Source of the DNA: Muscardinus avellanarius
Taxonomy: Eukaryota; Chordata; Mammalia; Rodentia; Gliridae
Assembly: GCA_963383645.1 (NCBI GenBank)
Contig: OY726558.1
Coordinates: forward strand, 179,023,134-179,087,133
Direction: 5' to 3'
Length of the DNA: 64,000 nucleotides
The position numbers were made by a program, and so were the translations under genes. Within the stretch, counting starts at the first letter, position 1. The number at the start of each line of letters is the position of its first letter. This document shows positions 1 to 64,000 of this stretch, piece by piece. Under the pieces are notes generated by a model. That model saw nothing but the letters and a program-made list of their open reading frames with translations, was not told the origin of the DNA and made no database searches.

Positions 1-29
1 CTCATTGTGTGTCTGTGTTTGTAAATGTG

Positions 30-226
30 TGTGTTATTGGAAATTGAACCCAGGAGCAGTCTACCTTGAGCTACACTGTTAGCTCTATTTTATTTTTATT
101 TTCAAACAGGGTCTCACTAAGTTGCAGAAGGCTTTGCTAAGTTGCTGATTCTGGCTGTGAATTCGTGATCCTCTTGTCTCAGCCTCACAGGTGGTGGAAT
201 TACAGGCACCTTCCACCATATCTGGT
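30..226 (-). mobile_element. B1-dID-type SINE, diverged
   Basis: Reading the minus strand gives a 7SL/B1-like left part followed by an ID-like right part. On the plus strand the end is recognisable from the ID block (GAACCCAGGAGCAG...) through AACAGGGTCTCACTAAGTTGC to TGGTGGAATTACAGGCACC. Strong divergence marks it as an old copy. Confidence 0.8.
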
Positions 227-451
227 TCTTATCATTGTTTAGCAAGTTAGCAGATATAAGCATTTTGTGGATATTTTCACATGTTTTAGGTTGTTGTTAT
301 TTCATACCCTGGAAAGTGATCAAGACCTAATTTCTAACATTATATAATTATAAGAAAAAATATATTGTCCCCTCATCCTGTGTTTATAATACTTATGTAA
401 AATATGATGATGAAACTTTAGAAAGTCCCAAGTTACTTATAAGGTTAAAGC

Positions 452-600
452 AAGTTCCAGACCAGCATGAGCAATTTAGTAAGATCCTGTCTCAAAAAAA
501 AAAAAAAACTAAATTTTCAAAAGGAGCTGTAGATATAGTTCAATAATACAGCCCTTGGCTTCAATCCTGAATATAGCAAAAAAGAGAGAGAAAAAAAAAA
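452..600 (+). mobile_element. B1-dID-type SINE fragment, diverged
   Basis: The stretch carries the central B1 signature (CCAGACCAGCATGAGCAA, GATCCTGTCTCAAAAA) followed by a decayed ID-like part and an A-rich tail. The first half of the B1 monomer is missing or unrecognisable. Confidence 0.6.
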
Positions 601-1340
601 GTCCAAAAATTATAACCTAGAAAGAAAGGAAGAGGAAGCCTGTAGAAATTAAGATTTCACTAGTATAAGCTTCAAAGCTTGTAATTTATTTGTAAGTAAA
701 AACAAGAAATTTCAGAATTGGGGAAGGTAACAGGGATACCATTTTGGGGGTCAAGAATAGAAAATAAGTAAGAAAATATTTTTAGTTTTATTTTTATGAA
801 ATATTATATAAAAATGCTTTGTGAAGTATGAAAATATTTTATCACATAAAATTTTTTTCCAAAACATATAGAAACACCAAGTGGAGAGAGCATAGTGGTT
901 TTTAATAAACTGCAGTGTAACTAATAACAATTTCATATTGCTTTAGGTTATATGAGATGCTTCTCACCTAATTCCCACAATTTGTATATAATATTTTCAA
1001 ATTGCATAAATGCTATTTTGTCTGTCACTTGGCATAAAGCAAAGTATTTCAAGAGTTAATATGGAAAACAGCATTTAAGATAATGTGCTTTAATAAGTTA
1101 TGTTTTGTGAGCAAATGATGTAAAAAGTAACAGTAAACAAAGTGCTTTAAAGTTTCTATAGAAAACTATGTTAAATATCATACTACAGGTCAGTTTTCTG
1201 ACAAATGAATAAGAAACATCCATGAGAACTGAGTTACTGATAATAAATTTTAAAATTCCAGTAAATCAGAGAGGAGGAGCAAATTAAAATTTTATAAAGT
1301 TCCTGTAACTGTGAATTTTTGTTTTCTTAATGTACATTTG
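601..1340. other. AT-rich intergenic sequence, nothing recognised
   Basis: No convincing reading frame, repeat family or RNA gene is visible. A 61-codon minus-strand frame at 751-936 is low-complexity F/K/I-rich translation typical of AT-rich DNA. Confidence 0.6.
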
Positions 1341-1344
1341 GATC

Positions 1345-2118
1345 TTCATAATGCTATCACATCGATCTACCATTCCTGGAGGGATTGAAACGTAAATGTA
1401 GCTGCTATGGAGATCAGTGTGGAGATTCCTCAGAAAAATGGGAATTGATCCACTATATAATCCATTTATACCATTCCTGAGTATTTTCCCAAAGAGACTA
1501 AAATAAAAAATATTATGTTGATAAATGCATATCCACGTTTATAGCATCATAATTCATAATAACCAAATAATTGAATCAACCTAGATGTCCATCAACAAAT
1601 GAATGTTTTACAAATTTATGGAATCTGTGTACATATATATATATATTCCATAAATTTATATATATAATCCATATATATATATTTTTATGGAATATACTCA
1701 GCAATATAAAAGAGCAAAAAGATGTAATTTGTAGGAAAATAGATGGACCTCAAGAATAATAATGATATGTGAGATTAGCCAGTTTAAAAAATAGAGTCAT
1801 ATGTTTTCTTTCATATGCAAAAGCTAGGGAGTAATTGAAATACAAAATGGACTTTAGATAATGAAGGAGACGCTCCAATAAACTGGAAGAGGTAACCTTG
1901 GGGAAGAAATTGGTAGAATTAATGAAGTAAACAGTTCCACTGACCTTATGTACATGCATAAGAATATTGATACTAATCTTATCATGTATGGGTAATGGAG
2001 AGAGTAGGAGGGGAGCCAGGGGAAAACTCATCAAATGCTGTGAGCATGTATTTCACTATCACTGAATTACATTATGATGTGAGATTATAATGCACACAAT
2101 AGTATGCAATAAAATGTT
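1345..2118 (+). mobile_element. L1 3' end (ORF2 C-terminus plus 3'UTR), decayed
   Basis: The plus strand follows the L1 order: CTACCATTCCTGGAGGGATT, then the 'CCTAGATGTCCATCAACAAA' region, then the C-terminal ORF2 stretch that precedes the 3'UTR, ending near AATGCACACAATAGTATGC. Stops and an AT-rich palindromic patch (about 1618-1695) break the frame, so this is a dead, 5'-truncated copy. Confidence 0.8.
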
Positions 2119-2427
2119 ATCCCAACTTTCAATGACTGGCTAAAAGCACAGCGATGCATGTAAATATTTTGCATGTGTATCAATAATATCAATAATAAAC
2201 TCTTCCCTGAAAATTTTCTGTTCCTTTAACTAAGACCAAAAAAAATTAAGGTTTTAATATATTATGCAAATTTGACCTCCTAGTTAATTGCATATATATA
2301 TATATGGCATGAGCAATTTTGTAGGACAATGAGAACTTCAAGTCCTTTTTTCTACAGAGAGTAACCCTGACTATTCATGCCAGTATTATAAAATCCAATC
2401 AGGGTTTATTTGATTGGTTAAAAATCT

Positions 2428-2632
2428 TGCTGGCACTTGCCTGTAATTGCAGTACTTTGGTAGCTTCAGCAGAAGGATCACAATTTCAAGGACAGCTTCA
2501 GAAACTTAGCAAGGTCTTCAGCAACTTAGTGAAACCCATCTCTAATTTAATTAGTTAATAATATAATAGGACTGAGGATATAAGTCAGGGAGGCTAGAAT
2601 GCTACTGGGGATCCAATCTCCAGTACTACACT
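2428..2632 (+). mobile_element. B1-dID-type SINE, diverged
   Basis: B1-like part (GGCACTTGCCTGTAATTGCA, GAAGGATCACAATTTCAAGG) is followed by an ID-like part ending CCAATCTCCAGTACTACA. A long pyrimidine microsatellite has grown where the A-tail would be. Confidence 0.75.
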
Positions 2633-2647
2633 TTCTGTCTCTGTTCT

Positions 2648-2725
<78 letters not shown>

Positions 2726-2727
2726 AT
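2633..2727 (+). repeat. (CT)n-(CA)n compound microsatellite
   Basis: About 50 bases of pure CT dinucleotides (2651-2700) pass directly into 13 CA dinucleotides (2701-2727) at the 3' end of the preceding SINE. Confidence 0.95.
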
Positions 2728-3279
2728 ATGCATACAAGTCACAAGTAAAATCAGTAATTGCATTACTAATTTGTGGAAAGTAGTTAGCCTTCCCTCGTTT
2801 ATGTTAATGGGAGTGAGCTAGAAATAGCTGTATAGTAGAAAATTGTGAACATAATCCGTGCTAAAGTTTTGAACAATTTAATTGCACCCTGTTTTTTTCT
2901 TAGATATTAACATTAGTCTACAAATATTTTTCAAGTTCTCATAGGATGTTTGTTGCCAGATAATTTTTGATATTAAGTTATGCTTTGAATTTACTATTAA
3001 TCTAACATAATTGTAATTATAAATATATTTTAATAGAAATCATATATTTTATTAAGTGACATTTATTATTATGCCTTATAACAATAATGACGTCTTTACA
3101 TCCACATATTATATCAATAATTTGAAGTAATTTTGAGGGAAATATTTAAGTTATAACAACAAAAGAGAGAGTGGTGGGAAATGATTGTATAATTGATCTA
3201 GGCCTGTATTGTTGAATGTCTAGGTACTTTATTCAACTCAATATTTTCTACAAATATAAGATGAAATGAAAATATGATA

Positions 3280-3450
3280 TAGTTCTTGAAAAGTTGAGAC
3301 AGGAGGGTCACAGGTTGGAGGACAGTCTTGGAAATTTAGCAAGAACCTCAGAAACTTAGTAAGATCCTATTTCAAAATAAAATAAATAAATGAATGAATA
3401 AAAAGTTAAAAGGCCTGGGTGTGTAGCCCAGAGGTAGAATGCCCTGGCAT
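3280..3450 (+). mobile_element. B1-dID-type SINE, 5'-truncated
   Basis: It begins within the B1 monomer (TTGAGACAGGAGGGTCACAG), has the B1/ID linker GATCCTATTTCAAAATAAAA and the ID piece GTGTAGCCCAGAGGTAGAAT, then runs into an AT-rich array. Confidence 0.8.
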
Positions 3451-3592
3451 TATATATATAATTATATATATAAATATATAAATTATATATAGTTATATAT
3501 TATATACAATTATATTAAATATATAAATTATATAATTATATATTATATAACTATATATAAATTATATATATATATAATGATATATAAATAGA
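3451..3592. repeat. AT-rich array (TATA/AATT mixture)
   Basis: About 140 bp of almost pure A/T made of TATATA and AATTATATA blocks, self-complementary over many short stretches, lying at the tail of a SINE. Confidence 0.9.
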
Positions 3593-4954
3593 TACTATTT
3601 TCTGATAAAATACATTATTGCACCAAAACAAATGTATATGCATTTTTGCATCCTTCACCAAAATTAAGCGGACTGATTTTTCCAAAGGAGTATTATATGA
3701 GAATATGCAGAAATATTCACCTGAGGGAATTTCTTAGACTCTCACAGACTAGGTAAAGTAAGTTATGAAAAAATATAATCATCACTTCTTATGTGTCTGT
3801 ACTGATATTTGTGAATATTATCTTCATAGAGCAATTGTAAAAGAAATTAGAGATTGATATTTTGTGTCATGCTTGTGTCTAGGGTTATTTATAAGATTTG
3901 ATTTTAAACACTCCACATCCGTTTTTACGATGACAGCATTGAATGTGGTAGCAGAATGCTTGAGCCTACTTTTCATTCCACTTGAACATTGATCTGTGAA
4001 AAAGCTGTAGCAGCAATGTTAATCAATGCATAAAGCTAGCACTGCCATTCCATAATTCACCCAGATAGAGACAAGAAATGGTGGACCCCGCGTTAATATG
4101 TGGCCACACTCATCTGGATTGCAGTCAGTTTAATTTAAGCAGGAGCCAAGTAGATCATTTATCAGGATTGAATGTATTACTGTAATTCATTGCAGTGATT
4201 GTAAGGAAACAGCAGTAGAGGAGATGTGTGGCTGTAAGTCATAATGACTCAACCTGGCTGCTTGCTTCCTATAGTGCTATTTTCAGCTAGAACAGTCTTT
4301 CTCTCCAAAATTCTAGTACACCGTTGACTTATGCAAAAAATGAGCTGGGATAAACAAAGCATCGCCTTCCACAATATATTGAGAAAGATTAAAAGTCAGT
4401 CCATTCATTTCAAAATAAAAGAGGCATTTGTGAGATAAATACATTATGCTGATCACCAATCCTCCCCCTTTTTTACAAAACATTCTGTTCTTCATTCCAG
4501 ATTGCAAAATTTTGGCCTCATATACTTCTTAATATTTCTATAGCTTTTTGGAGAATTTAAGCATTTTCATCCAGGTGTGCCCATGCTAGTTAGCATTTAA
4601 ATGCTGAACAATGGTAGTTAATTTTATTTTCCTTCACCACAATGAGGCCTCATATCAGGTGAAATGAAACTGGTTCAGTTATGTAATATATGTTCTTCCA
4701 CCCAATCTTATTTTCTTTTCTTCAAATATAATTAAAACAATGATATGTTCCTGAATTATGTAAGTGAATTGCAAAACCTCTCCACTGTTTCTCAGTGTCC
4801 CCTCAAAGTCATTAATTTTTTACCATATTAGTAATAAAATAATAGATAAAAGCAGTTTTAGGTTTAACAATATATTTTTTACTATTTATATTCTGACTCA
4901 AACATTGGAAAAGAGCCTTTTGAGGAGTTACCCCATGTAAGCTTTGTGCGCGCC
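3593..4954. other. Non-repetitive intergenic sequence
   Basis: No repeat family recognised. The section about 3890-4260 has more even base composition than its surroundings and no reading frame, which is compatible with a conserved non-coding block but does not prove one. Confidence 0.4.

Positions 4955-4960
<6 letters not shown>

Positions 4961-5012
<52 letters not shown>
4961..5012 (+). repeat. (CT)n microsatellite
   Basis: About 26 uninterrupted CT dinucleotides. The reverse-strand translation (repeated Arg-Glu) is meaningless. Confidence 0.95.
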
Positions 5013-5013
<1 letters not shown>

Positions 5014-5023
5014 GATAAAATTT

Positions 5024-5163
5024 CTGGGTGTAATAGCACACACCTGTAATCCTGGCAATGGTACAAACTAAGGCAGAAGGATTCCAAGTTTCAGGAGCGC
5101 CTCAGTAACTTACTGAGACTCTGTTTCAAAATAAAAAGCAAAAAAAAAAAAAAAAAAAAAAAA
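5024..5163 (+). mobile_element. B1-like SINE monomer with poly(A)
   Basis: Only the B1-like half is present: TGTAATAGCACACACCTGTA through GACTCTGTTTCAAAATAAAA, then an uninterrupted A-run of about 24. The ID half is absent. Confidence 0.8.
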
Positions 5164-5659
5164 GCTAGGCATTTTAAGTGTATTATTTGGTTTTCTAAAG
5201 CATATTCATATTGTTATACCACTGTGAGTACATTTGAAATATCAAACAACTTATAATCTATTTCATTGTGATCTTGTGTTCTTTATCTTCCTAATGAGCC
5301 AATACCTATCTCTCTATCTCACTGTCTAGGGTCCTAGTAAACTAGATACTCATTAACAGGTTTCTACTTATTAACAAGTTTCTTACATTTTTTTCTGTGT
5401 CAACATTTAAGTACTCTATAGATGTCCTCTAAATAGAATGGTGATTAAAAAAAATACCAATGTCCAAGTATTGACTCCCTAGAAACTAAAACTTAAGCCC
5501 AAATTCTAAAGTACCACCTATAATATTTATATTTCATTTTTCACCCATCTCCCACTCAAATCACTCATTTTGTCCACACTTATCTGCTAGAATTATTGGA
5601 CCTTACTGTTTTAGTAGCTGTGAATTTTCCAGTGTATTAATTTTGTGAGTGTATGTGTA

Positions 5660-5857
5660 AGTATATGTGACACTAGGCATTGAACTCAGGGGCAGTCTAC
5701 CTCTGAGGTACATCCAAGTCTTTTTTTATTTTGGAAAACATTTTACTAAGCTATGGAAGGCCTCACTAAATTGATGAGTCTGGCTGCAAATTTGAGATCC
5801 ACCTGTCTCAGCCTCCCAGGTTCTGGGATTACAAGCATGTGCAACCACATCAAGCTA
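5660..5857 (-). mobile_element. B1-dID-type SINE, diverged
   Basis: Antisense copy: an ID-like block (GCATTGAACTCAGGGGCAGT), then the B1 part ending CTGGGATTACAAGCATGTGC. Confidence 0.85.
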
Positions 5858-5889
5858 CTGAGTATTAATTCTTTGAGAAGGACCATCAA

Positions 5890-6770
5890 CCCTTTTTAAA
5901 TTTTTACTTATTAAATTATTATTGGTACATTGTAATTATATATTGTAGTGAGATTCAGCATGATAGAAAAAAACACATACACAGCATGTGTTACGTGTTT
6001 TCTTCCAGATCCCACTCTGCTCCCTCCAAATTTTTCCATCATCAGACATCCTTCTTCACCTTTCCACATCCCTCCCCAAATCCCTTTCCACTAGTGGCTC
6101 TTCTCATGTATCTGATGCCCTCTTTGTTTCCTGGTCTCTTTATGAGTGACTGGCTAATCACACTAAGTGTAATGTTCTTGAGTCCCATCATGTCTCTGCA
6201 AATGACAAAACTATCTTTTTTTATATGAGTAAGTAAAATTCCAATGTGTGCCTATACCATAATTTCATAATCCATTTATATGTTGATAAACAGGCTGGTT
6301 CCATAATTTGGCTATTGTAAATTGCTCTGATATAAACATGGAAATCCATATATTCCTCTAGTAATTTGATTTCAGTTCTTCTGGAGAGATCTTCAATGGT
6401 GATATAGCTAGATTACAAGGTAATCTAGCCTTTGCAGTCTTTCGCAGTCTTTTAAGGAGCACCCACACTGATCTCCATAGTCGCTGCATTACTGTGTAAC
6501 GCTATCAACTGTGTATAAAGGTTCCTATGTCCTCACCTTTTTATCAACATTTGTTGTTGTTTATATTCTTCATGATTGACATTCTAACTGGAGTTAGATG
6601 AAATCTGAGTATTGTTTTAATTTGCAGGCCTTATTGCAATTTGCATTTCTTCTTTGAGAAGTGTTTATTCAGATCCATTGCTCATTTATATTAGATTTTT
6701 TCTTTATATATTCTAGATATTAAAATTTTGTCAGAGAAGCCTGCTCTGTATTTCTATATTTGTAGGGTTT
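5890..6770 (-). mobile_element. L1 3' end, antisense (3'UTR and ORF2 C-terminus)
   Basis: Starts with ATTATTGGTACATTGTAATT, the reverse complement of the lineage-specific L1 end. It continues through antisense ORF2 landmarks: AATCCATTTATATGTTGATA, CATAATTTGGCTATTGTAAA and GATTGACATTCTAACTGGAG. It has multiple frameshifts. Confidence 0.85.
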
Positions 6771-6790
6771 TTGTTGTTGTTTAATTGTTG

Positions 6791-6823
<33 letters not shown>

Positions 6824-6824
6824 T
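6791..6824. repeat. (T)n(GT)n simple repeat
   Basis: About 20 T residues followed by seven GT dinucleotides, directly beyond the antisense L1. Confidence 0.9.
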
Positions 6825-7290
6825 TAGCTCTTTTCCCCATTCCTTTTATAAGCTTTTTTCCTCTTTCCTGTCTACTCTCTTCTCTCCATTCTTTTGTTCT
6901 TTTTTCTTTTCTTTTCTTTGTTGTTCTAAATTTATTTCATATCACTACACTTAATACCCAAATGCTCTACACTCGCTACTAGAATGCTCCTATACATGCA
7001 CTATCTCTAATATCTATTATATATTAACTTACTACATTCACAATCTCAATTTTCTCAATCCTATCCTATACCCTATTCTTGCATCCATTACTCCGGGTTC
7101 TTCCTCCTTATTCAACCCTCACCATTGAGTGCAACACAATTTTCTCTTCTTCATACACATTGAAACCTCGAAATCTCTACTGCTGAGACTGAACCAGATA
7201 GGTGAACCACCAGAAAGGACTTCTAGACACTAAGGACAAACTAGCCACAGCTAACTGAAAAACCACCCAGTATCTCACATATTGAAATGT
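6825..7290. other. Pyrimidine-rich block of unknown type
   Basis: A strongly C/T-biased stretch (6825-7180), then a more mixed segment to about 7290. No known repeat consensus is recognised. It adjoins the antisense L1 and could be an unfamiliar L1-associated segment, but nothing here proves this. Confidence 0.35.
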
Positions 7291-8925
7291 AAAAATGTAT
7301 AGAGCATAAACTGTTCTGCTCACACCTCTGAGCCAACTCTTATAATGGAGGTGACATACAGGTCCATGGATCTTAACACCTGGAACAAATCAATGTCTTA
7401 TCCCTAAAGTGTTAGGGCAGAGATGGCTCAGTCAATTGATTTAAAATGTTTGTATACCTTTATGTTATTATTTGAAAATGAATTTAAGAAGGCTTTTTAT
7501 CTCAAAGTGCTTAATCATTGTAAATTTTGGTAAATTTTAGGGGAATTCTTCTATTTATCTTTAGTCATTGTTATTATTAGAGCTTACCAATATTTTATAC
7601 TAAATTGGCATATCATTTATCAACATTCATACTTCTCTATTAGGTATGTTGTGTTTGTTAAACACTATTTTTCTAAGAAAAACACTTATTTTCTAAATGG
7701 AATTAATAGTTAATAATGCTGGCTATACCAAAATAAGTTTATTTTTGTAATTTTTGACATGATATTTTTAAAATCTGTATGCTATTAGTGGTATAGGAAG
7801 ACTGGTTCTGGGTTCAGAAGAAAAATAAAATGCTTGTAAGTGATTTTGGATGAGTACTTCTTTCATTCACTTACTAAAAGTAATATTTTCATTTAATAGT
7901 CAGAAACTAAAGATGCAAAAGTGCTACATTACAATCAAGCAGAATGCTACTGAATAAACAAGTATACCGATTATTGCCAGTGTTCTAGGCATTGTAATAG
8001 AGGCATAAGAAGTGTTCTAAAGAATACTGTGGAGAACAAAATTAGATCTTTTTTGAGAGATTGCATATAATTTTATAACAAAGGAGCCCCCAACTGGGCT
8101 TTTAAGTAGTAGGAGTTGTATTGATAAAGAAAAGGGTAAAAGAAAAAAATGTGAATAAATTAATGAGTGTGACCACACAGGCCTATTTGAGAATGCTTGA
8201 TGTTCCAAACAATGCTTGTGAACTTGGGCTCTACACTGCAATACCATTTTTCACTTTTCATTCCAATCAAGATAAAGCAGGAAATGACAGGACTGACACA
8301 AAGAACCAGACCTTAAATGCAGGCTTCCTGTTTCTTTGGGACCTTACCACTATCCTAAGACTTTAGAAACCTTCTGCATTTGATTTGATTACTGTCAACT
8401 CTGTATGACAATAAGAATAACCATACTTTGAGACAGTTTTAAGGTCGGCTGTGTTGTTGCATTTTTTGCCCTTTTTCAAGTAAAAAATATATTTGAGAAC
8501 TAAAAATCTTTGGAGGAAGAAACTCACCTTTCACCTGATAAATACTCTTTTTTTGGTAGATTAAAAAGTGTTGATAACATTTGTAAAAGGCATCCTTAAA
8601 TATGATTAGTATTGCCCTTTAAGTTTAAATTTTGAACTTAATTTTTTATGCTTTTTTATGCATTGTAGTCTCATGCCATAAGGTAGTTCATATATATAGT
8701 AACTACATCCAGAAAGCAGTTGGGGAGATTTTCTTTACATCCCTTTTCACTCTGCACTTTCCCCATATAAAATATTGAGTTTGATACTGGAATTTTCACA
8801 TATGTACATAATTTCAATGGAAGTGTACCTTCATTAATTCTCAATCCCTTTGACCTACCCTTCCAAAGAGATCCTCCCTGGCTTGATTGAAAGTTTTTCT
8901 TTATTAACTAAAATACCTGTTATAT
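7291..8925. other. Intergenic sequence, no gene recognised
   Basis: AT-rich sequence without convincing coding potential. The overlapping frames around 8017-8366 on both strands have no family resemblance. About 8700-8880 shares the style of old L1 3'UTR sequence seen at 61590-61830, too weak to assign. Confidence 0.5.
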
Positions 8926-8938
8926 AAAGTCCCTTTTA

Positions 8939-9116
8939 GCTGGGCTTTGTGGTGCATGCTTGTAATCCCCACGCTTGGGAGGCAGAGACAGGAGAATTGC
9001 AAAGGTTTGAAGCCAGACATGCTGGCTTAAGAAACCCTGTTTCCAAATAAAAGATATAGAATAGGTCTGGGAGTGTAGCCAGGAGGTAGAAGGGTTTCCA
9101 GGTACCCCAGTACCAA

Positions 9117-9152
<36 letters not shown>

Positions 9153-9173
9153 AAATAAATAAATAAATTCAAC
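8939..9173 (+). mobile_element. B1-dID SINE with (AAAT)n tail and TSD
   Basis: A full dimer: GGGCTTTGTGGTGCATGCTT (B1 box A region) to TCTGGGAGTGTAGCCAGGAG (ID) and an (AAAT)n tail. It is flanked by near-identical duplications AAAGTCCCTTTT (8926-8937) and AAAGTCTCTTTT (9174-9185), as expected of L1-mediated retroposition. Confidence 0.92.
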
Positions 9174-9365
9174 AAAGTCTCTTTTATATGGCATTTACTT
9201 CATAGCTTCTGCCTTAAGAGAAAACATATGTCCAATCACTTTCTGTGACTTGTTAATCTCACTTAAAAGCATGTTCTTCTGGTCCATTAAATTTTTTGCA
9301 AATAAAATAATTTTTTCTTTTCTCTCTCTCTCTCTTTTTTTTTTTTTTCTTGTGTGTGTGTGTGT

Positions 9366-9566
9366 GTGGTACTGGAGATGGAACCCAGCAGCTTTCCACC
9401 TCCAGGCTATATGCCCAGACCTATATTTTATTTTATTTGGAAACAGGGTTTTACTAAGTTTCTGAGAGCCTCACTAAGTAGCTGAGGCTGGCTTTGAACC
9501 TATGAGAGCCTTCTGCTTCAGTCTCTCAAGTACTGGGATTACAAGTGTGCATCACCACACCCAGCA
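9366..9566 (-). mobile_element. B1-dID SINE, antisense
   Basis: The antisense tail region is (CT)n/(T)n/(GT)n (9320-9368), followed by the ID block (GGTACTGGAGATGGAACCCA) and the B1 part ending GTGCATCACCACACCCAGCA. Confidence 0.9.
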
Positions 9567-10324
9567 TTTTTTTTATTAAGTAGAATTTCATTGTGTGCAA
9601 CATTAAAAAGGTATTAACTAATCTAATATAAACACTATAAATTTTTGGAATTTTTCTATTATCATTTTCTTATATTGCCAGTATGAAATAGCAATTTTAA
9701 GATATAATATAGATTAAACCAAAATACGACTTAAACAAAATTTAACCTAAATTGACTAAATTATAACTAATAAATAATATCATATATTTAAGGGAATTCA
9801 ATTCATCATTTTAAATGTCAAATTTTCCAGTTGAGGGAATTCATCTGTCTATTCCATATGGATACATTTTTCTGGCTTCCATGGGAAGACAATGGTAACA
9901 TAAAATTTCTAACTATGGAAGATAAAATTTGACATTTAAAGATTCTATGTTAAAATGTTCAATCAAATAATAAGGTACTAATGCATTTTTTGTGTGTTTA
10001 CTATAAGACCAGAAATTCAAAACATCTAACAGCATAATATAGAAGTACTATCTTTCCCTGTGATTTTAAAACCTGGGTGTATTTTGAAAGGGCAATCAGA
10101 AAGTCTTTGCAAGGCATTAACTATATAAAATAGAAGAGCAATATAGGGTGACCAGAATGAAATTTCAGACTTTGCTGAGAGAGCCTTGCACTTTTCTAAA
10201 ATTAGTATAGTAGAAACATACATACATTTTAACCAGGATTGCAAATTAGAATAAAAATTTGAAGAAATACGTGACATGACAGATTCAAAATTGTATTGTT
10301 CAATAGATGCATGAAGGGATCATC
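9567..10324. other. AT-rich intergenic sequence, nothing recognised
   Basis: No repeat family or credible reading frame. A minus-strand frame at 10026-10277 has no recognisable domain. Confidence 0.5.
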
Positions 10325-10338
10325 AAGAATAAGCACAA
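10325..10338. repeat. Left target-site duplication of the ORF1-only L1
   Basis: AAGAATAAGCACAA here is repeated exactly at 13115-13128, on the far side of the element's A-rich tail. This pair defines the insertion boundaries. Confidence 0.9.
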
Positions 10339-11129
10339 AGCTTCCGGGAAGATGGCGACCGAGAAAAGCGGGGCTTAAGAGCCCCACTAACAACCAATCT
10401 CCATTACCACAAAATCAGCGCCTTTCATAGCCAGAAAACACCATCACCAGAGAAACAAAAAAATCACCAGGCTCCAGAGAGAAAGCGGTCTGAGAACAGA
10501 GTTGAGAGCCACAGAGGAGATACACCGGCCTCACGCCCAAGGACTCGGCAGCAGCGCCATATTGCCGGTCGCAGCGGCGAATTCACCAGATGGCTACAGC
10601 AAGCCGAGGAGAGACGCTGTGGAACAGCCAGGTGGGATTTTTCAGCACAGGGAACATCTAAAGCTCCCAGTGGCTGAGCTCAGCACACGCTGCAAGGACT
10701 CAAAGCGGAATTCAAAACCAAGAAGAAATAAGCCAGCCTCACGGCCAAGGGCGTAGCAGCGGCGCCATATTGCCACTGGCGGCAGCAGCAAAAAATTCAA
10801 TGAGTCCAATACAGCTACATCTGCAAACTCAAGAACAGTGAGTCAAATTGCGGGCCACAGAGGAGAAATCCCAGTACTGTACTTCCTGGGACTTGACCCA
10901 GTGGGGGAGTGTGGTGGCAGAGATATCACACCATAGGAGAACGTGCAACCTGGCACACCCCACAGTCTAAAGCAGCCTCTATCGACTCCCTGGGTTGGAG
11001 ACTCTGTGATACAACCCAGTAAAGGAGTAGTGGGGTCTGAGATACTACAGACTCGAGATTCAGAGCACCTTAAGTGAAGTCATAGTGACTCAAGGGAAGA
11101 ACCCAGAGAAGGCACAAACTTCCGAAATC
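10339..11129 (+). promoter_or_regulatory. L1 5'UTR with predicted internal promoter
   Basis: The first bases contain GAAGATGGCGACC, which holds the YY1-type core (AAGATGGC) that positions transcription at base +1 in L1 elements. Two related segments, about 10527-10585 and about 10733-10790, both contain a CCTCACG(C/G)CCAAGG block and GCGCCATATTGCC. They lie about 206 bp apart and look like degenerate tandem promoter units. Confidence 0.75.
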
Positions 11130-12047
11130 ATGGGAAAGAGGAATAACAATGGAGCAATAAATGCCCACAACCCCACAACATCAGAACCCGATAAAACAGA
11201 AAATCAGAGATTTCTAGAAGATCAAATCAGGAAAATAACTCTAGAAATTATAGAGGTGCTTCGAAAAGAACTCAGAGAGAGCCAAAAAGAGATAAAGGAT
11301 GCAATTAATGAAGTAAAGGCCTCAATTCAAAGCACAAACAACCAATTAGACCACATGGAGAACAGAATCTTGCTTTTAGAAGATGATCATTCCAAAAATG
11401 AATGCATAGTTTCTAATCAAGAAAAAAATATCCAACAGCAGGAATCTGACATTGAAGAAATATGGGCCCATTTTAAGAGAGCTAACCTAAGAATAATTGG
11501 AATAGAGGAGGGAAAAGAAAGTGATACCAAAGGGCTCAACAATCTCTTCAAGGAAGTAATAGCAGAAAATTTTCCAAACATAGAGCAAGAGGCTGATACA
11601 AAGATCCAGGAAACTTATAGAACTCCCCTTAGACAGGATCGGAGAAGAGGATCCCCACGCCACATAATTGTCAAAATGACCAATGTGGAAGCCAAGCAGA
11701 GAATCTTAAAGGCAACAAAAGCAAAGGGCCAAGTGACATTCAGAGGCAAACCAATTCGAATCACTCCAGACTTCCCAAACCAAGTCATGAGAGCCAGAAG
11801 GGCTTGGAGTAACATATTCCAAACTCTGAAAGAAAACAACTTCCAGCCAAAAATTTCCTACCCAGCAAAACTTTCTATCAAATTAGATGGAGAAATAAGA
11901 AGCTTCCATGACAAACAGAAACTGAAGGAATTTATGTCTTCAAAACCAGCGCTAGAGAAAATACTCAAAGAGATTAACTGCAAAGAAGAAATAGGTAACA
12001 CATACCAGAACCAAACAAACAAGATTTTCCATCCAACAGACAACTAA
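11130..12047 (+). CDS. ORF1: L1 ORF1 protein (RNA-binding chaperone), intact
   Basis: L1 ORF1p coats L1 RNA as a trimer in cytoplasmic ribonucleoprotein particles and acts as a nucleic-acid chaperone in retrotransposition. The frame is open for 305 codons from the first ATG (11130, start MGKRNNN) to TAA. An upstream in-frame GTG extension to 11085 is not needed. Residues about 27-112 are charged and heptad-like, fitting the coiled coil. The RRM begins at NLRIIGI (119-125, RNP2-like) and runs to about 200, including ENFPN (146-150) and TPRQ-type arginines near 165-173. The C-terminal domain (about 203-282) includes GKPIRITPDF, RARRAW and NFQPKISYPAKLS. The last 20 or so residues extend beyond the usual end. 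Human ORF1p is 338 residues, so this one is slightly short, mainly before the coiled coil. No stop or frameshift is seen, implying recent insertion or selection. ORF2 does not follow. The family call is secure; activity is untested. Confidence 0.93.
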   Translation: MGKRNNNGAINAHNPTTSEPDKTENQRFLEDQIRKITLEIIEVLRKELRESQKEIKDAINEVKASIQSTNNQLDHMENRILLLEDDHSKNECIVSNQEKNIQQQESDIEEIWAHFKRANLRIIGIEEGKESDTKGLNNLFKEVIAENFPNIEQEADTKIQETYRTPLRQDRRRGSPRHIIVKMTNVEAKQRILKATKAKGQVTFRGKPIRITPDFPNQVMRARRAWSNIFQTLKENNFQPKISYPAKLSIKLDGEIRSFHDKQKLKEFMSSKPALEKILKEINCKEEIGNTYQNQTNKIFHPTDN

Positions 12048-12089
12048 GATTGGTTATCTGTGGAGATTCATTTTTTATGCTAGTCTTTT

Positions 12090-12945
12090 ACCTATCTCTA
12101 AATTGTATTGTTTGCCTTTATTGTTGTTAATTTTTAGGATTTCTAGTTGGAATATTAATATACCTTCAGATATAGCATTTGGAAATATTTTATCCCATTC
12201 TATCAGTAACTTTTAACTCTGTTTATATTGTCTTTGGATATACAATTTTTTTTTTTTTTTAGGGAGTTTGTATACTCTTCTGTTGCCTGTGCCATTGAAA
12301 TCATATCCAAGAAATTACTGCCAATTTCGATGTTGTGAGGTTTTATGACCCAGATTTTCTTCTAAAAGTTTATAGTCTTAAGATTTATATTTAGGTCTTT
12401 TATCTATTTTGAGTTAATACTTGTATATTGGATTAGTTAAGGGTACAATTTTATTCTTTTCCATGTAATTATTATTTTTCAACAATAGTTAGTTAAAAGA
12501 TTATTATTTCCACCACCAAATGTTCGTGGAAACCTTGTCAAAAATAACTTGTTAATAAAGGGAAGAATTTAGCTCTGGCTGGTATTTAACTCCAATGGTT
12601 TATATATCTGCCTTTAGAACAGTACTACACTGTTTCAATTATTGTAGCTTTATATGGTTTGAAATCAGAAAATATATATCTTCTAGCTTTGTTCTTTTTC
12701 AAGATCGTTTTGGGTATCTAGAATCCATATTCCATATTAGGATAGATTTTTTTCTGAAAAATAAATATATAAATATATGATAGTTTCACCTAAAAAATAG
12801 AAAAAAATATTATCTGGTAAGAAAGAAAGCAAAAAGAAATATTAAAATGTTATCTTTAAGTCATCAAAAGCTTGGTATTAGACAAATGAAACTGTTATGT
12901 GAGATTATCATTTTTAATTTTGGATAAATTGCTATAATACTAGAT
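12090..12945 (-). mobile_element. Foreign insert in the L1, with old antisense L1 ORF2/3' fragment
   Basis: Between about 12130 and 12730 the plus strand reads as the reverse complement of a mammal-wide L1 ORF2 region: GGAAATATTTTATCCCATTC, CTGTTGCCTGTGCCATTGAA, TCATATCCAAGAAATTACTG, GTTCTTTTTCAAGATCGTTT. The rest (about 12730-12945) is AT-rich and unrecognised. This much older sequence sits inside the target-site duplications of a young element, so it was carried in with it or exchanged into it. Confidence 0.75.
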
Positions 12946-13139
12946 GTCAACCACTAAGCCAAGCATGGGAAGGAGGGATGGGGACGGAATGGGGTGGGGA
13001 TCGGGTGGGTGATGACTGGGCGATGTGTGCATGTATGTCTACAAAAGTTTGTATCCCACTATGATGTATGAATACAGTGCACCAATAAAAAAATAAATAA
13101 AAAAAGAATAAAAAAAGAATAAGCACAAGTTTTTGTGAT

Positions 13140-13555
13140 GGCCCTTGTGTGTTGAGTTAGCTGCCTATGGTGCCTGGTTGTTTGGTCATCAGTCTAGCTG
13201 TTGCTGTGGAAATTTATTTTTTCAATAAATTTGCAGTCATATTCTGTAAATTTTACATAAACAAAATATTTTGAGTACTGTTAGTGTCCTTCATCCAATG
13301 AATTGAAGACTTTGAGAGCAAAAAGAAAGATCACCTGAAAAAGAAGAACTTTGGAATCAAGACTGAAAAAAAAGGCCATAATTAAATTTCCAGCTATTTT
13401 TTTCTGGCCTGACTTGTGTGCTATGGATCTAACACCTCAACTTTGAATTTTATCTGAATTTATACTTTGCCCTTTGCCCTACAGTTATTGAATCCACCAG
13501 CTCCACACTCTATGAGCCTGGATGAGCTAATTTATTAAAATCAATCCTTTTCCCC
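13140..13555 (+). mobile_element. Old LTR-like mammalian repeat, family not assigned
   Basis: The order of motifs resembles a common old mammalian LTR-type repeat: CATCAGTCTAGCTGTTGCTG, CTTCATCCAATGAATTGAAG, then TCTGGCCTGACTTG... and a final GATGAGCTAATTTATTAAAA. The flanking ORF1-only L1 may have landed in it. Confidence 0.4.
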
Positions 13556-13984
13556 CCACTTTTCTTTTGCCTCTTTTCTCTTTTCCTCTTTCTCCCCCAC
13601 CATGAGATATTTGTGTACTTAATACTCTGTTTTCTTGGATAATTTGGATTAATACAGAGTAGCTTTACAAAATATTTTAAATAAATTCAATTTTCACAAG
13701 AACTGCTTCTGAAATAAACTTATTGCTTTCAAACCATGTACCCTAAATATATTTTGGTTGAAATATACTGATTAAATCCTATATATTTTCAAAATATACA
13801 TAAATTTATGTCAACTAAAATTTCAACAGTGACCTAATAGGCTGATCCTAGTTTATCTACTATGTGTGTAATAAATAATAATACAATTTTAGTTAATGCA
13901 ATGAATTTTTATAATTGTGAATATAAAGTGAACATAAAGGGATCAAAAACAAATTAATGCAATTGGAAAAAATTATAGGAGAAA

Positions 13985-14338
13985 TATAAAATGACATTCA
14001 ATGAGACAGGAAGAGAAATAAGCCAAACATAGCATATAGTAAAAGATGAAAATTAATGACAAATTAAAATGAAAAGAAAGATCAGTGTTGAAATTTATTG
14101 ACAAAATGGAATAAACTGTTCAGATTTAAGAAAGTGTCCATTAATTCTACTAATGTACATAATGTGGATTCAAAAACATATCAAAGTCAATTAGTTAGCC
14201 AATCATGGAGAGATGGAGGGGGAAGGAATAGTGTGGAAATTGAGTAAAGGCTAATTAAGTGATGTGTGCATGTATGGCTCTACCATCTTGTACTCCATTA
14301 AGTTGTATGACTACAATGCACCAATAAAATAATGTAAA
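13985..14338 (+). mobile_element. L1 3'UTR fragment
   Basis: The plus strand shows CATATCAAAGTCAATTAGTT, a purine-rich tract, AAGTGATGTGTGCATGTATG and the terminal ACTACAATGCACCAATAAAA of the lineage L1. The upstream limit is uncertain. Confidence 0.8.
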
Positions 14339-14348
14339 GGTTAATTCT

Positions 14349-14539
14349 TTTTTTTTTTTTTTTTGGTGGTACTGGGGTTCCTGGAAGCCCTTCTACCTCT
14401 GGGCTACACTCCCAGACCTATTTTATATTTTTGAAACAGGGTCTCTTACGCCAGCGCGGCTGGCTTCGAACCTGCGCGATCCTCCTGTCTCCGCCTCCCA
14501 AGCGCGGGGATTACAAGCGTGCGCCACCACACCTGGCCT
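14349..14539 (-). mobile_element. Young B1-dID SINE, antisense, with TSD
   Basis: A full-length, CpG-rich antisense dimer whose T-run starts at the left. It is flanked by AAAGGTTAATTCT (14336-14348) and AAAAGTTAATTCT (14540-14552). Retained CpGs indicate a recent insertion, here into the end of an L1 3'UTR. Confidence 0.95.
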
Positions 14540-14552
14540 AAAAGTTAATTCT

Positions 14553-15594
14553 CAAAAACAAATAAAAAGACATTAACTCTCAGTGATCAGTAGGAATTGT
14601 CTGAATTTCTCCTTATGAAATATAGAACTACAAAAAGTAAAGCCAATTTCGTATAGTATAAAATGTTAATAATAAAAATAAAAATAAATAAAAATTTAGT
14701 GACTATTATGTACCAAAAATATTATTTAAAATAAAATGCTATAGTGTTTGTGTGAATCTTAAATATAAATCTTTACCTTAAGGATAATTCTGAATATTTT
14801 TATATTTCCATAGGATTTAATTATTTATAATATTATGCTCCTAAATGAAATCATGCTTGGACCAAGAATGAAAGATGTTCTAAATCTGCCACATTTTGAT
14901 TTATCACTCTCAAATCTGATCATACACAAATTAATGCTTTAATTGCTTCTATACCCAGTTGAATTTGAAATATGATTTAACAGATTTATTAATCTTCTGA
15001 GTCTAACTACAGCTCTTTATTGCTTTTACTCCTTAGACAAATTTATCTCTTTGCTATGAAGTTAACAAATAGCCTACAGCAAAAGAGGAGTTTTATACTG
15101 ATAAAATTGTAATATAAATTTATAATGGTAAACCATCATATTACTTTACTTGTTATTTTTTCTAGTATATAAAACTAAATTGTTAGCAAGTGGAGTAAAA
15201 CTAATAAAGTTGCGGGGAAAAAGACCTGGCCTAGCCTGTGGGTATGTGTTTCAAATTATTTTATATCACCAGAACTGTAAAGAACATAAAAAAAAAATCT
15301 GTTTAAAAGTTTTTCTTGTTGGGGTTAAAATACAAAAAGACTAACATTTTTAATAATTTATTTCAGAAAAACAGACTGGTACAATATTCCGAAGAAAAAT
15401 TAAAGTGAAAGAATATCATTATATATCCATTAAAATTCTTGATCAATTTAAAATATTCATAATATTTAATATTTTAGAATTTTATATAGAAAGTTCAATA
15501 ATCTAGGATCAAAAAGTAAAATAAAAAGGTTTATAGTTACTCATTCAGATGAATAATCTAAATAAATAAACTTTTACTAACTTCTATCACTATT
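14553..15594. other. AT-rich intergenic sequence, nothing recognised
   Basis: No repeat family or credible exon is seen. The 64-codon frame at 15150-15344 shows no domain. Confidence 0.5.
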
Positions 15595-16330
15595 CTTTTT
15601 TGTCCTTTTATTGGTGCATTATAGTCTCACATCTTAATGTATATCATGTTGACAATTACATATATGCATATGCTATTGGTGCGCCCCATTTCCCATTTCT
15701 CCCTCTCAACATGGAGTATTCAGATTGATGTTAGTATATATTTACATGTATATGCATAGTCTATGGTATTATTTCTATTAAGGAACCAAAGTCTCCATCT
15801 CTACCCTTATATCTTTTCCCTGGCTCCCCTGAGATTTCTCATGTTTCCCAGATCCTTCCATTTTCTTGCAAATTATTTAATTTTATTTTTCTTTATTGCT
15901 GAGTAGAATTCCATTGTGTGCATTTCCCAGAATTTGTAATCCATTCATCTGTTGCTGGACACCTAGGCTGGTTCTATAATTTGGCTATTGTGAATGGTGC
16001 TGTTATAAACATGGATATGGATATGTTACTGTAGTTCTCTGGTTTCAATCCCTTTGGAAAGATACCCAGTAGTGATATGGCTGGGTCATATGGTGGACCC
16101 ATTTTCAGTTTTCTATTGGACTCTCTACACTGATCTCTAGAGTAGCTGTACTAGTTTGTAATTCCAGCAACAATGTACTGCCTATTTCCTCACAACCTCA
16201 CCAACATGTGTTATTTGACTTCTTTATGATTGCCATTCTAATTGGAGTTAGATAGAATCTCAATGCTTTGATGTTCATATTCCTGATTGCTAACAATTTT
16301 GAACAGTTTTTTTTCTCCTATTTGAAGCAT
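15595..16330 (-). mobile_element. L1 3' end, antisense
   Basis: Begins TTATTGGTGCATTATAGTCT (antisense L1 terminus). It continues through antisense ORF2 C-terminal landmarks AATCCATTCATCTGTTGCTG, GGCTATTGTGAATGGTGCTG and GCCATTCTAATTGGAGTTAG. Confidence 0.88.
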
Positions 16331-18151
16331 GCAAATGAAGTGGCTGGTGCATTTGCATTTACTTTTTATTCACTGCTTTGACCTTATGAAATTCATATTA
16401 ACTGCTTTTTATTTTGAAGTTCTATATCTGTCATGAAATTGAAAGATTCAGAAAAAATCTCAAGGATCTTAGCATAGTTCATGATTCCACTGTTAGCTTT
16501 CCTGATTTCAATATGGAATTTAAGATATTCATATTGAATATTTCATATACTATTATAACAAATATGTTTTTTATAATAATCAGTGAGTAGGAAATTATAT
16601 GCTTTACTATCCACTCTCCATCATTAGCAATTACTTATGAAAAGACAATTTACAAAACTTACAAAAATGTAAAAATTATTTTTAATAATAATTTATATAA
16701 ATACCTTATTTGATAAAGAATCAAAATAATCATTTGCTGTATCTTTTTTTTAATTCTTTCAATATTACTGATCATAGAGAGGCTAGCCTTTTTAAATGAA
16801 AAAAAATGTTAGATAACTGGCCAGAGAAAATGAAACTCCATTTTGGGAAGGGTTTCAACTTACTGAAAAAGTCCCCTGTATCTTTCTTCTTTCTTGCAAA
16901 AATTTCCCCATATCTTCCTTGGTTTAAAAAAAAAGAAAAGCAAGGGGCCTTTAATTCAAATCAATAACTGACTTTTTGTGAAAACAGTGAATATTAGTCT
17001 AATTCATCTCACTTTACAATGTTATTTTATTTGAATAATAGCTAAGTAAACACATTATCACCACTGCTTTTAGTTTATGGTAATAGAAAACATAGTTAAA
17101 TACTATTCATTATTTCAAATGTGCTGACAATAGGTTAGACATGCAAAACCATATAATCTTACACTTCTTCCCAATGATAACAATAAAGGGCACATTTTAA
17201 ATTTAGAATCTGAAATGCAATGACATCTGCTAGGTAGTTCTTTTTACAGAAATATGCCCTAAATAAATTCAGAAACATATTGAACACAACTAATCTCAAG
17301 ATAGTCAAGTGTCGAATTAAATAAAAATAAATCACATTGTCTTTTCTCTCAGAAATCTTACATTTACTAGAAAAAATTAATATAATAGAGTTTTATATTC
17401 ACCAAAACAAATAAACAAACAAATAGTTCTTATGGTATCAAATTTAAATTACTTCTGTAATGTTATTAACTTAAAATCAGCAGTGATAATTTGGTTTTTT
17501 TGCTACAAATGTGAAAGATTTTCTTAGGAGCAACACTTATTAAATAAGCAAAAAATAAAATAAAATTTTAAATATTTTTCAGAGATGCAAGAATTACAAG
17601 TAAAATGGTGGTTTTATTTTAGGAGGTATTTGCTGAAGTAAGTTGAAGTATGTTAATATACATGTTCCAAACCAGCAACTCATATTTGTTCATGTTTATA
17701 ATGATATGTATTGAGTTATATTTCTTCATTTCTCACTGATGTTTGCCTTTACACCTCAAGTATTTACCTTTTTGTGATTTTTATCAGCATTATTTTTGGT
17801 AATTGACACAAAACTTTTTATGACATAAATTATTTGTAATCATTATACTAAATATATGTCTCAAATTTTAATTATATTTAACATTGCAATAGGAATTAGT
17901 TTGCTTATAAACAAAATTGTAATAAGCTTAGTAATTAGCAAATCATTAAGGAATACAATGATTTAAAACACTAATAGTATATATCTTTTGTTTTTATTTA
18001 ACAGATCTATCCATATAATACATATGTATTGAAAAGTAACTCCTCTATATTATTTTATGATATCAAGAATAATTTTAAATGACAAAAATATTAAATCAAG
18101 TACTTTCAATCTCCAAGCAATGTTTATAGACCTTTTGATTTATTACTATTT
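16331..18151. other. AT-rich intergenic sequence, nothing recognised
   Basis: 1.8 kb of A/T-rich sequence with no recognised repeat, exon or RNA gene. Confidence 0.5.
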
Positions 18152-18709
18152 TTATTTTATTTTTTATTTACTTTTAATATATTTTTATTGGTGCATTATA
18201 GTCAAACATCTCAATGGAATACAAAACTTGTGAGGATATACAAGCACACAGCACCCAATTAGCACACCAATAAAGCACACTTTATCCAATCCTCATCCTA
18301 TTCCCTCTCCCTCCCTCTATCCCATGCTTGATTTAGTGACTGACTTTGACATATTTGTTTAAGTAAGTACATCACGTGATTTAAAAAGATTCTGTCTTCC
18401 TCCCTCTCATTCCCTCTGATAGGTCACCTTAATTGCTCCTCCATATGGCCCTTTCTTCAACTAGATTTCCTCCTATTACCCATTTCTTCCTAGTTTTTGC
18501 ATATTGGGGAAAGCATCTGATTTTTTTATTTCCTGTGATATTTCCCTGTGGATACCGCATTGCAGGCTCTGATCCCATTCTCAAAGGCCCCAGCACCGGC
18601 CTTGCCTCATGGCAGGCTCCAATCCCTGCCTCACTGGCTCCAGCACTGGACTAAAGCCTCATGGCAGGCTCCAATCCTGGCCTCAGAGGCCCCAGCACCA
18701 GCCATGCCT
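18152..18709 (-). mobile_element. 5'-truncated copy of the VNTR-L1 composite retroposon
   Basis: Antisense L1 3'UTR (TATTGGTGCATTATAGTCAA to about 18530) is joined through the stretch GTGATATTTCCCTGTGGATA to about 2.5 VNTR subunits. These include AAGGCCCCAGCACCGGCCTT and CCTCACTGGCTCCAGCACTG, and they alternate in the same A/B order as the large element at 33323-38108. The copy stops inside the VNTR, as expected of 5' truncation during reverse transcription. It is more diverged than the large copy, so the family has been active over some time. No clean target-site duplication is visible. Confidence 0.85.
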
Positions 18710-18869
18710 TTATTTAATTTTAAGATTTTAAGCTATATCAATTCATGTGCATTCATCTATTCACATGTAAAATTCATTAATTCATAACAGTTTACCCTCA
18801 TACATACACTCTCAGTCCTCTTTCCAGATGTAGATATTGTTTTTTTGGTTTTAGAATATAAAATATTCT

Positions 18870-19068
18870 GCCGGGTATGTTGGCGCACACTTGTAATCCC
18901 TGCGCCTGGGAGGCTGAGACAGAAGGATCACACAGGTTTGAAACCAGCTGCAGCTACTTAGTGAGACCCTGTTTCCAAATAAAATATAAAATAGGTCAGG
19001 GAGTATAGCCCGGAGGTAGAAAGCCTCTGGGTTCCACCCCCCAGTACCACCAAAAAAAAAAAAAAAAG
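18870..19068 (+). mobile_element. B1-dID SINE with TSD
   Basis: Starts GCCGGGTATGTTGGCGCACA and ends with the ID part CCCCCAGTACCACC and an A-run. It is flanked by exact 12-bp duplications ATAAAATATTCT (18858-18869 and 19069-19080). Confidence 0.95.
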
Positions 19069-19359
19069 ATAAAATATTCTATGACGGTCAATATATTATG
19101 CTGCATATTTGACAATATATCAAGGTAAAGTTTATATAGCATAATATTTGTCCACATTTGGGTATACAGTTTAATGAGATTTAGAAAATTCTATAGTATG
19201 TAAAATTACCATAATATAGTTTTCACATTTTCTTTTGCAATCAAAGCAACCACTATTCTACTTTTTATTTTATTCACTTACTATTAGCTGGACATTAAAG
19301 TTAGAAACAATTTTTATCTTTATAATATTGTTCTGGATATTCACACATGATTGTTTATA

Positions 19360-19515
19360 AATTTGGGGAGCCTGAGACAGGAGGATCTCAGGTTCAAGGC
19401 CATCACTGAAATACTTAGGGAGACTTTGTTTCAAAAACAAAAATAGTAAAAATAGGACTGGGGAATTTAGCTCAGAGGCAAAACACACTTGGGTTCAAAC
19501 CAAAGGACCACGCAT
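19360..19515 (+). mobile_element. B1-dID-type SINE, diverged and 5'-truncated
   Basis: Begins GAGCCTGAGACAGGAGGATC within the B1 half. The ID half GGACTGGGGAATTTAGCTCA is well preserved, followed by a decayed tail. Confidence 0.8.
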
Positions 19516-19737
19516 GTACAATAACAATAACAAAACACTGCTTATACAAATCTTTGGCTATAGGTGTGTCTGTGATTATGCAAACATATACATCTTAAAA
19601 TTTCATTATTTTTCAATTTTAAGTATTTTCTTTACCAATATATCTAAGTAGCAGATTTCACTATACTTTTACATTTTATTTACATGCATGTTTTTAAAAA
19701 AAACTTCTGATTTTTAATATTTAGATAAATATCTTTG

Positions 19738-19739
<2 letters not shown>

Positions 19740-19775
<36 letters not shown>
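19740..19775. repeat. (AAT)n microsatellite
   Basis: About 12 uninterrupted AAT/TAA trinucleotides. Confidence 0.95.
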
Positions 19776-19776
<1 letters not shown>

Positions 19777-20347
19777 TTTTTAGAAGTGGCTCCAAAGAAA
19801 AATGAAAATATTTTAACTAAGACCATAGGTTATATTGCATCATTTAAGTCTCAATTAGAGTCTTAGTAAAATGTTAATTGGTAGATGTAAATTTTTAAAA
19901 TTATTTTCTGTTAAGCAAGGTTCTATAGATTTATTTTTATTTGACTTTCTCCCCTTTTTATTATATGACTAATCCCTTATAGATACTAGCCTAATTAATC
20001 AGAATCTTCAGGGAATAACATGAACATTTAGTTTAAATTCTGATTATTTAAAAACTAATTAAAGATTGGTTTGCTTCCATGCTGTGGGAAAATTAAAACC
20101 TAAAACAGATAACATTTTAATGACCAAGGAAAGTTTCATTTATTAATTATTAATGATAATTGATTAAGTTATTTTTCTCTTCTCATTCTGAAAATTTATT
20201 TTATAGAATAGTTTAAAATTTAAAAATACTAATGCATGAAATGAGTTCATTAGTAAATTAAAATGCTACTTTATTATAATAGCAGTTTTTTAACATTAAA
20301 ATAACTTTTGAATGAGCAATCTTGATTATTTTTTATTTAAACACAAC
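19776..20347. other. AT-rich intergenic sequence, nothing recognised
   Basis: No repeat or gene recognised. Confidence 0.5.
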
Positions 20348-20430
20348 TGCTGAGGAAGCTGTGGCAGGAAGATCAAAGGTTAGAGGTCAACCTGGGTAAT
20401 TGAGTAAGACTCTGTTTCAAAATAAAATCA
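20348..20430 (+). mobile_element. B1 fragment, diverged
   Basis: Short remnant with GTGGCAGGAAGATCAAAGGT and GACTCTGTTTCAAAATAAAA. The ID half is missing. Confidence 0.6.
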
Positions 20431-20489
20431 AAAAGTTAAGATGTGTTTTGATCAATATTCTTATAGCTATAATCTAAAAATGAATCATG

Positions 20490-20945
20490 AAACTTCAAGG
20501 AAAGATTTACTGTCTTATGGTTTTGTATTCAGTCCATGTGAGGCCAGGGACTGAGGATCTCACGGCAAGGAGGCAAAAAGTAGAGAGAAAGAAAGCAAGT
20601 AGATTATTAACTACTTTATCATGCTCTTAGTTCTTTTATATATATGTTCAACCTAAGTATTTTTAAAAAGGGCTATATCTGATTTTTAATATGCACATAA
20701 TATAGGATTTTACAATGGGCTGTGCTGCTCACATCATGGAAGCCAGAAGCAAGAGAGAGAAAGACACTGAAAGGAACCAGCCACACTTCCAAGAACCTAC
20801 CTCTAGCAACACCCTACTTGTTTATTCAGTATCACCCAGGTAAATTCATTACAATGGACTTATATACTGCTGGAATTAGAACCCTCAAGATTTAATTGTG
20901 TCAACTCCAAACACTAATTTATGAGATCTTTAAGGGACCATTTCA
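20490..20945 (-). mobile_element. Old MaLR-like LTR fragment, probable
   Basis: The plus strand resembles the antisense order of mammalian MaLR LTRs: GATTTACTGTCTTATGGTTT, GAGGCCAGGGACTGAGGATC, CATCATGGAAGCCAGAAGCA. It is interrupted by the 113-bp segment that recurs at 21833. Assignment is by eye and tentative. Confidence 0.4.
20603..20715. repeat. Dispersed duplication, copy 1
   Basis: About 113 bp (ATTATTAACTACTTTATCAT to ATATAGGATTTTACAA) recur in the same orientation at 21833-21945 with four differences, including one single-base indel. Confidence 0.9.
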
Positions 20946-20949
20946 TAAC

Positions 20950-21017
20950 AGCTTATTACTCAGTAGTAGAATTCTTCCATAGAATGTATGAGACCCTGGG
21001 TTTGATTCCCAGTACAA
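20950..21017 (+). mobile_element. ID-like SINE monomer
   Basis: Only the tRNA-like ID body is present (ACTCAGTAGTAGAATTCTTC, GGGTTTGATTCCCAGTAC), followed by a CAA microsatellite as its tail. Confidence 0.7.
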
Positions 21018-21019
21018 TG

Positions 21020-21058
<39 letters not shown>

Positions 21059-21072
21059 GCAACAACAACAAA
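21018..21072 (+). repeat. (CAA)n microsatellite
   Basis: About 17 CAA repeats with one CAG interruption, forming the tail of the ID monomer. Confidence 0.95.
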
Positions 21073-21419
21073 AATTTTACCTATAAATTAAAAAAAATTT
21101 TGTATTTTTATTTAAAATTATTAAATGATAATCTATTTACATATCATAAAAATCAACTTATTCTAGTTCATTTTTAGTAAAAATATTTGAAAATGCCAAA
21201 TACTCCTAACCCATTCTAATCTACCTGTGAATCTTATCAAAAGTAATATAGGGCATCCTATATAAAAAAGAGTGAGTAATAAATTATTTGGGTTTTAAAA
21301 AATATCCAACAAACACATCACAAATTTTTAAAATTATCATTATTTTATATGTAACTTTTCAGGCATAAAATTGTAATTGCATATATTAAATTGAAATTAA
21401 TTTTGACTTAGATACCCTT

Positions 21420-21790
21420 TTGTGGGTGCATTATAAGTCTGGGCTACCAAAACACAGCACCATAGATGGGATGCCTTAAATAAAAAACATGTATTTCTCA
21501 TTGTTCTGTAAGCTAAAGAGCCTAAGACAGGCTGATGCAGTTGGCTTCAGGAGAGAGCTTCCTGCCTGGATTGTAGGCCTTTTTTCCTGAGTCTTCACAT
21601 GGCAGAAAGAGAAGTCTCTATAGTGTCTCTTCACCTTTTCACATGGCAGTAATCTCTACATTAGGCCCTCACTTTGTGACCTCATTTAACCTTTTGCACC
21701 TCTTCACAGATCCTATTTTTAAATGTAAGCATGTTAATATCTAGAACTTAAAATGTGAATGGTGGAGGAGGTACAAATCAGTCTAAAATA
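21420..21790 (+). mobile_element. Old mammal-wide interspersed repeat, family not assigned
   Basis: The pattern GGGCTACCAAAACACAGCAC, TTAAATAAAAAACATG, TTCACATGGCAGAAAGAGAA is the familiar layout of a widespread old mammalian repeat ('...accatagactgggtggctta...'). The exact family was not decided. Confidence 0.45.
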
Positions 21791-21832
21791 CATACCAAAA
21801 TGATCTAGGTAAACAATATTGAATGAATCCAC

Positions 21833-21945
21833 ATTATTATCTACTTTATCATGCTCTTAGTTCTTTTATATATACGTTCAACCTAAGTATTTTTAAAAAA
21901 GGGCTATATCTGATTTTCAATATGCACATAATATAGGATTTTACA
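21833..21945. repeat. Dispersed duplication, copy 2
   Basis: About 96% identical to 20603-20715. A SINE inserted immediately after it. Confidence 0.9.
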
Positions 21946-21954
21946 ACACAGGAA

Positions 21955-22149
21955 TTTTTTTTTTTCTGGTGGTACTGGGGATGGAACCCAGGGGCCTTCT
22001 ACCTCGGGGCTACAGTCCCAGACCTATTTTGTATTTTATTTGGAAACAGGGTCTCTTAAACCAGCTGAGGCTGGCTTCGAACCTATTCGATCCTCCTGTC
22101 TCAGCCTCCCAAGCACGGGGATTACAAGCGTGCGTCACCACACCCTGCT
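21955..22149 (-). mobile_element. Young B1-dID SINE, antisense
   Basis: Full antisense dimer from the T-run and GGTGGTACTGGGGATGGAAC to GCGTGCGTCACCACACCCTG, with CpGs kept. Confidence 0.92.
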
Positions 22150-22227
22150 CAATATAAGAATATTTTTATCAACATATTCTCATTTTTATATAAATTTTAA
22201 AAAATGAATGCTGAATTTCATCATAAT

Positions 22228-22570
22228 TTTTTAAAACTTTTTTTATTGGTGTGTTGTAGTAATGCATTTTAATGGAGTACAAGGTGATAGAGGCATAATA
22301 TATACATCACCCAGTTAGCCCTTACCTAATTCTAACCCCATTCCCTCTCACCTCCCTCCTTTTCATGTTTGGCTTAGTGATTCAAGTTGATTTGCTTGTG
22401 AGTGTACATCATGTCCATTAGGAAATTTTCTTCTCCTCACTCCTATTCCCCTCAGTTAGGTTGCCTTATTTGCTCATCTCTGGTTTCTCCTTCATCTAGT
22501 TTCTCATGACCCATTTTCTCCCTAGCTTTCACATATTAATGAGAAGATCGAATTTTCCACTTTCTCAGCA
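22228..22570 (-). mobile_element. L1 3'UTR fragment, antisense
   Basis: Starts TTTTTATTGGTGTGTTGTAG. It carries the antisense 3'UTR (CATCACCCAGTTAGCCCTTA, CCCATTCCCTCTCACCTCCC) and stops soon after the 3'UTR. Confidence 0.88.
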
Positions 22571-22629
22571 TATTTTTATAATCTATTGCATTTTCTTTAA
22601 ATATTGACAAATAAAATTAGACTACATTT

Positions 22630-22708
22630 GAACTGGGAAAGTAGACCAGTGGTAGAGTGCCTGCTTAATATGTTTGAGGCCCAGAATTTAAAGGATAGCC
22701 CTAAAACA
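22630..22708 (+). mobile_element. ID-like SINE monomer
   Basis: GACCAGTGGTAGAGTGCCTG is the tRNA-like ID body; an A-rich CAAACAAA tail follows. Confidence 0.75.
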
Positions 22709-24682
22709 AACAAACAAAATTAGTCTATATTATACTCCAAAATTAAAAATAATAGTTTTTTGTTTGTTTTTCTTTGGATATCCCAGTTTCCCAATTATTT
22801 TAACTACTAAGTAACTAGTAAGTACTTAACATTAGAGTACCACTATCATGATGCTAATGATGATAATCTTAAAATAATTAAAATAATAGCTAATGTGTGA
22901 AAATAATTTTATACAGTTAAGTAATATATTAAAATTATTCTACATGAATGATCTAATCAATCTGAAGAACTTTACAATTTATGATTATTATTATAATATT
23001 TTAGAAATAAATCTCATGCCTCATCTGATTTGTCTTTGTCTTTATGATCCTAGAAAACCATAGCTCTGAAAAGAATTTGTTCATTTAAATAAACTCAAAT
23101 TTAAAACAGTATTAAAATAATAGAATAGAAACTCATTGTTTCTATATGGCTATTATAAATAATTTAAGCCAACTTTTAGACAAAGCAAGATTCCATTTTA
23201 TGGAATTATTAAAGAGAAGCAGGGATATTTGTTAGTCATCAAAATTTCTAAATCACGGAGGAACACATTTGAAAGTAGATTATCACTATGTTTTTATAAA
23301 TGTATTTAATTTTTATGTAGTTACCTTTTACTTGCATTATTGAAAAAATATCAGCATTAAAAATTTTTGTTTCCTGAGGTATCAAAAATAAAGTACAATA
23401 GTGCTAGTAACATTTTGTTGAAAACAAATTATTAAATTTTTAACACAGTGTACAGAAATACTATTAGTAAAATATCCCAAATATGCAATTATGTTAGACA
23501 GTAAAAAATGTTTTCTAGTTGAGTGATATAATTTCTGTGCTGTGGAAATCATCCTTTCCCTTTAGCCTACCTATTAGAAAAGGCTTCATTTATCTACCTT
23601 CCTTAAGTCCCAATTTGATACAATTGACTGAACCAAACTCCCTTAAAACAGAACAAGGTGCTGGTGATGGTCAATTAATTGAAAAATATTAGGGTGTGAA
23701 AATTGTGGAGGACAAAGAGATGGATTAGGAAGAAACCCAAAGGAAGCATCTCCATTACAAACGTTTGACGGGTGGGAGATAAGTGTTTTCTTTGTCTGAG
23801 AATTGCATGGACATTAGTGTAGGTCAACTGGTTTTTAATTATTTTACCTGAGGTTTCCTAATCATATATCTAGTTTTAGAGATGACAAACACTGAGTAGA
23901 TATATTCTGATGTCAAATAAATGAAAGTGACCTTGCATGTAAGTTAGAAACTGAGCTGAGGCACCAGACCTAGTACTGTGTAGTTTCATGATTCTCCAGA
24001 AATCAGCAGTGCATCCCCATAAGATAAAAACAGTTTTTAAGCACATCATACCAAAAAAAATCCTAGCCAACTATATTTAAATCTTTCTCTAAGTGGGCTG
24101 CTTGAACAAAATATCTGAGACTGTAAAATTTAAAAACAAATGTATTTCTAAAGTTCTGGAGTATGGGAGGTCCCAGATCAAGGCAAAAGAGATTTGTTTG
24201 GTGAGGGCTACATCCTCTAAAAAGAAGAAAAATGGTACTTTCACATGATATAATGCAAAATGGCAAGAGAATCTAACGTGCAAAGGCAATTTTATTAAGG
24301 TCTTAATCTTATCCACAAGAAAATGGACTCAATGATTTAATCACCTCTTAAAACTCCCACCAACTAATACCATCCTATAAAAAATACCTGAATTTGTGAA
24401 AAAAGAAACATTAGAAGCAGCAAGTAAGTAGATGACTATGCATAGCTGTTTATTAAGAAAACAAATAAATAGTAATCAATACCTTTTATTTTCAGAACTG
24501 TAAAATGGGAAGACAGTGGGAGTGATGAGAGGGTCTAATATATTTTTCTATTTTGCCCAGAGCTCTTGGAACCATAAATAAAGTTTTGGTGGTATCTTAC
24601 TCTGTTAGATAAGGAGATTACATTTATATGTTAAACAGGTAGTAAGCCTTATTACTATCAATTTTAGTAATTGTAATCATAT
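22709..24682. other. Intergenic sequence, nothing recognised
   Basis: Mostly AT-rich, no recognised repeat. The minus-strand frames around 23876-24316 overlap each other in different frames and show no domain. Confidence 0.5.
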
Positions 24683-24695
24683 AAAAAGTTATTGA

Positions 24696-24898
24696 GCCGG
24701 TTGTGGTGGCACACTCTTATAATCCCAGCATTCAGGAGTCTGAGACCAGAGGATCATGGTTTGTGGACAGCCTCATTTACATATGCCCTACACAACGTAG
24801 TGAGACCCTATTTCAAAATAAAGATTTAAAAAATAGGGCAGGAGGTGTAGCTTGGAGGTCAAATGCCCCTGGGTTCCATCCCCAGACCTACAAAAAAA
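24696..24898 (+). mobile_element. B1-dID SINE with TSD
   Basis: Starts GCCGGTTGTGGTGGCACACT and ends GGGTTCCATCCCCAGACCT plus an A-run. Flanking duplications AAAAAGTTATTGA lie at 24683-24695 and 24899-24911. Confidence 0.95.
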
Positions 24899-24975
24899 AA
24901 AAAGTTATTGAAATCAGAGTAAGATATCAAGGAAAGATCCCATTATTTCTCAGCAAAAAAAAAAAAAAAAAAAAA

Positions 24976-26211
24976 GTGGATTAAAACTGCATAGTTGGCA
25001 ACCCTTATAGTAAATATGATGCCAAATCATGTTTGTCTCTCAACTGGTTGAGATGTAAAACATAATGCCAAATCATATTTATATCTCAATCAGTTTATTC
25101 ATGCATACATACATAGATGTGTGTGAGAGTTAACTTTTTTAGCCTGTCTACTTGATAAACGTTGTTATTGCTATCAGAATATTTACAACAAAAGTGCTAC
25201 TGACTTAATATATTAAATGCTAATATATATTTTTATTAATTTATAAAATAACTTATAGTTCATATAAAATATGGATTTGATATGTTGAATATATTATAAT
25301 TTATGTGATAAAAATGACATAGGTGTTCACCATTCTGCTACTATTTAATTATCACTTGGATATGAATAACTATGTCATTATTCTGCAATGTAGGACGTGT
25401 TTAATCTTTATTCTCATCACATGTAGATTTGTCATGGGGACATCCACCAGACCAAGAGGACGAAACTATAAAAGTTTTAGTTCTCCATAGATTTTGTCAG
25501 TTTTCTTATCATCTCCAAGGTCATAATTATTCAGAAAATTGAGAACTATATTACCTAAGGAATTGATGGAGATCACAATCTAGTCACTTTAATACTAAAA
25601 GGTTTAACTTCTTATGAAATTAGAAACTCTCACAAAGACTAAAACCAACAGAAGAGATGTATTATAGCTAAGTTAATAAAAATGCCCTACAGCTATGATC
25701 TGTAAGATGGAGTCTGATGGGAATTAAATATGTCACTTTACAACCTGTCACAGTGCTCACATCTTCTGAATTTTTAAAGTTAAAACAAAACCTAGTCTAA
25801 AACTTTATATTTGAATGTCAGTAGAAGACATTTTAAATCCCTTATAAACAATGCATGACTTCAGGTTTCTGTAGAAAGCAATAGTTATTACAGGTAATAT
25901 TTTAGATAATTTAGTTTTAAAATATTGTTTTTATCAAGATCACCAAGAAATGTAAAGCAATATATTTCACATTAAAATGTCATTACTTCTTAAAACCAAT
26001 ATTGTTCCACTATGAACTTTCCCAGTAATGATACGATAAGTATCCATAATAATACAGATATGTAATTTAGATTTTTTTCTATTTTAACTTTAATTATCAA
26101 ATATACAAGTATTTTTTTGATTGTTTACTACTTGCTGGTACCTGGCTTCAAGTACTGCAAAATGGCACTAGAAAAATAATCAGCATTTCTTCTTAACAGA
26201 AAGATAACTAG
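24976..26211. other. AT-rich intergenic sequence, nothing recognised
   Basis: A 20-base A-run ends at about 24975. Beyond it no repeat or gene is recognised. Confidence 0.5.
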
Positions 26212-26406
26212 AGCCAGGCATGGTGGCACACACTTGTAATCCCCATGCTTGGGAGGTGGAGACAGGAGGATCACACAGGTTTGAAATCAGCCTCTTAAGA
26301 GACCCTGTTTCCAAATAAAAATATAAAAATGGGTCTGGGAGTATATCCTGGAGGTAGAAGGGTTTCCAGGAACCCCAATAAAACAAAAAAAAATAAATAA
26401 ATAAAT
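26212..26406 (+). mobile_element. B1-dID SINE
   Basis: AGCCAGGCATGGTGGCACAC to GGGTTTCCAGGAACCCCAAT with an (AAAT)n tail. Confidence 0.92.
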
Positions 26407-26435
26407 CTAGAATAAATGAATATATGTATTAAAAA

Positions 26436-26477
26436 ATATATATGTGTGTGTGTATACATATATATATATATATATGC
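26436..26477. repeat. (TA)n(TG)n compound microsatellite
   Basis: Mixed TATG/TGTG/TATA dinucleotide tract. Confidence 0.9.
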
Positions 26478-26679
26478 AATGTTATTTTAATAGGTTATAT
26501 AAAATTACTAAATCAGGGTAAAAAAAACTAGATAATAAAAAATAGGTGAGTCCAAGACTATGCACAACTTTTCAGATATTTGATCCATGTTTTCAAATAA
26601 GGACCCACATTCAGAAAAGGAGTAAAATATTCTTATTTAACTGTTGGTGAGACCTTTGGGAATGCGAATACAAAAACAT

Positions 26680-27010
26680 ATATCCCTCAGTATACATGTA
26701 GAATTAGTTTCAGGACCACTGAAGATAACAAAATCTGTGGATAGTCAAATCTTTAATATAAAATGGCATAGTATTTGCATATAACCATACACATTTTTTC
26801 ATATTCTTTAAATCAACTCCAGATTGCTACCATATCCAATAAAATGAAAGTGTAATTTAAGTACTTGTTTATTGTATTATTTAGGGAATATGGTAAGAAA
26901 AAGTCTCTACATGTTCAGTACAGATGCAATATTACTTTAGAAATTTGGACCCATGGTCATCTGAATCTGCAGACATAAATAAGAAGCTGTGGATATGTAG
27001 ACCACATATC
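26680..27010 (-). mobile_element. Tigger-type (pogo/Tc1-mariner) DNA transposon remnant
   Basis: The sequence has the layout of a mammal-wide Tigger-class element: TCCCTCAGTATACATGTAGA, TTTCAGGACCACTGAAGATA, AAATGGCATAGTATTTGCAT, GTTCAGTACAGATGCAATAT, and a decayed inverted end near GACCACATATCC. It is non-coding and old. The exact subfamily was not decided, and the strand is nominal. Confidence 0.65.
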
Positions 27011-27029
27011 CTAAGGGACCACTTGCCAT

Positions 27030-27290
27030 AATATTTCTGGTTTAAAGCAGCATTTATTGTTCACAGTTCTTGAGGTCAGAAAGCCCATTAACAAATTACT
27101 GCAGATTTGTTGTCTGAGAGCCAAACTTTCCATTCATAGATGGTATTTTCTTACTCTCTAGCTGTGCACCCACCTGTTGAAAGTGGTGATGGAGCTCTCT
27201 TTGACTGTTGTTACCGGGAACTAGTTACATTTGTAAGAATTCTGTCCATATGATCTTCTCCCTCCCAAAGGCTGACTTTCTAATATAATA
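27030..27290. mobile_element. Old LTR-like interspersed repeat, tentative
   Basis: CATTTATTGTTCACAGTTCT and CATATGATCTTCTCCCTCCC resemble antisense parts of the same old repeat class seen at 21420-21790. Confidence 0.35.
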
Positions 27291-27574
27291 ACATTGCTCA
27301 TTAGCTTTTAACATGTGAATCGAGAAAAAATATACCCAATTTTTTCATACTTGTCTTCAAATTATTGACTTTTAACAAGTGGCCAAATATTTTTATGATT
27401 TATAGGGCCCTGAAAACTATGAAACAAGTTATAGGTCATACTATATAGAATATAGATACACGAAGGAAGGGATATGTTGCAAAATTATATTTTGTCAGAA
27501 ATTTGAAACCATAATTTATAAAGATGCAAACTTGGAGGGATCAACTAGTGATGAAGAAAGAAAAAGAAGAGGAT

Positions 27575-27763
27575 TTTTGTGTGTGTGTGGTACTGGGGTT
27601 TCTGGAAGCCCTTCTACTTCTGGGATACACTCCCAGACCTATTTTATATTTTTATTTGGAAACAGGGTCTCTTAAGCCAACTCGGCTGGCTTCGTACCTG
27701 CGCGATCCTCCTGTCTCCATGTCCCATGCATGGGGATTACAAGTGTGCACCACCACACCCAGC
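27575..27763 (-). mobile_element. B1-dID SINE, antisense, with TSD
   Basis: Full antisense dimer with a GT-rich tail. Duplications AAAGAAGAGGAT (27563-27574) and AAAGAAGAGCAT (27764-27775) flank it. Confidence 0.95.
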
Positions 27764-27934
27764 AAAGAAGAGCATCTTTAATGAAAGGAAGAAAAGCAAA
27801 CATCAACAACAAGCACCAAGAAAAAACTGACTACATATATCCCATTCTGGCTGCCATAATTGTATAGCAGATGAGCTTACACACCAATGGTTAATATTCT
27901 TTTCTTTCTTCCTTTTTTTCTTTCTTCCTTCTGT

Positions 27935-28114
27935 GTGTTTGTTACTGGGAACTAAACCCAATGGTGTTTCACTTCTAGGCTATACTCCTAGTTCTCTTTT
28001 ATTTTAAAATAGAGTCTCTCTCATTATGTTTCTGTGGCTGACCTTGAACCTGTGATCCTCCTGTCTCAGCCTTCCAAGTACTAGAATTACAGATGTGCAC
28101 CACTACACCCTGGT
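27935..28114 (-). mobile_element. B1-dID-type SINE, antisense, diverged
   Basis: Antisense ID block (TTACTGGGAACTAAACCCAA) and B1 block (TGTGATCCTCCTGTCTCAGC), after a TTCTTTCC-rich tail. Confidence 0.85.
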
Positions 28115-28779
28115 TTGATTTATTGTCTTTAAAACGACACTACTTTTTTAGATACCTAGAAAAAGAACAAGCAATGGCTCTGAAGGCGCAATACTACCAT
28201 ATTTATGGCTTGCCAAATAATATGAAATCAAACACTAGAATATTTTTGACTATTATATCTTTTACACAAGAGCTTGATTTGGCTGCTCATATCTCTTCTA
28301 CTACTTATTCCATAAGTGACTCATTCTAATGAAGGAACCTTACTTCTAAGGACTTTATTTTTATTCTTTTAATATGATTGCATAATAGATAAGAGTTAAT
28401 ATTTTCTTTTATTGGAAAAATCACTATCACGAGAAGTCATTTAGTAAAAAAAAAAAAATCCCACTAAATATGTCTAAGCTATAATGAATTTAACAAAAAC
28501 AACATGAAAAACCAATTTCTCAACCCTAAAAAACCTTGCATTGTCATAAAAATGCTTAGGATTTTATGTTAGATTCGAGATATTGGGTAGGAGAGATGGC
28601 TATACTTTGGGATTAGCCTATGTAGTTAGCCTCTTTGTAAATCTACACTTTCTGAAATTTTACCAATATTACATTTCAACCTTCCTTGTAAGCTTCAGGT
28701 GACCCATCCAGGTGTGTAGGAAACCTTACAATTAGCTAACAAAAGAAGACTCACAGTTGTAAAAGTTCACAGTTTTGTA
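28115..28779. other. Intergenic sequence, nothing recognised
   Basis: No repeat or credible exon. The 78-codon frame at 28093-28329 starts inside the SINE and has no domain. Confidence 0.5.
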
Positions 28780-29105
28780 GAGGCATTTATGCCCTCCTGA
28801 GGAAAAAAATAAACTGGATAAAAACAGAGCCATAGGAGGAACTCTAGAGGAAGGAGATTCTATAAATGAACAAATAAGGCAACCAAACTGAGAGGATAGG
28901 AGGGGGGGAAGGGTAAATCTCTAATGCACATGATGTACTTTAACAAACATATCAATATTAATTACTAAGCCAAACATGAGAAGAAGAGAGGGGAAGGGAA
29001 TGGGGTGGGACCTGCATAAGGGCTAATTGGGTGATGTGCTTGTATGTCTCCGTCACCTTGCATCCCATTAAGATGCATGGATACAATGTGCCAATGGAAA
29101 AAAAT
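28780..29105 (+). mobile_element. L1 3'UTR fragment with purine-rich tract
   Basis: AACTCTAGAGGAAGGAGATT, a GGATAGGAGGGGGGGAAGGG tract, CATATCAATATTAATTACTA and the end ATACAATGTGCCAATGGAAA mark the lineage L1 3'UTR. Confidence 0.85.
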
Positions 29106-29756
29106 ATATAAAAATAAATAATTTACTTTAGAAAACATATTTGCACAAAGAAAACATCAAGGCACACAAAAAATGTTCTGTGTGCCCAGCTGATACATAA
29201 TTCTTTTTAAAACTTCCTGCTGGTTTACAGCCAAGGACTTTCTTAATGGCCTGGGAGATATCACTTAGAAATAAAATTATTAAAGAAGATAGCACCTTTG
29301 TCCTACCAACAGGTACCTACCTTGCTCTAGTTTTAGAACTACCTGTCATAATATTAAGAGTTTACTTCTACATTTTGAAAGCAATGAGCTCAAATATCAT
29401 TTTTTGTCTGTATGTAATTTACATATTTATTTGATCATAGATTAAGCTATACTTTTTGGTATGCAAGTACAATACCACACTAAAAATAGAATACGTCAAG
29501 TAAGTGACCCATTAAGATGAGTACAAAATCTTTATACTAATAAACAAGATAGGAATTAGAATTTTTGTAATTAATTTTAAGCTTTCTGCTTTTTTACTAT
29601 AAAATGTAAATAAACTCTCACTGCATAATTATGGCTATCAAAATGTTGCCTACCTTATTTTCAGAAGGATGCCTATGTCTATAAGTGTAACAACTATTTT
29701 CTTACATTATTTGTTTTTAATTTCCATGTTATTTTAAAATTTTAAAAGTAAATTAA
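29106..29756. other. Intergenic sequence, nothing recognised
   Basis: AT-rich; the 62-codon frame at 29246-29434 shows no domain. Confidence 0.5.
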
Positions 29757-29996
29757 AGCCGGGCGTGGTGGCGCACGCTTGTAATCCCTGCGCTTGGGAG
29801 GCAGAGACAGGAGGATCGCGCAGGTTCGAAGCCAGCCACGCGTGCTGGCTTAGGAGACCCTGTTTCCAAATAAAAATGTAAAAATAGGTCTGGGAGTGTA
29901 GCCCGGAGGTAGAAGGGATTCCAGGAACCCCAGTACCACCAAAAATAAATAAATAAATAAATAAATAATTAAATAAATAAATAAATAAATAAAGTA
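29757..29996 (+). mobile_element. Young B1-dID SINE with (AAAT)n tail
   Basis: Near-consensus dimer starting AGCCGGGCGTGGTGGCGCAC with CpGs intact, ending CCAGTACCACC and about 50 bp of AAAT repeats. Confidence 0.96.
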
Positions 29997-30010
29997 AATA
30001 ATTTGTTGTG

Positions 30011-30259
30011 AAGTTGGTCGTGGTGCCACACTCTTGTAATCCTAGCATTTGGGAGGCTGAGACCAGAGGACCATGGACAACCTCAGCTTCTTAGTGAGGC
30101 CCTCTGCAACTTAGTGAGACCCTATTTCAAAATAAAAGAATAAAAAATAGGGCAGGGGATGTAGCTCGGATCTCAAATGCCCATGGGTTCCATCCCAACC
30201 CCCCCCCCCCACACACACACACAAAAAAAATAAATAAATAAATAAAAAATAATAATAAT
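30011..30259 (+). mobile_element. B1-dID SINE with TSD, inserted at the tail of the previous SINE
   Basis: Older-type dimer with a compound tail of C12, (AC)n, (AAAT)n and (AAT)n. Exact duplications AATAATTTGTTGTG (29997-30010 and 30260-30273) show it entered next to the preceding A-rich tail. Confidence 0.93.
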
Positions 30260-30273
30260 AATAATTTGTTGTG

Positions 30274-31572
30274 GTCATTACTTTGGAACTGGATGATTAA
30301 CTCAACCTAAAACAAGTTTCCTAAATATTGGTTTGACATTATTTTCTTTCAACAATATGCAAACTAATATAAAATTATTGATAATTGAATGCTGAGGTAT
30401 ATTTAATTTTAAAAAGAAAATAAAGCTTTTGTGTCTTTTAAAAATTAACCTGAAATTGGTTGTCAGATGTTAAAAAATAACAATAAGAAAAGTAAAAACT
30501 GGATCACAATCAGAAATCATCTATAACCTGGAATCAATTTGTAAAATAACACCCACCTATTATTAGTGACAAGTTAAAAAGATTTTATACAGAAATTTGC
30601 TGAACTATGAAAGTAATATATGTAGCAAGAAATAATTTGCATATTATATATTTTTCTACTTTTTACTTTTTTCTATTATGTTTGATGACAGAAATTTTTC
30701 AAAAATAAATTGAAAGCAGCAGCTGCTTGTTCATCTAAATTAATTTCTTTCACTTTTATAATTGTTATGCTTTGTTCAACATGAACAACCACATAATGTA
30801 GTAATGATTTTAAAATGAGATTACAACACAAATAACAAATAGACATAACTGACTATATTATTAATTAAACAACTATTTCTTTAAAAACAAAACAAGAAAT
30901 TTTGCTTAGTCAGATGTTTTACTAGGTATTACTATGTACATTTTGGAGTAGAAATAAATGATATTGCTATAAATTAAATATGAGAAATCACTAACACAAG
31001 AATAATTTTGCAAATTTTAAATCAATGTTCATACTTTATAGATGGAATAAAAAAGTTTTGGCTTCTTTATATATTTCATTGTTTTGAAAAATGAGTATGT
31101 CCTCCTGTTTCTAAGTTTATCACTCATTTTTATCTATAAACTGTAAGGTAAGCCTGCATAAATTTAAGCACAATATCAAACCAAATTAAAAAATGGAACT
31201 TAAAAATAATTAAAAAGTACTGGCATTAGTATACAGATAAAGAAATATAAATCAGATCAAATTGAATTGGCTGGCATACAAATATGAAAATATTGTTGCT
31301 CTGATTAATTCTGTGTGGACTCTACATGACCTAATGCTTGATTTATCTAATAGAATAATTCAATTTTCACTCTTCTGAGAGCCGCTGTAAAATCATGTCA
31401 AATAGAATTAACTTGTTAAAATTGTGTACATTTTAGGCAACAACAAATAGTAGTATAAATACAACAAAACTTGAAATTTAGAAATACGAAGCATGTAAAA
31501 TAAGAATGGAATTTGAATAATTATCATGAATATGAGTAAGTATTATATGCTAACAGAGCTAAGTAAACATGT
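30274..31572. other. AT-rich intergenic sequence, nothing recognised
   Basis: No repeat family or coding potential seen. Confidence 0.5.
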
Positions 31573-31587
31573 CTAACTTCAGATTTT

Positions 31588-31777
31588 TTTGTTTTTTTGT
31601 TTTTTGGTGGTACTGGGGATGAAACCCTTCTACGTCTGGGCTACACTCCCAGGCCTATTTAATATTTTATTTGGAAACAGGATCTCTTAAGCCAGCGCGG
31701 CTGGCTTCAAACCTGCGCCATCCTCCTGTCTACACCTCCCAAGCACGGGGATTACAAGCGTGCGCCACCACGCCTGG
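31588..31777 (-). mobile_element. Young B1-dID SINE, antisense, with TSD
   Basis: Full antisense dimer. Duplications CTAACTTCAGATTTT (31573-31587) and CTAACATCAGATTTT (31778-31792) flank it. Confidence 0.94.
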
Positions 31778-32249
31778 CTAACATCAGATTTTTAGAGTAG
31801 AAGTGAGTTGGAGTGATTCATGACTATGTAGGAGAGTAATTGATTTATTAATAAGGTCTGAATTAAGCAATGATTTTAATTTTGCTGCAAACATATTACT
31901 TAATTTTTGAAATTTGTGAATTTTGAAGTGATTTTAGCAAATAGAGAAACTGATGCCTTCCTCAAAAAACTTTATGCCTGTCTTTATTTTGTTCTTACTA
32001 TTGTTATCGTTGGAGCTGGCTCACTAAAGTTGATTATGTTTATCACTTCTTAGCTCTATTTTCAGAAATGTTGTGTTATGTAGCCATGGTGAGAATATTT
32101 ATACCATAGAAAATGACAATGATAAAAAATAACCTGTCTGTATATTTGAAGAGAAATCCTTCAAAATAAAATACAGTTGGGTCTTGCCTTCCTGACTTTT
32201 GTTTGGTTGCTTAGTACCTTTACATTTAACCTAAATATTTATATGGTGA

Positions 32250-32870
32250 GGCTTACGTTTACCAGTCCCCAGTTTCTTGATTGGCACAAAGCAGGCACAC
32301 AAAACAATGAATCAGAAGATACAGAAACAAATTCAAACACTTATAGTCAATCTTCAACAAAGGGGCTAACAACACACAACGGAGAAAAGTCATCCTTTTC
32401 AATAAATGGTGCTGGTAAAACTGGCTATCCATTTGTAGAAAATTGGAATTAAATCCTTACCTCTCCCTGTGCACAGGAATCAACTTGAGATAAATTAAAG
32501 ACCTGGAAGTTATACCAGACTATGAAGCTATTACAGGAGGGCATAGTTTCAATGCTCCAACATACAGGCACAGGTTGAAACTTTCTTGACAAAACTCCCA
32601 AAGCTCAGAAAATTTAAACAAGAACTAATAAGTGAGATAACATCAAACTAGAAAGTTTCTACTCATCAAAGAAAATCATCAAGAGTCTAAAGAGAAAGCC
32701 TACTGAATGAAAAAATAATATTTACCAGCTCTCCTTTTGACAGAGAACTAATATCTACAATATACAAGGAATTGTAAAGACTTAACACTAGAAAAACAAA
32801 TAAGCCCTAGTGTTTTCAAAATGAAAATACACACTGCCTTCAACCAGCAATCACCAGATGCATGTGTACC
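32250..32870 (+). mobile_element. L1 ORF2 internal fragment, decayed
   Basis: Plus-strand ORF2 landmarks follow in order: CAATAAATGGTGCTGGTAAA, AACTGGCTATCCATTTGTAG, AATTAAAGACCTGGAAGT, CTAATATCTACAATATACAA. Stops are frequent and there is no 3'UTR, so this is an old fragment. Confidence 0.85.
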
Positions 32871-33308
32871 TATATAAGACAGTTTGTTGAAGCTTTGAAT
32901 CAAGAAATGGACTTATCCTTATTTAATGAAAGTCGTACATGGCATGTTCTAATATAATGCTCCTTTTTCTTTATTGAAGATCTGATATTTAGACACTTTC
33001 ATAATTGATTTTAGCAAGATCTTCTAAAAGACTTATTGCACTTTCTACATCAATATGTGGTTTCTTATTTGACTTTTATGTTATAGAAATGGACTCTTCA
33101 ACTTCATGAGTCCACACATGCTAGCTTCAAATTTTTTTCTTCCTAATTTCTCTCAGCCTTCATATTATTAAATGTTAGGGCTTTTAATGCATTAGGCTTG
33201 AGCTTCTGGAAATGTGTTGTGGCTGGTCTTCTGCTATATCCAGTTCACTAAAACTTTTTTCATATAAACAAGGAGGCTTTTCTTGTTCCTATCATTTTTG
33301 TGTTTACT

Positions 33309-33322
33309 AGAAAAGCACTTTT
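33309..33322. repeat. Left target-site duplication of the composite retroposon
   Basis: AGAAAAGCACTTTT, repeated exactly at 38109-38122. The plus-strand sequence at the right copy is CACTTTT/AATTTTC, so the inferred first nick falls at TTTT/AA, the preferred L1 endonuclease target. Confidence 0.95.
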
Positions 33323-33734
33323 TTTTTTTTTTAATTAATTTATTTTTTAAATTGGTGCATTGTAGTCATATATCAATCACATTGGAGTACAAGACTTGAG
33401 AGGATATACAAGCACACATCATCCAATTAGCCCTCCTGCGGCCCCCGTCCCATTCCCTCCCCCTCCCTCCATCCCACACTTCTTTGGTGATTTACTTTGA
33501 TACATTTGTTTATGTACCTCCTGCATTTTAAAGAGGCTCCGTCCTCCAGTATTACATACCCTCTGATTGGTCACATTAGTTGCTTCACTATAGGGCCCTT
33601 TCTATAGCTCAACCTCTTCCTGTTGCCCGTTTCCTCCTAGTTATTGCTGATTAAGGGAAGCGTCTGATTTATATTTTCTGCGATATTTCTCTGTGCATGC
33701 TGCGTTGCAAGTACCAATCCCACTCTTGATGGTC
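33323..33734 (-). mobile_element. L1 3'UTR-derived tail of the composite retroposon
   Basis: Antisense L1 end: AAATTGGTGCATTGTAGTCA, CATCATCCAATTAGCCCTCC, CCCATTCCCTCCCCCTCCCT. It stays colinear with the other L1 3'UTRs in the window up to about GAAGCGTCTGATTTATATTT (about 33660-33680). It then leaves L1 and enters a short bridge (GATATTTCTCTGTGCATGCT) into the VNTR. The same departure point is seen in the copy at 18152-18709. Confidence 0.9.
33339..33344 (-). promoter_or_regulatory. Poly(A) signal of the composite retroposon
   Basis: TTTATT on the plus strand reads AATAAA in the element's sense. It lies a few bases upstream of the A-tail. Confidence 0.65.
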
Positions 33735-36419
33735 CCAGTAGTGCCCTGGCTACTCAGTGGACTGATCCAGACCTCGCTGGCTCACGCAGCGGCCTTGCCT
33801 CATGGGAGGACCCAGTTCTGGTCTCGCTGGCCCCTGAACCGGTCAAACCCCTAAGCTGGCTTTTGTCCCGACCTTGGAGGCCGCAGGAGTGAACTTGCCT
33901 CACGCCAGGCTCCGATGCTGGCCATTGGCCCCTGCACCAGTCTAACCCCTTGGCAGGATTCCAGTCCCGGCCTCGGAGGCCCCGACACTGGTAATGCCTC
34001 ACGGCAGGCTCCGATGCCGGCCTCACTGGCCCCAGCACCGGCCTAACCCCTCGGCAGGCTCTTATCCTGGCCTCGAGGCCCCAGTACCGGCCTTGCCTCA
34101 AGGCAGGCTCCGATGCCGGCCTCGCTGGCCCCAGCACCAGCCTAACCCCTCAGCAGGCTCTTATCCTGGCCTCGGAGGCCCCAGTACCGGCCTTGCCTCA
34201 CGGCAGGCTCCGATGCCGGCCTCACTTGCCCCAGCAGTGGCCTAACCCCTCGGCAGGCTCCGATCCCGGCCTCAGAGGCCCCAGTACCGGCCTTGCCTCA
34301 AGGCAGGCTCCGATGCCGGCCTCGCTGGCCCCAGCACCGGCCTAAACCCTCGGCAGGCTCTTGTCCTGGCCTCGGAGGCCCCAGTACCGGCCTTGCCTCA
34401 CGGCAGGCTCCGATGCCGGCCTCGCTGGCCCCAGCAGCGGCCTAACCCCTCGGCCGGCTCCGATCCCGGCCTCGGAGGCCCCAGCACTGGTCATGTCTCA
34501 AGGCAGGCTCTGATGCCGGCCTCGCTGGCCCCAGCACCGGCCTAACCCCTTGGCAGACTCTTATCCTGGCCTCGGAGGCCCCAGTACCGGCCTTGCCTCA
34601 CGGCAGGCTCCGATGCCGGCCTCGCTGGCCCCAGCACCGGCCTAACCCCTCGGCAGGCTCTTATCCTGGCCTAGAGGCCCCAGTACCGGCCTTGCCTCAC
34701 GGCAGGCTCCGATGCCGGCCTCACTGGCCCCAGCAGCGGCCTAACCCCTCGGCAGGCTCTGATCCCGGCCTCAGAGGCCCCAGTACCGGCCTTGCCTCAC
34801 GGCAGGCTCCGATGCTGGCCTCGCTGGCCCCAGCAGCGGCCTAACCCCTCGGCAGGCTCCGATCCCGGCCTCGGAGGCCCCAGCACTGGTCATGCCTCAA
34901 GGCAGGCTCCGATGCCGGCCTCGCTGGCCCCAGCACCGGCCTAACCCCTTGGCAGACTCTTATCCTGGCCTCGGAGGCCCCAGTACCGGCCTTGCCTCAC
35001 GGCAGGCTCCGATGCCGGCCTCGCTGGCCCCAGCACCGGCCTAACCCCGCGGCATGCTCCGATCCCGGCCTCGGAGGCCCCAGCACTGGTCATGCCTCAC
35101 GGCAGGCTCCGCTGCCGGCCTCGTTGGCCCCAGCAGCGGCCTAACCCCTCGGCAAGCTCTTATCCTGGCCTCGGAGGCCCCAGTACCGGCCTTGCCTCAC
35201 GGCAGGCTCCGATGCCGGCCTCGCTGGCCCCAGCACCGGCCTAACCCCTCAGCAGGCTCTTATCCTGGCCTCGGAGGCCCCAGTACCGGCCTTGCCTCAC
35301 GGCAGGCTCCGATGCCGGCCTCACTGGCCCCAGCACCGGCCTAACCCCTTGGCAGGCTCCGATCCCGGCCTCAGAGGCCCCAGTACCGGCCTTGCCTCAA
35401 GGCAGGCTCCGATGCCGGCCTCGCTGGCCCCAGCACCGGCCTAACCCCTCGGCAGGCTCTTATCCTGGCCTCGGAGGCCCCAGTACCGGCCTTGCCTCAC
35501 GGCAGGCTCCGATGCCGGCCTCGCTGGCCCCAGCAGCGGCCTAACCCCTTGGCAGGCTCCGATCCCGGCCTCAGAGGCCCCAATACCGGCCTTGCCTCAC
35601 GGCAGGCTCCGATGCCGGCCTCGCTGGCCCCAGCAGCGGCCTAACCCCTCGGCAGGCTCCGATCCCGGCCTCAGCGGCCCCAGCACTGGTCATGCCTCAC
35701 GGCAGGCTCCGATGCCGGCCTCGCTGGCCCCAGCACCGGCCTAACCCCTCGGCAAGCTCTTGTCCTGGCCTCGGAGGCCCCAGTACCGGCCTTGCCTCAA
35801 GGCAGGCTCCGATGCCGGCCTCACTGGCCCCAGCAGCGGCCTAACCCCTCGGCAGGCTCCGATCCCGGCCTCGGAGGCCCCAGCACTGGTCATGCCTCAA
35901 GGCAGGCTCCAATGCCGGCCTCGCTGGCCCCAGCACCGGCCTAATCCCTCAGCAGGCTCTTATCCTGGCCTCGGAGGCCCCAGCACCGGCCTAACCCCTC
36001 GGCAGGCTCTTATCCTGGCCTCGGAGGCCCAAGTACCGGCCTTGCCTCATGGCAGGCTCTGATGCCAGCCTCGCTGGCCCCAGCACCGGCCTAACCCCTC
36101 AGCAGGCTCCGGTCCCGTCCTCGGGGGCCCCAACACTGGCCTTGCCTCACGGCAGGCTCCGATGCCGGCCTCGCTGACCCCAGCACCGGCCTAACCCCTC
36201 AGCAAGTTCCGGACCCGACCTCGGAGGCCCTAGCACAAGCTTTGCATCATGGCAGGCTCCAATGCCGGCCTCGCTGGCCCCAGCATCGGTCTAACCCCTC
36301 TGCAGGTTCCAATCCCGGCCACGGAGGCCTCAGTAGTGGCCTTGCCTCACAGCAAGCTCAGATGTCGGCCACTGGCCCCAGCGCCCGCCTAACCCCTCAG
36401 CAGGTTCCGATCACTGTCT
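33735..36419 (-). repeat. VNTR: 100-bp dimer array (two 50-bp subunits)
   Basis: On the plus strand, subunit A runs CCTCGGAGGCCCCAGTACCG ... CCGATGCCGG and subunit B runs CCTCGCTGGCCCCAGCACCG ... TTATCCTGG. Each is about 50 bp and they alternate, so landmarks such as CTCGCTGGCC recur at 34321, 34421, 34521, 34621. Each subunit contains GGCCTCnnnGGCC, half of them a perfect palindrome (GGCCTCGGAGGCC). Both edges are degenerate while the centre is very homogeneous, as in unequal exchange. Because 100 leaves remainder 1 on division by 3, the reading frame rotates every unit. The proline/arginine-rich frames here are therefore not genes. Confidence 0.95.
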
Positions 36420-36904
36420 CTGTGGTTATTATTTCAAAGGTTCCAGTTGTAATGTATCAGATCTCTGCCTCCCCCGAATATTGGCCACTGGCATTGTCAC
36501 TGCCTCCACCGTTTCAAATCCTTCCCAGGCTCTTTTTCCACTCTGAAAGTTGTCCAGTGTTCCTAAGCATGCGTGATGGTAGCATTCGACATTTAGTGTA
36601 ATTTCTCCAAAAAAATAAAGTTGGTAAGATCCGGTTTCTGCTTCTCCTGAATACAAGTCTCCACCACCATCGCGAAGAACTCTTTCAACACCGCATTTCT
36701 CCTTGGTCTCCGCTAAGCTCTCTCCTTATATGTGATGTCTGAGATTCTTAACAATATAGAGAAATAGCAGTCCTCTTTCACGGCGAATTTTTCCATAAGT
36801 TCCAGTGCATTTAGATAAGTTTTGTCTGCATCTCCAGTGTCCTGGCATCCATAACGGCTTTCTTACCACCTCTCCGATATTTTTCTTTATCTTTTTCTGT
36901 TCTG
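36420..36904 (-). other. Linker of the composite retroposon, origin unknown
   Basis: About 480 bp of normal-complexity, non-repetitive sequence between the VNTR and the monomers. A 75-codon minus-strand frame (36429-36656) begins MYSGEAETGSYQ, but no family is recognised. The linker does not resemble the L1 5'UTR or ORF1 seen at 10339-12047. It may come from a host transcript or an unknown element. Confidence 0.6.
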
Positions 36905-38108
36905 AGCCCGGTTTCTCCAGGGGTCTGGCGTGCTACTCGCAGTTCGGCTGGGACCCAGAGTCCCGCGACCCGGGCCCCATCTGGCATGCCCAGCCCGCGA
37001 CCCCCGCCCAGAACCCAGCGTCTTACTGGGTCCGGTTTCTCCAGGGGTCTGGCGTGCTACGCGCAGTTCGGCAGGGGCCCAGAGTCCCGCGACCCGGGCC
37101 CCATCTGGCGTGCCCAGCCCGCGACCCCCGCCCAGAACCCAGCGTCTTACTGGGTCCGGTTTCTCCAGGGGTCTGGCGTGCTATGCGCAGTTCGGCAGGG
37201 GCCCAGAGTCCCGCGACCCGGGCCCCATCTGGCGTGCCCAGCCCGCGACCCCCGCCCAGAACCCAGCGTCTTACTGGGTCCGGTTTCTCCAGGGGTCTGG
37301 CGTGCTACGCGCAGTTCGGCAGGGGCCCAGAGTCCCGCGACCCGGGCCCCATTAGGCGTGCCCCGCCCGCGACCCCCACCCAGAACCCAGCGTCTTACTG
37401 GGCCTGGTTTCTCCAGGGGTCTGGCGTGCTACGCGCAGTTCGGCCCGGGGCCCAGGGTCCCGCGACCCAGGCCCCGGCTTTTGTGCGCCGCGCGCAACCC
37501 CTGCCCAGAACCCAGCGTCTTACTGGGCCTGGTTTCTCCAGGGGTCTGGCGTGCTACGCGCAGTTCTGCCTGGGGCCCAGAGTCCCGCGACCCGGGCCCC
37601 ATCTGGCGTGCCCAGCCCGCGACCCCTGCCCAGAACCCAGCGTCTTACTGGGTCTGGTTTCTCCAGGGGTCTGGCGTGCTACGCGCAGTTCGGCAGGGGC
37701 CCAGAGTCCCGCGACCCGGGCCCCATTAGGCGTGCCCCGCCCGCGACCCCCACCCAGAACCCAGCGTCTTACTGGGCCTGGTTTCTCCAGGGGTCTGGCG
37801 TGCTACGCGCAGTTCGGCCCGGGGCCCAGGGTCCCGCGACCCAGGCCCCGGCTTTTGTGCGCCGTGCGCAACCCCTGCCCAGAACCCAGCGTCTTACTGG
37901 GCCTGGTTTCTCCAGGGGTCTGGCGTGCTACGCGCAGTTCTGCCTGGGGCCCAGAGTCCCGCGACCCGGGCCCCATCTGGCGTGCCCAGCCCGCGACCCC
38001 TGCCCAGAACCCAGCGTCTTACTGGGTCTGGTTTCTCCAGGGGTCTGGTGTGCTACGCGCAGTTCGGCAGGGGCCCAGAGTCCCGCGACCCGGGCCCCAT
38101 CTGGCGTC
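36905..38108 (-). promoter_or_regulatory. Tandem 124/125-bp GC-rich monomers, candidate promoter
   Basis: The landmark GTTTCTCCAG starts units at 36911, 37035, 37159, 37283, 37407, 37532, 37657, 37781, 37906 and 38031; the last unit is cut at 38108. In the element's sense each unit is CpG-rich, and several contain the GC-box GGGCGGGGGTCGCGGG. Three unit types (starts 37283/37407/37532) recur in order at 37657/37781/37906, a 374-bp higher-order repeat. Tandem 5' monomers ending in a partial unit recall the promoter monomers of mouse L1, though the sequence is unrelated. Promoter function is inferred. Confidence 0.8.
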
Positions 38109-38122
38109 AGAAAAGCACTTTT
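38109..38122. repeat. Right target-site duplication of the composite retroposon
   Basis: Exact copy of 33309-33322, directly beyond the partial first monomer. Confidence 0.95.
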
Positions 38123-38244
38123 AATTTTCTTCTAAACCTTTTTCTTTGTATTTACAACTTCGTGGTTTGATACACGAGGAATAACTTCAATTCTATCTTA
38201 ATTTTTGACATGTCTTCTGTAGTAAGTTTAATTACTTTCAGTTT

Positions 38245-38251
<7 letters not shown>

Positions 38252-38275
<24 letters not shown>

Positions 38276-38457
38276 GTGGTACTGGGGTTTCTGGAAGCCC
38301 TTCTACCTCCGGGCTACACTCCCAGACCTATTTTTACATTTTTATTTGGAAACAGGGTCTCCTAAGCCAGCGTGCGCGGCTGGTTTCGAATCTGCGCGAT
38401 CCTCCTGTCTCTGCCTCCCAAGCGTAGGGATTACAAGCGTGCGCCACCACGTCCGGC
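38252..38457 (-). mobile_element. Young B1-dID SINE, antisense, with TSD
   Basis: A long T-run, then a full antisense dimer rich in CpG. Exact duplications TCAGTTTTTAATTT lie at 38238-38251 and 38458-38471. Confidence 0.96.
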
Positions 38458-38639
38458 TCAGTTTTTAATTTAAAGTGTTAAAATGCTTCTTATTTGTGCA
38501 TTTTGAAGACTATTTTATGATAATAAAATGCACTGATTTTAATATTATTTTGTCTCAGATAATAGGGAGTCATGGCCAGATAGAGATGGAGAAATGACTA
38601 GGCAGTGGAGGAGTCAGGACAAAACATCTGTTGATTAAG

Positions 38640-38912
38640 TTTACCATCATTTATTAAAATATATCATAGCACTTCAAAATAATTACAGTGTTGGCATTGA
38701 AAAAAATCTCCACAGATCACATAACAAATATAATGATAATAAAAAGTTTCAAAATATTTTGAGAATTACCAAAATGTGACAGTGTCATAAAGTAAGCACA
38801 TGGTATGGGCAGTGGTGCCAATAGACCTGCCCAGTGCAGGATTGCTTTACATCGTTGACCAAAAGGTGCAGTAATGCAGTATCTGTGAAGTATAAAACTA
38901 AGCACAGTTAAA
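38640..38912 (-). mobile_element. Tigger-type (pogo) DNA transposon remnant
   Basis: The order AAAATAATTACAGTG, TTACCAAAATGTGACAGTGT, GGCAGTGGTGCCAATAGACC, GCAGTATCTGTGAAGTATAA is that of an end of a mammal-wide Tigger element. It is heavily decayed and has no transposase frame. Confidence 0.65.
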
Positions 38913-38944
38913 AAATATATATATATATATGTATATATATATAG
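38913..38944. repeat. (TA)n microsatellite
   Basis: TATA dinucleotides with one TATG interruption. Confidence 0.9.
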
Positions 38945-39599
38945 GCAATTTTATAACTGCCTTCCATCTACACTGTATAATGATATTTGTCTAAAACAGT
39001 GTTATGATTTAGTGTTTTACATTATCTTGATCTCATTGACCTAATTGCTTATTATTATAATTAATTATTAATGTTATTATTTGATGTTTCTTATGTCATA
39101 GCTAGTCAAATAAGAGCATTTTTTTTACTGCATTTTACATGTTTTTTACCATTGCCTCTGCTTTTATTCAAAGTATCTCTAGCTCTGCCAATAACTGTAC
39201 ATTTTACATCTATCTTGATTTTCGTTCTCCAAGCCAGAAAACCAACTACCCTCCAAGGATTTCTGGATTTCTTAGTAACTAAAAATTTAGAAAAAAGTCT
39301 GAAAATTAATAGTGATGCTGAGTTTGATGGTGGGCAAGAAAAGCACTTGCAGTTACTATTCATTCATGTTAACAATGACAGAGCAAGAAAGTACATCTTT
39401 TAAGGTAATGAATTTAAAATGATTTGTTTAATGATTTGAGCAGAATAAAACTTACTTTCCTTACAACATATAATTATATAGATGATCAAAATTCCTTCAA
39501 ATTTGACATTAAGTAAAGGGTTTCTGAGGTGGATTTATGATGAATATGGATAAAAATATATTAAATAGAAAAATTAAGTAGTTCAAAAATAAGAATAAC
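38945..39599. other. Intergenic sequence, nothing recognised
   Basis: Frames on both strands around 39071-39403 mirror each other and have no domain. A 110-codon frame here is the longest outside repeats, but starts and ends without any exon or retrocopy signal. Confidence 0.45.
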
Positions 39600-39775
39600 A
39601 CTTGATGTACTTAAACAAACATATCAAAGTCAATCACTAAGCCAAGCATGGGAAGGACAGATGGGGAGGAAACGGGGTGGGGATCGGGTATGGGAAATTG
39701 GAGGATTTGTGCATGTATGTGTCTACAAGTCTATTAAGATATATGACTACAGTGCACAAATAAAAAATTAAAAAT
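39600..39775 (+). mobile_element. L1 3'UTR fragment
   Basis: CATATCAAAGTCAATCACTA, AAGCCAAGCATGGGAAGGAC and GACTACAGTGCACAAATAAA define a 5'-truncated L1 of about 175 bp. Confidence 0.88.
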
Positions 39776-39899
39776 AATAACATTTTCAAATTATACTGTA
39801 TTTAAAGGAAAATATTACTATTATAGCTAGAAATTACATGAGATAAGATTTATGATACACATTGGGATAATAAATGACTTGTTTATAATATTGGCTTAA

Positions 39900-40112
39900 T
39901 GCCTGGCATGTTGGCACACGTTTGTAATCCCAACATTTGGGAGGCTGAGTCTGGAGGGTAGTTGTTCAAGGACAGCCTCAGCTTCTTAGTGAGGCAATCC
40001 AAAACTTATTGAGACCCTGTTTCAAAATAAAGAATAAAAAGAAATAGTTGAGGGGGTTCAGTTTGGAGGTCAAATGCTCCTGGATTCCATCTCCAATACT
40101 GGAAAAAAAAAA
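39900..40112 (+). mobile_element. B1-dID-type SINE
   Basis: GCCTGGCATGTTGGCACACG to CATCTCCAATACTGGAAAAA, flanked by TTGGCTTA/TTGGCTTT. Confidence 0.88.
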
Positions 40113-40354
40113 ATTGGCTTTAAATTTGTTGGTTTTGTGTTTTAGTTTTGATTTCACTTTTTTTTTTTTTCAAATAAGTACTGATTGACAGTGTAGCAAA
40201 ACAGACACTTATTTTAAAATTATATTTTCATTGTGAAGATAGACTATCATATATTCAAGTAAATTAATGAAGGGTTACTGAATTTATAAATTTACAGGAA
40301 AATGTTGATTTGAATTAGAGTGAAGGAAAGATTAACAACAAAAATAGTTTCAGA

Positions 40355-40557
40355 AGCCGGGCGTGGTGGCGCACGCTTGTAATCCCGCGCTTGGGAGGCG
40401 GAGACAGGAGGACCTCGCTGGTTCGAAGCCAGTCCCGCTGGTTTAAGAGACCCTGTTTCTAAAAATAAAATAGGTCTGGGAGTGTAGCCGTGAGGTAGAA
40501 GGGCTTCCAGGAACCCCAGTACCACAGTACCACCAAAAAAAAAAAAAAAAAAAAAAG
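40355..40557 (+). mobile_element. Young B1-dID SINE with TSD
   Basis: Near-consensus GCCGGGCGTGGTGGCGCACG start and A-run end. Duplications GTTTCAGA lie at 40347-40354 and 40558-40565. Confidence 0.95.
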
Positions 40558-40581
40558 GTTTCAGAGTATATTTTAAGGGAG

Positions 40582-40583
40582 AT

Positions 40584-40630
<47 letters not shown>

Positions 40631-40786
40631 TTTTTGTGGTACTGGGATTCCTGGAAGCCCTTCTACCTCCGGGCTACAGTCCCAGACCTATTTTATTTTT
40701 GGAAACAGGGTCTCTTAAACCAGCGCCGCTGGCTTCGAACCTGCCCCATCCTCCTGTCTCCACCTCCCAAGCGCGACCACGCCCGG
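40582..40786 (-). mobile_element. Young B1-dID SINE, antisense, (AAAT)n tail
   Basis: The left edge is a TTTA array (40583-40634), followed by an antisense dimer that lacks about 20 bp in the B1 half near its end (AAGCGCGACCACGCCCGGC). The target repeat TTTAAGGGAG lies on both sides. Confidence 0.93.
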
Positions 40787-40904
40787 CTTTAAGGGAGTTT
40801 TAAAATAAAAATCACATTTATTTAAACAGGTGATCAAAACAGAAAATAAAAAGACAAGCATCCATGATAAGTATCATCTTTAAACTTGCTGGTTTTTTTG
40901 TTAA

Positions 40905-41117
40905 ATTTTTTTGTTTTTGTTTTTGTTTCTTTTTGTTGCTGAAGATATAACCCAAATGTATTATCCCTCAGAGCTATACCTCCAGTCCCATTTTATTTTT
41001 TGTATTTTGAAACACGGTCTCACAAAATTGTTGAGTCTGACTTTGAATCTGCAATTCTTCTATCTCAGCCTCCCAAATACTGGGGTTACAAATTCTGTGC
41101 CATCGTGCAAACCTTTA
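40905..41117 (-). mobile_element. B1-dID-type SINE, antisense, diverged
   Basis: GTTTTT-rich tail, ID block (AGATATAACCCAAATGTATT) and B1 block (ATTCTTCTATCTCAGCCTCC). Confidence 0.85.
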
Positions 41118-41683
41118 GTTGGTTTTGATACACTGAGACAGAAAACACTAGGTGAGGATTAGGATAAGAGACAATACTCTGAGTACCATTCCGGACATAT
41201 TACATTTAGGTGCATGTGAGATATTAATTTGAGAGTATAAATAGACTCCTGATTTTATGTGTGTCATGTAGCAAGAGAGCCTGGGAAGCAGTTACAAATT
41301 TAGTTTTATCTGGTGAGCAATAGTAATTACTTGAGAGCAGATTAGACCACCTCAACAGCCACTCAGAGAGGAAGGGGGACTGAGCAATTAATATTGAAGC
41401 ATGCTAATATTTATAAATGTCACAACAAAAGGTAGAACAACAAAGGACACTGAGAATGAAGAGCCGGCAAAGGGGAAGTTCATGGTGCTGTAGTGAGTGG
41501 TGGGAGGGTGGACCCCAAAAGAGAAAAAAGTAATCAAGAGTATTGAATGAGGTAGAACGGAGAGGGGACACAAACTGAGATTCGTCAACCATGACACAAA
41601 GCTTCCTAGAGACTGTTGAAAAATTAATTTTATAAAATATTATGGGCAAAATTGAGTTTTATTACCTTGAGAAATAAGAGAAT
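41118..41683. other. Intergenic sequence, nothing recognised
   Basis: The overlapping minus-strand frames at 41388-41649 lie in different frames and have no domain. Confidence 0.5.
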
Positions 41684-41690
41684 AAAATAA

Positions 41691-41724
<34 letters not shown>

Positions 41725-41731
41725 TTATTTT
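41684..41731. repeat. Perfect 48-bp AT palindrome
   Basis: AAAATAAG, then (TA)16, then CTTATTTT: a perfect inverted repeat centred at 41707/41708 that can form a hairpin or cruciform. The non-TA flanks are part of the symmetry. Confidence 0.95.
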
Positions 41732-41797
41732 GCTAAAAAAGAGATGTGTTATAGTTGTTAGAAAAAAACTAGGATAGAAGATTCTTGTATATTTTAT

Positions 41798-41810
41798 ATT
41801 ATTATTATTA

Positions 41811-41849
<39 letters not shown>

Positions 41850-41850
41850 T
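41798..41850. repeat. (ATT)n microsatellite
   Basis: About 17 ATT trinucleotides with one interruption, at the tail side of an antisense SINE. Confidence 0.93.
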
Positions 41851-41854
41851 AGTA

Positions 41855-42022
41855 CATTTTTGTGACACTGAGGATTGAACCCAGGGGCATTCTACCTTCA
41901 AGCTACAAACCCAACCCTATTTTATTTTAAAACAAGGTCTCACTAGGTTGGTGAGAGTCTGACTACTTGCTGAGACTGTCCTCAAACCTGCAATTTTCCT
42001 GCCTCAGCCTCCCAAGTACTGG
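41855..42022 (-). mobile_element. B1-dID-type SINE, antisense, truncated
   Basis: GATTGAACCCAGGGGCATTC (ID) and TTTCCTGCCTCAGCCTCCCA (B1); it stops at AAGTACTGG before the usual B1 start. Confidence 0.85.
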
Positions 42023-43604
42023 TTGATAATTTTAAGATATATTTAAATTAGAAATGTCATTATCAGATGATCATGTTGATTATTACAATTTGATTAATGA
42101 GAGCTTCCTAAAAAAAAAAAAAACGACCTAACTGGTACTAAGAAAATGGCTTATCAGAATTAGTGTTTCAATAATTTAGGTGGGGTAAATAATATAAATG
42201 AAGACTGAAAATTGTACCGTTAAAATTTAGCAAACATTTTTCTATATAGCATATATTTTATGACTATAATATTTTAAGAAATGCCAATAAAATACTTAGA
42301 AACATAGAAATAAGTTTAAGGCTTACAAAACAGATGTATTCATCATGTATTAGTTATATTACTTTAAATATATATATATATATATATTATAAACAAACCA
42401 TATTTAAATCTGTAACCAACTTGTAATCGAAAGAAAACTCCTTTCGCTAACATTCCTATTCACCTACATAAATATTGTGTTGAAATGGTTATGTTTCTTA
42501 ACAAATGATGTGAAAGCATCTTATACTGGAACCAACTTTTTTTCTTTTGCCAAAAGGCAGGGTGATAAAAAGATGTATTGCAACAAAGGTGATGTCAAGG
42601 AAAAGACAGATGATCATCACCCAGCAAACAAATAGACGTTTTCTTGTCGACTTTTGTCTCTTCTGTCAAAGAAGTTCCTTTGGGACTTCAGCCTTTCAAC
42701 AAATTTGACACAATAGTGTGGAAGTGGCTAATGCTGTTGCAGAACATCATATAAAAATAGAATTTTTATTGTCACTCTTGGTGCTGTAAATTCTCAATTT
42801 TTTATCCTATTAAGTTTGTTCTAATGCAAACAATAAAAAGAATCTTTATTTTCTAAACACAAAGATTATTGCTTGAGTTGAATATTATTTTGAACAATGG
42901 TTTCAAAAATCAAACATTACTTTTTTAATGTTTCTCTGTATATATTAAAGACCTTGATTCATCATGACACATTTTATTTCTTTTCTTCTGCTGCACCATT
43001 TATTTGGGATTTATTAAGTTCAACTGATGATTACTCATTTTATCTCATAAAATAAAAATGTGACAGGAAATTAAGTAGTTGTCCAAAAAAGTTCTTTACT
43101 ACATTGTTCTTTTTGTAAAAACAAGTAAATTATCTTTAAAATATGGTTTTGGTATTGCTCATAAAATAACTAATCTTGTTAAAATGTTTTATTTCTACAA
43201 TTATTTTAAAGTTAGTCTTTGCCTGTTAATTTTCACTGTTAAATAAAACAAGAATAATGTTTATGGTTCAGAAGAAATGAGTTCATTATGTCAAGAGAAT
43301 ATCTTATAAGGACATTTGGAATGTATATAATAGTATACACTGATATATTCGTGCATAATACATTATATGTAAAATATACATACAATATATGTAATATGTT
43401 TTATATAGTATGCCATATATTATATAAAATACTGCTTCTGGGTATATTTGTGAGGCTCATTCTAGATGAGATTAACATTTGAATTGATGGACTCAGTAAA
43501 GCAGAGAGCCCTCTCCAACGTGGTTTGACCACATTCAAATGGCTAAGAACTAGAATTTCTCATTATTTATTCCTGAGGTTCACTATGTTGTGAATGGTAC
43601 ATAA
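42023..43604. other. Intergenic sequence
   Basis: Contains a short (TA)n at about 42368-42387. The part about 42530-42760 is non-repetitive with even composition and no reading frame. No gene is recognised. Confidence 0.45.
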
Positions 43605-44030
43605 TGAGACTTCGGAGTGATGGCTTGGATATGGGGTATCCCCAAGTCCTCAGAAAAATGAGATGGCAATGTTGAAATCAGAGCATGAATATAAGCTCAG
43701 AAGTTAGTTGATAAATCCATTTTAGTGGAGATATCTGGGTGATGGCCCAGGCCAGCAGATTATGGCTGGTAAATTGAGTCCCTGGGGCTGTGGCCTTCAA
43801 GATTATGTATGGTTTCCTGTTTTCTTGTTTGCTCTCTTGCTCATAGCATCCCTGATGTAAGACTGCAAGCCTTGTTCTCTCCTTTTCTATTTCCTCTGGC
43901 CATACCCTGAGCTCTGTAGATGCTGGACTCAACTCAAAATCACCAAACTGTGAGCAAATTAATCTTTCTTCTTCTAAGTTACATAGTCAGGTCTTTAGAT
44001 TATGGCTGAGAAAATGCTGACTAATGTGCT
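43605..44030 (+). mobile_element. MaLR-like LTR
   Basis: GGCTTGGATATGGGGTATCC near the start, CTCTGGCCATACCCTGAGCT, CCAAACTGTGAGCAAATTAA and GATTATGGCTGAGAAAATGC near the end follow the order of mammalian MaLR LTRs. It lies between non-repetitive flanks and has no internal region. Confidence 0.65.
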
Positions 44031-44603
44031 TAACCTCCATAATGGTATAAGTAATTTCTCAAAATAACTTTGTGTGTGTGTATATATAAACATACATATG
44101 GATTAAGACATCACACACAAATATCTGTATACATATATTAATGCACAGTTGGCTGGTTTTATGCACAAGATCTACATTTGTAATTTGAGTTACAGATTCA
44201 AAAACCTTACTTAAAAAATGCATCAGCACTGTATGTTTATAGATACTTTCATGTCATTATTCCATAAAAAATGTAACATTTAAATATTTTCATAAAATTT
44301 ACTTTAAATTTAGTGCCTTGAGAACATTAAACATGTACAAAAGATATATATGAATTATATTTAAACACTATGCATTTTACAAGAGATATCAGCATTTTTT
44401 GGATTTTGGTATGCTCAGTTTGGAAGTGGACAGATCTGGAACCAATTCTTAAAAATTATTTTAAAATATTAATCACTTTTGCCCCATCATAAAAATAAAA
44501 AACTGTTAGTCAAACTATTGTAAATTAGAGACCATCTTTACACTTGTATGTGGTAGGTATATGCATATTCATGTATGTGGTTGTGTGTATTTTTACAAAT
44601 CTC

Positions 44604-45040
44604 TGATGGAGGACATGGACGAAGCCTGAGGAACGAAAGGTTCCTAAAGAGTTAAAGGAGATTCTACGGAAGGTTGAATCCTCCAAAACTATGGGTGTGA
44701 CTCCTGTCCTTTCTGGAATTTGCCCTCTAAGGCCCACTAGTGAGGGCAGGGGTCTGATCTTAATCACAAGACCTGTAAACATGGGGCTGATCTTAATCAC
44801 AAGACCTGTAATGTCACAGGTCTTCCTTTTGTCTTGCTTATGATTGTACCTTAGCAATTTACCCTCCATTGTATTTTGGTATTTAACTCTTTCCCATGAG
44901 AATTTGATAATTAACCTAACTGGAGAAGGGTATAAAAACCTAGTTTTAGAGAATACATTTTGTTAGTTCACCAGAGGCAATTGTCCGTGTGTCATTAATT
45001 CAGGTTTCTCCCTCCCAAGTCCCGGAGAGGAATCTACACA
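44604..45040 (+). mobile_element. Solo LTR of an endogenous retrovirus with 6-bp TSD
   Basis: A 437-bp block starting TGATGGAGGACATGG and ending CTACACA is flanked by direct repeats AATCTC (44598-44603 and 45041-45046); the match extends to CAAATCTC if the LTR is taken to end at 45038. A TATA box (GGGTATAAAAACC, about 44929-44940) lies in the right part as expected before the R region. The segment CTGATCTTAATCACAAGACC occurs twice, 33 bp apart (about 44754 and 44787), which may be a duplicated enhancer. No gag, pol or env sequence adjoins it, so this is the usual recombined solo LTR. A 6-bp repeat fits class II (ERVK-like) elements, but the family is not proven. Confidence 0.8.
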
Positions 45041-45130
45041 AATCTCTATGTATTTTTATAATTCTTTCTGTAGTATATATGCATACACACATATTTACAT
45101 ATATACTATGAATATATGTACATGTGTATC

Positions 45131-45133
<3 letters not shown>

Positions 45134-45168
<35 letters not shown>
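45134..45168. repeat. (CA)n microsatellite
   Basis: About 17 CA dinucleotides in a TA-rich surround. Confidence 0.95.
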
Positions 45169-45170
<2 letters not shown>

Positions 45171-45759
45171 ATATATTGTATTATTTTTTGTTTCTGTTTT
45201 TGATTCTCTGGAGGATCCTGCCTAACAAAGTGCTTAACCTAAAAAAAATTTACACTGGAAAAAAAACACATGTGTATGTTTCAGTATGCATATAAGGAAA
45301 GAAAATATTCAGCTTGATTTTTGTTGTTGATGTTGTATCTCTGTACAACCTTTAATTTAATAAGAATATTGGCTTCCTTAATAATAAAACAGAAATAATA
45401 TGTATATTGAATAACATGAACAATGTAGTATATTATTAATTAGCAACATATTATTCTAATAAATATTTATGGTAGTTTTCTTAAATAATAAACATTTTTA
45501 AAATATGAAGTGTATAATATCAAGTATCAGAAAGTTTGCAAACTAAGTATCAGAAACCTAAAAGTTTAAAGTAAAATATAATCATACTAAATGAGGAATA
45601 TAAATAAATTACCATTTAGTCCACATAGAAGAAGAGGATAATCCTGCTTCATAATTGCACGGGGGAATTAGGTGGACTTATGAAACTGATGAGTTAATGA
45701 TAATAAATTTTATACAATAAATTTAATGTAAAAAAGTAAAATGAAAAAAATTGCTGTGG

Positions 45760-46022
45760 TTGGGATATGGTTTAAATGTCCTCAAAAGTTTTATTTGTAG
45801 CAGTATTTGTAGGTGTTGAGCCTTTAAGTGGTGGTGTTTAATGAGAGACTCCTAAGCCTCCAGTGTCTCTTGCATCCTTGGTAGAATCCAAGTTTCTTTC
45901 TGATTTTCTGTTTTAGGACGTGGTCACGTTCTCCTTCAGATAGAAGCCAAGAGAATCCTCATCAATGCTGAGAAAATGCCAGCACCATGCCCTTGAATTT
46001 GAACCTGTGAAGAAATAAAACT
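45760..46022 (+). mobile_element. MaLR-like LTR, fragment
   Basis: GGGATATGGTTTAAATGTCC near the start, GTGGTGTTTAATGAGAGACT, and GAACCTGTGAAGAAATAAAA near the polyadenylation end resemble a MaLR LTR. Confidence 0.55.
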
Positions 46023-47199
46023 TTTTTATTGAAATATAAAATATATCATTAAATTGTATTAAAAGCTGGAGCACAAATTCATTTTATCTGCATATTTCTT
46101 TCTTCAAAGCCATACAATATTTGATTTTTATAGCATTTATTTTGCATAGTCAAATTTTCCTAATCTGAGTAAAATTATTTATACTTTTTTGGAACTTTGT
46201 ACAATTTACAGATTGCAAATCCTCCATGTTTTGTAACTATATTTAACCATGAGATAATTTTTTCTAGTAAAAGTTTAATTTAAACTTATTTGGTCATTTG
46301 TTAGCAATTTTGTATTGATCTATGCTTGATTAAATTGAATAAGAAACTGAAAAAAATCTATCTGTAATATAATGTTTCATTCTTTCTCCTTCTTTCCTTA
46401 ATTATGTTCACTAGGAGAGTTATTTTACATTTAAGTCAATTAAATGGCATATAAAAGCTTAGCTTGATACCCATGCTTGCCAGTCTTGCAAGTTTATAAA
46501 TGACTTTCTCCTCATTCTTTAAGCCTTAAGGTATTATTTTGTAGAAGTAAAGTTATTACTTTTGAGAAAATTCTGTCCAGTTCTTTCTTCTCAAAAAATA
46601 GAAGAAAAATGTGATATTTTACATAATTATATTGGTGCATACTTCAAAGTTTACAGTGTATTTTTATTCTATAGCTTGGATAATTGCTTTCAATTTTCAA
46701 TTGCTTACGGCTAATTAAGTAGACAATTATTATAATTTTATTTTTTCAATTAACCTTTTGTAAACTTTCAAAAATTTAAATTTTTCTTTAGCATGTGTGA
46801 TGATAGAAGGTTAGAGTAAGCTAATTTGTATTCATGATTCAAATAAAAAATGTAAAAAAGTATTTTTTAAAAGTACACATATACTTCACTGAAAACCAAT
46901 ATTAAAGCAATATCATTTTTATTTTATAGCTATGTATTTTGTCTCTTTTGTTAAAACATGTACATATTTTACCTGTCATAGTAATATGAAAATACTATAT
47001 TAAGGTTTATATAAGATTATATAGTGTCAGTTTTACAATACAGATCTTATCAAATTTTATTAAAAAGAAAATGAGCTATGTATCTAGACAAGCTTATTAA
47101 TCCTTTTTATTTCAGGTTCTTGCTAATTTATTTTTCAATGTTTGCTTATTTGTTTGGGAGAAAGGTATAGATTGATATGTATTAAATAATCACTTGTTT
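46023..47199. other. AT-rich intergenic sequence, nothing recognised
   Basis: No repeat family or exon seen. Confidence 0.5.
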
Positions 47200-47660
47200 G
47201 TCTAAAGTTAAGGCATGGTGTTTGGCACTTCTTATAGCTTGCATTTAGACCATCCCCCAAAACAGCATGTATGGAAAGTATGTCCCCAGTACAGCAGGAT
47301 GTAGAAGTGGCCATGGATGGAGGAGGCAAGTCATTCAGGGTATGATCTTGGGAATTTTATATGCCTATGATAAGAGTGGAGTAGTGGCAGAATTCCTGTA
47401 CATAGGCACCACAGGGGCCACTTGTGAAGCCATGATAGAGAAGTCAAAGCTTTAATGGAGACCACAGGAATTAAGAGATATATAAAAAAAAAAAACATCT
47501 TCTTCCAAGAAAAACTGCAAACTGTGGGCAGTGGAGTCAAACTAAGAGAATATTCACATTGGCTAGTACAGGCATGGCCACAAGGATGGGGTTGACAAAG
47601 CCTTTTGAAGATCACATTTCATCACTTTGTGCCCAAGATGGCAGATGTACAGTGTCAGGA
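47200..47660 (+). pseudogene. Possible decayed retrocopy, parent not recognised
   Basis: This stretch is richer in G+C than its surroundings. It carries an open plus-strand segment (47267-47455) with a protein-like translation (GWRRQVIQGMILGILYAYDK) and then stops. An A-run (47484-47495) interrupts it, and T-rich DNA follows at about 47682. I could not match it to a gene, and no target-site duplication was found. It may equally be unique non-coding sequence. Confidence 0.25.
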
Positions 47661-47871
47661 TGTACTATCAACCTTGCTGTTTTTTTTTTTTCTTATCTTA
47701 CTTTGGTCCTATCATTTCTCTCTATGCTTTAATTTCTTTCTATTAGAGTATTTACTCTGTGCCACTGTATATGAAAATCAGTAACTTGTTTTTATTGTTG
47801 TTGTGGTTCTTATAGGGGCCTCACAGTTTAAAGTTTCCATTGAGTCTCAGAACAGAATTTGAACTTGTACT

Positions 47872-48490
47872 TTTAAAATTTTTCTTCATAGTGCAGTGGA
47901 GTCATACATCTTAATGGAATACAAGATGGTAGAGGCATACACACACACACACATCACTAAATTAACCCTTATCCATTTTCTACCTCATTCCCTCCCCCCT
48001 CCCTCTTTTTCATGTTTGGCTTAGTGATTGACTTCGAGATACTTGTAAATGTACATCATCTAATAAGGGAATTTTTCTCATTTCCCTTTCAATCACCCTA
48101 AGCTTCACTTATTTGCTCATTATAGTTTCTCCTTCTTCATCTAGAGTTTCTCCTCTGACTCATTTCTCCCTACCTTCCACATATTAGCGAAAGCAACCAA
48201 TTTCTTACTGTTTTGTGACTGACTAATCTCACTTAGCATCATGTTCTCCAGTTCCATCCATTTCCCTGGAAATGACATAATTTTATTCTTTGTTATGGCT
48301 GCATAAAATTCTATTGTCTATATAACCCATAAGTTTGTAATATATCCATCTGTTGATGAACAACTTGACTGGTTCCATAGTTGGCAATTATGAAACACAT
48401 GGCTATCTACATAGATGTGCATGCATTAGTTTGGTAGTTTGGCTTCTATTCTTTAGGTGGATTTTTGAGAATGATGGAACTGTTAATACT
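47872..48490 (-). mobile_element. L1 3' end, antisense
   Basis: GGAGTCATACATCTTAATGG, CCTCATTCCCTCCCCCCTCC, ATCATGTTCTCCAGTTCCAT and CCATCTGTTGATGAACAACT mark the antisense 3'UTR and ORF2 C-terminus. It contains (CA)n at 47939-47953. Confidence 0.88.
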
Positions 48491-48529
48491 GCAGGACTCT
48501 TGGAGATAGACTAAATATATTTTGCACTG

Positions 48530-48870
48530 TGAGATGACCATGATATTTTGAGGACCAGAGTAGAATGTTTTAGTTTGGATTGAATATATACAATGCAGTG
48601 TGGCTCAGAGGTGGGGCATAACTAGAGGGCATAGGTCATTGAGAGTGGGGTCTTGGAGACTACAAGCTTATAGACCCCCGACTCCCCTCCTCTCCTTTTG
48701 CTTTCTGCTGCCATGATGTGAGAGCCATAACCTCTCCCACCACTGCAGATGCAGTTTATACTTCAGAGTTGGATCCATAAACAGAAACTTCTGACCCCAT
48801 GAACCTTTCCTCCTCCAAGCTGTTTTTTGTCAGGTGTTTTTATCACAGCAATGGAAAAGCTTACTGGAAC
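48530..48870 (+). mobile_element. MaLR-like LTR
   Basis: GAGTGGGGTCTTGGAGACTA, TTTGCTTTCTGCTGCCATGA, CCATGAACCTTTCCTCCTCC, and TTATCACAGCAATGGAAAAG before the end give the MaLR order. Confidence 0.7.
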
Positions 48871-49167
48871 ATGTCCTTTCCTATGCATTTGCTGGAGAAA
48901 AGAAATGCTATGTTTTTCCAAGCTTTATAAAACCATCTGCCTTGCAATTAAATCCATTTTTATATAGTGTTGACCAAATCTATAATGAGTATATTTGTTT
49001 TATATAAGGCTCATAATTTAGAGGGTCTCAAAAGTTCTAAAATATTTTAAATGCATAAGGAATCAATAGTTAAAAATCAAAGTCGAATGAGTGGACATCT
49101 GAATTTTACACTTTTATATTTGCTTTCTTTCCTTTCAAATTATTTTTTTAAATGAATGAATACTTTT
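48871..49167. other. Intergenic sequence, nothing recognised
   Basis: No feature seen. Confidence 0.5.
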
Positions 49168-49350
49168 TTCTTTAACTTTTTTATATTGGTGCATTGTAGC
49201 CATACATCTTAATGTGGTATAAAATAATAGAGGCATACTCACACACATCATTTATTTTGTCCTTCTTAGTTTTCCGCCCTCTCTTTTCCCCCTTCATTTT
49301 TTTCATGTTGGCTTACTGATTGGCTTTGATATGTTTGTGCATGTTCCAAA
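49168..49350 (-). mobile_element. L1 3'UTR fragment, antisense
   Basis: TTTATATTGGTGCATTGTAG to TGATTGGCTTTGATATGTTT. Confidence 0.88.
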
Positions 49351-51369
49351 ATCTATGATAACAGCTCTTCTTAATGAAAGAATGATGCCAAAATAAAACA
49401 TAAAAAATTAGAAAATGAAAGTTCCTAATGATTAGAAAAATTTTCCATTAATGAAAGAGCCATGTTTGTATATTTATTTTTTTTTATATTTCATCTTCTT
49501 TGAAAAATTAGTTGCAGTTTTCAAGTTAATTTCAAATAAATGGCCCATAAATAGAATAAGATTTACATGTTTATTTATCTATTAACAATCAAAATCTTAG
49601 TAGAAAAATAATATAATATATATAATTTTATTAATAAATAGAATTATGATATCATAAACTAAACTTTATAACATATACATGGAGTAAACAAGTTAGAACA
49701 TAAAATATATAAACATGGAAATTATAATTGTACCACAGTGAAAACATAAAATTACATGCATTTGAATATAAGATGATACAGTAAATTCAGAGTGGAATTT
49801 TTTTTTCTGAGTAAAATGCATTATGTGAACCAAAAATAATGATATAATATACATCAAATTAAAAAAACATAATAACAAATGTTTGCAAAATATGCAAAGC
49901 TTAGCTCTGTACAACTTTACACAGCTTCTAGCTCCATTGTTTGTTGAAACACAAGAAAATTAACTGAGAAAACTATATCTTGAAAAACTTTACTTATCTT
50001 TAACTTGGAAAGAGGTGGAATACAAAAGAGTGTAGTTGTCATGAAGAGGTGAGGGGAAAATTTTAAGAAGAATAAGGAATTCTAATTACTTTCTGTCCCA
50101 AGAGACATGAAAAGATCAATATTTTGTATTTGCCAGCTGTGAGAAAAATGACAAAATAATGAGAGAAGGATCATAAAAACTCCAAGTTAATTAGAATCGT
50201 CAATGGCAAGCACTTAGCCAGAGCAAAAAAAATTAAAAGTGCAGGAAGCAAGAGAATAAGAAATGGAAGAAGGAGATCACCAACATCCCAGGTGTAATTT
50301 CATTTCCCATAGAATGTATCTTTAAGGTAATGTCCCAGAAGGAAGTTGTATATACTCTAATTTAATAATTTTATAATGTGCCATAGCATTTCTAAGTAAC
50401 ATAACTTTTGCAAAAGATAGATATTTAATCATATTTACAAGTGATTAATTTACTAAAAGGAAAGAAAATTTTAAACAAGGGTACAACAAAGGAATAAAAA
50501 TTTGAAAGACATATTAAAGTTTTAGGGATGGTCTTAAATTTTTTATGTCTACCTTCAAGTTATACTATTTATTCTCTACTATAAGAAATTTTGCCAATAA
50601 GTGATTTTTAATATTAATCTTATATGTTTCAATACTTTATGTATTATAAACTCCACAGAAGATTTCATTGGCTTGAAGCTATCAATTGTATTTTAAAGAC
50701 ATTTAAACAAGAAGAATAGAACACATTATTATTTACAATGTATTTATAACTTTCACTGCACTTGATGGTTTGTTTACATCAGCTGGACAATTGGTATCTT
50801 TTTCTTTATAACCATATTGTAGTGTAGGTGATCTATGTTCAAATTTCTCAGGATCTGTAAAAAAAAATCACTTCTGTATCTGAGAAATACTATCCTTGGG
50901 CATAGAATGCAAGCTTTTTCATGTTTTTGTTTAGTTTTATTTTCTTTTACTTTCTTATCAACACTTTAAATAAAGTATTTTAGTGTTCTGCCTTACATTG
51001 TTTCTCAAAATTTTTTAATTCATTTTTCTCTTTGTAAAGAGATTATAAAACAAGTCTTTTTGTGTAATTTGTCCTCATTTATAGCTACTTGTAAGTAGAC
51101 TAACATTATTGTAAGCAATTTGATTATGATGGTCCGTTTTAAACTTATATTTATGTGTGCGTATGTTTAATTTTATTAATTTTATTAACATTGTTAGATC
51201 TTTGAATTTATGGTTTTCAATAATTATAGATTAGTATAGATTATACTTCATAATAATTAATAGTTTATAAAAATCAATAATATAGATTATAGTTTTCAAT
51301 AATATAGATTTAGAGTTTTCATTAATAATAAAATTATAAATAAAAATTATAAAAATTCTAGGTTACTTT
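49351..51369. other. AT-rich intergenic sequence, nothing recognised
   Basis: 2 kb without recognised repeat, exon or RNA gene; the 73-codon minus frame at 49693-49914 has no domain. Confidence 0.5.
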
Positions 51370-52258
51370 TTATTTTTTATAAAATTGTAATGGGATAAAA
51401 GACTTGTGGAGACATACATGCACACACCACCCAATTAGCCCTTACCAGATACTCTCCCCATTGCCCCCCATCCCTCTTACCCATGCTTGGCTTACTGATT
51501 GACTTTGATATGTATGGTTAAGTATATCAATGTGCTTTAGAGAGCTTCCCTCTTCCCCCCTCTTATCCCCTGTAAGGTCACCTTATTTGCTCATCTTTAG
51601 ATTCTCCTTCCTCATCTAGAGTTCCTCGTTATCCATTTCTCCCTAGCTATCATGTATTAGGGAAAACATCTGATTTCTTCATTTTTGTGACTTACTAATC
51701 TCACTTAGTATAATGTCTTCCAGTTCCATCCATTTCCCTGTCAATGATGTAATTGTGTATTTTTTTATGGCTGAGTAAAATTCCATTTATCCCACAGTTT
51801 TGTAATCCATTTATCTGTTGATGGACATCTTGGTGGTTCCATAGTTTGGCAGTGGTGAATTGTGCAGCTATGAACATAGATACGCATATATTATTTGGTA
51901 GTTTGGTTTCCTTTCTTTTGGGTAGATACCCAGAAGTGGTATTGCTGGGTCAAATGGTAAATTTGTTTCCATTCTTCTGAGGATCCTCCATACTGTTTCC
52001 CAAAGTGGTTGCACTAATTTGCAGTCCCACCAACAGTCTTTTAGAGTTCCCACTTCTCCTCATTCTTGCCAGCATTTGTTGTTGTTTGTGTTTTGAATGA
52101 TTGTCATTATAATTGAAGTTAGGTGAAATCTCAGAGTAGTTTTGATTTGCATTTCTCTGATTGCCAGTGATGTTGAGCATTTTTACATGCATTTATTGGC
52201 CATTTGAATTTCTTCTTTCATGAAGTGTCTGTGTAATTCATTCTCCCATTTTTTGATT
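51370..52258 (-). mobile_element. L1 3' end, inverted part of a twin-primed insertion
   Basis: An antisense L1 3'UTR begins AATGGGATAAAAGACTTGTG and continues into ORF2. The reverse strand encodes the L1 C-terminal signature CKLVQPLWETVWRILRRME and AIPLLGIYPKERKPN (51868-52053). The inner end abuts a sense-oriented L1 terminus. Confidence 0.92.
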
Positions 52259-52375
52259 GGGTTATTTGGGTAAGGGCTAATTGGGTGATTTGTGCATGTT
52301 TGTCTACACAAGTCTTTTATCCCATTAAGATGTATGACTACAATGCACCAATAAAAATTTAAACAAATAAAATAA
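52259..52375 (+). mobile_element. L1 3' terminus, non-inverted part of the same insertion
   Basis: GTAAGGGCTAATTGGGTGAT to ACTACAATGCACCAATAAAA plus an A-rich tail. It overlaps by about 60 bp (GGGCTAATTGGGTG ... CTTTTATCCCATTA) with the sequence present in opposite orientation at 51390-51455. Confidence 0.9.
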
Positions 52376-52979
52376 TAAGATGACGTATATCATGTGATGG
52401 CATTTTTGTAAAAAATAAAAGAGTGGTGCTATAATTCAGTGGTAAATTTCAAGTATCCAATATCCTAGGTAATGGATAAAAGTAGTTGTAAATACCAGCT
52501 ATATTCAGCTGACATGTTACGAAAAGGAGAACTCTATTTGTCTTTAATTCTTATTTTGTTTTAAATATGTTTGTATGTTTGTGACTATATAGCTATTGCA
52601 TATTCTTCTTTCATATTTTTAACATGCAATATAAATATATTTATATTATACTAAATTTATATCAAAGTTTTAGTATTACTAATTTTATGTCTTTATTTAA
52701 ATTATAAGCCATAAGAAGAGTTATATAATTCAAAAACTTTACTTTCTCTTTGAGAAAAGGTTGAAGTAGCATATAAAAGCAATATAGTTCTATCATTCTA
52801 GATATAATTTCTTATAAAGAATATTTATTTTTTCTTTGGAGTATATAAAATATATATTTGAATACAAGAATTTAAGATAAATAAGTAGTAAAATTTTGAA
52901 ACTAAAGGCTTCCAATTCTTTTTAAAAACCCATTATATTTACTAAGATGAACTTACTTTTATTGTCCTATTACATGTTA
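52376..52979. other. AT-rich intergenic sequence, nothing recognised
   Basis: No feature seen. Confidence 0.5.
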
Positions 52980-53175
52980 CATGCTGAGACAGTATGATTG
53001 CACAGGTTCGAAGTCAGCCTCAGCTACTTAGTGAGGCTCTCAGCAACTTACTGAGACCCTGTTTCCAAATAAAGTATAAAATAGGTCTGGGAGTATAGCC
53101 CAGAGGTAGGAAAGCCCCTGGGTTCCAATCCCAGTACCACAAAGAAAAAATTAAAATAAAATAAAAATAAAACAC
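52980..53175 (+). mobile_element. B1-dID SINE, 5'-truncated
   Basis: Starts inside B1 (TGCTGAGACAGTATGATTGC), keeps the full ID half (GGTCTGGGAGTATAGCCCAG) and an AAAATAAA tail. Confidence 0.9.
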
Positions 53176-53769
53176 GTCTACACATGTAAATTTGAAGTTT
53201 TCTATATTTTGTCCTATTTTTCTGAATATATTAGTATTTATTCATAGTTATTTGTTTTTATTTTTATTTTTACTTAATAACATAAAATTATTGGGCGTAA
53301 TGTGCCATTTTTAATACATATAGATACTGTGCAATGATTAACCTAAGTTTCTATGCCTTTTCTCCTTTTAAATTCAATCCAGTAAGTGAAGAGAATAAAT
53401 AATTATTCTTCATCACAAATGCAATTATAATGGGTCAGATATAAAATGTCCCAGTTTCTTGACTAAAGAAATTGGTTCTTTATAGAATAGCACAATATTC
53501 CTTAGAGGATTCATCAACAGAAAAAGACAGCTCTCCTTTTTGTGATTTTATATTTAACATTCGTAAGGTCATATTTTCTGTCAACAAGAAAGATTCCAAA
53601 AGAAATTGTTTTGTCACTCAAAAACATAAAATTTCTAAAAGTTTTTGGTAACAAATCACCAGAGGGCTGTTATAAGAAATAAAAGCCATTTCTACTCAAG
53701 TGCAAATATATTTCACCATTCAAATGACAAATAGGTTTTATATCTAAATTATAATATATTCTTAAAAAT
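53176..53769. other. AT-rich intergenic sequence, nothing recognised
   Basis: No feature seen. Confidence 0.5.
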
Positions 53770-53778
53770 GTACTTCAT

Positions 53779-53979
53779 CAGGGCGTGGTAGCACATGCTT
53801 GTAATCCCTGCACTTGGGAGGTCCAGACAGGAGGATCTCGCAGGTTCAAAGCCAGCCTTAGCTGGCTTAAGAGACCCTGTTTCCAAATAAAATATAAATA
53901 GGTCTGGAAGTGTAGCCCGGAGATAGAAGTTCCCTGGGTTTCATCCCCAGTACCACCAAAAAAAAAAAAAAAAAAAAAA
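53779..53979 (+). mobile_element. B1-dID SINE with TSD
   Basis: CAGGGCGTGGTAGCACATGC to GTACCACC and A-run. Duplications GTACTTCAT lie at 53770-53778 and 53980-53988. Confidence 0.95.
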
Positions 53980-54072
53980 GTACTTCATATATTTGGTTAC
54001 ATTAAAGTACCTGGGTACTTTTCTTCTACTGTTACTTTTTTATATCAAAGGTAATTCATAAGAGTTTGTTTT

Positions 54073-54279
54073 GCAGCTGCCAGGCGTGGTGGCGCACGCT
54101 TGTAATCCCTGCGCTAGGGAGGCGGAGATAGGAGGATCGCTCATGTTCAAAGCCGGCCTTGCTGGTTTAAGAGACCCTATTTCCAAATAAAAATATAAAA
54201 AATAGTTCTGGGAGTGTAACCCGAAGGTAGAAGGGTTTCCAGGAACTCCAGTAAAAACAAACAAACAAAAGAAAATTAA
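54073..54279 (+). mobile_element. Young B1-dID SINE with TSD
   Basis: CCAGGCGTGGTGGCGCACGC start and CAAACAAACAAA tail. Duplications CATAAGAGTTTGTTTT (54057-54072) and CATAAGAGTTGGTTTT (54280-54295). Confidence 0.95.
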
Positions 54280-54295
54280 CATAAGAGTTGGTTTT

Positions 54296-54994
54296 CAAAA
54301 AAGTTAAAATAAGATTATTCTAATAGCAATACAATGCTTAAACTATTTATTTGGGTAATATTAAGTATTAATAAAATTAATTAGATGATTGTGATCATAA
54401 AAATTAGATATCATACTTGTATACATGAAGTTATTAAATTCAATCTTACTTAAATGTAAGTTTGGAACTCAAAATTCTCATAATCGTTTAATAGTAGTTG
54501 ATATTATTTCTTCTATCACAAGTCTACATTATCCTAAAGATTTCCCATCATAAAATGTTTTTGTTTTTAATCAATTTTATTTTTAAAAATTTTGAACAAA
54601 TACTTTGCCATCATTATCTGAGAGTAGAATTTTTTGACTCAAGTCCCATTTATATGACAATGAGAATTAATAAAGAGACTAATTAACAATAAATATGTGT
54701 TTTAATAAAAACTTTATGGCAGTAAATGAAGCTTATTGCTACATATATTAAACCATATTACATTTTAGCAGAAGTTATCACCTCCATGATAAAAGAATCT
54801 GTAGTAACATAAGAGGAAATAGTTATTATAAGATAGAATATATGAATAAATATTTTCCAAGATTTTATTACACATTTTCAGGAAAGAACAAGTCATGCAA
54901 TGAGATATGAGAGTCTCAGAGTATTCAGACGCAATAAATAAAAGAAATAAATAAATAAGCATATTAACACTCTTACTTTATATGTCTTTTCATT
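54296..54994. other. AT-rich intergenic sequence, nothing recognised
   Basis: No feature seen. Confidence 0.5.
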
Positions 54995-55527
54995 ATATCC
55001 GTTTTTATAAGTGCATTTTAAATATACATCTTCATGAAGTTCAGGGTGATAAAGATATACATGCACACAGTACTTGAGACCTTCCCCCAGTACCCACCTC
55101 ATTTCCTCTTCATGCCCACCTCCCTGTGATCAACACAGTGATTGATCTTGGTAAGTTTGTGTGTGGACATCATGTCTTTTGAGGGGGATTCGTCTTCAAG
55201 TCTTTCTCCCACTTCCATTTCCCACCGTTAGTTCCTGTCCTTACTCCACTGAGGTTTCTCTTCTTTGTTTGGAGTTTCTCCTGTGTTCCAGTTTCTCCCT
55301 GTCTTCTGCATATGAGGAAGAATATCTGACACTTTACATTTTGTGACTAATCTCACATAGCATATTTTTCAGTTCCATTCATTTCTCTGCAAATGACATA
55401 ATTTTATTCTTTATGGCTGAGTAGAATTTCATTGTATATATACCCCACAGTTTTGTAATCCATTCATCTGTTAATGGGCATTTCAGCTGGTTTCATAATT
55501 TAGCAATTATAAGTTGTGAAGCTATAA

Positions 55528-55576
<49 letters not shown>

Positions 55577-56225
55577 TGTTTTACCATAGGAGATTGGTTT
55601 TAATTCTTTAGGTAGAGATCCAGAAGTGATGTAGCAGGGTAATGTGGTGGATTTATTTCCATTCTTCTAAGGATTATTGACACTGGCTTCTAAAGTGGTT
55701 GCAATAACTTGAAATCTCATCAAAAGTATATCAGAGTTCATTCTCTTCCACACCCTTTCTATAATTTTATAATTGTTTGTGTTTTGAGTAATTGCTATTC
55801 TAATTAGTGTTAGGTGAAATATCAGGGCAATTTTGATTTTTATTTCTCTGTTAATGATGTTAAACATTTTTTATTATATTTATTGGTCATTTGTATTTCT
55901 TCTTTTGTGTCTTGTCTATTTAGTTTACTTTTCCATTTTATAATTGGGTGATGTATTTTTTGTGTTGATTTTCTTTCTTTTTCATGTGTTTTTGGTATTA
56001 GTCCTATATTAGAGGAATATCTGGCAAAGATCTTTTCCTTTCTATCAGCTCTTTTCAGGTTCTTGATAGTTTTTTTTATATAGGTTCTTCAGTTTAATGC
56101 AATGCCACATGTTAATCCTCATGTTAATTTCTTGTGCTTTGGAATCTTGTTGTAAAGATTTTATCCATACCTCTATGTTGAAGTGTTGTTTCTATGCTCT
56201 CTTCGAGTAACTGAAAAGTCTCTGT
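54995..56225 (-). mobile_element. L1 3' part, antisense, decayed
   Basis: Antisense 3'UTR (GTACCCACCTCATTTCCTCT) and ORF2 landmarks (CAGTTCCATTCATTTCTCTG, TTTTGTAATCCATTCATCTG, GGCAAAGATCTTTTCCTTTC, GTGCTTTGGAATCTTGTTGT) are continuous for 1.2 kb. A (TA)n array has grown at 55530-55573. Confidence 0.88.
55530..55573. repeat. (TA)n microsatellite inside L1
   Basis: About 21 uninterrupted TA dinucleotides. Confidence 0.95.
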
Positions 56226-57210
56226 TCTAAGGAATACAAATAGAAAAAGAACTGAAACTATCTATGATTACAGATAAGATTATTTAAAATTCAGAAGAAC
56301 TAATAAACTCAAGCAAAAAACTTTTAGAACTGATTAACAAATTTAGCAGTGTGTCTGGATATAAAAAGCAATCTAAAAAATTCCCCAGGCTTGTAATCTC
56401 AGCATCTGGAAGGCTGAGACAGAAAGATCACAGTTCACTGACAGCCTCAGCTACTACTTAAGGAGGTCTTTTGCAAATCAGTGAGACCCTATTTCAAAAT
56501 AAAGAATAAAAATTAGAGCTGGGTGTGAAGCTTGTCGGTAGAATGCTGCTTGGTTTCATCCTCAGTACTGAAAAAAAAAAAAAAAACCCAGAAACTTTTC
56601 TTTGTGCCAACCATAAATCCATTAGAAAAGAAATTCAAAAGACATTACTACTCAAAAAAACTAAAAAATAAGAAAAAACAGGAATAAATCTAACCAAGGA
56701 GATAAAATGCCTTTACAATTAAAAGTATGAGATATTAAAGAAATAAATTGAAGAAGTTATTAAAAAGTGGAAGGATTTTTCATGTTCTTGGGCAGGCAGA
56801 AAATATCCAAAAGTGGTCATTCTTCACAGACATGTAAAAATCAGTCCTTGAGTCAACAAAAAAATTCAAGAATATCCAAAATAGTTCTCAGCAATTAGAA
56901 CTACGCAGGAAGCATCACAATATCTACCTTCAAACTATGATACAGAGCAATAATAATAAAAACTGCATGGTATTGAGAAAAAAGCAGATATATAAACCAA
57001 TGAAGCAGAATAGAAGTTTTACAAATTCACACACTTACAATTAATTTATCTTTGACAAAGTGACCAATAACTTACACAAGAAAGAATATAGCCTCTTCAA
57101 CACTTTTGAATGGCAAAACTAGTTTTTTGCACTGAAAAAAATAGAAATAAATCATACTTACTCACCCTGCACATGATTAAATTCAAGATGAATCAAAGGC
57201 CTGAAAAAGT
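56226..57210 (+). mobile_element. L1 ORF2 fragment, sense, with internal SINE
   Basis: Plus-strand ORF2 order: AATAGAAAAAGAACTGAAAC, GTGTGTCTGGATATAAAAAG, AAAACTGCATGGTATTGAGA, AATTCAAGATGAATCAAAGG. It is head-to-head with the preceding antisense L1, and its ORF2 continuation appears to resume at about 58530. Confidence 0.8.
56386..56588 (+). mobile_element. B1-dID-type SINE inside L1
   Basis: GGCTTGTAATCTCAGCATCT to CATCCTCAGTACTGAAAAAA; it splits the surrounding ORF2 sequence. Confidence 0.88.
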
Positions 57211-57692
57211 ATATACTTGTATTGGTGCATCAAAACTCTATTTTAAAGTGTGGTCTGGATTGACAATTTAAAGTGTGTGATACGTTTTATGTAGTCATTT
57301 TAAACACCAATACCATGGGGAATAACAATAACACAGCTGAAAAATATAAAATTTACAAGATTTATTTAGGATTTAAAAAATTTTAGTTTTTCAGACTAGA
57401 ATTAAAATTGTTTCCAATTTTATTCTTATGTCAAGGTTTCTTAAAACTTTAGATTAACTTAATGATGCCCCTAGTGTTACTGGTGATAAAGTTACTGAAG
57501 TAATCAAGTTAGTAAGGCTACAAGGCAGTATGCCTATAAAATTATTTTCCAAAAATATGTTACTATTTGCTTCCCCACACCTCAAAGAAAAGGGTACTTC
57601 TCTATTTCACCGTCAATTCTGAATCACAATTCAAGGGTAGTATTCTATGACACTTGACAAAGTATGTCCCCATAGTATTCTGTGACACTTGT
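57211..57692. other. Unassigned sequence between L1 parts
   Basis: No family recognised. Contains an imperfect tandem duplication of about 35 bp (TAGTATTCTATGACACTTGA at about 57638 and TAGTATTCTGTGACACTTGT at about 57673). Confidence 0.5.
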
Positions 57693-58138
57693 AAAATGTT
57701 TTTTTTTTCCTTTCATTTCCATGCAAATGATGTAGTTTTATTTTCTTTTATGGTTGATAAAAATTTCATTGCATACATATTTCATAGTTTTTTAATCCAT
57801 TTATCTGTTGATGGACATCTTGGCTGTATTCATAGTTTGGTAGTTGTGATCTGTGCATTAGTTTGGTAGGATGCATTAGTTTGGTAGGATGGTTTTCATT
57901 CTTTTGGGCAGATATGTAGAAGTGGTATTGCTAGATCATTGTGGTAAGTTCATTCAAATTCTTCTGAGAACCTTCAATATTGTTTTCCAAAGTGCTTGCG
58001 TTAATTTGCAATCCCAACAACAATGTATTAGCATTCCCACTTCTCCACACCTTTGACATAATTTGTTATTGTTTGTTTTTTTAATGATTGCCATTCTAAT
58101 TGGAGTTAGGTGAAACTCAGGGCAGTTTTGAGTTGCAA
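57693..58138 (-). mobile_element. L1 ORF2 C-terminal region, inverted part of a twin-primed insertion
   Basis: Antisense ORF2: TAATCCATTTATCTGTTGAT, TAGTTTGGTAGTTGTGATCT, GCCATTCTAATTGGAGTTAG. It starts at TTTCATTTCCATGCAAATGA. Confidence 0.88.
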
Positions 58139-58522
58139 CTCTAAAGAAATTAAAAGGATATTATGCTAAGTAAGATTATTCCATTACTTAAAGTAAAAAT
58201 TGGATGTTCTCCCTAATATGTGGAATCTAGGAAGAAAAAGGGTCATAAGATAAACTCTAGACAAAGGAGGAGAAACCATAGATGAACAAATGAGGGGCCT
58301 AACTGGGAATGATTGGAAGGGGAAAGAGAAAAATTTTCTTATTTACATGATGTACACTAAAAAAAATCAGAGTCAATCACTAAGCCAATCATGAGAAGGA
58401 AAAAGGGGAGAAGAAATGGGGGAGAACTGTGTAAGGACTAATTGGATGATGTATGACTATATGCCTCTACTCCATCAAGATGTAAGACTACAATGTACCA
58501 ATAAAAATGTCAAAAATAAATT
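58139..58522 (+). mobile_element. L1 3'UTR, non-inverted part of the same insertion
   Basis: Sense ORF2 end and 3'UTR: ATATTATGCTAAGTAAGATT, CCCTAATATGTGGAATCTAG, CAGAGTCAATCACTAAGCCA, GACTACAATGTACCAATAAA. Confidence 0.9.
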
Positions 58523-58524
58523 AA

Positions 58525-58830
58525 AAACAGGATCAATATGTGAGATTGCATGAAACTACAGAGTTTCTGTACAGGAAAAAAAAAACTATCAAGATCCTCA
58601 ACAGAGAGCCAACAAAGTGGGAGAAATTTTTTCTCAATATTTCTCCAATAGAGGACTAATATCTCAAATCTACAGAGAACTCAAGAAACTCAGTGGTAAG
58701 AAAACAAATAACTCAATTAAAAAATGGGCAAGTGAAATAGATACTTCACAAAGTTAAAATTCAAATGGGCAATAAATGTATGAAAAAAATGTTCAACCAC
58801 ATAGATTTTGATCAATATAAGTGAATGAGA
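58525..58830 (+). mobile_element. L1 ORF2 fragment, sense, probable continuation of 56226-57210
   Basis: CATGAAACTACAGAGTTTCT, GGACTAATATCTCAAATCTA and AATTAAAAAATGGGCAAGTG are the ORF2 stretches expected downstream of the segment that stops near 57210. The twin-primed L1 probably interrupts one older copy. Confidence 0.75.
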
Positions 58831-58909
58831 ATGGTTCCAGAAGAAATTATTTTAAAAAAATAAGGAATAGATTGGATTGGGTCAGTGTGCTATAGTTTGC
58901 TATTATCTT

Positions 58910-58910
<1 letters not shown>

Positions 58911-58953
<43 letters not shown>
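58911..58953. repeat. (GT)n microsatellite
   Basis: About 21 GT dinucleotides. Confidence 0.97.
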
Positions 58954-58956
<3 letters not shown>

Positions 58957-60129
58957 GGCATGGAAGTAATTAGTAACCACTAACACTTGAAATAGATATC
59001 CCAAACTTTATTTCCCTGAGATATGTTTTTATAGAACTATAAAGCCATGTCATATTCATTAAAAATTAAGAAATATAATAAAAAGAAAAAATCTCACATG
59101 GTCAAATAGCTGAATATAATATTTGAATCTATCATCTATATTATATGATACCAAAGAAATGAGTTTCTTTTATTTGAAGCATGCAAAAAGAAATCAATGA
59201 AATGAAGGCTTATTTTTAAACAAAGTGGTAGGTATATAAATATTAAATCATTTTTGCAAACAGTATCTTTGATTGTACACAATTATTTTGTCAGCATGTC
59301 TGTTCAGCTAAGACTAAGTAGTTGATGAAAGCAAAAAGATTACAAGAAATCTTTCCCTAATCATGGGTTTTAAAAATATGGTACCTCAAAATATGATAAC
59401 AGCAAGGCAATAGCACTGATTTTACATATAAAAGAAATCAAATTTAGTTTCCCTATTGATGAGAAATTTTTTACTTCGGGTATATTTGGCTAGCAAAAAG
59501 AAATTGAACAGCATGGGCTTGGTAGACAGAATTAAATACACCAGTTTACTTATTATGCCAAGCAAATGGAACCATTTACCAATTGGGAGCAGCACAAAAC
59601 ATTGTCATTCTGTGCAAGAGCAACATCTATCATTTGACACAGAAATAGAACACTGTTCAGTGTGTTCCAGCCTTGGCTTTTGATTCCCAAGATAAATCTT
59701 AACCCAGAACAAGGTAGCAACAGGACAAAACAGAGAGCACTAAAGAGACTTGACAATGCAGTGATTAGTTAATTAATCTAGGTACTCTGAGACTAGTATA
59801 TAAGAAAAGGTACAAAAATGCTAACAGAATTTGTAAGCCTTTTTTGCATTTGTAATGCTTCATTTTGAATGTCATATATAACTCTGAACATTTGCCTATA
59901 GAAAAGCAATATATTTATATATTCCAAAAATATGCTTTAGTAATTGTACTAATACTTTGGATCAGGTTGTTAGAAATACACAAGTAATTAAATTCGCTTG
60001 TGAAAAATCAAAACAATTGTTTATGTTACTCCAAAATTTGTATGCAACCAAATGACTGATTCCCCTAGGGTTTCAGGAAACTTTGTTAACACAATTAACA
60101 AAGACACTGTAGGATTGCTTTATAATTAA
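58954..60129. other. Intergenic sequence, nothing recognised
   Basis: Opposed frames at 59456-59756 on both strands have no domain; no repeat family is seen. Confidence 0.5.
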
Positions 60130-60250
60130 TTGTTTACATGTTTATATCCCCTTGAAGATACTAGAAGACACAAATTATATCTGTTGGCATTTGTATACTC
60201 AATACCGTATTTGGCATATATCCAGCAGTGAATAAGTAATTGTTAATTTA
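60130..60250 (+). mobile_element. L2-like 3' end, tentative
   Basis: CTTGAAGATACTAGAAGACA, TTGTATACTCAATACCGTAT and CCAGCAGTGAATAAGTAATT recall the L2 3' terminus ('...cactcaataaatatttgttga'). It is short and old. Confidence 0.35.
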
Positions 60251-61589
60251 TGTTATTTGAATATGGACTCCTGTTTTTTGTTTCTGGGATAGTATAATAT
60301 AAATTATTAAAAGGATTTTTTCCTCTATTATTTCAAGTCACTTTTTAAATTTTCAGTTTAAAGTGGTAGTACTGAAACACCATTCAATCTTATATTGTCT
60401 GTGAAACTAATAAATAAAAGATCAAACTCATGCATCATACCCAATATACAGGCTATGAAAGACCCACAAAGCAGTCTCAATAATCATACTACAAAGTTAA
60501 GTTGACATATTAAAACTCAGGCTTTACCTCAATGTAAAATAGTTTTTTTTTTTATCTAAGCAACTAATACGATAGAAGATAGCTGTTCTAAGAAGTCAAG
60601 GCATAATGTTATAGTTTCATGCAAATGATTCACTAAAATAAATGCATGAATCACAAAATTCACAGATGGCTTAATATATTAGCTTAATATGTTAGACATG
60701 CATTTTATTAGCTATAATGTATACTGTTACAAACTAAAGCACTCCTTTGATTCTTCTTAATTTATAAACATCACCACTGTTTTGTGTTATTGAGACTTAT
60801 ATGGGATATATGAGAAAAATGACTTTCACTCACTGGACGAATCCTTAGATAATCAGATTTTGTGAAGGAAATTTTAGTGTGCACTATCTCTGGTAAAAAC
60901 AACTCAAAAAATCTACACTCTCCTTCCTCCAGAAAATGGTTTCTGGATTGCTTTTCTATGCTATTTTATCAAAATCATTGAACCCTAAATTTGTCTTATA
61001 ATCTATTCATGTTATATTTTACATGTCTGTTTTTATAAAACAATTACAAAAACCTAAAAAAAGTAATGCAAAGAACCCTTATAATTCATTACTAAAATTC
61101 ACCAATTGTTTATATTTGACTTTTCCTCATAATTCAGTGTTTTGGTCAATGACACACCACATATAAGATAGTGGTCCAGGGGATTATATGACCTAGTGAC
61201 ATTGTAGTCACCTTAGTTTATGTATATTTAACCCATAATCTTCACAAAGCAATAAAATTACCTTAAAATGCATTTATAATAACACATTTCCATCAATAAG
61301 CAATGGATGCCTCCATTTTTTAGTACGCTATGCCTTTATCTTCCGTTTGCATAGTTTCTGGCATGAGTGTCACTCATGGAGTAAAATAAATATTAAGCAT
61401 GTTCTCAAATTAATAACTGAGTAAATGTATAAATTAATAAAGATATAATTATTTCTTATATTAAAATACCAATTAATAAATGTAGAAGAAATCAAGGGGT
61501 TAGAGTACAATTTTAAAAATAACGATATTGTAGATTAACTATAGATTATAAAATACCATAATCATGAAACTATTGTAATAATACTATAT
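60251..61589. other. AT-rich intergenic sequence, nothing recognised
   Basis: No clear feature. Confidence 0.5.
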
Positions 61590-61830
61590 TTATATTTTAA
61601 TACTTTGGTGAACCATAGTCTCACATTCTAATGTATTGCATAGTGGTAGTGACATACATGCACAGAATTCTTGGTGAGCTTTCCTCTAGCTTCCTCTCCA
61701 CTCCCCACTTTTCCCATACATGACATTGAGAGTAGTATTAGTGTTCTCATTTATGTAAATAATGTCAATGGAAGTATTTTCTTCATTAATGTTTTCTTTA
61801 TGTCCTGTATTTTGCTTATATTAATAGTAA
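61590..61830 (-). mobile_element. Old L1 3'UTR, antisense, tentative
   Basis: TTTGGTGAACCATAGTCTCA, CTTCCTCTCCACTCCCCACT and CATACATGACATTGAGAGTA fit an older L1 3'UTR variant in antisense. Confidence 0.55.
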
Positions 61831-61832
61831 AG

Positions 61833-61835
<3 letters not shown>

Positions 61836-61873
<38 letters not shown>
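61836..61873. repeat. (TG)n(CG)n microsatellite
   Basis: About 16 TG dinucleotides passing into CGCGCG. Confidence 0.95.
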
Positions 61874-61875
<2 letters not shown>

Positions 61876-62285
61876 AGTGCTGGGGACTGAATTTAGAGGC
61901 GTTATACATATAAGATACACTCCCAGCCCTATTTTATTTAAAAAAAAATTGTGTGTGTGGTACTGGGGTTCCTGGAAGCCCTTCTACCTCCGGGCTACAC
62001 TCCCAGATACATTTTATACTTAAAAAAAATTATTATTCGGAAACAGGGTCTCTTAAGCCAGCGTGGCTGTGTTCGAATCTATGCGATCCTCCTGTCTCCG
62101 CCTCCCAAGCACGGGGATTACAAGCATGCGACACCACCCCCAACATATTTTTTTAAATTTTAAAACAAGGTCTTACAAGGTTGAGAGGGCCTAATTAAGT
62201 TGCTGATACTGGGCATTAACTTAAGATCCTCCTATTTCACCCTCTCAAGTATTATGATTACAAGCATGGCCACTATGCAAGGCTT
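61874..62285 (-). mobile_element. Old B1-dID-type SINE split by a younger one
   Basis: The ID part of an antisense copy (GTGCTGGGGACTGAATTTAG to TACACTCCCAGCCCTATTTT) lies left of 61950. Its B1 part (AAACAAGGTCTTACAAGGTT to GATTACAAGCATGGCCACTA) lies right of 62147. The younger SINE occupies the middle. Confidence 0.82.
61951..62146 (-). mobile_element. Young B1-dID SINE nested in an older SINE
   Basis: Full antisense dimer (GGTACTGGGGTTCCTGGAAG to GCATGCGACACCACCCCCAA). The A/T-rich edges TTTAAAAAAAAATT and TTTTTTTAAATTT suggest the target duplication. Confidence 0.9.
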
Positions 62286-62289
62286 CTAT

Positions 62290-64000
62290 TTTTTTTATTT
62301 TTATATCGAACATATTGAAAATGGCATACATTTAGACTATGCTTGGTGCCCTCCACCCAGTTTCTCTCCCCCCTCCCAACAATGAGTATACAGGTTAACC
62401 ATGTTATATCCATACTCTTACACATATTCAGGTGTAGCTCCTCCATTAATCAACCTCAGCCTTATTCCTTTCCTATCCTTCCATTCTAGCTTTGCTGAGA
62501 TCTCTCTTCATTATCTGGAGTCCCTCTGGTATCCCTAATATTACAAAGTTAGGCATATTAGTAAACAACTTATGTCCCTTCTCTTTCTGTGCTTGACTGA
62601 TTTCACTTAACCTAATGTTCTCTAGGTCTTTCCATCTTCTTGCAAATGACATGATTTTGTTCTTCTTTATAGATGAGTAGAATTCAATCGTGTGTATTTC
62701 CCATAATTTTGCAATCATTCATCTGTTTTATTTTATTTTATTTAGGGTTTGGGGATGGAACCTAGGGGCATTCGACCTCTGAGCTATACCCCCTGCCCTA
62801 TTTTTCATTCTTTATTTTGAAAGTAGGTCTCACTGACTTAAAGAGGGCCTTAACTAAGTAGCTGAGGCTGTCCACAATCCATGATCCTCTGGGCTCAGCG
62901 TTCCAAATGCTGTGATTAAAGCATGTGTCATCATGTCCGGCTTCCATTCATCTGTTGATGGAGACCTAGGCTGGTTCCATATTTTGGCTATTACAAATTG
63001 TGCTGCTATGAACATGGGTATGCATATGTTACTGTAGTTCTCCGATTTCAACCTCTTTGGACATATACCCAGGAGTGGTATAGCCGGATTATGGTAGATC
63101 TATTCCCAGTTTTCTAAGGAATCTACACACTGATCTCCATATTAGCTGTACTAGTATGCACTCCCACCAACAGTGTAAAAGAGTTCCTCTTTCCCCACAT
63201 CCTTGCCAGCATTTGTTGTTATTTGATTTTTTTTATGCTTGCCACTCTGATTGGGGCTAGATGTAATTCAGTGTAATTTCAAATTGCATCTCCCTGATGG
63301 CTAATGATATTGAACATCTTTTCAGGTATCTATTGGCCCTTTATATCTCTTCTTCTGTGAAATGTCTATCCAGTTAGTTGCCTATTTCTTGATAGGTTAT
63401 TTGTTTTGCTAGTGTAGAGTCTTTTGAGCTCTTTGAATATGCTGGATATTAGCCCTCTATCAGAGTGATGGCTGCAAAGATCTTCTCCCATTTTGTATGC
63501 TTTTTCTTTAGGTTCTTGGTGGTTTCTTTGATGAGAAGAAACTTTTTAGTTTGATGCCATCCACTTGTTAATTCTTGCTTTAATTTCCTGTGCTTTGGAG
63601 GTCTTGTTAAGAAAGTTACTGCCTGTGCCTATATGTTGTAGAGTTGAGCCTATGCCCTCCTCTAATAACTTCACAATCTCTGGTCTAATTTCTAAGTCTT
63701 TAATGCATCTCAAGTTGATCCAGCGCATGGTGAGAGGTAAGGATTTAGTTTCATATTTCCACATATGGATAACCAGTTCTCCCATCATCATTTGTTGTTT
63801 TTAAGATTCTTTCCTTGGCCTCTATCTTGGTCATTTTGATTATTACACAGAATGGGGAGGGATTTCTTTGATCTTTCCTTAATTGTGTTCTGTATGTTTG
63901 GAAAATTCTCTGAAATTATTTCTCTAAAGAGATTACAAATGACCTTGGTCCTTACCTCTATTCCTTCCTCAATGCCTTTTATTCATAAGTTAGGACATTT
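62290..64000 (-). mobile_element. L1 3'UTR and ORF2, antisense, continuing past the window
   Basis: The reverse strand encodes ORF2 C-terminal sequence: KLWEIHTIEFYSSIKKNKIM and LSEISQAQKEKGHKLF (62473-62718), then FLNKTSKAQEIKARINKWMA (63546-63791). Several frameshifts make it inactive. A SINE interrupts it at 62728-62944, and the 5' part lies beyond the window edge. Confidence 0.92.
62728..62944 (-). mobile_element. B1-dID-type SINE inside L1, with TSD
   Basis: ATTTT-rich tail, ID block (GGATGGAACCTAGGGGCATT) and B1 block. Exact duplications CATTCATCTGTT lie at 62716-62727 and 62945-62956, and both derive from the ORF2 'CATTCATCTGTTGATGG' stretch. Confidence 0.93.

Follow-up and report, generated by a model that had tools for sequence, protein, structure and literature searches.

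The 4.8-kb insertion at positions 33309-38122 of the window (the whole 64,000-nucleotide stretch of DNA analysed here) is very probably one copy of a recently amplified family of non-coding VNTR composite retrotransposons, whose RNA is likely copied by L1 proteins in trans. Its sense strand is the minus strand, on which all the features given below also lie. The 14-bp duplications AAAAGTGCTTTTCT flank both of its ends, and the 5' one (38109-38122) and the 3' one (33309-33322) form a direct repeat identical at 14 of 14 positions, in keeping with the perfect duplications claimed in the preliminary description. The insertion site reads TT/AAAA, which agrees with the nick site TTTT/AA proposed there. 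In its own sense, the element begins with an array of GC-rich monomers (36910-38108; TRF period 124, 9.6 copies at 36910-38107), 124 bp each with a higher-order period of 374 bp, which constitutes a putative promoter. A linker of about 0.5 kb follows (36413-36909) and leads into a VNTR (33709-36412) made of 50-bp units of about 70% GC that alternate as 100-bp pairs (TRF period 100, that is 2 x 50 bp, 24 copies at 33790-36192), with degenerate units further out, at both edges. The element ends with an L1-derived tail of 0.37 kb (33333-33699), comprising the last ~20 codons of ORF2 and a 3'UTR with a G-rich tract and AATAAA, and with a poly(A) (33319-33332) whose last four A may be part of the duplication. 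The modules and their order are those first described for this copy.

Also upheld was the claim that no protein-coding L1 region is present: the longest Met-initiated ORF on the sense strand of the element is 58 aa, and just about 20 ORF2 codons' worth precede the 3'UTR. A 98-aa open frame in the linker had no match in Pfam, and the linker was on this basis ruled out as a known protein domain. Searches for protein homologues of one VNTR frame and one monomer frame returned none at E 0.001, Rfam (with its curated cut-offs) and tRNA searches gave no match, and words from the VNTR and from the linker occurred 0 times each in viral contigs.

A genome-wide search for copies, which the preliminary description had called for, was carried out in the window's own assembly (2.497 Gb) with a 29-mer spanning the VNTR/L1 joint (33680-33708; the joint itself can be placed only to within some bases) and a 31-mer inside the linker (36672-36702). 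The joint word occurs 2,584 times (1,279 + 1,305) as an exact match and 8,797 times (4,406 + 4,391) when up to 3 mismatches are allowed, and the linker word occurs exactly 771 times (407 + 364); the controls with reversed words gave 0 each time. The locus, whose uniqueness in the genome had been put forward as grounds for abandoning a mobile family, is thus one of many in this one assembly. First-look candidates numbered 1,208 for the tail query, 1,152 for the linker and 927 for the monomer; 40 of each were scored, and every scored tail and linker place shows 99-100% identity with the window copy.

Linkage of the modules was assessed in an unselected stretch (C1 1-86.29 Mb, 86 Mb), over which the linker and joint lists are both complete. 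With a limit of 10 kb, 25 of 33 linkers there are followed on their own strand by an exact joint, at distances of 1.6-7.5 kb; in the controls, a joint was found upstream of the linker in 0 of 33 cases and on the opposite strand in 0 of 33. When three of the eight unpaired linkers were read onward, all three entered the VNTR. An exact linker lies upstream of 26 of 100 joints, and this fraction, together with the 771 linkers counted against 2,584 joints, fits 5' truncation; a subfamily devoid of the linker could equally underlie the deficit. In addition, six monomer arrays from other places were traced for about 0.45 kb downstream: three reach the linker and three are still monomers at the end of the read, so that monomers may also exist outside the composite.

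Fourteen copies including that of the window were assembled, which represent 14 of the 40 scored tail places (the first 11 rows and three others with enough sequence). As these copies were drawn from the best tail matches, the sample is biased towards young ones. Eleven of the 14 extend as far as the linker, each with the succession of monomers, linker, VNTR and tail and a VNTR of 2.1-4.9 kb; two others begin within the VNTR, and the last, which has a VNTR of more than 7 kb, was read only part of the way towards its 5' end. The presence of this four-module order at dispersed sites substantiates the idea of a multi-copy VNTR composite. In 14 linker-tail pairs from the scored lists, the gap between the two modules differs from the 2,750 bp of the window copy by a multiple of 50, within 5 bp, in 13 cases, the exception being a gap of 6,383 bp whose offset is not such a multiple.

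Target-site duplications were compared in the 13 copies with a 5' end. Nine of them carry exact duplications of 12-20 bp, all different, which provides the count of copies with distinct duplications that had been sought. Of the other four, two have duplications of 9 bp, one (copy C8) has an A-rich duplication recognised by eye, (A)10CCTAGA, and one, which is 5'-truncated, has none. As a control, 51-bp stretches of the window were paired at random 2,000 times; 38 of these pairs share at least 9 bp and 3 share 14 bp. The flanks of copy C1, when rejoined at a single duplication, form an uninterrupted repeat that matches the HAL1-like element of the window across the site, with gaps only some 90 bp away from it. 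All 6 loci of that repeat that were compared, the window copy of the repeat itself among them, are likewise uninterrupted at this empty site. The hallmarks of L1-type retroposition are therefore present, namely target-site duplications, poly(A) and 5' truncation (inside the VNTR in 2 of 13 copies).

One pair of copies bears directly on the mode of spread. C8 matches C1 over 8,516 bp at 99.88% identity, in a match that begins about 0.3 kb within the C1 monomers and continues past the C1 poly(A). C8 carries about 2.1 kb of the 3' flank of C1, up to that flank's own poly(A), after which the duplication of C8 follows; the 5' flanks of the two copies differ. Six substitutions separate the two inside the element; they also differ by 3 bases in the poly(A) and by a single change at the far edge. 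In this one pair, C8 is a daughter of C1 generated by 3' transduction, which points to recent copying through RNA and is hard to explain by DNA duplication. A recent event had been proposed at the outset, and the near identity of C1 and C8 supports it. The CpG observed/expected ratio is 0.65 in the element vs 0.19 in the rest of the window.

It could be argued that the copies spread by segmental duplication or as an interspersed satellite, and not by RNA, as tandem arrays are prone to recombination and C1 and C8 have 8.5 kb in common. However, the copies differ in their flanks and their duplications are private, C1 and C8 share a flank solely on the 3' side, where it stops at a poly(A) and a new duplication, and the empty site of C1 has its match. 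Spread as a satellite or by segmental duplication was rejected on the private flanks and duplications, the C1/C8 transduction and the empty site, and we hold it to be extremely improbable. Nor do the modules occur together as one segmental duplication, an outcome that the preliminary description had set against a mobile family: flanks and duplications differ among the copies, and C1 and C8 are related as parent and daughter by 3' transduction.

To trace its origin, the tail was aligned with an old L1 present in the window and with the L1 loci L056 and L058 at their ORF2 ends. The L1 part takes in about 20 terminal codons of ORF2, so that the tail is slightly more than a 3'UTR; the term "L1 3'UTR-like tail" used earlier was correct for the L1-derived 3'UTR and left out this end of ORF2. 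In the old window L1, L056, L057 and L058, ORF2 passes into the 3'UTR with no VNTR, which makes the VNTR foreign to those L1s. The VNTR as a normal part of an L1 3'UTR was considered and rejected, there being no VNTR in the L1 at 51.4-52.4 kb, in two 3' ends of one lineage and in three of another.

A search for L1 ORF2 gave 97,483 first-look candidates, among which 150 matches were scored. Twenty-nine of the 150 lie in open frames of 1,279 codons, and the two 3' ends read for this lineage are unrelated to the composite tail. A second lineage with an open ORF2 of 1,278 codons accounts for 2 of 150 scored matches; its 3' end is of the tail's type and its ORF2 end can be aligned to the composite tail, with BLAST pieces of only 28-60 bp at 80-93% identity in three loci, where the sequence stops before the locus ends. 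Because this second lineage carries the tail's type of 3' end, the tail is likely to descend from it. The pieces read of the two lineages contain no monomers, linker or VNTR, and the acting L1 may be either of them. The proposal that an L1 3' end serves the composite as a recognition tail is not supported as it was worded: the intact L1s sampled more often end differently, and the version of the second lineage is distant. Mammalian L1 is known to depend on a poly(A) more than on any particular 3'UTR. The tail could be a relic and the poly(A) may suffice; a function of the tail as a recognition element is possible.

A tail made of L1 sequence from the last part of ORF2 onward would also be expected if the element were an ORF-less L1, with the monomers and linker as the 5'UTR of an unsampled L1 subfamily that lost or spliced out ORF1 and most of ORF2 and gained a VNTR, as a HAL1-like or spliced derivative. 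An ORF-reduced L1 family is present in the same genome, and mouse L1 5'UTRs have monomer arrays of a similar kind. By contrast, the composite, monomers and linker included, has no BLAST match to the single 5' part of an L1 that was read (2.1 kb of L055, from the lineage sampled more often), and neither the monomers nor the linker match six HAL1-like loci including their 5'UTRs. Moreover, linkers lead to the VNTR in the 25 of 33 unselected cases and in all three that were read among the other eight. We regard an ORF-less L1 as unlikely and favour a composite that is moved by L1 in trans.

For such a composite, the CpG-rich monomer array would act as an RNA polymerase II promoter, in parallel with the 5'UTR monomers of mouse L1, which act as a promoter. 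The RNA would end at the AATAAA of the tail or, by read-through, at a later signal. The ORF2 protein of L1 would then nick sites of the TT/AAAA type and prime on the poly(A), and the L1 proteins would in this way copy the composite RNA in trans into new sites, while the length of the VNTR would shift by multiples of its 50-bp unit.

The composite is comparable to SVA as described in the available text of PMC4432496 and PMC5753468: both are non-coding, with a tandem 5' part, a central length-variable VNTR of 30-50-bp GC-rich units and an L1-type mobilisation, which for the composite is judged from its hallmarks. It differs from SVA by a 5' part made of 124-bp monomers with no CCCTCT hexamer array ((CCCTCT)2 has 0 occurrences in the element on either strand), by a linker before the VNTR, and by a 3' end that derives from L1 whereas that of SVA derives from HERV-K10. 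When the element was compared by BLAST with the rest of the window, matches to the L1 tail and the VNTR only were obtained and none to the window SINEs. Since the hexamer array is absent, the composite is SVA-like in its working and not a member on this feature.

The available text of PMC4432496 describes SVA, LAVA, PVA and FVA as confined to hominoid primates and as having a CT-hexamer/Alu-like 5' region in common. From the same source, LAVA, PVA and FVA (gibbons) are VNTR composites as well, and the 3' part of LAVA also has an L1 fragment (L1ME), but these elements have the hexamer/Alu-like 5' region and the VNTR in common with SVA. In the composite, unlike in them, the L1 part adjoins the VNTR directly, near the ORF2 end. 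HAL1s, which according to the available text of PMC5753468 are non-autonomous elements with L1 sequence that arose several times in mammals, encode ORF1p, whereas the composite encodes neither L1 protein. It differs from an autonomous L1 in being devoid of ORF1 and ORF2, with about 20 ORF2 codons' worth left. Set apart by these descriptions, the family consists of ORF-less VNTR composites whose construction differs from that of SVA and LAVA.

At thousands of copies a repeat-finder would detect such a family, perhaps as split pieces, so that it may already be known and carry a name in a repeat library of squirrels or dormice. However, neither such a name nor any VNTR composite outside hominoids was found in the literature at the level of titles and abstract openings, a survey that left most subscription journals outside its scope, and we consider a prior name possible though rather doubtful. 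A further-reaching interpretation, which we think probable, is that the family represents a second, independent origin of SVA-type VNTR composites outside apes, built in a rodent from promoter-like monomers, a linker, a minisatellite of 50-bp units and the terminal part of the second L1 lineage; an old VNTR-tail fusion would have been handed down and would now fuel a burst in which parent and daughter differ by under 0.1%.

A family outside apes assembled from separate parts provides an independent replicate of VNTR composites, in which the features common to both origins are likely requirements of L1 and the differing ones likely accident. If true, the convergence in layout would suggest that a GC-rich array, a VNTR and a poly(A) form a general recipe for parasitising L1. 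The family further offers very recent copies, a parent-daughter pair and GC-rich arrays of variable length with a possible influence on genes nearby, in one genome that hosts two L1 lineages together with at least two types of non-autonomous partner. The preliminary description labels this genome as that of a squirrel, and the ground squirrel is listed among mammals with quiet LINEs and/or SINEs in the available text of PMC5857283; the genome studied here is not LINE/SINE-quiet, or was not when the composite copies arose.

An older, 5'-truncated relative lies at 18156-18709 of the window, on the minus strand; it was absent from the first reading of the window. It comprises VNTR units, the same joint and an L1 tail, is about 70% identical to the element, and has no clear target-site duplication, the best shared word being 8 bp. 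Used as a query, it gave 7,107 first-look candidates, and all 39 of the other places scored span VNTR and tail at 80-86% identity. The VNTR-tail fusion is thus old, and the modern four-module form is young.

The window carries, at 10325-13128 on the forward strand, a HAL1-like, ORF1-only element bounded by 14-bp duplications (AAGAATAAGCACAA), in which an L1 5'UTR is followed by an open ORF1 (11130-12047, forward strand; PF02994 and PF17490), about 0.9 kb of further sequence and an L1 3' end. This layout was common to all six loci read, the window copy included. In the five loci outside the window, ORF1 identity was 97.3-97.8% and that of the 5'UTR was lower, at 92.7-94.4%. ORF1 is thus better kept than the 5'UTR, as if selection acted on it, in a set of loci that were themselves selected via ORF1.

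Regarding the source of the family, ORF2 is open in an L1 lineage read at three other loci of the assembly, over 1,278 codons at L056 and L057 and over 1,200 codons at L058. Because the approximately 0.9 kb located 3' of ORF1 in the HAL1-like elements resembles by eye the 3'UTR of this lineage, such an L1 is the probable ancestor of the HAL1-like family, which would have lost ORF2.

A HAL1-like element is also the host of the C1 copy of the composite (G000:C1, about 184.17 Mb). Within the 3' part of this host lies roughly 1 kb of additional sequence resembling an L1 5'UTR, which was transferred along with the copy to C8, the daughter of C1. In the composite read at L017 with L040 (G000:C6, about 137.77 Mb), the VNTR exceeds 7 kb and the 5' end of the copy is still not reached.

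Old copies of two L1 types, whose 3' ends are unrelated to each other, lie on the reverse strand of the window at 51396-52400 and 62000-64000. One type has a 3' end like the tail of the composite; the 3' end of the other resembles, by eye, that of the more often sampled intact L1. SINEs that resemble a B1-tRNA/ID fusion (putative name), and may therefore point to a squirrel or dormouse, are found at 38250-38480 of the window (reverse strand) and in other places.
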